From positions 28,710,545-28,774,544 of the forward strand of contig NC_088790.1 in NCBI RefSeq assembly GCF_949628265.1: 64,000 nucleotides of DNA, written 5' to 3'. A program made the position numbers and the translations under genes. The DNA is from Cloeon dipterum (Eukaryota > Arthropoda > Insecta > Ephemeroptera > Baetidae). Shown here in pieces: positions 1 through 64,000 of this stretch; the first letter of the stretch is position 1, and every line of letters begins with the position of its first letter. The notes under the pieces were generated by a model, which saw only the letters and a list, made by a program, of their open reading frames with translations, did no database searches and was not told the DNA's origin.

Positions 1-639
1 GAATTTCTCAACTTGAATTCACTCGCCACTCTGGAGATCTTCTTGCACAGTTACAGACGGTCGTTGAAAAGGCTGAAAGTGGAGGTAGATCCAGAGAGCG
101 AAAATCAGATAAGACACATTCGATTTGCGACTATTCTCGGTTTCTGCCCGAAACTGCAAAAGTTGACCGTTAATAACATTTCCAATCCGATCAACGACTC
201 GATTTGGCCCTTCCTCCGCTTTAGAAACCTTCAAGTCCTCCACTTGAACATCAATCGCAGGTTTAATTTGTTTTCAATTTTTGTTTTTCCATTTTCACTC
301 CTTTTGTTTTGTTATTCCAGTTGCGACGGCAAAGCTGTGAGTCTGTCGAACATCTTGGAAGCGCCGAGATTGAAGAAAGTGTTTTTGTTTGGAGTTTACG
401 TAAGCACAAACCACTTGGAATTGTTGATACGAAAAATTGAAGAAGGACAACTGCTGTCGCTTATCAAACGAATCACTTTGATTATCCACCCAGTTCTGGA
501 TTATGATTACGGAAACAATGCGGAATGGAAAATGGCCGAACAAAAATTAGTCAAAATCTATGAAAGATTTAATCAAGTGATGAAAACTTACCGGCCTGGT
601 GCCTCTTATAAGTTGCAATACATTCACACCATCCTTTGA
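1..639 (+). CDS. Leucine-rich-repeat protein, C-terminal part (gene cut by window edge)
   Basis: The reading frame is open to base 1, so the gene begins upstream of the window. Coding exons are 1-260 and 321-639. The 60-base intron has GT and CAG ends and happens to be open in frame. The protein carries LRR-like stretches (FCPKLQKLTV, FRNLQVLHLNI) and ends YKLQYIHTIL. It aligns along its whole visible length with the gene at 2093-3760, including the intron position and the SLSNILEAPRLKKV / RLSDILMAPKLKYV block, so the two are tandem paralogues. No F-box can be seen, but the N-terminus is missing. A polyadenylation signal AATAAA lies at 873-878. Its cellular role is unknown; LRRs generally bind proteins. 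Confidence 0.75.
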   Translation, partial: EFLNLNSLATLEIFLHSYRRSLKRLKVEVDPESENQIRHIRFATILGFCPKLQKLTVNNISNPINDSIWPFLRFRNLQVLHLNINRRFNLFSIFVFPFSLLLFCYSSCDGKAVSLSNILEAPRLKKVFLFGVYVSTNHLELLIRKIEEGQLLSLIKRITLIIHPVLDYDYGNNAEWKMAEQKLVKIYERFNQVMKTYRPGASYKLQYIHTIL

Positions 640-2092
640 TTTTGGAATAGAAGTACATATGATGTGAACATAGGTTCTTGAACCGAAATGAAACAGAAGA
701 GTTCGTAAAGTTCTCTAATTTTCAAGACCTACACGTGAAACAATTTGTATATAGATCAAATTTACACTTTTACCCCTTTTACCGTCACTTTTACCTAGTG
801 TTTTCAAATCGTCAATTGCGTTCGAGACAAAATGTTTTGAAAAATTTACATTTGTTGTAGATATCCACCTGGAATAAATTTCTACCACATGAAAATCAAG
901 ACTAGTTTCTTTTCTAATTTAATTTCTTTCAAAAATAAAACTCATTGAGTAAAAACTAAAATTTAAATTCGTCATTTCAATCCAGAGAATATTTTTCTGT
1001 TTGGATGAAAGATCTCACAATAGCAATCCGAGTTAACATGAAAAATAACGCATCTCTTAAACAAAAAACCAAAAAAATATAATTTTTTTTCATAATCATC
1101 CTTCAGATGTTTCAAATTAGATGAAAATCCGAGCTATGGATCATTCTCAAATTTTGGTTGCTTTCGAATACAGGAAAAGCTCTTATTTAATAATTTTAAT
1201 CTCGACGATGGATGAATAAAAAAATGGTTAGTTAAAATCTAATTACATTATTGAGGGAGTCGAGTTTGGCTTTACAACAAAAGGCGATCACTGGCTATGA
1301 TTTCTAGAGCCAAATAAACCTTGACAATTTCTAAAATCTGATGAAATTTTCGTTTTTTCAGAAAACCTTTTTAAAAATGGTCTTGTTTTAACTGTAGTAT
1401 AGCAAAATAATCTTATGAAAATGGACTCTGGTCTGAAAAATTGAAAATTATTTTTCTCGCACGTGATTTCCCAGGACATTTTTCCGTTAGAAATTGTTGG
1501 AAAAATTGCCAAAATTATTATAAAACCACGCATTGTTCGATTCATCTGACGGAATAGATTTGAAAATTTTAAGTGTTAATGATGCGAATTTAACCACTTT
1601 TGAAATATTTTGGGATTTTAGTTAAGATATGGCGTGAATCAAATTTCCGAAAAGGGTTTTTCAAACAGTTAATGTATTGTAACTTTTTTATTATTCCTAA
1701 AGAGAGGAACGTTTTTAATTTGATTTTATGGTGTTTTAAACAGTAAATATTCATTTAAAATCAAAGTTAAAAAGCATAGAAACAATAAAAATCATAATTT
1801 TTAATATTTTTTGCAACGCGCACCTTAGATAAACATTTTTATTGTCATTATATATAAAGATTGAATTCAGGCGTTAAATTTAGCTCAGTAATTACACAAG
1901 TTCAAAGATGGGAGATTAGGAATGACAAAAATTCATCGAAAGAATTTTAGAATGTAAAAAAGAGCAGGATAGAAATTTTCTCATAGAGTTTTTCAACGAC
2001 CTGAAATTGCAGCACATACTGTTCACTGTCTACTCCTCTTAGCAGACCTAGAAACACGAATATTCAAGGAAAGGGCACATCAATTTGCAATT
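640..2092. other. Intergenic AT-rich DNA
   Basis: Apart from the polyadenylation signal of the preceding gene, I see no coding region, RNA gene or repeat shared with the rest of the window. The promoter of the next gene must lie at its right end, but no clear TATA box is visible. Confidence 0.5.
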
Positions 2093-3760
2093 ATGGCAGA
2101 TCTAAATCCATACAGCACACCCAAAATGGGATATATAAAGTCAATTGGTGCGAATTTAAATTGTGAGCATTAATTAAGTTCTTTAAATTACACATTTTGC
2201 AGCAGCTGCAGTTAAGGACGAGCAGGCTTCAAGCAATTACTACATTGAAGAATTTACTGATCAACCTATTGTTGATTCAAACTCATTTTTTTATACATAT
2301 CCTGATAAACCCTGGTCTATCGCAGAGGTAATAACTTTTTTGTGTTAAAAAATGAATTGAGGAAAATTCCTTGTCTCTCAAGGTCAAGAATATTCCTCAT
2401 TTTTTTTTATTTCGTCTGTCCAAGCAATATTTCATAAAGTCCCGTGCGTTTAGGATAACCTATTTTTTTTATTTTCCAGGTTATAGACATAATTAAATCA
2501 CAAGCCCCGTCCCAACTGCAGAGCTTGTCTGTCTTTTTAAATGAACCTGTGGCAGAGAGAAGCAATAACCGCGAATTCCATCATGTGAGCAGGGATCTAA
2601 CCGTACGTTTTATATTTTATTGGAATTTAAGACTTTAAAGGACATGCATGTGTATAAAATATAAAAATATGTATGAGTTGGCGTGATATATTCTGAAAAA
2701 ATCACAATACCGTTGGAACTTTTGGAATCGGCGCCGTCTAGTGCTGGACAAATATCACATTTTATGACGTCATCGGATGTTCAGGAAACGTCAATGATTA
2801 TTTTTATCGTGTAAAAAAACAACGCATCATTTTCTTTGCCGACCTGGGCTCTGATTACGTCACTTTCATATTTTTTCAACAAAAATATAATAAATTTTTT
2901 GCCGTGTATGTGTCCTTTAAGAGAGTATTTTAGTTAATTTTCCCTTAGTTTAGAGTATATACTTTAAATTATGAAATTTTTAGATCGCACCAGACAGTTC
3001 AGGCCCCTCTCTCAGGAAGTTGAAATATAATTCCGAGTTCCCCATGCACCTTCTAGAATCCCTGAGGTTTGAAGAAGGAGATTCACTCGGCACGCTGGAG
3101 ATCTTCCTGCATCTTTATGGGAAACGCGGGCTGACGCAGCTTGAGATTACTGTCAATGCGAGCACGGCTGAGAGTCAAGTGATGAACATCCGGATTGCGA
3201 CAATTCTCAGTGCCTGCCCAAATCTCACGAAGCTTGTCATGAAAAACGTTTCCGACCCTACCGACGACGCCGTTTGGTGCTTTGCTCACTTCAGGAACCT
3301 GGAAACACTCGTTTTGGAGGTGCTATTCAGGTTAGACTTAATGAGAAAATCCCACATTAAATGGTCACTAAAAACTCTGAGTTTTGTTCCATTTATTGTA
3401 ATACAGTTTTTATCCTGTTTGAGAATTTAAAAAAATTTAAATGCTCATAAAAAGATTTATCATTTTTGTTCCCTTTTTTTCTGCAGCCGCCGCGGTGAAC
3501 ATGTCCGTCTCTCTGACATTTTGATGGCGCCGAAGCTAAAATACGTGACCCTGACCCGCCTTTCCGTTAAAGACGAGCAGCTACGAAAAACAGCAGACAT
3601 GATTGAAAATAAAGAAATTTTATTGAAAATTGTCAAGTTCAATCTAACTGTGATCATGAATGATTGTGAAACTGAAGAAAACTTGATAAATTTAAAGCAA
3701 GTCATGACAGAGTATCGGCCGAAAGCTGATTTTCAGTTTCAAGCGTTGCATGTTCTTTAA
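2093..3760 (+). CDS. Leucine-rich-repeat protein, complete tandem paralogue
   Basis: Five exons are supported by frame: 2093-2147, 2203-2327, 2480-2602, 2984-3330 and 3487-3760. They encode about 307 residues starting MADLNPYSTPKMGYIK. The start is the first ATG, and all junctions keep phase across GT-AG introns. The N-terminal 100 residues show no known domain. The C-terminal half has LRR-type segments (LTQLEITV, CPNLTKLVMKNV, FRNLETLVLEV, APKLKYVTLTRL). The last two exons match the partial gene at the window start, intron position included. A polyadenylation signal lies at 3798-3803. Exon 2 could start three bases later, at a second CAG. The function is unknown; this looks like a member of a lineage-expanded LRR family. 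Confidence 0.75.
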
Positions 3761-4070
3761 CATCTTTTTGATTGGCAATGATATAAAAATGATTTTGAAT
3801 AAAGAGATTACATTTTGAATCTACCTGAAATGCGAAGACTAGAGGTTTTATAACTTTTTGTTTAGAGATTTATACCTTTGATGATTTTTGTGTGTGTGCA
3901 ATGCAACTTTGAAAAGAATTTAGAAGATTTAGAGACCAGAATAGATTTGTAAAATTCGAGATTTGAAAATTTTGTTTTCTTTCTTGTTTACCACTATTTA
4001 AAAAATCCACACAGATTGGAATTAAAATATTTAAAATTAAACAGGAATATTTTGTTTGGAAACAAATTGA

Positions 4071-4493
4071 CCAGTTGCATAAACCCTTAGTGTTTGAAGC
4101 CGCCAACAGATGGTGTACCACAGACTTTCTTAAAAAATTTGTTTTAAGCTGTTTTAAGGCATTTTCGCTGTGATTTCAGACTCAATCCAGCTATTTTGCT
4201 TTTTTTAATTAATTTTCTAATTTTTGACGTGCTGAAAACCAAAATTGGTTCAGCCATTCGCCGTAGAAACGTTGGAAAAGATTTTTTTATTTCAAAAAAT
4301 AGCTTTTCACGATTCTACGGCGATTGGCTGAACCAATTTTGGTTTTCAGCACGTCAAAAATTAGCAAATTAATTGAAGAATGCACAGTAGCTAGATTGAG
4401 TCTGAAATCGCAGTGGAAGTGCCTTAAAAGCGAAAGTCTACGGTGGCGCCATCTGTTGGCGGCTTTGAACACTTAGGGTTTATGCAACTGGTG
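4071..4493. mobile_element. Fold-back MITE, copy 1
   Basis: The element is an almost complete palindrome of about 420 bases. The left arm begins CCAGTTGCATAAACCCTTAG and the right arm ends with its reverse complement, followed by TGA on both flanks, which could be a 3-base target duplication. The arms meet at a short loop near 4265-4320. A second copy with the same structure lies at 40823-41236 inside an UNC93 intron. There is no coding capacity, so it is a non-autonomous element. Its right end lies at the stop codon of the minus-strand LRR gene. Confidence 0.85.
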
Positions 4494-4496
4494 AAT

Positions 4497-6093
4497 TCAA
4501 TTAAAATAAATCCTCCTGTTGATGAAATCAAAAGTCGAGTTTTGACTTTTGTGTGGCATTTTCACTTCCATCAGATGCGGCGCCTTTGTGCAAATGACCG
4601 CCACAAAATCAACCAAAGCCTGATGGTAGCAATCAACACTCAAATTTGCCTCTTTTTCATTCACACCAACTGCGGAATTAAAAAAAAAATAATAATAAAT
4701 AATTATGATTTTAAAATAAAGTCTCACACTTGAGATATCTGAGTTGTCGGGCAACGTGTTCTCTTCTCTTCAGCAATTCGGTGACCTGATTTAACTTGAC
4801 CTGATCGAGACCGCTGAAATACACACTAAGCCTGTGCAGGTTTGGCACGGTGACGAGCACCCGTACCAGGCGGAAGTAGTCCATAAATTGGCCGTGGAAG
4901 ACCCACGTGAGCTCCTCCAGCCCTATAAGCAATCTGGGCGAAAGCTCTCTGGCAATCTTGAGTTTGGTGAGGCGCGGAAACATTCTAAAGACGTCCGCAT
5001 CCATCGGGAAACTCAGCGGCGAGTCGCAGGAAAAGGTCGTCAGGTTGGGCCCGAACCTTTCTATCACCCTTTTAAGCATATCGACTGAAAGATTGCAGCC
5101 CTGAAGGTAGACGGCTTCCAGGAGGTTGTCACTCAGGTGCAACAGCGGCTCGAAATCTTCGTCCGAGGTTAACTGAAGGGCGCAGAGGGACCGGACGTGC
5201 CCTGAGTGCCACTGGACCTGTCGAGGATGCATCCGACGCTGGACAACCAGGTGCTCCAGACTGCTCTCTCCGCTCAACCTCGAGGCATCCCCTTCCTGCA
5301 ACGCGTGGCACACCCTGGACACGCACCTGTGCCGAAACTCTGGCGCGTAGCCGACGACCTTCAGGGTAGGGTGGTGAATCACGCAGGCCTGCGTGTAGGT
5401 GTCGCACAGAACCTGCTCAGACACCTGAAGATTTTTCGGTGGCACGACGTTGAACACGAACCTTTCCAGATTGCCCATAGACCCTAGACAATGGAGCATT
5501 CTGTCGACACCAAGGGTGCTCTCCAGGTTGCACTCGAGGAGGAGCAAACTTGGAAAATTGGCGGCGATGGATTCAAAGTCGAGGCCGCGGAGGACGTAGT
5601 TGGGCAGGTGCAGTTCCTCCAGGTTTCTCAGCCTCGACAACGAATTCCAACGCAGAGAGCTGAGCTCTTCGTCGCGGTCAATGTCCATTTTGATAGTTTT
5701 CACGGACCCACTGCTGTTTTTAGAGAGTTGGTTGAGCACGGCTGCCAAAAAAATTTCCATGTAGTAGCCGTTGAAGGTAAATCCTGTCAGGTCCAGATTG
5801 CAAATCGGCTTTTCCAAAATGGTCATTAGCGCTATTAGTAAACGGTACGAGCCGATTTTATTTTCCTCTTTCTCGTAAAGGTCGGCGGATGCCAATTTTC
5901 TCAGAAAAGCTTCGCGCGAGCTCAAAGACAGCAAGGAGATCAAGTGTCGCAGGTCGTACAGAGGGGGCCGCGACATCCTCAGGTTGTCCACGAGCAGGTT
6001 CAGACTGACGGTCTCCAGGTCCGTCTCGGCTATTTGCTGCTTCGTTATGTTTTCCACGGCGTCCTCTTCACCACGAGTCAGTTGCAAAGTCAT
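4497..6093 (-). CDS. Leucine-rich-repeat protein, two-exon gene
   Basis: The first exon (6093 down to 4728) starts MTLQLTRGEEDAVENITK and holds most of the protein. The second (4669 down to 4497) is joined through a 58-base intron with donor GTGAGACT and a T-rich tract before CCGCAG. The frame is kept, giving about 512 residues. Without splicing, the ORF would read through the donor and stop at 4711. Exon 2 adds LVDFVAVICTKAPHLMEVKM, which is LRR-like and supports the spliced model. Repeats such as LRNLEELHLPNY, LLEAVYLQGCNLS and PRLTKLKIA run through the protein. It is distantly related to the two plus-strand LRR genes. The last codons (IYFN, stop) lie at the edge of a fold-back MITE, so the original C-terminus may have been replaced. 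Confidence 0.75.
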
Positions 6094-6543
6094 TGCTTCG
6101 TTTCGGATTGCTGCCTTACTCTATATTCTAGCTCCTTCTCTGAGAGACTGAATGATTGTTTGATATTTTTGTTATTTTTTAGAGTAAACAACTGTTTTTA
6201 TTTGATTTCAAAGTCTAAAGGGTACCATCAAGGAAACATAAATAAACAACTAACTAGTTTTTCAAAGCAGGTTTTGGCTACAGAAACGGAATGAATTAAG
6301 AGTTTAATTAGAATTCAGCAGTCCAGAGTGCATTGCATGTTTTTGCTCAAGCGCCTTTCTCGTCGGACCTAGGCAACCGGCGACGCACTCCCGCCAATCC
6401 GGTTGCATACCTTTATTGTTTTTAAATGAAAACCCTCTATTTTTATTTTCTGCGTCAGACGTGCAGACCATCTTGATATAAATAAAGAAAAAAATAACAA
6501 CCCGATGAAATGTTTCTATTCTGCATCAGAGGTGAGTTACGGA

Positions 6544-6914
6544 CAGGGTTAGCAAATTGAGCAATGCGCAAAAATGAACCAATGAAATTGCGCACAAAAA
6601 AAAACAGCTGGAAAAACTCACCAGTTTTGGGTTTTCTGCATTTTCCTAGCTCAACCCGAAAAAAGTCATATTTTGCGCCAAAAAAGCCAGATATTTTGGA
6701 AAATTAAGATGAGAGTTGAAATTTTCGGTCTCTTGGTGACACCGCAGTGGCTTTGTTACTGATTTTGTGAATATTTCTAATTTTGGTCATGCATCATGGG
6801 AGTGTTTGATCAACCATGTTTTGAAAAAAGACGAAAAATTGCAGAAAAATCCGCATAAACATTTTTTGCAATGCAGTGGGATTTTCCGGAAAATGTGGGT
6901 TTGGCGAACCCTGT
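6544..6914. mobile_element. hAT-like MITE, copy 1
   Basis: The copy begins CAGGGTTAGCAAATTG and ends GGCGAACCCTG, imperfect terminal inverted repeats of the CAGGGTTCGCC type typical of hAT transposons. The interior is non-coding, with many GCAAAAA/TTTTTGC words. Further copies lie at 10828-11290 (rearranged), 11296-11697 and 30690-31013, with a diverged relative at 47369-47675. No clear 8-base target duplication is seen here. Confidence 0.7.
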
Positions 6915-7020
6915 TTATGTGTGGGTTTTCCTGTGTCTGCCATCCAAATGACTTCCTCTCTGCTGACGACTTCCTCTGCTTGGGCACGCCTATGCCGACC
7001 TAGGAGCCTTAATATGTACA

Positions 7021-7028
7021 TATAAGAG
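7021..7028 (+). promoter_or_regulatory. TATA box of the RR-1 cuticular-protein gene
   Basis: TATAAGAG lies 80 bases before the ATG at 7101, a spacing that fits a short 5' leader as usual for insect cuticle genes. Confidence 0.6.
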
Positions 7029-7100
7029 TGCTGCACGTGCTGCAGCACCACAAACCTAATCTTTTCCCTCTCGCTTGCACTCGACAGCAATATAGACAGC

Positions 7101-7913
7101 ATGGCTAGAGCAGTGGTATGTTTTTCTCAAACCTTTTATTTGCATTTTCACACTCATATTTCGAGAACTTTGAATCCAAACAGTATATCGTCCTGGTCCC
7201 GGTACAATTGCGCAACGTTCAACAAACACCCAAATTTCCATTGTTGAATTGATTTTTGACCTTTTCTTGCAACAAGGAAAAGGAAATTCACGTTTGGTTG
7301 TTGAAAGTTGCGTAATTTTACCGGGACCAGGACGATAATTATTGTTTTCATTTTTTTAAACTGCTATTGAAGTTGCAATAATCTGAACTGTGGGATTTAT
7401 TAAATTTATTAATAAAAAGGCATATAGAAAATCTAATAATTTAACTTTTGGAGGCCTTTTATTTAAACTAATTTTACTGATCTCCCGAAAAAGATTAGAA
7501 TGAATTTTAAACCTTGGAAGAGGTCCTTTCATTATACTCACATTTGACAAGAGAATTATTTGATGTGTGTATAGAAGTACGCGGTATTGCTAGCGCTGTT
7601 CGCCTTTGGCGCAGCGCAAGATCTGACTGCCACCAGTAACAACCGCCCTGACGACGGCAATAAACGCATCAAAGCTACCGACGCACAGGGAAACGTCCGT
7701 GGCGGGTACCATAATGGAAAGATCATCACCGTCCACTACACAGCCGGTTAGGACGGATTTAAGGTCGAGAGTGACCACCTGCCCAAGGCGCCAGTTGTGG
7801 CCCAGGCTCCTGCCCCTGCCGCCCCTCAGCGGAACTAGCAGCCTAACCAGCAGAAAACCCAGCCTCAGCAGGCACATCCGCAGCAGCAGCACCAGGAGGA
7901 CCAGAACGAATGA
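7101..7913 (+). pseudogene. RR-1 type cuticular protein with two in-frame TAG codons
   Basis: Exon 1 (7101-7115) encodes MARAV. Exon 2 (7575-7913) continues the signal peptide (KYAVLLALFAFGAAQ) and then an RR-1 chitin-binding region, GNVRGGYHNGKIITVHYTAG, stop, DGFKVESDHLPKAP. Such proteins sit in the cuticle and bind chitin. The first TAG (7749-7751) falls where the family usually has Glu in the TADENGF motif. The second (7836-7838) lies in a Gln-rich tail that ends at TGA 7911-7913. The frame is intact across both stops (117 codons in all), so the lesions look like recent nonsense changes (GAG to TAG, CAG to TAG). Stop-codon readthrough or sequence error are alternatives. The short first exon, TATA box and polyadenylation signal at 8062-8067 are all normal for the family. 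Confidence 0.75.
7187..7338. mobile_element. Short fold-back MITE inside the cuticle-gene intron
   Basis: Two arms of about 45 bases are inverted copies of each other. The left begins ATCGTCCTGGTCCCGGTA and the right ends with the reverse complement. The loop is about 60 bases. A degraded relative lies at 11692-11788. It has no coding content. Confidence 0.8.
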
Positions 7914-8471
7914 GATCCCACAAAAATTATGAAATTATACGTTTGGCTAAACTTTGAAAACAGAAATTGGAATTTAAATTGTACTTTATTTGCGAATATC
8001 TTCGGTACAACGCCTGGTGCTGTCCGAACATTTGGAAACATGTCCAAAACATATATACAGAAATAAAATATTAAACATACTTACATTTAAAATTTAGAAC
8101 TTCATTCATGTTGTAAAATTTATTCGAATACACAAAAATGATTTGAGCTTCCTTTCAAACTAATCATGCTGCTCCACATTACGTATCGATACCGGAATTC
8201 ATCCGGATATTTACAATACAATATATTATGTAGCGTCACTGGAGGGGCAAGAGAGCGAGAAGGAGACGCAGCGCGCGCTCTAATCAATGTCAGCTCAAAA
8301 TTTATACTGTGCAAAAAACGTCCCCGTAAACTATTAACGGGAGAAAAATTCCATCTAGGATGTTTTAGGACGAAACCGATTGATTGGAAGCGTCCAGGAC
8401 GGCAAAACAGGGAAATGCTCTCTTTTTGATGATTTGACAATCCTAAGAGAGCCGCGTTCAATTGAGTCAAA

Positions 8472-9591
8472 TCAACCTACATCGATTTCTTCGTCTTCGT
8501 AATCATCGTTGTTTTCCTGATATTCCTGCTGATCAATAGAATTTTCTTGGATTTCAACCTCAGCAAACTCTTCACCTTCATCACCAGTCTCTTCACTGAT
8601 ATCCTGATCTTCATCCTCTCGATTTGCTTCTGTCTCGTCCTCCTCCGTTGCATCAGAACATTCATCTTCATCATCCTCTTCATTTGATTCTTCATCGCTT
8701 TCGTCGGTGTCTTCGTCATCTTCTAAGTCGTCTTCACCAACATCATCGATATCTTCATCATCATCCATTTCCTCGCTCTCATCTTCTGGGTCGGAATGGT
8801 TGTTGTTATTCGTGTCCCCTTCCAGTGCCTTGCAAAGTTTGGCAGCAAAAGAGTTTCGTGTGAACATAGCATACTCCGACTTGTATTCCTTAAAGTGCTT
8901 TTCCATTTTTAAAAAGGCATCGGTTATTATGCCGGTGCTTGCGATGTTTTCCATCTCTTTACCTGAAATAATTTGCGTTAGTCAACTCTCTCATTAAGGT
9001 GTTCTGACTCTACTTACAATATTCATTCATGAACATCACTTTATTCTGGAAAGCTTCCATTCCTCCATCGCTGGGGTCATAATGTTTGCTCCACTTTTTG
9101 ATGAAGGCTGCAGATTTAATGAGGATTTTACCCCGATTGCATTCTCCTGAGTTCAGTCCCTTCAGGGTAGGACAAACTTTGGTTAGGGCGTCAAAGTGGC
9201 CGTTCAGAGCATCTCTTCTTCCCTTCTCGAGCTGGTTGTGATGTTCTCGCTTATCACCCTATGAATTAGCACCAAATGATTTTCAATTTTGAGACTTAAA
9301 CCAAAAAGCAATCTACTACTTACCCCTTCTGCATTGTTAGGTTCATCTGAACCAACTGCGAATCTCCTTGCAGCATTCCCTGAAAAAAAAAAGAATTCCA
9401 TTTTTTTGTTTGACATTTTCATCATTTGCGTGGTAGTGGGAAAGAAGTTAAGTTTTTCTTAAATATTTCTCGGACTTATTTAAATAATTAAAGAAAATTA
9501 CACTTGTCTTACCTTTTGCGGGTGCTCGTTTTTTGGCCACCGAGCCACCCCGACGAGTTTGTTTGACAACGCTTCCGGCTTTCACTTTCAT
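8472..9591 (-). CDS. Max-like bHLH transcription factor with acidic C-terminal tail
   Basis: Four exons (9591-9513, 9379-9324, 9258-9018, 8962-8472) give about 288 residues. Residues 1-45 are basic (KQTRRGGSVAKKR). Residues 46-101 are a bHLH domain, GDKREHHNQLEKGRRDAL then CNRGKILIKSAAFIKKW, closest in form to Max (KRAHHNALERKRRDH, RAQILDKATEYI). The E-box-contacting His, Glu and Arg positions are present. Max-type proteins dimerise with Myc or Mad/Mnt partners and bind CACGTG in the nucleus. Unlike Max, I see no clear leucine zipper after the helix. A tail of more than 80 residues is dominated by Asp and Glu. It may therefore be a diverged paralogue rather than the true Max orthologue. It converges on the cuticle gene at 7101-7913. 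Confidence 0.75.
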
Positions 9592-9989
9592 TTTTAATCT
9601 GCAAATATTAAATCAAGTATAAAACAGGGAATACTATAGAGGTGAGATAGGATGAAATCATTTTTCAGAGCACGTTTTTAGAAGGAACGAGAATTCGCCC
9701 ATCAAAATTACATGTTTAATTCTTTCGCAAGTAATTTTTCTCTTGTAAAACGTTTGAAAAACTGCGGCTTTCTCAAGACTTTTGTAGAGTCCTCATCTCA
9801 ATATATTAGAAAATTTCACTCTTTTGCTCTATATTCAAATTCGGCTGGTGTTTATTGACGTTGAAAAGTGATTACTTCAATTTAGAAATTTCGCCCTTGA
9901 ACCTCGCGCGCGTCGTAAAGCCACAATACTATAAAAAATATGTAATTGATAATTAATTGATTCAATGGGCACTAAATCAGGTATTCAAG

Positions 9990-10640
9990 GCCGAAAACGT
10001 GACACACCCGCACAGATTTTTTTTAAATCAATGCGAAATATTCCGGAACGGTCTGACGCAGAGTCGTCGATTTCGCGGTGGAGTCGGCGAGGGTGGACTA
10101 CTATTACGCGACGCCGCTTCGTTACCGGCCGAAATAAGCCCCGCGGGGGTCCCAAAAATCTCGGTTACCCATTTCTCGTGGATTTTCGCCGGCGGCGGCG
10201 CCGACACGTGGACCACCGGCGCCGATCGGCGGCGTTCGACGTCCCGAGGCAGGCGGTGGCCGGTGCCGTCGCACTCGCGGCGCTCGAGCTCCCGGGCCCG
10301 GGAGCTCTTTAAACGATTTTCCGCCGTGATTTGTTGTTCGGAAGAGCGGCAGTATGGGCTTACAGCATGCGATCGGTGCGGCGGTCGCGCGGGTTCCGTT
10401 TCACGACCTCCTGTCACGAGCGATGACCCTCGCAACGCCCCGCCACCCCCAGGGGGAGGTTTGCCCATGTTCTGGGTTACTCGCGGAATGGATCGGCGCC
10501 GGTTTACGGTATAATTCGACTCGCACGCGGCGCCCAAAAAGCCGTGCGCGATGCATTAGTGCGCCACTAACCATAGCGAGCCCTATACTTGGTGCCAGGT
10601 GGAGCATGAGGCCGAGCGTGCCTTCATTGGTCAGTACGAC
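9990..10640. other. GC-rich island of unknown nature
   Basis: About 650 bases are strongly GC- and CpG-rich between AT-rich flanks. A perfect 22-base palindrome built on CCCGGGCCCGGG lies near 10291-10312. Long ORFs exist on both strands, but none resembles a known protein, and such overlap is expected from GC content alone. It is not recognisable as rRNA. No second copy occurs in the window. It could be a CpG-rich control region, part of a transposon or inserted DNA. Confidence 0.5.
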
Positions 10641-10765
10641 TAGAGAGGGGACCAGGGACACGGATTACGGGATTCCCTCAGGGACGGGAATTATTTTTTA
10701 TTTCGGGACAGGGACGGGACGGGGCAGGGACAATCTGCAGCGGGACGAGGGACAGTTTTATCGGC
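10640..10765. repeat. Degenerate GGGACA/GGGACG simple repeat
   Basis: The words GGGAC, GGGACG and CGGGACAGGGACGG recur in tandem with drift. No protein or RNA is indicated. It abuts the GC-rich island. Confidence 0.7.
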
Positions 10766-10827
10766 AGCAATTACAGCATTAAAATCCTAAAGATTCTCAA
10801 CTTGTCAGTTCGAGAAGGAAAGGAAGC

Positions 10828-11290
10828 AATCAGGGTTCGCCAATTTTGCAATGCGCCAAAAATCGACGCTGTTTTTTGCGCAAAAAAACAGCTGGAAGAA
10901 CCACTAGTTTTAGTTTTTTCCTCATTTTTCCGAATTTAAACTTGAGAAAGTCATAATATATTTCGTGCCAAAAATGTTATAATTTCGGACAATTAGGATG
11001 GGAGTTAATGTTTTCTATCTCTTGGTGAAAGCAGTGCAGTGTTCGCAAAAAAACCGCATTATTTCGGAAAAAACCTACTGCATTGCAATGAAATTTTTAT
11101 TGAAAATTAAAAATTTACACGTTTGATGACCAAAAATAGGGATTTTTAAAATCACTGGTTTCATTAAAAGAAAAGACAATAATTTTAACACAAACCGAAA
11201 TTTGCCAAAAACTTTTTAAGTGCAAAAATGTAGACCTTTTCGGGGTTAAAATCGGAAAAAATGTAGAAAAACCCAAAACTTGAGGGTTTT
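10828..11290. mobile_element. hAT-like MITE, copy 2, with an inverted partial copy
   Basis: The left part begins CAGGGTTCGCCAATTTTGC and matches the family up to about 11100. From about 11110 to 11290 the same family reads in the opposite direction (for example CAAAAATAGGGATTTTTAAA as the reverse of the ...TCCCTATTTTTG core). The two pieces form a rearranged, nested pair. Confidence 0.65.
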
Positions 11291-11295
11291 CCCAA

Positions 11296-11697
11296 CCAGG
11301 GTTCACCAATTTTGCAATGCGCAAAAATGCACCACTTGGTTTTTGCGCAAAAAACCGGCTGGAAAAAACCATCAGTTTTGGGTTTTTCCGCATTTTTCCG
11401 AATTTATCCCAAAAATAGTCAATTTATGCTCCAAATCAGTCTGAAATTTCATAAAATTACGTTGAGAGTTAAAATTTTCTGTCTCTTGAAGGAACCCGTG
11501 GCTCTAATACTGATTTTGGAAATTTTGAAAAATCCTATTTTTGGTCATCCGCATCATGAGATTTTTTATTTTCCATAAGAATGCATGTGTTTTGGAAAAA
11601 TGCGCAAAATTGCAGAAAAACCCGCAAAAAAGTTTTTTGCAATGCACTGTTTTTTTTTAGAAAAATGCGGGTTTTTGAGAACCCTAAAAGCAATACG
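11296..11697. mobile_element. hAT-like MITE, copy 3 (best preserved)
   Basis: It begins CAGGGTTCACCAATTTTGC and ends GAGAACCCT, with the shared interior including TTTTGCGCAAAAAACC and TTTTGGTCATCCGCATCATG. It is non-coding. Confidence 0.75.
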
Positions 11698-11788
11698 TCA
11701 TGGTCCTGGAAAATCGCGCAGCTTTCAACAACCAAAAGCGAATTTCCTTGTTGCAAATATTTTGTTAAATAAAATTTGGGTGTTGAGT
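11692..11788. mobile_element. Fragment of the short fold-back MITE
   Basis: It matches the right arm of the element at 7187-7338 (GTCCTGGAAAATCGCGCAGC, then TTTCAACAACC and CCTTGTTGCAA) and the reverse of the left arm's AACACCCAAATTT. It is cut by the LTR-ended element that starts at 11789. Confidence 0.6.
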
Positions 11789-13167
11789 TGTCGTGACACG
11801 ATTCGGCCTGATTTGCCCCAACATGCGCCTGCAGACCAAAAGCCGCCGGACGCTCCGGCCGCTACCCACGAACCACACCGTTTTATGTATAAAATTGGTC
11901 TATGAACAATTACTTGCTACCTAGAGTGAAAATATTTCTAATTGTCTGCCTGTTATAGTTTTACATTCACTCTCAGTCAATGATAATTTTTTTTTTTTTT
12001 TTTTTACTTATCATCACTCTTTTGGGAGTATGAAGAGGGTTGGAATGATGAAGACCGATTAATTCAGATTGACGAATTTGGTTGGTGTATTATATGTTAC
12101 AGTTGGAAATCCGATCGGATGCTTAATCAAATACCAGAACTGAAATTGTTTTACAATAATAAGTGATAAATTCTTTTGTTAACTGACGGTTGGACTCACC
12201 CCTTTGAATCGGGTTCTGCACTATTAAACGAATCACGTCAGCACCGTGTGGCTGACGGACGAAAACTGAATTCTTATTTTAAAATCATCTTTCTGCTGTT
12301 AAACAATAATGCAAAATTACAATAATTCAAACCGCCGACAATTGTTGGCTTCCAACAAAAAGCAGGACCGCGTTGTTGTACCGCTACACTCTCATAGTCA
12401 ATATCTTGTTTTATTAATACAACTTGGATTGAATTTTAGCTAACTAATACTTAAACTAAACACGTTTCAAAACATTGAGCAAGAAAATTTATGAAAAAAT
12501 TGGATTGAACCAAAATTTAATAGAATTTTAACACCTTTCTGAATTTTAATAAGATGTATCAAGTAAGGAATGGGCTACACCGATTCTTAATAAATTATCT
12601 ATCTAGGAAAAACTCATGAAACCAGTAATTTGTTATATTATTTGCCTATAACCAGCCCGTTGGCTCGCATTGTTAAGGCACTCTCAGGAGTGTCAAAGCA
12701 ATGGGAGGTATTTGAGCAGTTCGGAGATCTCATACTGGCCACCCAATGTCAGAGATGGCAAAAAGTGGTTTGTTTAGTGACTCGAAATGCTCAAATTGCT
12801 AAACGGGCTGCTTTGCACCTTTGCAGCATGCGTGATTTGGCTTCACGGGACGAATGTCTAGCGTTTCAATGCAGTCCTCGGTGCGGAGGCAAGTGGCCCT
12901 TGAGTGGGCTGCGTCCCTGCGTGCGGCCTGGTGCGCCCATTCAATCCGTTCGCGGTGTTATTCCGCACCAGGGTTTCAGCATTCGTGCTAGTGCAGTGCG
13001 CGACCTTCCCGGTCCGAGAGGACAGGGATAAAAAGAGCAAAAAAAATAACATAAAACGGTGTGGTTCTTGGGTAGCGGCCGGAGTGTCCGGTGTCCGGCA
13101 GCCGCGCGCCGCGCCTTAGGTCTGCAGGCGCATGTTAGGGCAAATCAGGCCGAATCGTGTCACGACA
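11789..13167. mobile_element. LTR-ended element with inverted ends and 5-base target duplication
   Basis: The left end begins TGTCGTGACACGATTCGG and the right end is its reverse complement. The two ends match over about 110 bases, each up to an ACCACACCGTTTTATGT block, which in the left end runs on into TATAAAA. TGAGT flanks the element on both sides (11784-11788 and 13168-13172). The same 5' sequence starts the solo LTR at 57536-58269, so these ends are LTR heads facing outward in opposite directions. The interior has no protein-coding sequence, and a SINE fills 12652-13046. A DNA transposon with long inverted repeats is the alternative reading. Confidence 0.75.
12652..13046 (+). mobile_element. 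SINE, copy 1
   Basis: About 400 bases begin CCAGCCCGTTGGCTCGCATT and end GATAAAAAGAGC plus an A-rich tail. The head has a tRNA-like A-box (TTGGCTCGCATTG) and a weak B-box-like GTTCGGAGATC about 60 bases on, as in tRNA-derived SINEs. Three more copies lie at 59544-59964, 61018-61440 and 63385-63817 (reverse). This copy lacks a block after AAACGGGCTGC that the others carry. Confidence 0.85.
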
Positions 13168-13172
13168 TGAGT

Positions 13173-14627
13173 TGAGTGATGAGCAAGTATAACGGCGCGA
13201 ATAGTAAAATTTCACTGTCTGCACCGACATATTTTTTAAATTGAGCACTTTTGCTCTGTCTCTTGCCCATGATAGCTTACACATGTCATGGAAATTATTG
13301 CAGCGATCGAGCATAAGAAATAGGGTAAGATATCAACTGAGTTGAAAATTTCGATTTAGGACAGCAATTTTGGCTTATTAGTTTTACTGTTACTCTAGAG
13401 TCAGCTAAATCACAAAAATGTCCCACGGAAAATAATAAAAAACCATACTTTTTTAGAATTTATGATGGTAAAAATTCATACTTTTTAAATCGGAACTTCC
13501 TGATAGTGCGCATGATATTTTCATAATACCATTTTCCGATTTTTGTTGTGAGAGTTGTCTTGCTTCCCAGTGAGGATGAAAGTACGTATTTTTTTAAGTC
13601 AGGTGATTATAACTTTTGCTTGAAAAAGTATGAAAAGTGTCTAAATTTCATGCCCAACAACAACTAAAATTAAAAAGGGAATATTGCTGGTCGAACAATA
13701 AGAAAATATTTTCTCTAAAGGCGAACAACGCATCTCCAGGGAGAGAAAAATAGGGGAGTCACTCAGCTCTGTCCATTTATCATCCTGTTTCCTGCCTCTC
13801 CTTTACCTCTCCCCCACATATTCCTGTTTCTAAATTTATCTGGAACATTCGTCATCGTTGTGTGCGGTGTTGCGGAGCCACCTGGGCAGACGCGGGTGGC
13901 CCTGGCTGCCCCTTTTTTTCTATTTTTGAGTGACAGGCAGCTGTGACTCACAGCAATCGTGCCCAAAGTAAAAATGGTGGGAAGGGGAGGAGTGTGGCAT
14001 CAGGGTTTCGTCCTTTGAGGGTGATTGTGGCCTAAAAGTAATGCTATACTTTAATTAAAAAAACGCTTACAATATCTTTAATTTCCTGCTTAATTCGCAT
14101 AGAATATATTTAAAATGTGGGTTGATATCAAGATCATAACATGCGGCAATTGAGTCTGCTCTTAGTTAATTAAATTCTGAAATTTTTACTTTGGGCGCGA
14201 TTGCCGCGACTCGCACAGTTGCCGTTCACTCGCTTCAACTGTGACAGAAAGACGAGCTTGCAACGCAGCACCCTCCGAAGGTGTTTAGCTCGTGTACATA
14301 AATATGTAGGCTGTGCATCAAAAGGGGGCGCGCTGCTTCACAATTAAAAAGGTCGCTGGCAGGTCAGGCTTTTCCTTTGCAGCCTACCGCTTTTGTGTGC
14401 TTGACAATAATGTATTGATGGATGCGATGCTGGGGATGCGTGAAAAATCATGAAAGAACCGCGCTCCTTGGATTCTCATTCACAAAAATAGAATATCAAG
14501 CGCGGGAAAATTTGTGCCCTACACTAGTGTTCTAATTAAAAATCGATTTTAAAAAATTAGCAATCATACGAAACGATAATTGAGTGTACATTTATTTATA
14601 TTTGTAAAATGCAGTGGAATGGCAATA
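13173..14627. other. Intergenic DNA
   Basis: No gene, RNA or repeat shared with other parts of the window was recognised. Confidence 0.45.
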
Positions 14628-15195
14628 TCAGAACCGTAAAAATATCAGGGAGGAACTGATATTCTTGCGTTCGACGATTAAATAAAAAATTAAAAACGGA
14701 TATATTTAGATCAAAATTTTCTTTTGTCAGTGCTAATTTCCAGATCAATGAAGGCAATATAATTTAAATAGGTAAGCTACTGTCGTATTTTAGTTGATTT
14801 AATAATTTAAATATTGTGTAATAAAATTGGTGTTTTTAATTAATATCTCGGTAAATAATAGGTTTAGCGAAAAATTGTTCTTGTTCAATTAATTTCTAAA
14901 CTAAGAATTGAACTATATTTTTTCAAGTCCAAAGCGATTACGCCAATTAGAACCGAAAAGAAATTGATCGATGTAGCGCAAAAAAAATCAGGCCGCACTC
15001 TTGAATGAATCGACGCGGGCTTGTAAAAGAAGAGCAAAGTCGGTATAAAATTTCAGTTTTTTTTCTCATTATTTCGCTCCCTCATACAATCAAAGCAATA
15101 TTTATTTTACACAAGATCAAAATCACAATTCTTTTGATACAAAAGTTCAGTATGATTTTGTCAAAAAAAAGCAAAGACTTAACTACAATTTTATA
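14628..15195 (-). repeat. Large inverted-repeat family, arm A
   Basis: About 565 bases are reverse-complementary to 15868-16373 (arm B) and, in the distal part, to 16707-17010 (copy C). Shared markers are GATCAATGAAGGCAATATA, AGAGCAAAGTCGGTATAAAA and ACAATCAAAGCAATATTTA. Small ORFs within it are not conserved between copies. Confidence 0.85.
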
Positions 15196-15867
15196 AATTA
15201 TATGTAATTTAATTAGTCGTTTTTGTTGATACAATAGCTAATGAAAAATACTGCACGCAGCTCAAATATTCTGGAAGTTAGTTCAACCGTCAATTCCCCC
15301 TCAGTTGTTGGTTGAATTTAAATAAATTAAAAATGTACTAAAAACGTTACAAAGACGCGGAGCTATTAGGCTTTATAATTTTGCAACAAATTGACAGATT
15401 GACACCATTGAGGTCAGTTTATGTATACGATTTCACGAATAGTTTGGACTTAATGTATTTTAAAGCCCTCAAGAGGTCAAGGTCAGCCGCTGCCCTCTTG
15501 GCATAATCAACGCTCTCGATCTAAATTAGCACCTAATTAAAGACAATTTTCGTTCTTTCCAAAAATGTTACTCTGGTCGCAATCTGCGCGAGTTAATTCA
15601 GAAAAATAATTAATCACAGACACGGACTCTCATGAGACGGCTGATGAGCTCTGAGCTCTGAGTGCTCGCTTCTCGCGCAGCTGCTGCATGGCTATTGAGA
15701 GCCGTGAGATTCCATTATTTTCTAATGCACTAAGTGTGCGATTAGCGGCCAATCTTTTTCGCAGATAGCAATAACCATATTTGGAAAAATAAAAACATTG
15801 CATATTATGCTGTTATTTTATTTCAACAATTTTTTTTTATTTTTCGGCCGTGCAGGCATATTTTCCA
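15196..15867. other. Spacer between inverted-repeat arms
   Basis: About 670 bases of unique AT-rich DNA form the loop of the A/B inverted repeat. No gene is recognised. Confidence 0.5.
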
Positions 15868-16373
15868 TTGTAGTTCAAGTCTAGATCTTTGCTTTTTCGA
15901 CAAACTCAAACTTTTTTATCAAGAATTGTGATTTTTATCTTGTGTAAAATAAATATTGCTTTGATTGTATGAGGCAGCGAAATACTGAGAAAAAAAGGGG
16001 AAATTTTATACCGACTTTGCTCTTCTTTTACAAGCCCGCGTCGATTTATTCAATAGAGCTGTCGGATTTTATTTTGCGCTACATCGATCTATTTTTTTCG
16101 GTTCTAATTGGCGTAATCGCTTTGGACTTGAAAAAATATAGTTCAATTCTTAGTTTAAAAATTAATTGAACATGAACAATTTTCCGCTAAAATTATTATT
16201 AACCGAGTTGTTAATTAAAAACACCAATTATGCAATAATTAAAATATTAAATCAACTGAAAATACGACAGTTGCTTATCTAGTAAAAATATATTGCCTTC
16301 ATTGATCGGGAAATCAGCACTGTCAAAAGATCTAAATATTTCCGTTTTTAATTTTTTTAAGCAACTTCAGAAA
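15868..16373 (+). repeat. Large inverted-repeat family, arm B
   Basis: This is the reverse complement of arm A at high identity, from CTACAAT/ATTGTAG near the spacer out to the TTTCCGTTTTTAATT block. Confidence 0.85.
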
Positions 16374-16706
16374 TAATATAATTTGATTTATAAATTTTTA
16401 CGAATTTGTTATTTATTGTGGCATTTTGGAGGGTCCCCTGACGAGAAAAATTTGCGAACGGACAAGAAAAACATTTGCGAGCTGATTAAGACGAAATTTT
16501 GCGACCCTGAAGAAAGAAAATTAAATTCGTGACCTTCTGGTGAGAAATATTTAGCGACTCGGGCCAAAGAAAAATTTTTAGAAATCACCTCCGCGCTTGT
16601 TAAATATGTATTTTGCCAGCTTGGGCGCCTTGCCATAGCGCCCCTAAGGTCCGTAGCAGGCCGGAACGTTGTAAAACATTATTCCAGAATTAATCCTATG
16701 AATATT

Positions 16707-17010
16707 GGACTTGAAAAAATATAGTTCAATTCTTAGTTTAGAAATTAATTGATTATGATCAATTTTGCTAAACCTATTGACCGAGATATTCATTAAAAAC
16801 ACCAATTGTACAATATTTAAAATATTAAATCAACTGAAAATAGAAAATACGACAGTTGTTTATCTAATAAAAATATATTGCCTTCATTGATCTGGAAATT
16901 AGCACTGTCAAAAGAAAATTTTGATCTAAATATTTCCATTTTTAATTTTTTATTTAAACTTCGAACGCAAGAATATCAGTTTCGTTTTCCTGATATTTTT
17001 ACGGTTCAGA
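16707..17010 (+). repeat. Large inverted-repeat family, partial copy C
   Basis: It runs in the same direction as arm B from GGACTTGAAAAAATATAG through GCCTTCATTGATC. It then extends to CGCAAGAATATCAG and ACGGTTCAG, which match the outer part of arm A but are missing from arm B. Confidence 0.8.
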
Positions 17011-17204
17011 TGTTGCCTTGGATACTCAATAAATTTTGCATAATTTGCACATATTTTAATTTAAAATACAGAAATAGTCAATTATCTATATAATTACCTA
17101 ATCAAACGCAATTAATCCATAGAAATATTCTGGTATTAATCTAGGATTATCGAAATGGGAAAAAACTACTATTCTAAGCAACCTCAGAAAGAATATAATT
17201 TGAT

Positions 17205-17417
17205 TAAGAAATGTTTACGCTTTTGTTATTCCAGAATTAATCCTAAGAATATTCCTAAAAAGATATTTCAGGATATTTCCTAGATTAATTCAAGGGAGAA
17301 ATTTTATTTTTCGAAAGTTCTCCTCTCGGATTAATCCAGGAACAATAATCCTGAATTATCTTTTTTGGAATAATCTGTGGATTAATCGTGGAATAACAAA
17401 AGCGTAACTATTTTTTA
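17205..17417. mobile_element. MITE with inverted ends TACGCTTTTGTTATTCCA
   Basis: The left end has TTTACGCTTTTGTTATTCCAG then AATTAATCC, and the right end has GGATTAATC and GGAATAACAAAAGCGTAA. The interior repeats ATTAATCC-type words in both directions. Parts of the same end sequence appear at 16370-16410 and 16670-16700, around copy C, so this element and the inverted-repeat family are intermixed. Confidence 0.7.
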
Positions 17418-18890
17418 ATAAAATTATATTCTCGCGGAATATTCTTGACAAAGTTGGATTATTCCTGGAATATGTTTCACCAATAAATGTCTGTGCGGGC
17501 GGCAATTAAATTTAGAGTAGAGATCCTCTCACTTAACAAGTAAAATAACACACCTCAAAATTATTAGGAGGCATGGTTTAACATTTTTATCAGTCAGTTA
17601 ATAAGGAAAGGAACTCAATATTTTTGAGTTCTCAAAACTTACTTTTTGAGTTGCTTGTGCAGGGAAGAAAGAAGACAAACGCACGTAGAGAGCGAGCGAG
17701 GGTGAATACAAGACGCGGGTTTCCTTTGCTTTTCCAGGAGAAACCAGGAGCAGGTGTCAGTGCGAGAGGGAGGGGGTAGTCAATTGGTAAATGTGCGGAG
17801 GTTGCCACGTACGTTTACACATTGAATAAATGGTGAAATCTTCCCTTTCGCGCCGCGATCGCCACTTCTTTTGTTATCGTATTTTTCTTCGCCTGAGCGT
17901 CCCTCTCGCGTTCCCGAGAATTATTTCCTAAAAATACGAGCGGCAAAACAACAATAACCTTTTTACACAATGCCACTGACCCTAACCCCCCCCCCCCCGC
18001 CACCCAGCGCGCACGGGTAGCTCTATTTATCATTCGTTAACATTATCATGTCGCTTTATTGACAGCGAAAATCCACCTTATCTGACAAAAGAGTGCACCC
18101 TGCAGCACCGAGGAGAGTGCATAATATAATATAGTGCAGCCCCATAATTTAATTTCAGTTCGTATTCAAGACACTTTAGTTTCAAATGTGGTGATTTCAA
18201 AAAGTGTGGCAAATTTGGAATGAGTAAAAAAATTATCTTTATTTCGGTGCTAGTTTCAAACGAATGCAAATAATTTATCAAGAGTGCAGCGTCTGACCTT
18301 GACCTCAGAGGATGTTAAAACTAATTAAAGATGTTAGAAAACGAAAATCTAATCTGTACGTGCCTAAAATGGCGTCAATGCTATTATACTCCTCCTGTTT
18401 CCCCGATTTTTGGGGTGTTAACATTGATAGAAAAAGGGACGCTCGGAAATTTTGTGACCCGCTCAAATTAGATATTATCCCAGGCAGAAAATTCCACTTC
18501 CAACGCAAGCGAAACGCTTGAAAAAGTGCCGGAGAAGCGGATTGGAAGCAAAATATGGAGTTTGTAAGCGTATTCGGATCCTGATTTGGGGTTAGACGCG
18601 GGCAAAGTGAGGTTTAGAAGCGTTTTTTTCTTCTCCTCGTTGAAGCGTCTAACTCTCTTTGGATCAGTTCGCTATCCAGGAAAATTATTGTAAATTTAAT
18701 TCATTAATTTCACTCCAATCAATGAATTTTGTACACAGAAATTATACATTTTTTGTCACATGGCAACCATTTAAAATTATTCTTGAGGCGCAAAAGTTTG
18801 GTGTGTATATTGGAAAATTTTGATTGAAAAGATCAAGTGTGAGGAGATTTTACAGCTATTTAAATAAACCTCATTTTAATTTTGTAGCCA
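17418..18890. other. Intergenic DNA with a poly-C run
   Basis: A run of about 13 C residues lies near 17987-17999. No gene or RNA is recognised. Confidence 0.45.
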
Positions 18891-18894
18891 ACGC

Positions 18895-19025
18895 CTCTTT
18901 TAGTGGCGCATAGAAGTCAGTTGCAAAGTCATCACTTTGCTTTGGGATTGCTGCCTTATTCTAGCTCCTTCTCTAAGAGACTGAATGCTTGTTTGATAAT
19001 TTTGCTATTTTTTCAGAGTAAACCA
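18895..19025 (-). pseudogene. Duplicated 5' end of the minus-strand LRR gene
   Basis: It matches 6070-6190, the start and leader of the LRR gene at 4497-6093, including GTCAGTTGCAAAGTCAT (reverse ATG ACT TTG CAA CTG AC, MTLQLT) and TAGCTCCTTCTCT then GAGACTGAATG. Beyond the first six codons there is no homology, so this is a promoter-plus-start fragment rather than a gene. Confidence 0.75.
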
Positions 19026-19848
19026 TAAATTCAACAGCGTCTCGTAAGAGATTATTTTTACTGCAAAAGGACGAGCGCATTTTAAAAGGCGCAAAAGGAG
19101 AGTGACACAAAATAATATTTACACAATAAAGGCTAAGCGAAGCGCAAGCCTGGTGTGAGATAATTATATGATGTGCCACGTAATGCAACATACAATAATT
19201 ATTGGGTGTTTCATTTAACCCTTTGTTTGGGCACCATAACAAGAGTGTATCAGCCTCAATAAAATTTATTGTATATCTTTTTTATTATTGCTTATTTTTA
19301 CGTTTCAAACTCCTTTTCCAGAAAATTACAAATATTTAAAAAAAAATTATTGTAAATATCACGGTCCTTAAGCACCTCGGTTAATGTGGATGAGAAGAAT
19401 GTTATTTTTTGCCGCTAGCAAAGATAAAATCACGCACGCAAATGTAGAATTAAATTAGGAGCCGCGCCGAGATGTGAAGAAACGCGAATCGCGCGGAGGA
19501 AATGACATTATAACACACTTTACTTGAGCAAGAGACGAGCCATCAAAATTAAAATCCCACGGCGCGCTAGGACATCCACAACCAACGCGTGCCTCTTAAT
19601 CTATATAAAAACGCGAATTAGACCTTGGCTGACGACACTGCGTCGCAGAGCTTTAGCGTCGATTAGCAAATGCAGCTGCGGTTTTGCAGAGATGAGACCG
19701 TCGGCGGCCACGGGGGTGACATAATGAATCCACGCCCGAGCAGAGAAGCAAAAGTGCATGTGCTTCTCAGTCTCAGGGCTCACAATCCTAATAGCCCACC
19801 AGCAAGGCCATTAGGTGGGGGCTGGCGTCCTGCCGAATATTAGAAGAG
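19026..19848. other. Intergenic DNA upstream of the cuticle-type gene
   Basis: No coding region is recognised. The proximal part presumably carries control sites of the gene starting near 19890. Confidence 0.4.
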
Positions 19849-19857
19849 TATAAAAAG
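19849..19857 (+). promoter_or_regulatory. TATA box of the alanine-rich cuticle-type gene
   Basis: TATAAAAAG lies about 73 bases before the ATG at 19922, the usual layout for insect cuticle genes. Confidence 0.65.
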
Positions 19858-19921
19858 TCAGGGCGTCGAGGAACAATTTGCAGAGTACTTCTCAGCAGCA
19901 CACTCGGCAAACAACAACACC

Positions 19922-20519
19922 ATGCAGTCCGGCCTGGTGAGTTGTCCCGTCGCCTGACCTCTGACCGACCCTTTTGTCACTCTCTGTTCGGCAAGTCGCC
20001 TTCTCCCTCGTCGTCGTCGCAGCCCTGGCTCTTCCTGACGGGTACGTGAACACTGGTGGAGTTGTTGGTACCGTCGCTGTCCCCTCCAAGGACACCTCTC
20101 GTGGTCTTCCTCAGCCCATTGATATAGACACCCCTGAGGTAAATATGCCCAAGTACCAATCCCAAGACCAAATCCTCACCCTAAAAACTTTCTAATCGCT
20201 CCCCTGCTATTTTCCCCACGCGCAGGTCATGGCTGCCAAGGCTAATAACTTTGCCGCCGATTACAACCGTACCACCGCCCTTGCTGCTGTCGCTGCCCCT
20301 GTGGTGACCTACCCCTACGCCGGAGCTGCCTACTTGAACTCCCCTGTTGCTGTTGGCACCTCCGTCGAGAGCAGTCACAAGCGTGATCTGAACATTTTCA
20401 TGCTCCCAAAAGACGTCCAACCCGTCACTTTCAAGCCCCCCATGGTAGTCTTTCGCCCTCCCGTCATAAAAATAACGCCCAAGAATATTCTAAGATTTAT
20501 CGACTTCGCCCAGGTTTGA
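19922..20519 (+). pseudogene. Secreted alanine-rich cuticle-type protein with a disabled splice acceptor
   Basis: Exon 1 (19922-19936) encodes MQSGL before donor GTGAGT. The coding frame then resumes at GTC GCC TTC (19995) as VAFSLVVVAALALPDGY, completing a signal peptide. Exon 2 ends at 20138 and exon 3 (20226-20519) starts VMAAKANNFAADYN. The IDIDTPEV.AAKA..FAA pattern and the AAPVVTYPYAGAAYLNSP stretch are typical of low-complexity insect cuticular proteins. The acceptor before GTC reads CAA instead of CAG. The nearest AG is one base later and would shift the frame into an early stop. A single G-to-A change at 19994 explains this. The last codons CAG GTT TGA may also be a splice donor leading to an exon I could not find. 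The C-terminal RDLNIFMLPKDV... part has no match I recognise. Confidence 0.65.
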
Positions 20520-21832
20520 TCTAAAAGATTAATATATATTATATATGAACTTTTGATAGTTTTTCGTAACACTGGATTATTCTGTGTTACCCAATTCTAC
20601 CCAATTTTATTCTTGCGTTTTATTTGGAAATTATTTAAATAATTACAAATTTTATTTGAATTTAAAACATTTTTTGCAAAATATGCCATATTTATTAGGT
20701 ACAAAATTTTCTATCGTGCATCTTTTTCTGTCGTGCTCGTCGTGCAAAATATCTGTGAACGGCTTTTGAAGCTAAATAAGGGAGCGACTCATAGTAAAAA
20801 TAAATAAGCTTTTTCAATTAGTTTTGCTTGGAAAATGGAAGGTTCAAGTGAATATTATGTTAAGTTCTCATGCATAATATTTTTCAATTTTCCATGCAAA
20901 GCCAATTGAAGCAGAATGTGTAACAAATCATGTCATAACAAATTCTCGATCGTACCAAAATTGATTATTATAAGAAAAAACTACAGTTTTCATCACCGAT
21001 TTACAGTTTTCGCCATAATATCGTTGGATTTCAAAGATGCGCGATGTGTTCTAGTTTCTTTGGACGCTAATCTCCGATACTCAAGAAGTTTATTCATAAA
21101 TTAAATTTTTGTATGAACGTCCCTGATAAGCGACCTCTCTATGACGACCAACTGAATATGAATGTATGACTTTTATTTTTATAAGATTCCCAGCTTCAGG
21201 CTTTTGGTGAGTTAATCCTTCAAATGATCAAATAAAGCAAAATATAGACAAAACTTGAATTTTATTGATTGGTAAATCATATATTTTTCCACACGAAAAT
21301 GTGCTCAATTTATAAGAGGCAGGGTAATTAATTATTCTTTAGATCTTTAGTGGCGGTTTGTTGGCGCAAAAACAGAAATCATACACAGCATCTAAACAGT
21401 TCGCATGGCAAATAAATATGATGAAAAATCCCTATCAAGTTTCCTAGTTCTTGAACCTAAGCATTAGAAAAATTCTCTGGACTTCTGATTATGATTAAAA
21501 AATATCATGACTTGGTTTCGACCAACACAAATAACACTAAACTTAACTGTTATTTGAAAATTGATTCCCACAAAATACAACTTCACGATTGTAGATTTTT
21601 GTTAAACGCACAACACAACAAAAATTGTGTGCCAGTCATATTCTAGTAGCCAGATTTTTCTCTTTAAGCTATGCCACATTATAAAAATTTTAAATCTCCA
21701 GCCATTTTAGTTTGGTACGTAGAAATTAATTTTTCGAATTACTTTTGTGTAAATGATTACCACGTGAAATGGTAACCCTGACGCATTAAAATTTAGATCT
21801 TTGATTCAGATGAAAAATATCACAGAAGAAGG
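20520..21832. other. Intergenic AT-rich DNA with one hairpin
   Basis: An inverted repeat (TCAATTAGTTTTGCTTGGAA at 20815-20834 against CCATGCAAAGCCAATTGAA near 20892-20910) could fold into a stem. No gene is recognised. Confidence 0.45.
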
Positions 21833-22818
21833 TCACTTTTTAAGTACCTTGACGCCATTTTGGCTGATCTTCAGCATTCTGCCAGAAGTGGTGTCAAAAC
21901 TACAACAAAGCAGTAGTTGTAATAACCTCAAGAGATATTCTCCAGGATTGAATTACCTCTGCGCCAAATCCGCTCCAACAACGTCATGGATTTGGTATTT
22001 TGTGCCGAGAACGACAGTCTTCTCCAGAGGCCTCCCCAGCAATTCCTTAAATTTCAAATAATAATTTAACTTCTCTGCATTTTAAAAAAGGTTTTTTGAG
22101 TACCATACCCTTTCCAATACTTGGTTGTATTTTCCCTTCTTGATCAGTGCCAGGACGGTCTTGCGTCCTTTCGTGAAGGCTCTGATGAAGTTTCCAGCGT
22201 TTGGGAAGGACAGGCTGTAGGTTTTGGCGTCCTTCAACACCAGGTAACCAAAGTGCATCAGCTCCCTGAAATGATTTACTTTAAAATCCACTTCATAATT
22301 CGATAAAACGGCTCACTTGGCTTCGGTTTTCGATACAATCGACTCCAGTCTTGTTTTCTCGATCTCAATCAGACCCAAAGGTATAATTTTTCCTAAATAC
22401 TTCGCAACGGTTTTGTTTCCAGGGTAGCAAACATTGGCAGTTTTAAGCATGTCCTCGGCCAAAATTACAGCTCTGGACTGCAAATCGATGCCCAGTTGGA
22501 AAACGCAGATCACACCATTGCTCCGTAACGAATTCTGAAATTTAATTATTTAAGAATTTCGGTTTTAGGGTTTAAATTTAAATCTAATTTTACCATTTCC
22601 CGGTCAACGATAGTCCGTGATGGAACCAAGTCGTACACTTGATGGATCATCACCACGGCGGGAATTTTGTTTGAAAACCGTAAAATGGGAAAATCTTTCC
22701 CAATCGAAATCAGGGCCTCCAGAGTTTTGCATGATGACAATGACTTGGGAATTTTTATCAGAGGTTCGTCGGCTTCGTTGCTGTTTTCTGCTCCTGGCTC
22801 ATGATGTCTTTTGCTCAT
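21833..22818 (-). CDS. STK19: STK19 homologue (winged-helix protein of transcription-coupled repair)
   Basis: Five exons (22818-22594, 22534-22317, 22265-22109, 22045-21957, 21899-21833) keep phase and give about 251 residues, close to the 254 of the human winged-helix form. Recognisable blocks are IPAVVMIHQVYDLVPSRTIVDREMNSLRSNGVICVFQLG, MHFGYLVLKDAKTYSLSFPNAGNFIRAFTKGRKTVLALIKKGKYNQVL, LGTKYQIHDVVGADLAQR and a TTSGRMLKI tail. STK19 was once called a kinase, but it is built from winged-helix domains and acts at stalled RNA polymerase II in nucleotide excision repair. There are no kinase motifs here. The ATG follows directly after a CAG acceptor, so a non-coding leader exon is likely near 23081-23140. 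It is head to head with the gene at 23634. Confidence 0.85.
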
Positions 22819-23622
22819 CTGCAATGAAAACGACCTCATTAATAATATTATTAAAAGAAGTCGAAATTTAAGCACAAAATTATTACTGACTTTAGTACAA
22901 AATATGTAAACACCAATTTTACGCAAGTGTGACAAATTCTTAGTATCTAAATAATTATCTGACCCTCTATTCTTCGTGTTCTTCACATCAAAATACGAAT
23001 TTAAGTCCAGATCGCGACCTGATCGCGACTCCCAGCTCCCAGCAGGCCAGGAATCCAGTTTTTGTTTACGTTTGATCTTCACCAAACATGAGGATTGAAG
23101 CTGCTCGCCATTATTAATTTCCCAATGCAGATTTCTCACATGTGAGATTTAAACGCAGAGATTTTTAAATATTGGCGTTATATGCGTTATGTATAATTAT
23201 CAAGTCTCCTGATGATTTTTAACCCCTTCGAGCTGCTTCCAGCTGGCGCAGCTGACTGAGAGGCCCATACACTTATTCTGAATTCTGATTGGTCGAGAGC
23301 GGGAGGTGTGCAACAGGTTTTTATAGTGGGGCGATTTGATTGGTGCAGCGGCCAAAGAACGCGGGATTCTGCAGTGCGGTCTTGTAAGGTCAGCTTTTCA
23401 ATGTTATTGTTGGGAAAAGAAGAACCAGAAAACTGCCAGAGAAGACAAAAATGGGCTCTAATGCCCCGAAAACAGTTTGATTTTGATTGTTAGCTGAAGC
23501 GTTGTCGTTTTTCGCGACTGTGGGAGTGTCGTTTCTGTAAGTTCTGTCGGAAACAGCTGACAAATAATGCATGGGTCGATTTATGGATGCGATTTTATGT
23601 TTGTTTATATTGCCTTTTACAG
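22819..23622. promoter_or_regulatory. Probable shared promoter of STK19 and the FIRRM-like gene
   Basis: The two genes diverge from this segment, which has no TATA box. On the plus side a leader exon ends at 23383 (GTAAGG) or 23388 (GTCAGC) and is spliced to 23623. On the minus side a donor GTGAAG near 23081 could join a leader to the STK19 start exon. Confidence 0.45.
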
Positions 23623-23633
23623 GTTTATCAAGA

Positions 23634-26600
23634 ATGTCGCAACTGCAGTCGTCTCTAGATGTCGACCTGGAGCGACTGCCGAGCCTCTCGAAGGAGCAGA
23701 TTAAGGAATACCTAGCGAACAGACTTCCCTTTTTGAAGATATCCTTTTCTCTAAATTATATTTTATTTATATATTGCTTTTATATTCAGCGTTGCAATGG
23801 TTTTCCTTGACCTTAAATGATTACGAGTGCATGAAAAGTTCCTCTGCTAATCCAGGAGATGCTGTCACGGCCAGCTGCATTCTCTTCACTCACTGTCTTC
23901 CGGTTTTTGACAACATTTCTGAAGCAGAAAAGAATTTCCTGTCGCCCGTTCTGCCACTATTTAGTAAACTTTCTACTGAGGTACAAAATGTGAAACCTGA
24001 CAGCATATTAAAGTAATGAATTAAATTCTGTTTAGATATTTACCAACATAGAAAATCAGCTGCAAATCAGGGAATTGAATGTAGATGATGGCTTGCTGCA
24101 AGTAAAATAATCAACTTTTAATAAGAATGGCTTGGATTAAAACTCAAATACGCAGGTGCCTGGTATCCTTGCCCAATGCATCAATTCTTGCATCCATTTT
24201 TACGTCAGCTTGGAAGGACTGCAGCCTTTAGACCTGAAATCTTTCAAAGACAGTTTGTTCCAAGCTGTTGTCAACTTGCTGGAACACTACAGCAACAGGT
24301 AGAGTTTCATATCTTAAAAATTGCGTGGTTTAAAATTCTGTTTGCAGCAAAAGGTTTCTAAATACGAGCTCTGCTGAGGTCTTGATCGATCTTTCAAGAG
24401 AAGTTTCAGCAGTCCTGTCGAGTCTGATTGTTTTGTTCAAGGATAAAGTTAATTTCGATGAAACGGAAAGAAATCAAGAGGCAGACCACATTTTTGCTAA
24501 GAGTAATTTTTTAGTTTGGAGTTATTTTCTGTACTAATTGCATCTGCTGCAGCCATTGATTTTTTCTTCGACGTCAGCCGTTTTGCTCAGCAGGCCGAGC
24601 TAGCCCTGCCGTTGCTGGCAAAAAGTTGGAGAGTTTACCACAGTTTAATCGCATTTGTGAGGAGGAACGCAATTCCAATTGACTTTGAAGTGATTCGTCC
24701 TGCTATTTATTTAAGCGAGCAAGTTTTGCAATATGCAGAAATCTCTCTTGACGAGGTAATTTGCATTCTTTTCCTCTGGATCCAAAGGAGATATTATTTT
24801 ATTTATGCGAAATTATAAAAAAAATTATTAAAACCACAATCTTATCTTCATGTTAAATAATTCCAAATTCACGGGTATGGTTATTTATTACTTTCCAGCA
24901 CATACAAATATTTATTTTCTATTTACAGACGGTTCCTGATAATGGTGCTGAGCGGCTCGTGAAATTTGCTGTGTTTCTTCTACAAATTTTAAACACAATG
25001 ACTGGAGGCAACATTGAATCAAGGCTGGTATCCCGCCTGCGAGACGTTTTTAAGCTCATTCTATCCCTTCAAAGGTATTAATTCCCATTTTGTACTGTAA
25101 CAGATTTAAAACTAATTTTCGCAGATGGTCAGAGCCAGTTTTACAAACAAGGGAGGCTGCGGTTACCAATCGACAAAAGATGGTTAGTCAGGAAATCGTT
25201 GCCCGAGTTAAACTCATGGTTGAAAATTTTCTAGACAAACCTGACTTTCCAGAGGTAGGGTTTCCGTTGTCTTCAGAGGAAATGTTTTATTGAATTATTT
25301 TCTTCAGTGGCTGTTTGACTTGAGATTTGAGGATGAACCAGTCCAAGAATTAATGCTGGTAGCCACCGTTTTAGAAGAGGTGGGGATGAAATGTTCTAAT
25401 GAAACAAGCAGAATCCTCTGGATTAATTATTCAAGAGATGTTAACATCTTGAGCACACTCTTCCGCTTGATTGATAAATGTAAGTACCAACAAAAACAAA
25501 TCAGCCCAAGGGGTTTCTTATCATGAAGTTAAATTATTTATTAATTTAATTCCAGGTCCTCTGTCCCTGTCCAACTTAGACAGCGGCATCTACGACTCCT
25601 GCCTCTCCTCCGGCTGTCTCTTCCTGGTGTCCTTGGACGCCGAGGAATTCATCGTGGCCGAAAAAACGCTGCTGCAAACCCTGTGCGGCTCGTGGGGAAC
25701 GGCGTGGCCGTGGCTGCTGGCGTCCGACCTGTGGGTGTGTCTGACCAAGAGCAGCAATTCCACGCAACTGTGTTTGGAGCATGTGTCCACGCTGCGTTTG
25801 CTTTCCGAACAGATGCCTGTTGGGCCTCAGAGGCGGGTGGTCACCTCCCTTTGCCAGCGGCTGACTGACGTCATGGCCCAATTCCCTGGGAATGGGGAGG
25901 TCGAGTCAGGCGAGCCGCTGATGGACTCTAAAGTGGACCAGGTCAAAGCCCAGATTGAAGAGTTTCTTGAGCGGCCCTCAGAGGTGTCTTTTCGGCAGTG
26001 TTTGGATGCTGTGGACCTGATGGGCCGCAAGAATGTCAGGGTAGAGTTGCTGGAGGTGCTGCTGCGTCTGCTACCCTTCTGCCACGACTTGGATGAGCTT
26101 TCCGAGTGCATGGGTCTCAAGGTCAGTGTTTCCTTAATTATTCCTGCTTATTTGGTGGTTTCATAAAAAAGTATGGTATTTTTTGGTATTAAAAAGGAAA
26201 CTAAAATTTATAAATGGCAATGAAATGTCCAACTTATTGAATTATGAATCATTTCACCCTTAAATCTCAAAAACAAAATTATAATTCGTTAATTGATATT
26301 TAATTTTTTTCTCCTCACCATCTTAAATAATAGGTGTTGGCTACCTGCGTGCACTACACTCCTCTCCTGGACGCGCGGGCCCTGGACACCCTGCTGACGA
26401 ACGTGCCTTTCTTCTGCTCGCCGGCCCTGCGGGTGGCGTCGCTCGAGTTGCTCTGGCGGCTGAGCAGCAGGAGACTGGACGCGTCCTCCGTCGTGCGGCT
26501 GGTGTCCGAGGCGTTCAACGACCTGCTGCAGCACCACAGCGTCGTCGTGCGCAAGGCGGCCCTGCAGACGTTCGTCACGTTCGCGCAGTGCTCGCCGCAC

Positions 26601-28392
26601 GAGGACGTCGTCCCAATGGCAGTGGCCAACAACAAGGCCCTCCAGCTCACCGTGTCCGCCTTCATCCAGAAGCAGGTAGGCAGAGTTTTTATTTACACTG
26701 GAAAAAATCCCCGAAATTGTTGCAAGAAAGCAGAAAACTACTCTAAAATCGTTTCTGCGCTTAATTTTTTCTTGACTTTGGGGAAAAATTTATAAAATTT
26801 ACGAACACCTGGAAAAAGTAGGTTAATTTTTCCTAGTTTTTGAAAGAAGATAAAAATTACAATTATAATTTTTCTGATGCAGCCTTTTGGATGTCTGCTC
26901 TAACAATTTCAGCAAACCATTAATTTAGAAAAAAATCAGCAAATTAACCTTTTTAAAACTTTGAATTTCCTTTTTCACTGTTAAAATTGTCAGAAATGTG
27001 TATGTTAAAATGCCCTAAATTGTTATCTCTAGCTCAAGTACTAGTTTTTTTTTTTCGTGGGATAATTGCAGGTGAGTGACAATTACGGCGTCGACGAGGA
27101 AATGCGGCGGCTGTCCAAAATCGAGTGGGCCCCCTGTGACGAAATGAGAGTCGAGAAAATCGCTGGACTTCGCTTTAAGCCAAATGAACAAGATACCCCG
27201 CCGCGTCTGCGGACGCCCTCCCCGGAAAATACCCTTAGCCAGGTTAGTGTCTTTCACTATAATAGAGGAAAATACGGAAGTTTTACAAAAAATGCAATCT
27301 TTTTTTGGAAATTTTAGGGATTTTTTTTTTAAATGCAGTGCAGTCATAAATTTATACCAGTTTCTTGCAGGCAATGTTTGCACTTAAAACTAATTTTCTA
27401 ATTATTTGCTCATGACCTAGACTTGAAAAATTGTCAGAGAGAAAATTTTGGTGATAATGATGCAGAAAATTGCAATTTAAAAAAATCACAGTACATAGAG
27501 GAAATATTTACTATTCTGACTACAAATTTTAGATTTCCACAGGGGAAAAATGGGAAAAATTCATTTCTCGCGCAAGAAATTTTTAAAATTTGAGTGGCAA
27601 CACCAGTGGTGAAATAACTGGGTGGTAAGCTAATGCAATCCTGAGAAATTTTATTAATAAAATTCTAATATATCATCCTCTTCTGAATGGTTAAATGTCT
27701 AAGAAAGATTTTCATTGGGTTCGCTGTCAACAAGCTTGATCAAATGAACACTTAATTAATGTCATCGGTCAAGGTCAAAGGTCATTACAAGACATTTTTC
27801 GTGATACTAAATTAATAATCCTCTTTTTTAAATCTATAAAGCCACTCTTAAATTGTCCTCAGGCACGTGTGGACTATTGTGAAAATTTTAAACTTATTTT
27901 CGCTTACATTTTTGAAAGATTAAAATTTGAAACTTGAAAAAAATCATACTTTTTTGCAAATATTTTCCTTATTAAAAATCAAGGTACCTTACTGAACTGA
28001 ATGGGGTTAACCCATCCTCCACACCTAACTCAAAATAATTTAACTCCCTTTAAAATAATTATCCTCCTGAATAATTCATATTTTTCACTTAATTTTTATA
28101 TATCAATATTTTTAGTTTTAATTATATGAAATTAATCTACGCCTTTCTCGGATGAAGCAAATTAAATAATTTGAGGATTTTGTGATTTTTCCAGATGAGT
28201 ATTGGCAGTGCGATCTTTTCCTCGGGGTCACCGGAAGAAAACTCGGCGTGCGACACGCAAGTGGCGGAGCTGACTTCCTTTATTGATTCGTTAGTGAAGG
28301 AATTGAAACACGAAAAACTCAGTGCCAAAAACAAAAAGGAAATCAAAAAATCCGTCGTTAAGTTGCAAGGACTGTTAGACGACACATTTTAA
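23634..28392 (+). CDS. Large helical-repeat protein, probable FIRRM (C1orf112) homologue
   Basis: Thirteen coding exons keep frame: 23634-23738, 23825-23980, 24036-24101, 24156-24298, 24348-24502, 24553-24755, 24929-25074, 25125-25254, 25308-25479, 25556-26121, 26334-26675, 27072-27242 and 28195-28392. They give about 850 residues, close to human FIRRM (853). The protein is all alpha-helical, HEAT-like, with a conserved-looking centre (WPWLLASDLWVCLTKSS, LCLEHVSTLRLL) and a coiled C-terminus. FIRRM works with FIGNL1 to remove RAD51 in the nucleus. I assign the family from length, helical layout and remembered resemblance only; another HEAT-repeat protein is possible. The first intron is an AT-AC U12-type intron. 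Exon 11 is notably GC-rich. Exon 13 could hold a separate start (ATG 28195), but its frame joins exon 12. Confidence 0.65.
23739..23824 (+). other. U12-type AT-AC intron
   Basis: The intron starts ATATCCTTTTC and ends ATTAC. The sequence TTTTCCTTGAC, the U12 branch-site consensus, has its branch adenine about a dozen bases before the end. The flanking exons join in frame (...RLPFLK | ECMKSSS...), and no GT-AG alternative keeps the frame. Confidence 0.9.
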
Positions 28393-28958
28393 CACATGAT
28401 GAAATAATTAAAAACAAACATTCCATTCAAGTCCGTGATTTCTTTCGTGAATGAAACCCATAAAAGGTGATTTGAAAGGTGGCGGGCTGCGTGTTTGCTG
28501 CTGTTACGGCTCTCCCCTCCCCGGGCAGGAGCATCCAGCTTTTTTGCCGTGTATTATTAACCATCAGCCGTTCGTGTTAGTAGTTACGTTAATTCCAGCG
28601 AACGAGAATGACGTGTTGAGAGCAAATGAGTCAACAACAGCACAAGTCGATTTCTACTCGCAGTCAGGTACCATATAATTTCACTTGTCTCGTGGTCTGA
28701 ATATTCATAAAAATAGGCAACGCGGAACTCACGATTTGTTTAAACAGAATAACAATAACAAATAATTTTTATTAGAGTTATGTATGGTATTTTTTTGCTT
28801 TGGCGCCTAACGCTGTGCTCTGCTTTATCAGTTTTTCAACGGACGCTCCCGTTCCGAGCTGATAAGCCCTTTGGTTAATCATTCAACAGGTATTTGGTTC
28901 GTTACGGCGCGTCGCAGTCAGTTAGGACAGTTAACGCCTAGCTAGCTTCTTGGCAGTC
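28393..28958. promoter_or_regulatory. Intergenic segment and rhomboid promoter
   Basis: It holds the 3' end of the FIRRM-like gene and the start region of the rhomboid gene. No TATA box is clear, and no other gene is recognised. Confidence 0.4.
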
Positions 28959-31792
28959 ATGAGCCACCCCGACGTCGAGCTCCAGAGGCTCAACGACCGG
29001 CTGTCCATACCTGGACAGACCAATGGACGGCAGCTCCAAAGACTGGACACTCAGACGGCGGATCCAGCTGCAAGTCACTTTTTATTTATAAAAAAATTAC
29101 GGTGACAGTGATAGAGGAAGGAAATTAATTTTTGTCTAAATTTTCAGCATTGGAAAAGAGTTTTCAACAAGGTGAGTCAATAATTTTCTTATCCTCCTTG
29201 AAGAGGAAATATAAAAATTTGTAATATATTTTTATGGAAGCGGTTGGACTTAATCCTTATCAGAGATAAAGGCTTGGCCTTGTGTGCCAATATATCTGAT
29301 TTTTTTAATATTTTTTTGAATATTTTTAAGTACGATTTGGATGCCGACGGCTATTTATCCCTGGCGGAAATGAAAGAAATGCTGCTGGCGGCCGACTACG
29401 CTGCCGACCTGCCGCAGGACGCCGTTCGCCAAATCGTCGCCCTGGCCGACGAAAACAACGACGGCCGACTGAATTTCAAGGAGTTCATGAAATTGGTATA
29501 ATTCCATTCGACACACTCGGCCGCAATTCCTATTATAAAAATTCCTCAATAGGTTCATAGCGAGGCGATTCCCAGGGGCGTTTTGTCGCGGCTGCTGCAC
29601 GGCTACGTCCACAATTTGATCGTTCCCAGGGTGTTGCCGCACGACGTCCCTGACGGAGAGTACGAGGAAGCCTACTCCTGCTGTCCGCCTCCGATCGCCA
29701 TGCTTGTTGTAGCTTTAATTGTGGTAATTGCGATGATTTGTGTAACCATTTTACACAACATATTTTTATAGAGCCACTTTTTTTGTTGAAATTTTTCCTA
29801 TTTTTTAATCTGTGATAAATAAATCTATTTTACTTTATTTTCAAAATCGCGTAATTTTAATACTTACAAAAGAATAAGTCTTATTTTTGTTTTTTGTCCA
29901 CATTTTTTCAACAAAGAAAATTATCTAATCATTGCCAATCAGTGCATAGATGACGTCACAATTTTCTGGCTGTCTCTTTATCCAGCAGCCAGTTTAATAA
30001 AAAAATCCTATTATAAGACAATTTTTTCCCAGATGACGATTTTCCTGATCGACGTGACGTCAACCAAGGACCCATACAGCGTCAACGGCCCACTTTCCTC
30101 GGTGCTAATTTACAACCCGCACAAAAGACATGAAGCTTGGCGCTTTCTCACCTACATGTTCGTTCACGTCGGGTAAACTTTGGAAACTTTTATATCCCCA
30201 GGCGCATTTTTAATAAAATAAATTTGTACAGGGCGATGCACCTGATCGTGAACATGGTGGTGCTGCTGATGCTGGGCATCCCGCTGGAAATGGTGCACCA
30301 CTGGTGGCGCGTGCTGATCGTCTACCTTGCTGGCGTGGTGGCCGGCTCTCTCGGAACCTCCGTCACCGACCCCTACGTCTATTTGGCTGGCGCCTCCGGC
30401 GGCGTCTATGCCATCATCACCGCCCACCTGGCCACTATTATCATGGTGTGCACCACTTGTTGCTTTCTCATTCCTAGTATTTTTTCATGAGAAAATCTTA
30501 TCTTTTAGATAAGGCTTGCAATTTTTTGTTGATGTATTACATCAAATTTTTTTCTAACAAGGAAATTCTTTTTAATTTTTGGTAAAATTATTAAGTTTGT
30601 GTAGTGTCTAGAGCGTCCATCAAGCTGGGAAATATTTGGGCACCCGGGAATACCTGAAATCGTTTTTTTGTGACAGGAATCCTGAGAGGGTTTTGCCAAT
30701 TAATAAATGCGCAAAAATACCAGCAGGAAATATCCACCAGTTTTGGTTATTTCCGCATTTTCAGAATTTAAATGTCCCATTTTGCGTCTATAGAGTAAAA
30801 ATTTACGTTGAGTGTTAAAATTTTTGATATTTTGGTAAAATCAGAATATTTTTTACTGTTTTGTAAAAATCCCTTCTTTGGTAATCCATCGAGCGAATTT
30901 TTTATCTTGAATTAAAATTAACGTTTTTTGGGAAAAAGAGCAAAATTGCAGAAAAACGCAATGCGGTGGATTTTTCCCGGAAAAATGCGGATTTTGGTGA
31001 ACCCTGATCCAAATGGTAAAATTTGGTAGCATGTACCAGGGAAGAATAGGCGCGAACTAGATTTTTTCATTTTGCGTGCGTGTTAATTACTTACAATTAG
31101 TGCGTAGAGCAAGAGAAAAAATGTTTTTTTTTTAATATAAAATTTAAATTGGACACCTTTTACTCCAAAATTAAAAACTTTGAGACATTAGATTGACCAG
31201 GATTTCCTGAGAAGGGTTTTTCACGTTTTGGGTTTTCCCTAAGAAATAAGAAAATTTTCCCACGAACCCGGGAAGTAATTTTTGGGGTAAAGATGGGTAA
31301 ATAATAATCCCAATCTAAGAGATATTACTTTTGAGAAAAAAATAATTGTATTAAAAATCACCTTTAAATTAATTAATTTATGTTCATTATCAATTTCAGA
31401 ACTGGTCAGAAATGTCCTTTGCAATTTACCAGCTAGTTGTGTTCACCCTCCTGATCGGCTTTGACGTCGGCACCGCAATATATCAAAGATACGTCTCCAA
31501 GGTCGAAACAAACGTGAGTCTGGTCATCTAATTGTAAGAGACAAAAATCCAGCTGAATTATTTTTTACTGTCCTAGGTTGGCTACATGGCGCACTTCGGC
31601 GGCGCGCTTGCTGGTCTGCTCGTCGGCATCTACGTGCTGCGCAACCTGAACAAAAAGCCGTGGGAGAAGAAAATCTGGTGGGCCAGCCTGGCAGTGTTCA
31701 CCGTTCTCATCGGCATCACGATCGTGTGGAACATCGCCTTCCCCGAATATTTCCCAATGCCTGTCTACAATGCTCTGGACATGGAGCCGTAA
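28959..31792 (+). CDS. rho-4: Rhomboid-4-like intramembrane serine protease with EF-hands
   Basis: Eight exons (28959-29069, 29148-29171, 29331-29495, 29553-29723, 30033-30172, 30232-30445, 31400-31513, 31577-31792) encode about 384 residues. Exon 2 is a 24-base micro-exon (HWKRVFNK). Residues 46-100 hold two EF-hands (DLDADGYLSLAE and DENNDGRLNFKE). A first membrane segment lies near 145-165, and the rhomboid domain has HLIVN (207-211), catalytic Ser259 in GASGG and His319 in AHFGG. Rhomboids cut membrane proteins inside the bilayer. Calcium-binding N-termini are typical of Drosophila rhomboid-4 and vertebrate RHBDL3, so a calcium-controlled protease in the secretory pathway or plasma membrane is expected. 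Intron 1 starts GC rather than GT. The stop is only 204 bases from that of the convergent TRMT11 gene. Polyadenylation signal at 31938-31943. Confidence 0.9.
30690..31013. mobile_element. hAT-like MITE, copy 4, in a rhomboid intron
   Basis: The left end (GAGGGTTTTGCCAATTAATAA then ATGCGCAAAAATACC) and the right end (GGTGAACCCTG) match the family at 6544 and 11296. It lies within intron 6 of the rhomboid gene and has no coding sequence. Confidence 0.7.
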
Positions 31793-31996
31793 TCAGCCTT
31801 TAAACAAATTACTTGCGTGCCTTTCTATGCTGCCTATTACGCTACATTTGCAGGGGAATGTGTCATATCTCAAACTAAAATAATTATTTTCCGAGATCAA
31901 ACTTTCATTATTTTGTGTATATACAATATTAGAGGAAAATAAAACAATGAAACAAATAAAGATCTCTTAAGTAATACACGTTGTTTGACTGCTTTC

Positions 31997-34922
31997 TTAT
32001 TCCTTTTGTTCCTTGCCGCCAAAGTACCTGTGCCGGAATCTGGTCGTGCTCGTCAGCTCGGCCGGCGGCGTCTTCTCCTTGGTGACTGGCTCCTTCACCT
32101 TTTCCATGCACAGCAACAACCTGCTTGAGTGGCAGCTCAGAACTTGCTCGCAGTTGTAGATCAGCCGCAGACACTTGTGCTTCGGCAAACTCTTCTCCTC
32201 GTCGTACTCCTCCCTAAAATATTTTCAGGAAATTTATTTCATATTTTGATACAAAAACTTTATCTTTAATTCCTTTCAAAGGGAGCTGTGTTTTTCTTGG
32301 GTGGTAATTTTATTGGACCGATATAGAGACTTTACTTAAAAAAATATATTTCAAAATAATTTAAATATAATTAATATTTTAAAAATTCAGTATTAATTGA
32401 AATTCGGTCCAACAACTAATCGATCGAGGGGGAATTTTTCCAACCTTTGCTAAATATCCAAATTGAAGAAAAATTAAAAATTTCCCTTAATTTTTTGTTA
32501 AGTTTTTTAATTTCAAACTTCAAAACATACATTTGAAACAACGTAACGCATTCATATAAATTCAATTTCTATTAAAAATCCCTTTAAAGTAAAATTCTAA
32601 ATCAATGGCTACTTCAGACACTCAATTTTCAGTCTAATAGCTTTAAAATTTTGCCCTGAGAACATCTAAAAATTTAACCTTGGTTGATGGAAAACAAAAA
32701 TTATCTTTTTAACTGTTTCATCAATCATTTCTACAGGTCTCAGCCAGCCAGAAAATTGTTGGTTACATGGCAACCACCAGCCGTCAGTGAAAAAAGGTTA
32801 AAAATTAAAAAGGTGCAGGAGAAAAACAATGTCTTCCGTACCTTTGGTCGGAAAAAATGGAGAAAAAACGGAGAAAATGACCAGCCGCCGGGCAAAAAAA
32901 ATCAGCTTAACCGGTTGGCCAACCGCCGCCATAAATCTCACAGCTGAGACCTCTATTCAAATTTTAATGAGACGAAAAAATGATTTAACAAGTCATTTTT
33001 ACTGTTGAGATTTTTTTTAAAATTTAAAATATGCCTTTGAAAGTTTCCACATTAAATTTCCTGATGATTTTGTGCCTTTGAAACTCAAAAATTAATTTTC
33101 TCCTTGTCGTCATCTTATTTAAACCATAACAAAGGGTTATAAAATTCGATAAATTAACCACCACTTATACATAGCATTCCAATAATTTATATTTCAACTA
33201 ATTTTTCTTTCAAATTTAAAATTTGGAATCAGTTCCTTCTACAGACAATCAATTTTCAGTTTAACAGCCTTAAAATTTGGCCTTGAGAACATCAGACAGT
33301 TCAACAAATTTAAAATTAGCCTTAAAAAGATAATAAAAAAAATCAATTTAATTGGAAAATTGGCTTTTTAACTGTTTTAGCAATCATTTCAACACTTAAT
33401 TAATTCCCTTTTACCTGCAGATTGGAAGCCAGAAGACCAGTCTGCCTCCCATGCAGAGGTGGTTGGCGGCGAAATCGAGCAGGTCCCTCATCAGTTCTTG
33501 CAGGTCGTAGTCAACCTTTGCAGGAATGTGGTGCGGCAGGTGCTTTTCCGCGATCGGCTTGATGTCTGGACCGCGCCACGAGCCAACCTTGAACGTCGAT
33601 TCTCGCACACCATACGGAGCTGCGATTGAATAATATCGAGATGAGTTAAAGTTCATTTTCAGCAATCTAAAAAAATTACGATCAGTTAAAATCGCGTCGA
33701 AACGGACGTCCGGCCTCCAGAGCGGCCGTGCAAAGTCTGCCACAAGGACGCCCACGTATTTAGACGACAAATTGTACTGCTGCATGTTGCTTTTGATGCT
33801 TTCCCCTTTTTCCCTAACCTGTTGGAGAAAAATTAATAAAATTTTCTATACAGATTAAGCGCAAGGGCACAGGGCACCTTTTGATTTGGTCGGACTGGTC
33901 TCGATTTGCCGTGAATCATTAGAAAATCGATATCAGCACCACTAACATAGCCTCCAAATTGAGCTGCTGAGACTAATAACGAGCCTGGAATGAAAATTAT
34001 TATTTAAACATCTTCGATGCCAATTTTATACTTGCCGGAGCCGACGAATGGATCGTAAACTAAGCTTCCGGGCACAATTTTGGCCTGATTGGCCATCAAC
34101 AAGGAGAGCTGAGCGTCCATGCTCGTGTTTCCGAGAAAATGCCTCGTTTTGAGAGACAATTTTTGAATTAACGACCGCTGACCATCAGCAACCTGAAAAT
34201 ATAAATTATAAATCATGTTAATGATTTTAATTTAATGAATAATTACCCATCGGCCAAAGAACAGCTCATAAGGTTGATCAGGAATATTATTAGAGTCCTG
34301 TCCAAAATATTCAAGGAGGTAAAATGTCACGTCCGGGTCTTTCAGATTCACGTTTCCCTCAATGGGCAGGTAGCTAAAGGACTGGAAACGAAACTTTTAA
34401 TTTTAATTTTCCAGCAATAATTTTTTCACAAACCTCGATTCTTTCTACTTTTTCCTTCATAGAAAGCGATTTGCAGAAGGTCTCTACTGTCAATCGGAAC
34501 GATTTTTCAGGGACGAAATGCGGGTACATTCGTTCCTTTGGAGTTTGTTGGATGCTGAGGTGCAGCTCTTCATTAGTCTTGCCGTGACCCCACAGTTCCA
34601 GCACTGATCTCAGGGAAATGCACCGACTGGCCAGCAAATGCGCCTCTTTCTCACTTGGCAACTCAACGATGCAATACGGCTAAAATTTAAACTGTCAGAA
34701 TTTTTCTAAAAGGGATTTAACAAAATACTCACAACATCACTAATTTCAGTGTGGTAATTCACTTCAATATTGAATATAGACGCAACAGATTCAATATCCT
34801 GCAAAATTCATGATTAAAAATCCTTTCTTATTTTGTTTTAAAACAGAACTCACGGCGGCCCTAAAGTTAACGTGTTCCTGCGCGAACCAGAGAACGTATT
34901 TCACCTTGTCCGAACTTTCCAT
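31997..34922 (-). CDS. TRMT11: tRNA guanosine-2-N-methyltransferase TRMT11
   Basis: Nine exons (34922-34854, 34798-34733, 34679-34434, 34381-34247, 34192-34036, 33984-33878, 33818-33680, 33619-33415, 32213-31997) give about 446 residues, against 463 in human. The N-terminus (MESSDKVKYVLWFAQEHVNFR) is typical of Trm11 and leads into a THUMP-type RNA-binding region. The Rossmann-fold methyltransferase domain shows the SAM-binding DPFVGSGS (residues 219-226) and the catalytic DPPYG (306-310). With TRMT112 as partner it makes m2G10 in tRNA in the cytoplasm. The intron between exons 5 and 6 begins GCAAGT; the frame of the SAM motif (VGS|GSLL) proves this GC donor. TRMT11 is head to head with ARFRP1. 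Confidence 0.93.
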
Positions 34923-35184
34923 TTTCATTTTACGCGTCAATCATTAAATAACTTAATCCCTCCAAACCGAAATTTATGTAACGTAAAATAAAATCACAGC
35001 AACAGCAGGTCCATGCCGCAAAGAAAAACTGTCCTAGCCTTTTGTTTACTGCGAACGCCGATTGCTGATTGGTCGGAGAGGGGGGCGTGGCTCGTTGGCC
35101 TCTCGTTGGTAAACAAAGCAGCAGCAGGCGAGAAAGGCAATGACAGGACGTGGAAATTGAGGCTTTTTTATCGCATTTGGGGCC
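34923..35184. promoter_or_regulatory. Bidirectional promoter of TRMT11 and ARFRP1
   Basis: Only 262 bases separate the two start codons. The segment lacks a TATA box and becomes GC-richer towards ARFRP1, as expected for a shared housekeeping promoter. Confidence 0.65.
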
Positions 35185-36010
35185 ATGTACACGTTGCTTT
35201 CCGGATTTTACAAGTACCTCGTGCAGAAAGACGAGTACTGCGTCCTCATTCTCGGCCTGGACAACGCCGGAAAGTCCGTAAGTTCAACGCCAGAGGCTGT
35301 CAAAATTAGATTCCTGAAATTTTTTCGTGCAGACGTACCTGGAGGCGGCGAAAACCAAGTTCACCAAGGGCTACAAAGGACTGAATCCTAGCAAAATCAC
35401 CACCACCGTGGGTCTCAACATCGGACAAATTGACATTAAGGGCGTTCGACTGAGCTTCTGGGACCTCGGCGGGCAGGAGGAGCTGCAGAGCCTCTGGGAC
35501 AAGGTTTTTGGCTAATAATATTTTTTATTTAAGAATTTTCTAATGAATTTTCGTTCCAGTATTACGCAGAATCGCATGCTGTGATTTACGTGGTCGACTC
35601 GGCCGACAGGGAAAGAATTCCAGAATCGAAAAACGCATTTGGTCCGTTGTCCGTCCTAATTTTCCAATTTTATATTAATTAAATCTTTATTTTAGACAAA
35701 ATGATAAGCAGCAACTTCTTAGAAGGCGTGCCTCTGCTAGTGCTGGCCAACAAACAAGACATTCCTGATTGCATGGGCGTGCGGGACGTGAAACCAATTT
35801 TCAACCGCAGCGCCCACTTGATCGGCAGAAGAGACTGCATGGTGATGCCCGTTTCAGCGCTCACAGGGTCAGTTTTAATTTGAATCTGTGTTTTTTGTAC
35901 CATGAAATCTCTATTTCAGTGATGGAATCAACGAGGGAATTAACTGGCTTGTCGACTGCATCAAGAGAAACAATAATCTAAGACCGCCGAGGAACCAAGA
36001 GGATATGTGA
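35185..36010 (+). CDS. ARFRP1: ADP-ribosylation factor-related protein 1 (small GTPase)
   Basis: Five exons (35185-35277, 35333-35503, 35560-35641, 35696-35867, 35920-36010) give 202 residues, against 201 in human. G-protein motifs are GLDNAGKS (24-31), TTVGLNIG in switch I, WDLGGQ (74-79), NKQD (134-137) and a VSALTG loop. The N-terminus MYTLLSGFYKYLVQKDEYC has no myristoylation glycine, as in ARFRP1 and yeast Arl3, which are membrane-targeted by N-terminal acetylation. It acts at the trans-Golgi upstream of ARL1 and golgin recruitment. All introns are short GT-AG. Confidence 0.96.
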
Positions 36011-36776
36011 ACCACCGTTTTTCTCATAAACTACTATTTTCTATTTGCAATGTTAAACATCACTATTTAATTAAGTTACTTTTTGATAACTATGTTTAAA
36101 GTTGAAGTTAGATTGAATGATTAAAAATATCTGTATTAATTTATCAAAGAGTTGTTTTACCTTCTAACAAAGCCAAAGAAACCGGAAATGATTTTTGATT
36201 GTTGAATTTATATTCTAACTGGAATTAAATTTAAATGTACGAGCAGGTGAGATGCTGAATGCTTGATTAATTTACCGAAATTGATAAATGAGCATAATCA
36301 TCGCCCCGTCAATGAATTTTTTTTTAAATTATTTCAGGAGAAATTGGCAAGAATCATATTTAAAAACAAAAAGCAAGTTTCACAATCACAGAGTCAAATT
36401 AAAGTATTTCTCTTTAAATTTTAAATCGTTAAAATCTTAAAAAATTACATCGTTTCAATGAATCCGCTAAACTTTGCGATGTGAAGTTTCGCGCCAAAAT
36501 TTGAACTTATTCAAAACTGATTTAGGACAAACCTGGAATGGATTCCTGATGTTTTACTTAAAAAAACTGTTATTTTACCTTGTTTTAAATCGCTAAAACT
36601 ATTAAAATATCATTAATTCTGTCTTTAACGAGATAAAATCCTTAAAATAATTCAATTCAGCTGTTTCCAAATGACTGAAGCCGTATCCGGGCGGCCACGC
36701 CCCCTTTTCGTCTTTGTCCTTCGTTCGCTCATCTGTTTCCGATAGAAACAAGAGTAACACCAAAAAATCTGCAAAA
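36011..36776. other. Intergenic DNA between ARFRP1 and ATP synthase epsilon
   Basis: AT-rich, with no gene recognised. The last 120 bases are richer in GC and must hold the promoter of the next gene. An upstream exon is not needed, because ATG 36777 opens the conserved protein. Confidence 0.45.
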
Positions 36777-37201
36777 ATGACTTTCTGGCGCCAGGCAGGA
36801 CTTAAGTGAGTACCATTTTCGTGTCCAGCACCGTGCAGACGTGTCCCTGGGTCGGAATCCGGGGTCACGAGACTCAGAATTCTCGTTAAAACAGCTCTCA
36901 AAAATGTCTTTTCTGAATTCTCTGCAGCTACGTCAAGTACTCGAGCATCGCTGCCCGCGTCGTCCGGCAGTCCCTGAAGCCCGAGCACAGGGCGGAGGCC
37001 CTCAAGCGCGAGGAGTCGCACATCAAATTCACGCCCTGGAAGGACGGCAAGGCAGTCAGTAAGTTAAAAACTCTGATTTTATACTTTATTTATGGTCTCT
37101 TTAAACTTTTAAATTCAGTCTGATCATTTTAGAACGTCCATTATGTCTTATAAAAAGCTTAAAATATTTTCTGCAATTTTCTTCCAGCGGCGGAGAAGTG
37201 A
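36777..37201 (+). CDS. ATP5F1E: ATP synthase subunit epsilon, mitochondrial
   Basis: Three exons (36777-36805, 36928-37058, 37188-37201) encode 57 residues, MTFWRQAGLNYVKYSSIAARVV...HIKFTPWKDGKAVTAEK. It matches the insect epsilon subunit (stunted in Drosophila) over its length, including FWRQAGL.Y..YS and the HIKFTPW tail. The protein sits on the central stalk of mitochondrial F1-ATPase next to gamma and delta. The last coding exon is only 14 bases. In Drosophila the same protein is also a secreted ligand of Methuselah; whether that holds here cannot be told. Confidence 0.93.
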
Positions 37202-37486
37202 ATCCTGAATTAAGTAAGCTTTTCTGCGAGTGCATGGAGAGTGATTTTCCTAACTCCGATTTATTAGTTTTAACTAACATACGTTCGTCATTTGATAAAA
37301 AAAACATAATTTCGTGTTTGAGTTTTTTAATAACATGTACAAATAATATTTACAATAGCACAGTCTCACTGCTCTTTGTCCTGTTTCAGAAACTCCGCCG
37401 ACAGCTTCAGCTTGAGGCCTCGTTTGAAGATGTTTCGCTGTAGATGCATTATTTCTTGTAAATTACATTTAAAAACAATGATTAAG

Positions 37487-40400
37487 TCATAAACTGGACT
37501 TGAGTTTTTTGTTTTTCTTCTCGATGACCTCGACGCCGTAGTAGCCGGCCATGCCGAGCACGAGAACGCCGACCAGCACCCACATTTTGGCGTTGGTGCA
37601 CACGTACGTGCTGTACGCGTAGGCCACCGCGAACCCGAGAGACTCCCACAGGCGGTAGTTGCTGAACGCTGCCTCCTCGTTTTGAGCAAACAGGTTTCCG
37701 TACAAGGCTGGAAAATATTCAATTAATTACGGATTAGCCAAGAAGGCGTAAAATTATTAGAAAGATTCTTCGTTTTTTTATGAATTCATCTCTGCGGATT
37801 TTTTAAAAATTATTGAGACATTTTTTCGCATTAATTTATGAATTAAGTATTTTTTTTACATTTTTTCACGATTGATTAACCACTTACACACACTTTGCAT
37901 CAGTAGACAAAATATAAATTTCAGTTTTGTTGCTCAACTGTGCGTCATTTAATGTTTTTAAAATTAAAATAATAAATTTTAATATTTCACGCCATCAAAA
38001 TAACGTAAATGTTCTCTTGGTTTTTCTGACATTCAGCTGACAGTTTTTTCAGCCTTAATCTTAATATTTTGGCTTTGATTTGGACTTAAAAATTTAATTT
38101 TCTTTAGTTTTTGTTTTAAAATGTTAAGTCTCCTTCATTTTACCAGAGAAGGAAGGAACAGTCCGTGGGAAAACAACCCTGAGTAGGACTCAAATAAATT
38201 AAAAACTATGTAAAATGCTTAGAGGAAACTGTTTTGAGCTCTTCCTAAGGGAAATTTTTTAATAAAATTATTTTATACATTTAATTGTCTACTTGCACAC
38301 ACTTCGTGATCAATGAAAAATAATTAAATAGTAAGAAAATGATCATTGGGAGTTAAACAAGCGCCATGCAATTTTTTATGATTTTTGTTTGGAAAAAATA
38401 TCCTCGTTTTGGGCAAAGAGATTTCCTAACAAGGCTGGAAAATATTTAAATAATCACAGGATTAGGCAAAATTCGTACAATTTAAAGAGAAACTTCCTGT
38501 GTTGTATAAATTCATCACTGCTGATTTTGAAGTAATTAATATAAATTTTTAAACACATGATAGCTCTTAAATGCTATTTAGGAAAAGTTGAGTAAACATT
38601 TTCACGCAATTCACACCAGTCGTAAAAGGACAAATAAATTTTGGTTCTGTTGCTCATTGTCAATTGCGCGTCAATGACGTTTCTATGCCAAGAGTGTTTT
38701 TCAAATTGAAATTTAATTTTTAATTCTTCTCGCACTCAACAGAACGTAATTTTCCAGACATTTGATTTTTATTTTTTGATCAAGTTTAAAATTTTATTTT
38801 ATTCAATTTTTAAAGACATTTATTTTGAGAGTTAAGTTACAAACATTTAAAATAAGCCAGTAAAAAACTGGACCCTAATATTTTTTCAAAATATATTAAA
38901 AATAAAGTATTTAGTTCAATCATATTTTTTTAATTTTGTATTTAAATATCTTTATCAACTAAAATTTAATAAAAAATAGTAAATTTTCCGTTCAAACTAC
39001 TTCACTTAACTAAATTTAATTTATATATAATGTGCTAGAATCGTTATTCATCATTATGAATCGAAATAATTAATGATCAGTCGAAGTGTGCTTTATGTCT
39101 ATCATGTATTTTCGCATATTTTGGGTTTTACCGTTCATTTGAGTCTGCCAGACGGCGTCGGCGATGCCCCAGAAGCCGGCGATGACGTAGAAGACGGCCG
39201 GCTGGTCCGGCGTCGGCCTCCAGAGGAACATAGTGCAGATCATGGCGATGTTTATCGCGGCGCCCAGCGTGAAAATGGGCAGGCGCCCCACCAGTTTGAT
39301 TGCGGCGCCGAACACGTAGGAGAAGACGGCGTCGAATGCTCCGAAAGTGATCATCACGTAACCCACGTTTTGCACGCCATACGCACACGTCACGTAACTC
39401 TGAAATTGTTTTTTTCTTTAAATTATGTAGGTGTAAAATTTTCTGCTTTGTTTTTCACAACTAAAAATGTACAGAATTTCCAAGTTAAAGCACTATTTTT
39501 CTTGAGAGTTGAGTATTTTCCATCAGGATTTCTTAAAATACAAATTTAAAAAAGTTCTTTTATTTATGTTTTTATGTATTTTGAGGATTTAACTGTTAGT
39601 TTGGTTTTTTCCACCTTTTTTATAAAAAATATAATTTGTAAAAATGAAAAATTGTTCAGATAAATAATATTAAACTGATTCAGTCAATCCAAATTTTAAA
39701 GCAAGCAGCACAAGATGAATTTATTCTTCATTATCTTTTTTAAAATATTTTATAAATCTTAAAATTGGAATAATTTACGCCAGTTTATTCAAATATTTTT
39801 AAATACACTATATTTTGTTTCCCATCCAGATTTTAGTTAAATAATATATTCATTTTAAAATTTACTTGAGTAAAATCAGCGCCGATGAAGCCCTGCTCGA
39901 GGCCGCTGAAGACGGTAAGGGGAATCAACAGCAACTGCCGCTTGTCCTTCCAGTGCTTGACTGTTGCCAACAATAACCTGAAGCCTGAGAGACCTTTTGC
40001 ACTACCAACGCGATCTCCAAACCTAAATTCGAAAATAAAAATAAGACTAAGATTCTTTTCTCGGATTATTATTTAATTTTATTTTTTTTTCTAAAGAAAT
40101 GAACAAATGACCTGGTGAGGGGATCGACGAGGAGGGCGACGATTGCCGCGGCGACGACTGCGCACCCCAAATAAATGCCCATCAACAGGTAGATTTTGCC
40201 GTCGGACGGCCTTTCGCTGGGCGCCGCGTCCAGAGCAATCCAGGGACAGAAATTGGCGCCGCAAAACTCCAGTTGCGGACTCTCGGGACTTATCGGCGCC
40301 ACATCTCCTGACGATAAAACTGCAAAAGGCATTTGTAATGAACGAAATTTAAAAAAGACCACGTTTTAACGATTTTTTGCTTTGTAATTCAATTGAGGCC

Positions 40401-42017
40401 TTCCAGCGCCCTTAAAATAGCTAGTCAGTGGTCACGCATGAATTTAATACCAATTAAACGTCTTTTAAATTAAAAGAACTGTTTTTTCAGTAGGAAATTT
40501 CGAGATTTTAAAATGTCTAGGGGATGCAAGGCCCAACAACAGGTTTAATTTTTCTAAGCAGATATTTTTATCCTGTTCATGCATAAATACAAATACAGCT
40601 GACTTTAATATTAGATAAAATATGTAGGATCGATTGTTAGCAAAGTATAAAATAAGAGGAAAAAAAGTGTTTCATCTATTGTTGAAAATTTTATTTTGAG
40701 AGCACTGCTTATATTTGATTTTAAGAAATTATTAAAAATCAAAAATATCAGAACTTGCGCGGTAGTTCAATTTTTCGAGTGATGGTTCTCAGTTTGTATT
40801 AATATTTTATTTCTATAATTCATCAGTTGCATAAACCCTTAGTGTTCAAAGCCTCCAGCAGATGGCGCAACCACAGACTTTCTTAAAAAAATTTGTTTTA
40901 AGCAATTTTAAGGCATTTCCGCTGCGATTTAAGTCTCAATCTAGCTGCTGTGCATTCTTCAATTAACTTGCTATTTTTTGACGTGCTGAAAACCAAAATC
41001 GGTTCAGCCATTCGCCGTAGAAACGTTGGAAAAGATTTTTTTATTTTAAAAAATAGTTTTTCGCGATTCTACGGCGATTTGCTGCACCGATTTTGGTTTT
41101 CAGCACGTCAAAAAAAAGAAAATTAATTGAAGAACGCACAGTAGCTAGATTGAGTCTGAAATCGCAGCGGAAGCGCCTTAAAATCGAAAGTCTACGGTGG
41201 CGCCATCTGTTTAGGGCTATTGCAACTGGTGAATTGAACTTTAAATGTTAAATTTGTAAAAAAATATATTATATGTAGTAAAAATTAAATTTTTTTGAAT
41301 AAAAATTAGGAGCAGAGATATTTTTTACCTTTAATTTTATTTTAGACTGAAAAACAGGCTCAGTTAATTGAAAATTATACTCTGATTATACTAATTAAAT
41401 TTAATACTTATTTGAAACTGTTTGAAATGATTGGTATATAATTAATAAATAAATAAAATCTTCAAACCTGTGGACGAAATGAGATTTCCGATGACCTGCG
41501 AGCACTGGAAGAGCAGGAAAAATATTCCAAAAAGCAGCGTTCGCTGCGCCTCTTCCGAAGTGCCGAGGGCCTGCGCCCTGAGGAAGCCGACGTGCGACAA
41601 ATAGGTGCATTTTGCACTCCACATGGGAGCCGCGACCAAACCGACGACCACGGCGGCCGGGATCAGTGTGTAAAATTGCGGGTAGAACTGGGCGCCGATG
41701 TAGACGGCGTAGCCCAGCATGCAAACCGGCATGGTCCATTTGACTCCGAGGGCCGAGATCAACCACGTCGGCACGAAAACGCACGACACGATCAGCGCCA
41801 CGTAAATGGTGCTCAGGGACGCGGTGCCCAGCCCGGCGTCGGTGTTGATCGAACTCTGAAGGTTGGCCGTGCTCTGGTAGGCCGTGAAGAGGAACGTGAA
41901 CGCCAAGCTGATGACCAGGATGTTGACCATCATCCGCCGCAGTTCGACGACCGGCGGCTTGTCTTCAGGACTGCTGATCGCTGTCTCCGCCATTGATTCG
42001 TCAGCTCCAGATTTCAT
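37487..42017 (-). CDS. UNC93-like membrane protein, copy A
   Basis: Five exons (42017-41468, 40319-40112, 40022-39866, 39399-39132, 37707-37487) encode about 467 residues. The sequence is a twelve-helix MFS-type protein of the UNC93 family: NILVISLAFTFLFTAYQSTANLQSSIN, SAKCTYLSHVG, GLEQGFIGADFTQSYVTCAYGVQNVG, GIADAVWQTQMNALYGNLF and SNYRLWESLGFAVAYAYS. UNC93A-like proteins are multi-pass proteins linked to ion-channel regulation in worms; the insect substrate is unknown. Exons 2-5 match the neighbour at 43433-47148 in length exactly. The ATG follows an acceptor (CTATTTAAAA on the plus strand), so a leader exon lies upstream, unlocated. The first intron carries the second copy of the fold-back MITE. 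Confidence 0.9.
38395..38530 (-). pseudogene. Fossil duplicate of the UNC93 last-exon start
   Basis: CCTCGTTTTGGGCAAAGAG then TTTCCTAACAAGGCTGGAAA resembles 37675-37715, the start of the last exon, and the similarity runs on into the flanking intron. Reverse-strand codons still read LLGNLFAQNE, but the rest of the exon is missing. Confidence 0.65.
40823..41236. mobile_element. Fold-back MITE, copy 2
   Basis: Same palindromic structure as 4071-4493, with ends CAGTTGCATAAACCCTTAG and ...GCAACTG, GACGTGCTGAAAACCAAAAT in both arms, and a short loop. The right arm has lost a few bases near 41205-41220. It sits in the first intron of UNC93 copy A. Confidence 0.85.
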
Positions 42018-43432
42018 CTATTTAAAATAATTCATCGAATTTATATAATTAGAGGTATATAAATAAAGGGAATGTATTTTAATCGTCTTTAAAGATTTGT
42101 CAATATTTATAGTAATGCTGGAAAAGGAAAATGAATAAATTTCTTGTTTTAAAATGGACCGTTTTTTAAGAAAAAAAATCCAAGCTTGATTAATTTAAAA
42201 CAAACATATAGACAGATGCAAAATATTGTTAATTACTTTTTACGTATTCATTTTATCTTTTTATTACCTTTTTTGTGAACTGTTTAATCACGTGTTTTAT
42301 TAAGTCGTTCATACATTTTAATTGAAATTTTTTAACAATTTACGATCTTCCATGACATTTCTAAATTAAAAGCTTCCCAATCTCCTTTTAATAAAGGAAG
42401 GAAACAGATCTGCTGATGCGTACATCAATATTAAAATATATTAATTCAGATTAAAATACCAAACATTGAGAACATTATGTTTATTCTCAAGTCGAGGGCA
42501 TTCTGCAAAATGGTATATTAAATAAATTAATTCGAAAATATCATAAAACAAAATAGTACGCAGTTTCAAAAAACCCATTTGTAATTGTTTTGATAATTTC
42601 TGTTACATTTTCACCTATTTTTATTTCTTGTTTAATATTTCATATGAAAAGAAAAGCTCAAAAGTATAGACCAATAATTTTTAGCAATTTTTATTTCAGC
42701 GTAAATTTTGACCTCAATTCTAAAAATGACAAAAAACTTGCGTTTTAAATTTTAAACATTAAACTATGGTCCTAATAATCCATATTTTATAAAATAAATA
42801 AAATTGTGTTAAAAAATATAAATTTTTTACTTTATAACAGATTATGAGAATATTTTTCCACAAAAACCAACCCGATCTAAATTATTCAACTACCCCCATA
42901 CTATAAATTAGTAAATAAAATTAACTTGCCAAAAGGGCAGCAATATATAAAATATAAATTACCTTTTATGAAATAAAAAAGTCACTTCTCTGAACACTTG
43001 AACTTGATGATTTTTAGATTCCAACTGATTAATAATGTCCTACCTCTCTTCATTATATATGGAGGTAATTTAAAATGTATATAGATGATTTTATCTTATC
43101 TCCGAAGAGAGACAGATTGCTGCAGACTTGCAGGAAAAGCTGTGGTGTCAATAGAAAATGTTTGTAGGTCACAAACGAAACAACAAAAATATGCCTTAGC
43201 AGATTTTCCTATCTGTATATATAAAAGCTATTCTTGAATCATTCAATCGTCGATATCTTGATAACCACTTGAGCGATCAAAGGTAAAAATCCCCAAGATA
43301 TATTAAATATTTAAGTTAAGAAATTGCTTCAACAAGTGAAATTTTCTTTTAAAATCAATAGAATTAAAATTCATTCCACTTTTTATTTAAATTTTTTAAT
43401 ATACCATTTTCACAAATTATACGCGTGAAAAT
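42018..43432. other. DNA between the two UNC93 genes
   Basis: No coding exon is recognised. TATATATAAAAG at about 43216-43227 on the plus strand looks like a TATA box, and a GT donor follows near 43283, but no plus-strand gene follows. Confidence 0.4.
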
Positions 43433-46400
43433 CTACAATTCAAACTTCTGTTTCCTGTTCTTGGCCTCGATGACCTCGACGATGTAATAGCCGACCATGC
43501 CGACCGCGAGCAGACCGAGCAGCACCCACATTTTGGCGTCGGTGCACAGAAGGGTGCTGTACGCGTAGGCCACGGCGAAGCCAAGAGACTCCCACAGCCG
43601 GTGGTTGCTGTACGCAGCCTCCTCGTCCTTCGAAAACACGTTTCCGTACAACGCTACAAAACAAAAATGCAGTTAATTTTCATGTAAATTTCTTATCAAT
43701 TTTTTATATGTCAATCATGATAGACAAACGCGCAATTCTTTTCCTAGAAATGATTTTTTTAAATTCCTGTCTTGCTTTAGTTTTGCAGAGATATCAGAAG
43801 ATTAATTAATAGCGTGAATTTCGGTCTTAGGGAGGCTTTTAAAGCACGTTTTTCTACGCAAATAATTAATTCATAAGCAGCGAAACCATATTTTCGCATC
43901 TATAACGAGTAGAAGTGTGCATTACGTGAGGTAAAAAATGCACACAGAAGGTTAATTTATATTTTAACAATTTTTAAAAAACATTTTTCAATCACTTTGA
44001 GGTTAATTTCTATAAAAAAATCCTTTTTTGGCAGTTCTTCTGGCTGGAAAATTGAGCTAAACAATTTTCACAAAAATTAATTTTAGAAAAAGCAATTAAT
44101 TCATTTTTTGTCTTTTTAATTTTATTTCAACCCGTTTAAAAATGCGAATTTTTTGGACATTTTATTTAAAAAATTTAAAATCTAGAAAACTAAAGAGCAA
44201 TTACGAGAAGCCCTGACACAGAGGGTTTTTATCCTGCTATTTTCTCTGTTTTAAAAATCAATTTCACCTCTGCAGGAAATATTAAAGCACCCCTAAACCC
44301 TTCAGCTGGTCAGGGGAGGTCGAGACGAGTCTTACGGTGTTCACGTTTGGCAATTCTAGTGGTTAGAAACCGATATTTTGACGTTCAGATATTTGAAAAA
44401 AACAAGTGAAGATAATATTATTTGAAGTTTTTAAGTGGAACAACACCACTCTGAAATTTTCACACGTGTTAATTAAGCAAAATTACCATATTCCAAAATT
44501 CTGAGCTGATTTAAAAACCAAACAAATTTACTCTTAAATGACATTTTTGACCTAGAACTAAAATTTGGCGATATATAGTTCGACCAGGATTGGCAAGAGG
44601 AATCCAAAACACACAAAAAATTTTAAATTGCAGCACGGGAAAATCTAAAAATTGTACAAAATTGTCTCGTAAAACCCTAAAAATGATAATTTTCCAATTT
44701 TATGACGCAATCCACTGATTTCTGGTGCGATAATGTTCTCAAAAATAGCAATTTCTTCGTTTTTAAGGGATTTCCCCTTTCTTTCTAGAGTAAAATTATA
44801 TTTAAAAGTTGAACTGACCGTTGACCATGGTCTGCCAGACGGCGTCGGAAATGCCCCAGCAGCCGGCGATGGCGTAGAAGTGGAGCGGCTCGTCCGGCCG
44901 CGGCTGCCAAACGAACATGGCGATGATGACGGCGACGTTAATAGCGGCGCCCAACGTGATGATCGGAATGCGGCCCACCACCTTCATGGCGGCGCCGAAG
45001 AAGTAGGAGGAGAGGGCGTCGCACACGCCGAAAGTGATCAACACGTAGCCCACGTTTTGCACGCCGTACGCGCAAGTCACATAACTCTGGAAAATTAAAA
45101 AATTGTGATTAAGATTTTATGCTTTTTCTTGGAGGATTTTAAAAATTGTAATTTAATTTTTTAACTAATTTCCCAAACCTGGGTGAAATCAGCTCCGAAA
45201 AAGCCTTGTTCGAGACCGCAGAAAATAGTGAGAGGAATCAAAAGCAGCTGCCTCTTGTCCTTCCAGCGTTTCATTGTTGCCAGCAAAAGATTGAAGCCAG
45301 AGAGACCTTCTCCACTTCCAGCACGTTCTCCAAACCTATTTAAAATCATGACATTTTTTTAAATGATTTTATTTTATTTTATTTTAAACCTGGTGAGCTG
45401 ATCGACGAAAAATGAGACGATTATCGCGGCCACGATTCCGCAGCCCAGGTAGATGCTCATCAACAGGTAGATTTTGTTATCGGACGGCCTGTCGCTGGCC
45501 GTCGCGTTCAGCTTGAACCACGGACAAAATTTGGCGCCGCAGATCGCGAGTTGCGGGCTGTCCGGGCTGATCGGCTCCACGTCGCCCGCAGAGAACACTA
45601 AAGATAATAATCAATATTGTTTTTAAATTAAAACAAATTAATTTCATACGAAAATATATTAATTTTAAAGTTGAAGCTCAGAATTTGAGATTCAGGTAGA
45701 GAGAATTTGGTGAATATTTAAAAAACACTGATTGTACTGATGGCTTTCATTTAAAAATATGAAAATAAATAGTAGTATTTTTGTTCACCGAGTTTTTCTA
45801 AAGAATTACCTACATCCATTTTTAAAATCTGGCTTAAACCATATCATTTGATCGTGAATATTAACTTAAGATCTAAAATAGACCTGATTTACAACTTTAA
45901 ATAGTGTAAGTGTCAAATGTTTTATGCAAATTATACCAATTGTTTCATAAAATCTTAAGAAAGAAATTATTTAATTCAATGCAATTTCAATTCCATGCAA
46001 AAAAGTCCTTTGAGTAATCTAAATTACCCAAGCCATATATGTGTGACGCAATTTAATTTAAATTTAAAAATAATTAAATTCTATTTTTAAAAAAAAATAA
46101 TAAAGAGGTTTTAAACAGTTCGTTTCCTTAATTTTCTTTTCAATTTGCAATTTCTTAATCATACACGGTAGATTTGAAGACCTCCTGAATATCTGGAATC
46201 TTTAAAAAAGCATAATTATATAAAAGAGCGCTATAGTCTTGAGTAAAATCTAAATTAAATAATTAAAAAGCCACACATAACTGAGTAATTAATTATAAAT
46301 GATGCTTTTTTATTTTTTGATAAAATATAGCCAGATTTTTTTAAATTTTTTAGCTCCAAAGTGGTATCTCTCTCCAACGAATTGAAAAAGTCAAGCAAAA

Positions 46401-47148
46401 AATTATCAGCACAAATTTTTGTACTATTAAAAACCTAAAATTATAATTTGAGCTAAATCTACATTTCAAATTAAAAAATGTTGGGAACTTTTTTTTAACA
46501 CGGGAGAGGCACGAGCTATAATTTTGTTATTATTTCACACCCAAAAAATTTAAAACAAATTAAAGAGGTTGTTAAAGAACAAAAAATTTAAACGATTTGA
46601 ATAAAATTAATTTTAAGCTGACCTGCTGAAGAGATGAGGTTGCCAAAGACCTGCGAACTCTGGAAGAAGAGGAAAAATATTCCAAAAAGCAGTGTTCGCT
46701 GCGCCTCTTCAGAAGTTCCCAAAGCGTCAGCCCGGAGAAAGCCGACGTGCGACAAATAGGTGCATTTTGCACTCCACATGGGAGCCGCGACCAAACCGAC
46801 GAGCACGGCGGCCGGCACCATCGTGTAGAAGCGGGGGTAGAACTGGGCGCCGATGTAGGCCGCGTAGCCCAGCATGCAGACGGGGATGGTCCATTTGACT
46901 CCGAGAGTTGTGATCATCCACGTCGGAACGAACAGACTGGACACGATCAGCGCCACGTACACGGCGCTCAAGGACGCGGTGCCCAGCCCGGCGTCGGTGT
47001 TGATCGAACTCTGAAGGTTGGCCGTGCTCTGGTAGGCCGTGAAGAGGAACGTGAATGCGAAGCTGATGACCAAAATGTTCTTCAGCATCCGACGCGTCTC
47101 CGGGACCGGCGCCTCGATGTCCATTATATCCATATTTTGCGGTTTCAT
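43433..47148 (-). CDS. UNC93-like membrane protein, copy B
   Basis: Five coding exons (47148-46623, 45597-45390, 45335-45179, 45086-44819, 43653-43433) encode about 459 residues. Exons 2-5 have the same lengths as in copy A (208, 157, 268, 221), and the proteins agree closely except at the N-terminus (MKPQNMDIMDIEAPVPETRR) and the last residues (AKNRKQKFEL). It is therefore a tandem duplicate in the same orientation. The first coding exon begins two bases before the ATG after a TTTGCAG acceptor. A matching donor at 48699-48694 (ACTCTGAAGG, minus strand ...AGAGTG|GTAAGT) marks a non-coding leader exon near 48700-48770. Function as for the family: a multi-pass membrane protein of unknown substrate. 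Confidence 0.9.
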
Positions 47149-47368
47149 TTCTGCAAATTTAATTAAAATTGTTAATGGAAAACAAATTAATGCTATGCAA
47201 ATTATTTTGTACTCAGAAAGTTATTAAGTTTTGTCTCAGATATTTTTAATCTAATAAAATGAAAAAATATTGTGAATGATGAATTTTTTTATCATTAAAT
47301 GCTATGGAGATATTAAGCGTTTTTTTAAAAAAATAAACCTCACAATTAACTGCAGAAGTATTCTGAGC

Positions 47369-47675
47369 AGGTTCGCAAAACCCTGCATTTTTTTAGATAA
47401 TTCTACTAATTTCCAAAATTTTAATTTTATTTTACTGATAAAAGTAAATTTATAAAAAAAATCAATTCTTAATTGCCACGGCTAGTTTCCAAAAAGTTAA
47501 TGGATTTTTTTTTCTCAGTTTTTACAAAACAAATTTCATACTCTTGTCAATTTTGGGAGTAAATTTCAGAAAATACGGAAAATTCCAAAAAAGTAAAAAA
47601 TTTCCCGGCTGGTTATCCAGCGCTATAAAAAAATAAAATGTATAATTACCATAATTACAACATTTGCGAACCCTA
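47369..47675. mobile_element. Diverged hAT-like MITE in the UNC93 copy B leader intron
   Basis: AGGTTCGCAAAACCCTG at the left and TTTGCGAACCCTA at the right are inverted ends of the same type as the family at 6544. The interior is diverged and AT-rich. Confidence 0.5.
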
Positions 47676-48699
47676 ATTAAGATAATGCACTATTATTTAC
47701 TGATTGTGTGAGCATTATAAATCATAATAAAAAAGGAGTGATGCAATAAATTAGCCAGGATGAGATCATTGAGTTTCCTCACGATACTCTCTTAACTCCA
47801 AAGTAAAAAGAAATCGATTTGAAAGGAAATACATTTTTATATAAGACGACGAAAAAGAGGATATTTATTTTTCACTTGCGTAACTTTCAATAATTTTATT
47901 TAAAAACAAAATTAAGCCCTCCACATGCCGTGCTCGCGTGTGCTTTTCCTTACAGTGTTAATTTTTCTTTTAATCACATTTTTATCATACACAATTTAAA
48001 TTAAAGTGCTCTCACTGACAATGAGGATGAGACTGCAAGAAATTGATATCTATGGTGAAGTAACAACCTGATAAAAACAAGTTTAATTTGTTCCAATTAA
48101 AATACATTAATACGCTTGAATTAGTCATTTTTTATTATCAAACTGCGTAGTAAACACGTGTCTGGATGGCAATAAAAACGACAGGAAAGAGGGTTGATGA
48201 CAAATAATGTTATTTTGCATGATAAGGATAAAAATTCTTTGAAATGTTTAACGAAATGGTTTAAGCGTTCATTGTCAGCTCTACCAAAATTCACAAAATG
48301 TTCCCAGCACACGCATTTAAAATATTTAAATAACCTGGTTCAGTTTTTAGAAAAAAATATATACAAGCAAGGAGTTTTTTTAAGCCTTAAAAGGAATTTC
48401 AAAATAGTATGTAGGCTATAAGGACGTGCGATTAAATTTAACATCTAATTTCCACATCAGTCCTCGTCGAGAATAATTATTAAACTGTCTCTTTATTGTT
48501 ACATAGAAAAAATGAAGTGAAAGGGAAATTTTGAATCTTAAAATTTCAAATTCAAACCTGCCAAGAAGCTCTGTTTAAAAATCTTCGCGTAACAAAATTC
48601 CAAATTTCCCTAATTTTTGGACTATTAATTTGAAATTTTAACAATTTTTAATTAACTTCTCAAAATGCATGCAATATTTAAAATAAACTGAAGACTTAC
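47676..48699. other. Leader intron of UNC93 copy B
   Basis: Non-coding, AT-rich. The short ORFs here show no family signature. Confidence 0.4.
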
Positions 48700-49048
48700 C
48701 ACTCTGAAGGCTGTCAGTAGAGGCCAAGCTGTTCCCTCAGTGAGAAATGTATTCTGTCTGTAAGTGTTATGTTTTAACTAGGCATAATTCGAAAATTGTT
48801 TTGAAATTTCTCACCGCTCACACTTATCACAAAACAGATTATTGGTGACTAATTAACAAGGGAATAATAATAAATAAAAACCTCAGATTTAAGGCGTGTA
48901 AATATTTTTGTATATTTTCTCTCCTATACGAGTAACGCTCGTAACTCTTTTCCAGCGAAGGTATAAAATACATAAAAAATGAGTCAAATGCGTAACAATG
49001 TGTCAAAATACCATCACCACTGTGTCCTTTGATAAATGTATATAGAAA

Positions 49049-51682
49049 TCACTGCTTGGGCAGGCCGGTGTCGGCGAGCAAGTGGTCGTCCACCTGGCTC
49101 GGACCTTCGCCTACTTTGGTGTGAATCACGTACCGCACCTTTCCCACCTGCGGCGGCTCGTTAATCTGAAAGGTAAATAAATAATAAAACATTTCTTAAA
49201 AATTGTTATCAAGAAAGAGTACTTTGAGGACATTAATTAGGAATGTAAATGTCAAAAATTAATTTAAAACTAATTTTGCTGGATTTTATTTGATTTAATA
49301 TTTTTCTGCGTACTTAGGAGCTTTTACTCCTAAGTTTAACCTTTTTATTATATAATTGGGATTTAAATTCTGTGCCTTTTTTAATGAAAAATAACAACGT
49401 TGAATAATTATTTTTCAGGGTTACTCACCGGAGGTAGAATGACGCTGGGGATGATGGGAATGCCGCGGAAAAAGTCCTGCTGCTGTTCCGGATTTGGGGG
49501 AAAGATTTGTTTGACCAGCGCTGACACAGTCGGGACGTCCTGCTCCAGGAGGTAGAGGCACGCGTTCGGACCGGCGTCAAAGGTGTATGCCACCTGCAAA
49601 ATTGTGTTCGAAAGTATTTTCAATATATGGGTCACCCTGAGAACGGAGGTGGCGTTTCTCTTGGCAAAGAACATGAAACGACACCGAAGAAATCTCAGTT
49701 TGACCTCGAAATGTCAAAATTAATTCTTTTCACTCTAATTTGGATCAAATCCGCTCGAAATCTACACAAAAATTTCCCTTTTTAAATTAATTTCAATTTT
49801 CTGGACGAGTAAAAAAACGTTTTTTGAACTTTCCCTTCGGTTTTCTAAAAAAACAGCGATTATAAAATTATAAAAATAAATTAAATTAATTTAATTTAAT
49901 TTTTAATACCGAAAATGAAGCTACGAGACCTGGCAGTCATCTGTAAATAAATTTTTAAAACTCTATCTCCTAGAGATCCCGAGATAATTAATAAAAATTG
50001 CCTTTTTTCAGTTAATTTCTTCAAAAACCTGTTACAATCACATTTTGAACTTTAAATCTTACCTTTTTCTGTCCGCAGGCGGCGTTGTACTGATGGACAA
50101 AGCGGATGATGGCGTGCGAGACGTCATTGAGGTAGACAGCCGGCGGGAAAGTATCAAGGCACACGGCGTGGAACTGGTTGCTGTCCTTCATCGTGATCTC
50201 CGCAAAAGTCTCAAAGTCGCGCTGCTCGATCGCCTTGGTGATCGCCTCCACACGCTTGGGCACGCAGTTCTTCACCCGGTGCGTCAGCAGTTCGCTCGTC
50301 TCCACGCTCCTTTGCATCCCTGAGGTGCTGCTCGTCGACTTCCGCGCATCACTCACCTAAATTTGTAATAATTGAATTATCGAGTAAATTTGACAAGCCA
50401 AAATCTGTTAGGTATTTTTTATTTATTAACTGTGTAGAATTGTAGGAGTTTAAGAAGAAAAATGGATTTTACAAAAGGTTTACTGAGTTTTATGAGGATA
50501 AACTATTGCTTCTAGGAATTAATTTAATTTTTTAGATTTAAATTACACCAAAATAAATTTAAAAAAAATTTAAACGCAATGTGTTTTCAAATTCCACCTA
50601 AAACAAATTTAAAAAATTCCCATTTTAAGAAAATAACTCACCACCAAGATAAGGATGCGCATTTCCGGCCAGTGGTTGGCAGGGACGACCTGCGTCGCGA
50701 TGGAGTCCTCCCCGGACAGCATCTGGCCCTGGTGCCAGCGGACGAAACCTCCGAAGACGCTCCTGCAGGCGCTGCCGGAGCCTCTCCTCGCCACACTCGA
50801 CACGTCCCCTTCCACGCCGAACACCTTCGCCAGGGTAAACACTGCACAATGTGAAATTCAGGGTCAGATTAAAAGGGTTATTAAGGGTGTGGCTGGTGGT
50901 GTACCGAGACAGGCGTAGCCGGCTGCTGAAGACGCGAGGCCGGCTGCGGTTGGAAAATTGTTCTCCGAGCAAATGTGCACTTTCAGACTGGCGGTGGCGG
51001 CGTCGCCGTCTCGTTTCGCCTTTTCTCTCACTGAAAATTTAAATTAATTTTAGAGATATTCAATGAAAAGCTCTTCTGCTCTATTAGGCAAAAAGCAAAA
51101 TAAATGCAGCTGCAAAAACAAAAATAAATTATATCTCACTTTAACTCATCCACAATATTTCAAGAGAAAAATCTGCGCATAATCTATTTAAAGAAACTAT
51201 TAAATTAATTAAAATTTAAATAGCCAGTTCTCTATTAAACTTACGATCTTTCAGGCAGTTTTGCAGTCTTGGATTTTCAATAGATTCTTCCCTGAAAAAA
51301 TCCGAATTGAAACATAAAAACCTAAATTTATTCGCTCTAAAAAACACTCACTTTCCGTTGAGCCAGATCTTGTCTTCAGTGAAACTCTCACTTGCCATCA
51401 CCGTCGTTTTCGCATGCATCTATACAAAATATTGAATTAATAAACCCTCTCTATTTAATTATCCAAAAATTACGTGGTCAGTGCTGAGAGTGCCGCTGAT
51501 GGAGTCGTTCAAGGGCAGAATCAGATCCTCGTCCCTCTTTCCCCCTGAAAATAAATTAAACAGACCGTGACCACCGTTTCTTAGAACAATAATTATTATT
51601 AGGAGAAATTTTAGTAAAACGCCGGCTTACAGTATTTGATGACGGCGATGTTGACCGGCGCGATGCACGTTACGACTTTCAT
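49049..51682 (-). CDS. MVD: Diphosphomevalonate decarboxylase
   Basis: Nine exons (51682-51631, 51544-51474, 51419-51352, 51291-51245, 51030-50905, 50841-50642, 50356-50063, 49593-49429, 49165-49049) encode about 379 residues. The protein opens [34 protein letters not shown] and carries the GHMP-kinase-type loop [19 protein letters not shown] (103-121), the [11 protein letters not shown] motif (139-149) and FDAGPNA with the catalytic Asp292. It converts mevalonate diphosphate to isopentenyl diphosphate using ATP, the last step of the mevalonate pathway, which in insects feeds juvenile hormone and prenylation. The family is cytosolic. All introns are GT-AG, and all junctions keep phase. Confidence 0.96.
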
Positions 51683-52865
51683 GGTGTCGCCGGTGAGAGC
51701 GAAAGAATTATTCTTTGCTTTCCGGAAGAGAGCAACGGAGAAAACGAGCGACGGAAAATTACAATGACAAAAAGCCGACACACAGGATGGTCCGTGGCTG
51801 ACCTCTGCGGCGGCTCGGCTGACTTGATCTCACTCGACAAGCTACGTATGATACTAAACAAAACACACATTCAGCTCCAGCAGGCAACAGCAGGTTGCTT
51901 GTGGTGGTTACGCCCCCCTAGTCCGGCCCATCCTTTTTTACAGATTCATTCGCCTCTGTATTTCAACTCTTGCGCTCTTTGTTGTTGACGTTTCTCGACT
52001 CTTTATAGACATGATATCCAATTTTTCACATATTATTATCGTTAAAATTTTAATGCTGATGGATTAAAAAAGTTCTGTTGCCTGTTGCGTCACCACGTTT
52101 TGCGTTCTATTTACTTTTCGCAAAAGAGGTCCGATTCCTTCATGCGGAGGTGCGGGAGGTGCAGAGCCGGCCGGTGTGTGTCAGGGTAAAGTTGAGCCAG
52201 ATAATATAATAAAATTCTCAAAAATTCTCGCGTCCTCTGTGCAGCACGTTTCAGTCTTAAAAAGTTCTGCGGCCCAAATTTAACCGATCTCTCTCGTTTA
52301 TTTACTCTCACTCAGTTTTGTGCGCGGAATAATCAGGAAAACTGGAAAACTGCTCGGTATAATTGACGACGAAATTGATTTTTGCTAAATGTTACTACTT
52401 AAATTTAAAAAACTATTAAACAATGTCGAAAAAATTCAAAATATTAAATTTTCGATATTTTTGCACTATATTTAGTCTAAAAGTACATGATAAAATCTCC
52501 TTTTATATTTTATTTTTGTCTTTTTTAATTTTAAAAGTAAAAAAGAAAAATGCATAATATTGTATTGTTCACATATCTCTGCCAAATCTAAATGTCATGG
52601 TACATAATAAGACTTTCAAAGAATTCAAGGTTATAGATAACGTAAACCGTTTTGTTTTATAATTTCTGAAATTTAAAACATTACAAGAGAATAAATTACT
52701 TTTCTTCTCTTCTACGCTGATCTGACCAAATTAATAAAGCAGAATATAAATTTATTATTATTGTGCTTTTGATTATCTGGTATATTTTTAAAATTCTGTT
52801 TAAAACGCAATTTTTAGATTTTTTTTCACCAGTAAGACTTTTGTAAAGTCTAATGCCAACAGAGA
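51683..52865. other. Intergenic DNA between MVD and the IAP-like gene
   Basis: The first 200 bases hold the MVD leader and promoter. The remainder is AT-rich, with no gene recognised. Confidence 0.45.
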
Positions 52866-52867
52866 TA

Positions 52868-53704
52868 ATATATAAACCCACACGGCCTGTTTTCCTTCTG
52901 CGTTATTATTCAAGTATGGCGCCGCAGGAGCCCAGTTATTAGAATTCCAAAATTCCAATGGGTTGATTGTTAATTCGCATCTAAGTAAGGTGAGTCGTTC
53001 TTCTACCTTGCAGTTGAAAGTTTTGCCCTGAGTATGTTTCCAAGGGAAAATAATATGCGAGAGTGCATTTTGTTCAGTTTGGCGAGAACTGAGAATTGTA
53101 ATTATAATTGAATCGAAAATTTCTTATCATAGAATTGAATTCCGTGATTTTTAATTAAATGAAAATACGCGTTTAAGGAATATTTTTAAGGAAACTTCTT
53201 TTGTAATGCCAAGGCGCGAATTCATTTTGCCAAGAAAGGTTTAAAAATTAAACAATCTTGACAGAAATCATTTTCAATAATTTGGCAAATTAACCGGCAA
53301 AAATTTAATAAATCAATAAATTATTTGTGTTGTGCTAAAGTTTTTTGTAATTAAATATTTTCATCCCTCGTAAATAAAAATCAGTTCAGTATTTTTTCAT
53401 ATCAATCAAATAGTTGATCCAAATTAATGCCTGACTTGTCCCTTTCGCAGATATTCAGCTGGAAACCACTTTTGCGCTTAAAATGAACAACCCCTTTCAG
53501 CGGGGCCAATAATTTCAAATTGTCTCCGCACGGAAGTTATAAGTGAATCGCAGCTAGCGGCCGATTTCTTCACACGGCACCAGAACTATTACAATCAGCA
53601 GAGATTAAGCTTTGCTAACTCAGAGGTGCCATTGTGTGTGGCCTGTGCTGCGGTTCGAGTGCAAATTCTGGAAAAATCTGCGGATTGCGACAGCGGCGTG
53701 CATT
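52868..53704 (+). promoter_or_regulatory. Promoter and non-coding leader of the IAP-like gene
   Basis: TATATAAAC lies at about 52868-52876. A leader exon seems to end at 52984 or 52989 (GTAAGG or GTGAGT) and is spliced to 53451 after a TTTCGCAG acceptor. Each leader exon holds a short upstream ORF: ATG GCG CCG CAG GAG CCC then AGT TAT TAG in the first, and MNNPFQRGQ, stop, in the second. Confidence 0.5.
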
Positions 53705-55450
53705 ATGGGCCGCAGTGAACAGTGAGTTTTTATTAATGTATATTTGTTTTATTAAAATAAACATTTAGTTTCATGTGATGATAATAGCTATTTTTCAAGT
53801 CTTGAAAATCGAAAAATTATTTATAGGCGAACTGAATTTAAAAAATTGTCAAAAATTATAAGTACCACACGGCCCGACAAGTTTTGGTTCATTTTTCAAA
53901 GAAAAAGGCGGCAACCCTGAGTGCTATAAAGTCGCTTTGACCAACAGGCAGTCTCTAGTCTACATTCTTCATATTAATTTCATATTGTTGCTTGAATGGT
54001 ATCATCTACGCCAAAATAATCTTTGCCAAAAGCTGTAAAAAAATTGTTTGTGCAGTCAATCGCGCCACCGTTTAATCAATTATCAAGCCCTCTCAAGGAA
54101 GAGATAACGAAATTAATAAATTTCAACTCCACATGCAGTTTAGCAATGATTGTAATTGTTAAAAAACGATACAAATTAATAAATAATATATTACAATAAT
54201 TATTTATGTTTCTTATCACGTTGTGTGTAATTTAATAAAAACTAAAAATAACTAAATACTGCGAATTCTCTGCATTTAGCACTGTTGAATAAATTTTTTA
54301 AGGACAAGTACTGCTGTGCATTACGAGAGATTGCTATTTAATTATTTCCTCTCAAAATTTAACCACACTGAGATAAGCGATTTAATTTTTTTCTTGCAAA
54401 ATACATTTTATATTAACTAACTAACATTATTTTCCCTTCACTTGTGTTCAAAAAGTAATGCATTTAAATATTAAATATAAAACCAGACGTTTTTGCTAAA
54501 TAAATTCGTTTCAAAATGATTTCTAATTCATTTTCAGGCCTCCAGGCTCAAGCGGAACGCCTGAACGTGCTCCAAAATTCCGCCGAGGGCGCGAGGCGGT
54601 GCCTAATTGGAACCTCTTCATTGCTCTGCATCGATTTTTCACCTTCCGTCTTTTATGCCCGGATCAATTCTCATTCGACCCATGCATACTACTTGCAGAA
54701 CTCGGTCTCTACTACGACAATGAGCAAAAATCATTGCGATGCAATTTTTGCGATTATATTAGCAGTCTGGAGGAGTTTAAGCAAAAACTTCGCGATGGAA
54801 CAGACCCGAGGGCGACAATTGCAAGAGACATGCAAGAAAATTTCAACTGCAACATTGCCGCGGGCGATTCAAAAAATGTGCCAATGCCGGACGCTGATAA
54901 ATGTGAAAACTTCAAATTTGAATCACACCGTCTGTACTCGCTGCTGAAATATCGCGACTGGTCTCATGTTGAGCCCCTCGATTTGGCGAGGAGCGGATTT
55001 TATTACATTGGAAAGGATGACAAAGTCAGATGTGCTTTTTGTAATTTAGAAGTGAACGGGTGGGAAGAAGGAGACACTGCCGACGGCGAGCACAAACGCT
55101 GGAACCCTAATTGCCCTTTTTTGAAAGGGGCCTCACTCTTGAACGTCAAAATAGGAAACGAACCAATCAAATCTTCACATGATGGTATAGGAAAAATGAG
55201 CAAGTCAGCGTTACCTTTTCCATCCTTCGCCAGAGTCGAGCATCGTCTTAAAACTTTCGAGAACGCCCCACATCCATGGCACCTCGACAACCCAACTGTC
55301 AGTGATCTCGTTAATGCTGGATTCTATCTTAAACGAGATCGCACAGTGTGCTACTGTTGTGAATTTGAGAAATTATTGATCAATTGGCGTTTAGGAGATG
55401 TACCCGCTAATGGTGAAAACCATCGCGAAAGATGCGCTCACAAACCATGA
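53705..55450 (+). CDS. Inhibitor-of-apoptosis-like protein with three BIR-type repeats and no RING
   Basis: Exon 1 (53705-53721) encodes MGRSE and joins exon 2 (54538-55450) in phase, giving 309 residues. BIR2 (about 133-202) has canonical zinc ligands C171, C174, H191 and C198 (CAFC...W..GD...EHKRWNPNCPF). BIR1 (about 42-112) keeps C74, C77 and C110 but has Asp where His is expected. BIR3 (about 237-307) has C277 and C280, but its end, GENHRERCAHKP, has shortened spacing. There is no RING, UBA or CARD. BIR proteins bind caspases or IAP antagonists in the cytosol. Without a RING it cannot act as an E3 ligase, so it may be a competitor or diverged paralogue. The intronless main exon hints at retro-origin. 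Polyadenylation signal at 55567-55572. Confidence 0.85.
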
Positions 55451-56597
55451 AATATGATGTATATAAAATATTTAAATATTTCATACTCGTTAATCTTCAT
55501 AAGTAAAGGTATTTTGTGTTTTTGTATATTTTTGAATTATAAAATTTTTTCTTTTCGAATTTATACAATAAATTATTGGCTGGAACAAAATTTGATTTTT
55601 TTTATAACATTAATGAAAATTTCTTACACGATAAAGATGCTGGTCATTTATAAACTATAATTCCTGAGATTTTCAAGAATTTTTTTCGACTAGTATTTTT
55701 AAAATTTAAAATTTTGGCCATTAAATCGGGAAAATGTAGGATTTAAATACAAGGGTATAATTTTCTACGATCGGTTTAGTTTTTACATGTCAAAAGAACT
55801 TCATTATTATTCAATATTATTTAACTTCAGGATTTGCAGTCGGGAATTTAACGACCAGTCCACAGCCATGTAAATCCGCAATACGAAAGCGAATAAATGC
55901 AAATCGAGCAAGATTGTGCGAGAGCGAGCTGAGCATCTGTGAACAAAAAAGAGCGAGCAAAACTTGAATTTTTTGTTCAGTGCAACTTCCCAAAAAAAAG
56001 CGAACGTGTTGCTCACCAAAGCTGAGCAAGCGGAGCAAGAGAATAGTTAAAAATGCAACGTGAGCGCAAGAACAAGCGGCTTTACTCGCACATTTTTGCT
56101 CAAGTTTGTATACGATTTATTGCTGCATTTCCAAACTCATTCATCGACAGAGAGCAGTTAGAACTTTCCGACATCTCTCTTAAATACATAGAGGATGGAT
56201 GGCAGAGTTCGCAGAACATTGCAAAAAACTTTTTTCTGCAATTTTGCTAAGAGAGTAAGCGCAATTCTATCTTTTTCTATTGTTTCAACATGATTTTTTA
56301 CGTTTTTTTTCTGTTAGATAGCTGCAAATGAAGCAGCTGAGCGAGCACCAGCCGACAATTTGTCCTGAATTGGCTGAACATGCAATGTTTCTTCCAAATA
56401 AATAAAAATTAAAAAATATGTGGATTGAATGCTCCTATTAAAAAATTACAAAAAAAAATTACAACGCATGACGGCTTTTATTTAAAGTCACGTTCTTTTT
56501 ATAGTAAGGAAATATATAGTGAAATACAGGAAAGGGCGGATGTATTTTATAGACAAAAAAGATTGCAGATAGTGTTCGCCAATTTAATTGAAATTCG
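55451..56597. other. Intergenic DNA
   Basis: The 55950-56060 stretch is rich in GAGCGAG/GAGCAAG words. No gene or RNA is recognised. The small ORFs lack splice or family support. Confidence 0.4.
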
Positions 56598-57535
56598 TAC
56601 TGACGATCCTCTAATCCACTGTTTTTGTAGGGAAAAAACAGACAAAAAAAGTCAAAAATGTTATTCTTCCTGCGCGTTTCCAAAATTAAACGTTAACATT
56701 GGGTTGCACAAATCGCATAAAAGAAGAAAACCCATCTTTTAATCATTATTTTTTGTTATTTGGTAATTAGACACAATTAAATACTTTTTTGACAACAAAA
56801 TTCATTGATCCCAATTTAACTTTCGATCTTATTTATTTTTAATTAAATGAACTTTGCGATATAGCTACAAAGCAAAAAATGATTATTAAAATTGATCAGT
56901 TTTCTAACAATCTGTCAAACCTAATAAATTCATTCAACCAACCATCCTGAAGCAAAAAAAGTTCCACTTGACGTCAATTGAAATTAGTAACATAATTCAT
57001 GTTATTGCTATATCAAATTTGCCTTATGAAGAGAGTCGTTTTCTCGATCTAAAAGTTTCATTAACTGTCGTTTGCCCGTTTGAGCAGCGAGAACGCATTT
57101 TTATCGCAATAAAAAAGCACGTTTCCTTTTCACGGTTTCTATATGCAGCCTTGTGTAGGGAAAAGGGAGAAGTACAGAAAAGTGGCCGGTGTTGAAATGA
57201 GGTCGTCGTATAAATTTGAAGAGGAAAAGAGTTAACGTTAACACGGTGGCAAAATAAAATAAAGGAAGTTATTCGTTTAAAGGAATTTTCACTGGAGGAA
57301 GAGATCGGAATTGCGAATTTTTTTTTAAAGATGAATCAGGAATTCCAGCGGAGAAGAGTAATGAAAACGCCGGTTCTGTGTGCTGTCCATGTCAGCGGGA
57401 ACATACACGAGGAGCAGCGCGGAAATTATTCCATTTTGATATTCTGGAAAAAGTTTGCTTTTTTCTTCCACGTTTCAGCTTTTCAGCACAGAAAGGAAGT
57501 GATAAAAAATAACAAACCATTAAAAGGAAATATAT
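56598..57535 (+). repeat. Tandem repeat unit, copy A (left part)
   Basis: About 940 bases match 58303-59270 in the same direction. Examples are TGACGATCCTCT, CAAACCTAATAAATTCATTC then AACCAACC, GTGGCCGGTG, ATGAGGTCGTCGTATA and TTTCACTGGAGGAAGA. It is cut at TATAT by the solo LTR that follows. Small ORFs in it are not conserved with copy B. Confidence 0.85.
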
Positions 57536-58269
57536 TGTCGTGACATGACTCAGCCTCATTCGCCCCCTGGCTTTCTTCCGCCCCAACACGCGCCTGCAGA
57601 TCGGAGGCGCGGCCGCCGGCCGCCACCCAAGAGCCACACCGTCTTATGTATAAATTGGCCTTTCTTTATTTTTCCTTAAACGAGAAGCGAGCACTGTTTA
57701 ACTTAAAGTAGCGGTTGCGCCCCAAACTGTATCCCTCCAATCCCTGACTGGCACGTGACACCCCAAGTGGTGTCACATCCACCCCTCCGAGCTTTCGAGG
57801 CGACTCTCGCCGGCTCGGATCGGAGACGCGGTTTCCTGACCTCTGCCGAGCAGCATCACTCCTGCCTTCCGCCAGTTAGCGGCCCTTTTTGCCTTGCCAG
57901 TTACAGTAAGAATTTTCCTTTTTATTTGTCTAATTATCGCCCGCGCTAAATTCAATCTCAGTAACTTAAATTACGGCCAATTTTCGCGATCGCAAGTCTT
58001 TCTTTTCTGTTAGAGCCATTTAGAACCAATAAACCAAGCTCAACCAATTTTCTAAAATCTTAAATTCTTGTGTGTTAATTCTCTCTTGTCCTACTGACGA
58101 ACCAGCAGCATTATTAAAGGAGCTATAAAGTGAGAGGCGGCCGCCGCGGCAGCGAGCTCTGCGTTTGGAACGTCAGGAGGCCTCCCAGTTCTGCGAGCTG
58201 TAAGTTAGAGGGTCGGAGGGCACTAATAATATATTCTCTGGTTTCTCTGTGTTGCAGTCATTCGCAACA
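57536..58269 (+). mobile_element. Solo LTR with TATAT target duplication
   Basis: The 734-base element begins TGTCGTGACATGACTC and ends TTCGCAACA (TG...CA). TATAT occurs on both sides (57531-57535 and 58270-58274). The second copy of the surrounding unit shows the intact site AAATATATCAAAAGCGG, proving insertion. It has a promoter-like TTATGTATAAATTGG about 110 bases in and a possible polyadenylation signal AATAAA near 58028. The start matches both ends of the element at 11789-13167. No protein-coding remnant is present. Confidence 0.85.
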
Positions 58270-59290
58270 TATATCAAAAGCGGAACAGATTAATTTACAG
58301 TTCCCAATGACGATCCTCTCATCATGTTTTTTTTTTTTGTAGGAAAAAACAGACAAAAATAAAAAATTCGGGTTTTCTGCGCGTCTCCAAAATTAAATGT
58401 TAGCATTGGGTTGCACAATACACTTAAAAGAACAACCAATTTTTTAATTTTTAATATTTGTTAGACATATTAATTAAATACCTTTTTGAAAACAAAATTC
58501 TATGATCATTCAACTTTCCCAACTTTCGATCCTAACTGTTTTTATAGAAAATAACATCTATATAGTTACAAAGCAAAAAATGACCTTAACAAATTGATCA
58601 GTTTCTAATTAAACAATCAGTCAAACCTAATAAATTCATTCAACCAACCTTGGCAAAAAAGGTTCCAGTTGACGTCAATTGAAATAAATAACGAACAATT
58701 TATGTTCCTTTATTAAACTTGCCATACGAAGCGAGTTTAAAAAAGCTTTTATTTTAACTATTGCTTGCCCGTTTGGGCAGGGAGAAGCAATTTTTATCGC
58801 AATATCGTGCTTCTTTTTCACAGGGAAAAAAAGGGGAGATAGTAGAAAAGTGGCCGGTGCTGGAATGAGGTCGTCGTATATATTTGAAGAGAAAAATAGT
58901 TTACCGGTGATCGAAATAAAAATGAAATTAAAATCAAATCAGTTATTGGTATGAAGGCGTTTTCACTGGAGGAAGATAAGGCATTGCAATTTAAAAAAAA
59001 AAAGAGATAGACCAGGAATTCCAGCGGGAAATAGTAGTGGAAACGCCGGTTCATCTGCACATATACTTATTCGGAGTCATTTATGATGTAAATAAGGTTT
59101 AATATTTTAATTTGAGCCACACGTGCAGCAGCGCGGAAATAGTTTCATATTTTTAACTATCACTTTTTCTAAAACTCATTTTGATATTCAGGAAAGTTTG
59201 CTTTTTTTCTTCTAAGTTTCAGCTTTTCAGCACAGAAAAGAAATGATAAAAAAATAACAAACCAGTAAAAGGAAATATATCAAAAGCGGA
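58270..59290 (+). repeat. Tandem repeat unit, copy B
   Basis: It matches copy A over about 970 bases and contains the unbroken LTR insertion site near 59275-59290. Its right end leads directly into the promoter of the trypsin-fold gene. Confidence 0.85.
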
Positions 59291-59401
59291 AGAGAAGAAA
59301 AATATTAAAAAATAGATAATAGAGAAAGCTTCTTGGCCGTTCGTGGCGTGTAGATTGTAAAAGATATGATAATATTTCCCCCTTGAGACTGCGTTTTGTA
59401 G

Positions 59402-59423
59402 TATAAAAGCAGGTGTATAAAAG
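59402..59423 (+). promoter_or_regulatory. Twin TATA boxes of the trypsin-fold gene
   Basis: TATAAAAG occurs at 59402-59409 and again at 59416-59423, each within GTATAAAAGC-type context, 27 to 48 bases before the ATG at 59450. Confidence 0.6.
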
Positions 59424-59449
59424 CTAGTTTGGTTATATTGTCCGTCAAG

Positions 59450-62406
59450 ATGCTGTCCAGCATGGTTGTCTTCGGCTTCTTATTGCTTTCCTGCCCAATT
59501 TTCCTAAGTATGATTTTCGTATTTCGTTTCTTTTCTAAACTGGCCAGCCCGTTGGCTCGCATTGTTAAGGCACTCTCAGGAGTGTCAAAGCCATGGGGGA
59601 GGTATTTGAGCAGTTCTGAGATCTAATACTGGCTACCCATGTCCAGAGATGGAAAAAGTGGTAGTTTAGTGACTCGAATTGCTCAAATTGCTCAACGGGC
59701 TGGGAGGCGCACCGGCGCCGACTCGCTACTTGCTGCTTTGCACCTTTGCAGCATGCGTGATTTGGCTTCACGGGACGAATGTCTAGCGTTTCAATGCTGT
59801 CCTCGGTGCGGAGGCAAGTGGCCCATCAGTGGGCTGGGTCCCTGAAATGTGCGGCCTGGTGCGCCCATTCAATCGGTGTTATTCGCACTCGGAATTCAGC
59901 ATTCGTGCTAGTGCAGTGCGCGCCCTTCCCGCTCCGAGGACAGGGATAAAAAGAGCAAAAAAAACTGGCTATCAATATTGCAAGGGAAAATTGTGAAATT
60001 AATTACGTATAGATGTAAAAACTCGTGAAGTTTTTTAGTCCTATTTTTATTAGTTAATGGCTAGAACTTCATCAAATCTCAGAACACCACTATTCTAAAA
60101 TTTACCTGTCCTTTCCGATTGCAGTGTTTGTTGAGCAGGGTCAAGCAGTGGTGGTCACGGACGCTAATCCGTCCGAGTTCCCATACGTGGTAAGCACATT
60201 TTTTAATCTCAGTTCTTTCGGGGAAAATAGCAAAACTAAAAAAAAGGATAACTGGTTAGCAATCTAAAGCATAAACTGAATTGATACGCGCATGGAAACA
60301 ATTTAAAGAATAATATGATCAAATTGTTATGTTTGAATTGCAATCACAACAATTTGCAACAGTCAAATTAGATGATCTAGAGTAACAGCTATATCAAAAT
60401 TCAGAATTTGCCGAATTTCTAAAAAATACACGTGTCAATGATTTTTTTTCGCTTGAATTTCGATTCTAAGTAAATTTCGAAATAAATCCTGTTTTCCAAA
60501 AGGAAGACTAAACTCTTCTTTTTCGCTTGCAAACTTTGAAATTTTTCGTTAGTCTTTTTTATTTGCTGAAAATTTTTATTTTATTTACACATAGCAACGT
60601 CGACTCATTTTTTGTTTCGCGATCGACAATTCTTTCCATTTTTATTGTATTCAAATTTCCATTTCATTATTAATAATAAAATAATTATCTATATTTGAAT
60701 TAGAGCTAACGCAAACACGATTCGAGAAATCATTTCTACACAGCCACGTACCTATTTTAAAAATACGTTCCTTTTCTGCTTTGCTCACATAACGATTGCT
60801 TTAACCATTAATATATACTTTATCTCTTTCTCTCTTTATTGCTTACTTAATTATTTAATGAATTTTGCAAATTAAATTTTAACGTTTCGTCTGTGTGACC
60901 TGGCAAGCTGGCCAAACGAGTATTTTGCTATTCGTACGTGTTGCAAAACCTTAAATTATACTTGTCTTGCTGATTTCCAAAAATGTCATGCTCGTCCCAA
61001 TTGATAACCAGCCCGTTGGCTCGCATTGTTCAGCGGCACTCACAGGAGTGTCAAAGCAATGAGAGGTATTTGAGCTGTTCGGAGATCTAATACTGGCTAC
61101 CCAATGTCAGAGATGGCAAAAAGTGGTTAGTTTAGTGACTCGAATTGCTCAAATTGCTCAACGGGCTGGGAGGCGCACCGGCGCCGACTCGCTACTTGCT
61201 GGTTTGCACCTTTCCAGCATGCGTGATTTGGCTTCACGGGACGAATGTCTAGCGTTTCAATGCAGTCCTCGGTGCGGAGGCAAGTGGCCCTTGAGTGGGC
61301 TGGGTCCCTGTGCGGCCTGGTGCGCCCATATTATCCGTTCGCGGTGTTATTGGCACCGGGGTTTCAGCATTCGTGTTAGTGCAGTGCGCGCCCTTCCCGG
61401 TCCTCCGGTCCTCCGACAGGGATAAAAAGAGCAAAAAAAAATTGACTTCTGAAATTTTGACCGCGGCAGCCGGGGTTGTGAAAGTTTAATCCTGGCCAGC
61501 ATAATTATCACATCGATTGTTGTACATATAAATAAATTGTTTATTTGATCGCCTTTGTTAAAACGCAGGTTAGGTTTCACGCTTTTACGACTGTACCCCC
61601 TGCAAGTAGCACCATTCCTGGAATGGTGGTCAGTAGTCGATTCGTGCTTGTCCTTACAGAGGAAATCGCTTTTAGGTATGAGTTCCTTAAATTCAATATA
61701 TTTTATGATTTGCGGTTGATTGCAGCTTGCAATCATGATTATTCATCAACAGTGTGGAAATAACTTGACACTTTAACTTCACAGAATATCAAATTTCACA
61801 ATTACTGACCAGTATGGCGTTTTTCGGACCCCTGTCAGCAACGGATCAATCGTCGATGACCTGTATACATATTTCAAAGTATGTAAGAAATTTGTTGGAG
61901 CAACGTATCCACTCCGGGAAAGTGACTTTAACAACCTGACCACCGCCATCCCTAACGCTCAGCTAATTTTTTTCAACGCAACATCGGTATTAATTTTTCA
62001 GAGTGTCTTGTTTGTTCTTATAAACAATGTAATATTTACAGCCGGTCTTAAAGAAGGTGACTGTCCCTGTGATGAACCAAATCGACTGCGCTAACGCAAC
62101 GGACTCGGCCCCCGCAACACTTACCGATATTTGCGTGGATAGCAGTGGATTCACCGACTTGTGCCCGGTTTGCGCGATTTAATTTTTTGTTTTGCAATGA
62201 TCAGAAGACAACGCAATGTTTTACAGATCTTCATTAATCAAAGTCCGGAAAAAATAGAGATGTGGCTTCCAATGCTAGCTATTGGTGGCCAGGTACAAGG
62301 CCTTCCTTCTAATACAGGCTGCAACGAACCTTATTGGCCAGCAAACAACATCGCTGTTTTCCGCCAGAATTTGACTAGTGAAATTCCTGTTGTGGATATC
62401 GTTTAG
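59450..62406 (+). CDS. Secreted trypsin-fold protein without catalytic residues (serine protease homologue)
   Basis: Six exons (59450-59507, 60125-60189, 61569-61675, 61785-61986, 62042-62167, 62227-62406) encode 245 residues, the usual size of an S1A domain with signal peptide. Residues 1-19 (MLSSMVVFGFLLLSCPIFL) are a signal peptide. VVVTDANPSEFPYV resembles the start of the mature chain, and GMVVSSRFVLVLTEEI replaces the usual ...SSRWVLTAAHC, so the His is lost. ICVDSSGFTDLCPIFIN stands where ICAG...C.GDSGGP is expected, so the Ser is lost. The C-terminal GCNEPYWPANNIAVF corresponds to GC..P..PGVYT. S1 homologues of this kind act as cofactors or binding proteins outside cells. The fold assignment is by pattern only. 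Introns 1 and 2 each hold a SINE. Polyadenylation signal at 62447-62452. Confidence 0.75.
59544..59964 (+). mobile_element. SINE, copy 2 (intron 1 of the trypsin-fold gene)
   Basis: It runs from CCAGCCCGTTGGCTCGCATT to GATAAAAAGAGC plus A8. Flanks share AAACTGGC (before 59544 and after the tail), a likely target duplication. Confidence 0.88.
61018..61440 (+). mobile_element. SINE, copy 3 (intron 2 of the trypsin-fold gene)
   Basis: Same head and tail as the other copies. AATTGA lies just before the head and just after the A-tail, a likely short target duplication. Confidence 0.88.
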
Positions 62407-63084
62407 TGAAAAGATTTTCCCATCAGAAAATATTATTTGTCAACACAATAAATTTTCTCCACCTGGTTATCTCGGCTTTTTGAAATGACATTTTGATATT
62501 CCTGAAATTATCTGAAAGGGTTATTGTACTAGGGTTTTTGGATGCAGAATAACATAAATCAAAATTTCCTATTTCTCCCAGGAATATATTTGAGACAATC
62601 TTAATCGCAAAAGAGATATTAATTTTTGAAAGTTTGTTCAAATTAAATTCAAACCTAATAAAGTTCACGATTAAATTAAACAATAATACAATTTGTATTT
62701 TCCATCTGATTTTGGGCAGATTTGACTTCCTACTGATCGTAGAACATTATTTTGAAGATTCCAGTTTAATATATTTTTGATTAAATTTCCCATCAAGAGT
62801 GCTTGAAAATAAAAGCAGACGAGCAGCTATATTAAAGACTCTCAGTTATTTTGTTATTGATCCAAACAGATCAGAGAGACGCGGTCGGACGCCGCTGATG
62901 GTTATGGAGGACAAGCCTCATTTCTGCCGTGCAGCTTTGAATCTCGGAAAAGGCAGCGATCTGTCTGGTCTTGTCAGTGGCGACCTGCGCCTCCGCGGAG
63001 CGGAGCCGGGCCGTCCGCCGAGCAGCAGTGCCACCAGGTTTTCTGTTTCTGCTCGCACTGGGCAAGCGGTTCACTTCCTGACTG
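62407..63084. other. Intergenic DNA with a GC-richer patch
   Basis: The 62870-63080 stretch is GC-richer than its surroundings and has a long ORF, but no family is recognised and no splice context supports it. It directly precedes repeat copy C. Confidence 0.4.
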
Positions 63085-64000
63085 CTGCAGTGAAAAAAGG
63101 GGAGATAGCAGAACAAAGGCCGGTGCTGAAATGAGGTCGTCAAATAATTTTGAAGAGAAAAAGGGTTAAACAATAGTGGTCAAAATAAAAATTAATCAAA
63201 TCAGTTATTGATATAAAGGAGTTTTCACCGGAGGATTTAAGACATCAAAATACAATTTTTGAAGATAAACTCAATCAAGAATTATAGCGTTGGTTCTGTG
63301 CTGAAAATACTAATTCGGAGTCAGTTATGATTTAAATCAGGTTGATGACTCATTGATATTTTTGTACTTGTTAATTAAGGCCAATTTTTTTTGCTCTTTT
63401 TATCCCTTGTCCGAGGACCGGGAAGGGCGCGCACTGCACTGGCACGAATGCTGAATTCCGAGTGCGAATAACACCGCGAACGGATTGAATGGGCGCACCA
63501 GGCCGCACATCTCAGGGACCCAGCCCACTCAAGGGCCACTTGCCTCCGCACCGAGGACTGCATTGAAACGCTAGACATTCGTCCCGTGAAGCCAAATCAC
63601 GCATGAAAAGCTGGAAAGGTGCAAACCAGCAAGTAGCGAGTCGGCGCCGGTGCGCCTCCCAGCCCGTTGAGCAATTTGAGCAATTCGAGTCACTAAACTA
63701 ACCACTTTTTTGCCATCTCTGACATTGAATAGCCAGTATTAGATCTCCCAACTGCTCAAATACCTCACATTGCTTTGACACTCCTCAGAATGCCTTTTAA
63801 CAATGCGAGCCAACGGAGGGACACGTATTTTTTCCATTTTATTTATCATTTTGTATAATCTGTTTTGAAATTCTGAAAACAAAGGTTTTTCGTTCTTTCA
63901 CATTTCAGCTTTTCTGCAAAGGAAGCAATAAAGTGATAAGAAATAAATTATTTACCTTAAAATTTTAATGTAAATGCAACGGAAGTGAAAAAGCAGAAGA
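63085..64000 (+). repeat. Tandem repeat unit, copy C, split by a SINE
   Basis: 63085-63345 matches copy B (AAAAGGGGAGATAG, GGCCGGTGCTG, ATGAGGTCGTC, TCGGAGTCA). 63880-64000 matches its end (TTTCAGCTTTTC and AAGCAGAAGA-type words). The part between is taken up by the reverse SINE. The unit runs to the window edge, so another gene copy may follow. Confidence 0.7.
63385..63817 (-). mobile_element. SINE, copy 4 (reverse)
   Basis: The reverse complement runs from CCGTTGGCTCGCATTGTTAA to GATAAAAAGAGC and A8. It carries the GGAGGCGCACCGGCGCC block also seen in copies 2 and 3. The first bases of the head are diverged. Confidence 0.87.

Follow-up and report, generated by a model that had tools for sequence, protein, structure and literature searches.

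A putative U12-type AT-AC intron between the first two coding exons of a mayfly FIRRM-like gene

We identified what is very likely a functional U12-dependent AT-AC intron at positions 23739-23824 of the 64-kb stretch of mayfly DNA analysed here (the window), lying in the first coding interval of a very probable orthologue of the DNA-repair gene FIRRM (C1orf112/FLIP). The signals of the minor class occur together at this site, the join restores a long open reading frame and the genome contains the RNA genes of the minor spliceosome. The intron looks genuine but ordinary within its known class, its main use being in tracing when the minor intron of FIRRM arose.

Results

Signals and coordinates of the intron

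The intron starts with ATATCCTTTT, ends with TTTTCCTTGACCTTAAATGATTAC and is flanked by exon sequences AAG and GAG (Table 1). Its 5′ end matches the U12-type 5′ splice site ATATCCTT exactly at 23739. U12-type branch sites approximate TTCCTTRAY and lie some 10-15 nt ahead of the intron's 3′ end, and the core TTCCTTGAC at 23803-23811 is close to this sequence. The combined pattern ATATCCTT-N40-70-TTCCTTRAC-N5-13-AC gave a single match in the 64-kb window and was absent from all 100 dinucleotide shuffles. With 5′ site, branch site and terminal AC all present and the pattern unique within the window, the original prediction of a U12-type AT-AC intron is upheld, and we infer from these signals that the segment would be spliced in vivo.

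Table 1 Coordinates of the FIRRM-like gene model, its AT-AC intron and associated signals within the window
Feature	Position	Strand	Details
FIRRM-like gene, hand-built model	23634..28392	+	13 coding exons, 12 introns (11 GT-AG and 1 AT-AC), 850 aa
First coding piece	23634..23738	+	35 codons from ATG 23634
Predicted AT-AC U12-type intron	23739..23824	+	86 nt, phase 0; from sequence and frame
U12-type 5′ splice site ATATCCTTTT	23739..23748	+	Predicted to pair with the 5′ end of the genome's U11 and with U6atac
U2-like internal acceptor TTTTATATTCAG	23788..23789	+	Within the AT-AC intron; a decoy or a potential alternative site
U12-type branch site TTTTCCTTGAC	23801..23811	+	Presumed branch A 23810, 14 nt before intron end
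Terminal AC, 3′ end of intron	23823..23824	+	Intron termini AT and AC
Predicted spliced junction	23738/23825		...TTTTTGAAG joined to GAGTGCATG
Second coding exon	23825..23980	+	Starts GAG TGC ATG
Candidate leader-intron acceptor	23621..23622	+	Score 9.3, upstream of start codon

Coding flanks, leader and start codon

A coding model built from the gene's other exons against its introns gave the first coding piece 32.2 bits in the required frame, the highest value among the remaining five frames being 21.3, while the intron scored as non-coding (-18.6 to -35.5); GC content is 51% in the former and 24% in the latter. The second coding exon, which belonged to the training set of the model, scored 23.4 bits in the continuing frame. 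Elsewhere in the window 32.2 bits was reached by 2285 of 23367 open 105-nt frames and by 220 of 6344 GC-matched open frames, a background that takes in the exons of other genes, and 2067 of 6812 GC-matched stretches were open in a given frame. The coding score of the first piece is good, not extreme.

According to the original prediction this intron opens the gene. It is the first coding intron, although not necessarily the first intron, given the candidate acceptor at 23622, ahead of the start codon, with which a leader intron may end; the best-scoring leader donor is found at 23389 (AAG/GTCAGC, score 7.1). A further acceptor-like sequence falls inside the AT-AC intron at 23789, with a score of 6.3 that is equalled or exceeded at 310 sites on both strands of the window, and for that reason it carries little weight as evidence.

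These leader signals open an alternative in which translation starts at a downstream ATG (Met38, 23831, or later), a U2-type leader donor is joined to 23789 or elsewhere, and the AT-AC signals are idle or only occasionally used. Besides the internal acceptor and the available leader donors, such a start would agree with the alignment to human FIRRM (provisional sequence, see below), whose Met1 falls near residue 58, about 22 codons downstream of the intron; the homology thus needs no N-terminal extension, and the human protein offers nothing against which to check the first 35-codon piece. We consider this very unlikely: the score of the internal acceptor is a common one in the window, a transcript spliced to it would carry two short upstream ORFs (ATGs 23797 and 23817) before Met38, the 35-codon piece scores as coding in the frame required, at a level attained by 220 of 6344 GC-matched open frames, and the joint occurrence of 5′ site, branch site and AC, not seen in any shuffle, would have to be a coincidence.

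Alternative joins

The original claim that no other join preserves the frame proved too strong. When GT-AG, GC-AG, AT-AG and AT-AC joins spanning 31 nt or more were enumerated from the start codon to 23980, 148 were in frame (23 GT-AG, 34 GC-AG, 45 AT-AG and 46 AT-AC, intron 23739-23824 being one of the last), among which 23738/23825 is the one with the full U12-type signal set. Donor 23739 is common to six in-frame joins. The nearest of its five other ends, an AT-AG end at 23827, is in frame with the loss of one Glu and lies 17 nt from the branch A, and is disfavoured. Joining the same donor to the internal AG at 23789, which is absent from the donor's in-frame ends, gives a phase 0 exon of CGT TGC AAT GGT TTT CCT TGA that ends in a stop. 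Retention of the segment likewise runs into a stop at 23808-23810 (open frame 23568-23810).

That the major spliceosome removes the segment, using a GT-AG pair within the flanking exons that preserves the frame, appears extremely improbable, even with 23 such pairs to choose from. The pair with the best combined score, 23661/23722 (donor 2.7, acceptor -0.5), falls within the range of the gene's own 11 GT-AG introns when these are scored leave-one-out (donors 1.7-8.5, acceptors -4.3 to 9.1), and because the splice model is built on only 11 introns the scores by themselves do not decide against a weak GT-AG join. Its combined score is however far under those of the real introns as fitted by the self-built model (donors 4.9-9.9, acceptors 3.0-12.4), joins of this kind would remove or substitute large parts of the coding flanks, and the U12-type signals would again be left to coincidence.

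A GT-type U12 5′ splice-site word, GTATCCTT, is also present at 24163-24170 inside a coding exon of the FIRRM-like gene. On the plus strand the scan met its next branch-site word at 26130, and the splice-site word is probably due to chance.

Identity of the gene

Joining 23738 to 23825 produces an 850-codon frame without an internal stop, its stop codon ending at 28392. All 12 genome matches of the 850-aa protein (E up to 0.001) fall at its own locus and the same search found no second gene copy; with the frame intact and no second copy found, a pseudogene was rejected.

The human FIRRM query was a provisional sequence, for which a score of 790 bits to PF14868 vouches over residues 176-728 only, the published protein length of 853 being the check on residues 1-175. 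Against it BLASTP returned an E value of 6e-9 over an 800-column alignment with 19% identity (BLOSUM45, composition correction off, one-sequence target), and phmmer an E value of 1.6e-6 (one-sequence target), owed mostly to the C-terminal part (10.9 bits), with the N-terminal piece at -0.8 bits. The global alignment score was 110, compared with 12.8 +/- 7.3 (largest 42) for 300 shuffles, a z of 13.4, and the model is colinear with the provisional human protein over most of its length.

Family-level signatures are weaker. DUF4487 (PF14868), which is said to be carried by all FLIP orthologues (PMC5897033), scored 12.3 bits, under the Pfam cut-off of 25, and a six-frame genome search with PF14868 gave no match here but was equally silent in all 14 controls, which makes it uninformative. 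The WCF tripeptide, named as a motif of the FIRRM family (PMC10411901, PMC8164572), is absent, the aligned stretch LLASDLWVCLTK reading WVC, which makes 'FIRRM-like' the safer label. Low conservation is to be expected in this family, since plant and human FLIP proteins are reported to share only 12% identity; orthologues have been reported from arthropods (PMC5897033). Among PDB chains neither the 850-aa protein (E up to 1) nor the provisional human sequence (E up to 0.001) had a match. The BLASTP, phmmer and shuffle results sustain the earlier naming of the gene as FIRRM-like despite the sub-threshold DUF4487 score, and on sequence comparison the gene is very probably orthologous to FIRRM. 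A chance resemblance in a mis-modelled region (pseudogene or wrong exon), for which it could be said that the looser AT-AC pattern is as frequent in control as in genomic sequence (3 places each), is hardly credible with the 850-codon frame intact over 13 coding exons, the 12 genome matches confined to one locus and the protein colinear with its human counterpart.

Minor-spliceosome components

The genome encodes minor-spliceosome RNAs, as the original prediction of a working minor spliceosome would require: U11 (92.9 bits), U12 (105.8), U4atac (93.6) and U6atac (86.7) were each matched over the full model length above the Rfam gathering score, with at least one copy of each among the best 39-48 first-look candidates that were scored. 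The predicted pairing of the intron's 5′ site with the 5′ end of U11 is -10.2 kcal/mol (three exon bases included) and with the U6atac stretch -7.1 kcal/mol, and that of its branch site with the branch-recognition stretch of U12 is -8.7 kcal/mol. When all 12-mers of the intron were ranked by U12 pairing, those starting at 23797-23801 took the five best ranks, the branch site being the best place. PDCD7, a U11-snRNP protein, gave two above-threshold matches, of which the larger contains three internal stops, as would be expected of a six-frame read through an intron. Two zf-U11-48K zinc-finger matches were found with a short model that also responds in 1 of 14 control genomes (an archaeon).

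Other minor-intron candidates in the genome

The genome comprises 190 Mb in 10 contigs, the window falling on contig C5. Alone, the 8-base 5′ site had 6386 matches genome-wide against 5646 in the control, and the looser AT-AC pattern and its reversed control each occurred at 3 distinct places (4 rows for the former). Since this pattern by itself does not rise above the genome-wide control, the case for the AT-AC intron rests on its context. The stricter pattern ATATCCTTTT-N30-60-CCTTRAC-N5-13-AC was found at 4 distinct places (5 rows) against 0 in the reversed control: the FIRRM-like gene, two genes which we take to be ZNF830-like and POLE2-like, and a further locus (L027). Open coding flanks join in frame at an end allowed by the pattern in three of the four, and at L027 only if the intron is extended by 3 nt beyond the pattern, to 92 nt. 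The ZNF830-like candidate carries ATATCCTTTTC and TTTTCCTTAAC (loci L014/L015), and a looser-pattern locus, L013, also joins in frame. The GT-AG minor pattern was present at 5 places against 2 control matches genome-wide, all 5 joining open frames.

Pfam families above cut-off were obtained for 5 of the 9 other candidate genes, namely the ZNF830-like zinc finger and four of the five GT-AG genes (MCM_bind, WD40, PigN and Rpb5), and none for the POLE2-like gene, L027, L013 or a gene presumed to be NAA20-like. These genome counts are minima and no census, the patterns covering only short introns with near-perfect signals.

On the minus strand of contig C1, ATATCCTT recurs over ~152.6-214.3 kb, often at steps of ~1.08-1.44 kb, a pattern suggestive of an extensive tandem or satellite array close to the beginning of the contig. 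Tandem TTAGG was absent from the four contig ends inspected (4 kb each).

Discussion

Proposed splicing and genomic setting

Minor splicing proceeds from U11 to U12 and then to U4atac/U6atac with U5. Applied to this intron, AUAUCCUUUU would be recognised by U11 and UUUUCCUUGAC paired by U12 with the branch A at 23810 bulged, after which U11 would be replaced by U4atac/U6atac with U5 and AAG/GAG would be joined in phase 0. An annotation allowing only GT-AG introns would mis-model the first coding junction, and the AT-AC intron corrects the gene model.

Head to head with the FIRRM-like gene lies an STK19-like gene on the minus strand (~22050-22800), in which one exon piece scored 18.7 bits to Pfam Stk19 (cut-off 27); a promoter region may thus be common to both genes, each with a putative role in genome maintenance. 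At 23288-23366, in the presumed promoter, two ATTGG (inverted CCAAT) alternate with two GCGGGA, an arrangement as in cell-cycle gene promoters. Downstream, at ~29200-31800 on the plus strand, ORFs resemble by eye a gene for an EF-hand and rhomboid-type membrane protein.

Comparison with known minor introns

Minor introns in FIRRM are not new, as human C1orf112 (FIRRM) has already been reported among 18 human twintron genes, in all of which the ancestral intron is described as U12-type and as conserved in vertebrates (PMC3564746). The C1orf112 twintron is reported to consist of an outer U12 and an inner U2 intron (PMC8329584), and its U12 variant to encode 718 aa, 135 fewer than the 853 aa of the U2-a variant (PMC3564746). 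Residue 136 of the provisional human sequence is Met, and because the 135-aa difference fits a start at Met136 the human twintron is plausibly located no further downstream than codon 136. Of the literature matches listed for minor introns of FIRRM/C1orf112, these two papers name the intron.

The mayfly intron may descend from the ancestral U12 intron of vertebrate C1orf112. The gene family is the same, with a minor intron reported in vertebrates and predicted in the mayfly. The two differ in that the vertebrate twintron contains an inner U2 intron, whereas the mayfly intron has no complete nested one: 23739-23824 holds no GT...AG pair (no GT between the 5′ site and the AG at 23789, and no later intronic AG), so a fully nested U2 intron is not available. 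A U2-type intron reaching in from outside, from a leader donor to 23789, is possible at the site of the U12 intron. We think it unlikely, if worth stating, that splicing by this route skips the first coding exon and starts translation at Met38, the AT-AC intron itself being a still-pure-U12 orthologue of the ancestor of the vertebrate twintron; if true, minor-spliceosome activity would set whether the full or a shortened FIRRM N terminus is made. Should the position of the AT-AC intron match that of the human U12 intron, the minor intron of FIRRM would predate the split of the mayfly lineage from vertebrates, and the mayfly gene would supply the pre-twintron state, making the U12-type ancestry of the vertebrate twintron testable from outside vertebrates.

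Diptera, springtails and mites are reported to have greatly reduced numbers of minor introns (PMC10639083). The original prediction that AT-AC introns are rarer still than minor introns at large holds for some insects, their reported share of U12 introns being 8.6% in honeybee and 8.3% in Anopheles, and not as a general rule, the share in the fly being 47% (PMC7367187). The mayfly genome has a FIRRM-like gene together with full-length genes for the minor-spliceosome RNAs; FIRRM is said to be missing from D. melanogaster (PMC10411901).

Two known insect introns offer the closest comparisons. Intron 1 of fly CG11839/ZNF830 is reported as an AT-AC U12 intron (PMC2831892), of the same class and termini as the intron predicted here, and the ZNF830-like gene of the same mayfly genome has an AT-AC candidate of its own; it is however a different gene with a phase 2 intron, and one that flies keep although they are said to lack FIRRM (PMC10411901). 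The Drosophila prospero twintron (PMC3564746) likewise places an AT-AC U12 intron beside U2-type signals in an insect coding region, as appears to be the case here. In prospero the AT-AC intron is reported to be nested within a U2 intron and both are used, whereas the mayfly intron contains a single internal acceptor-like site, recognised from sequence.
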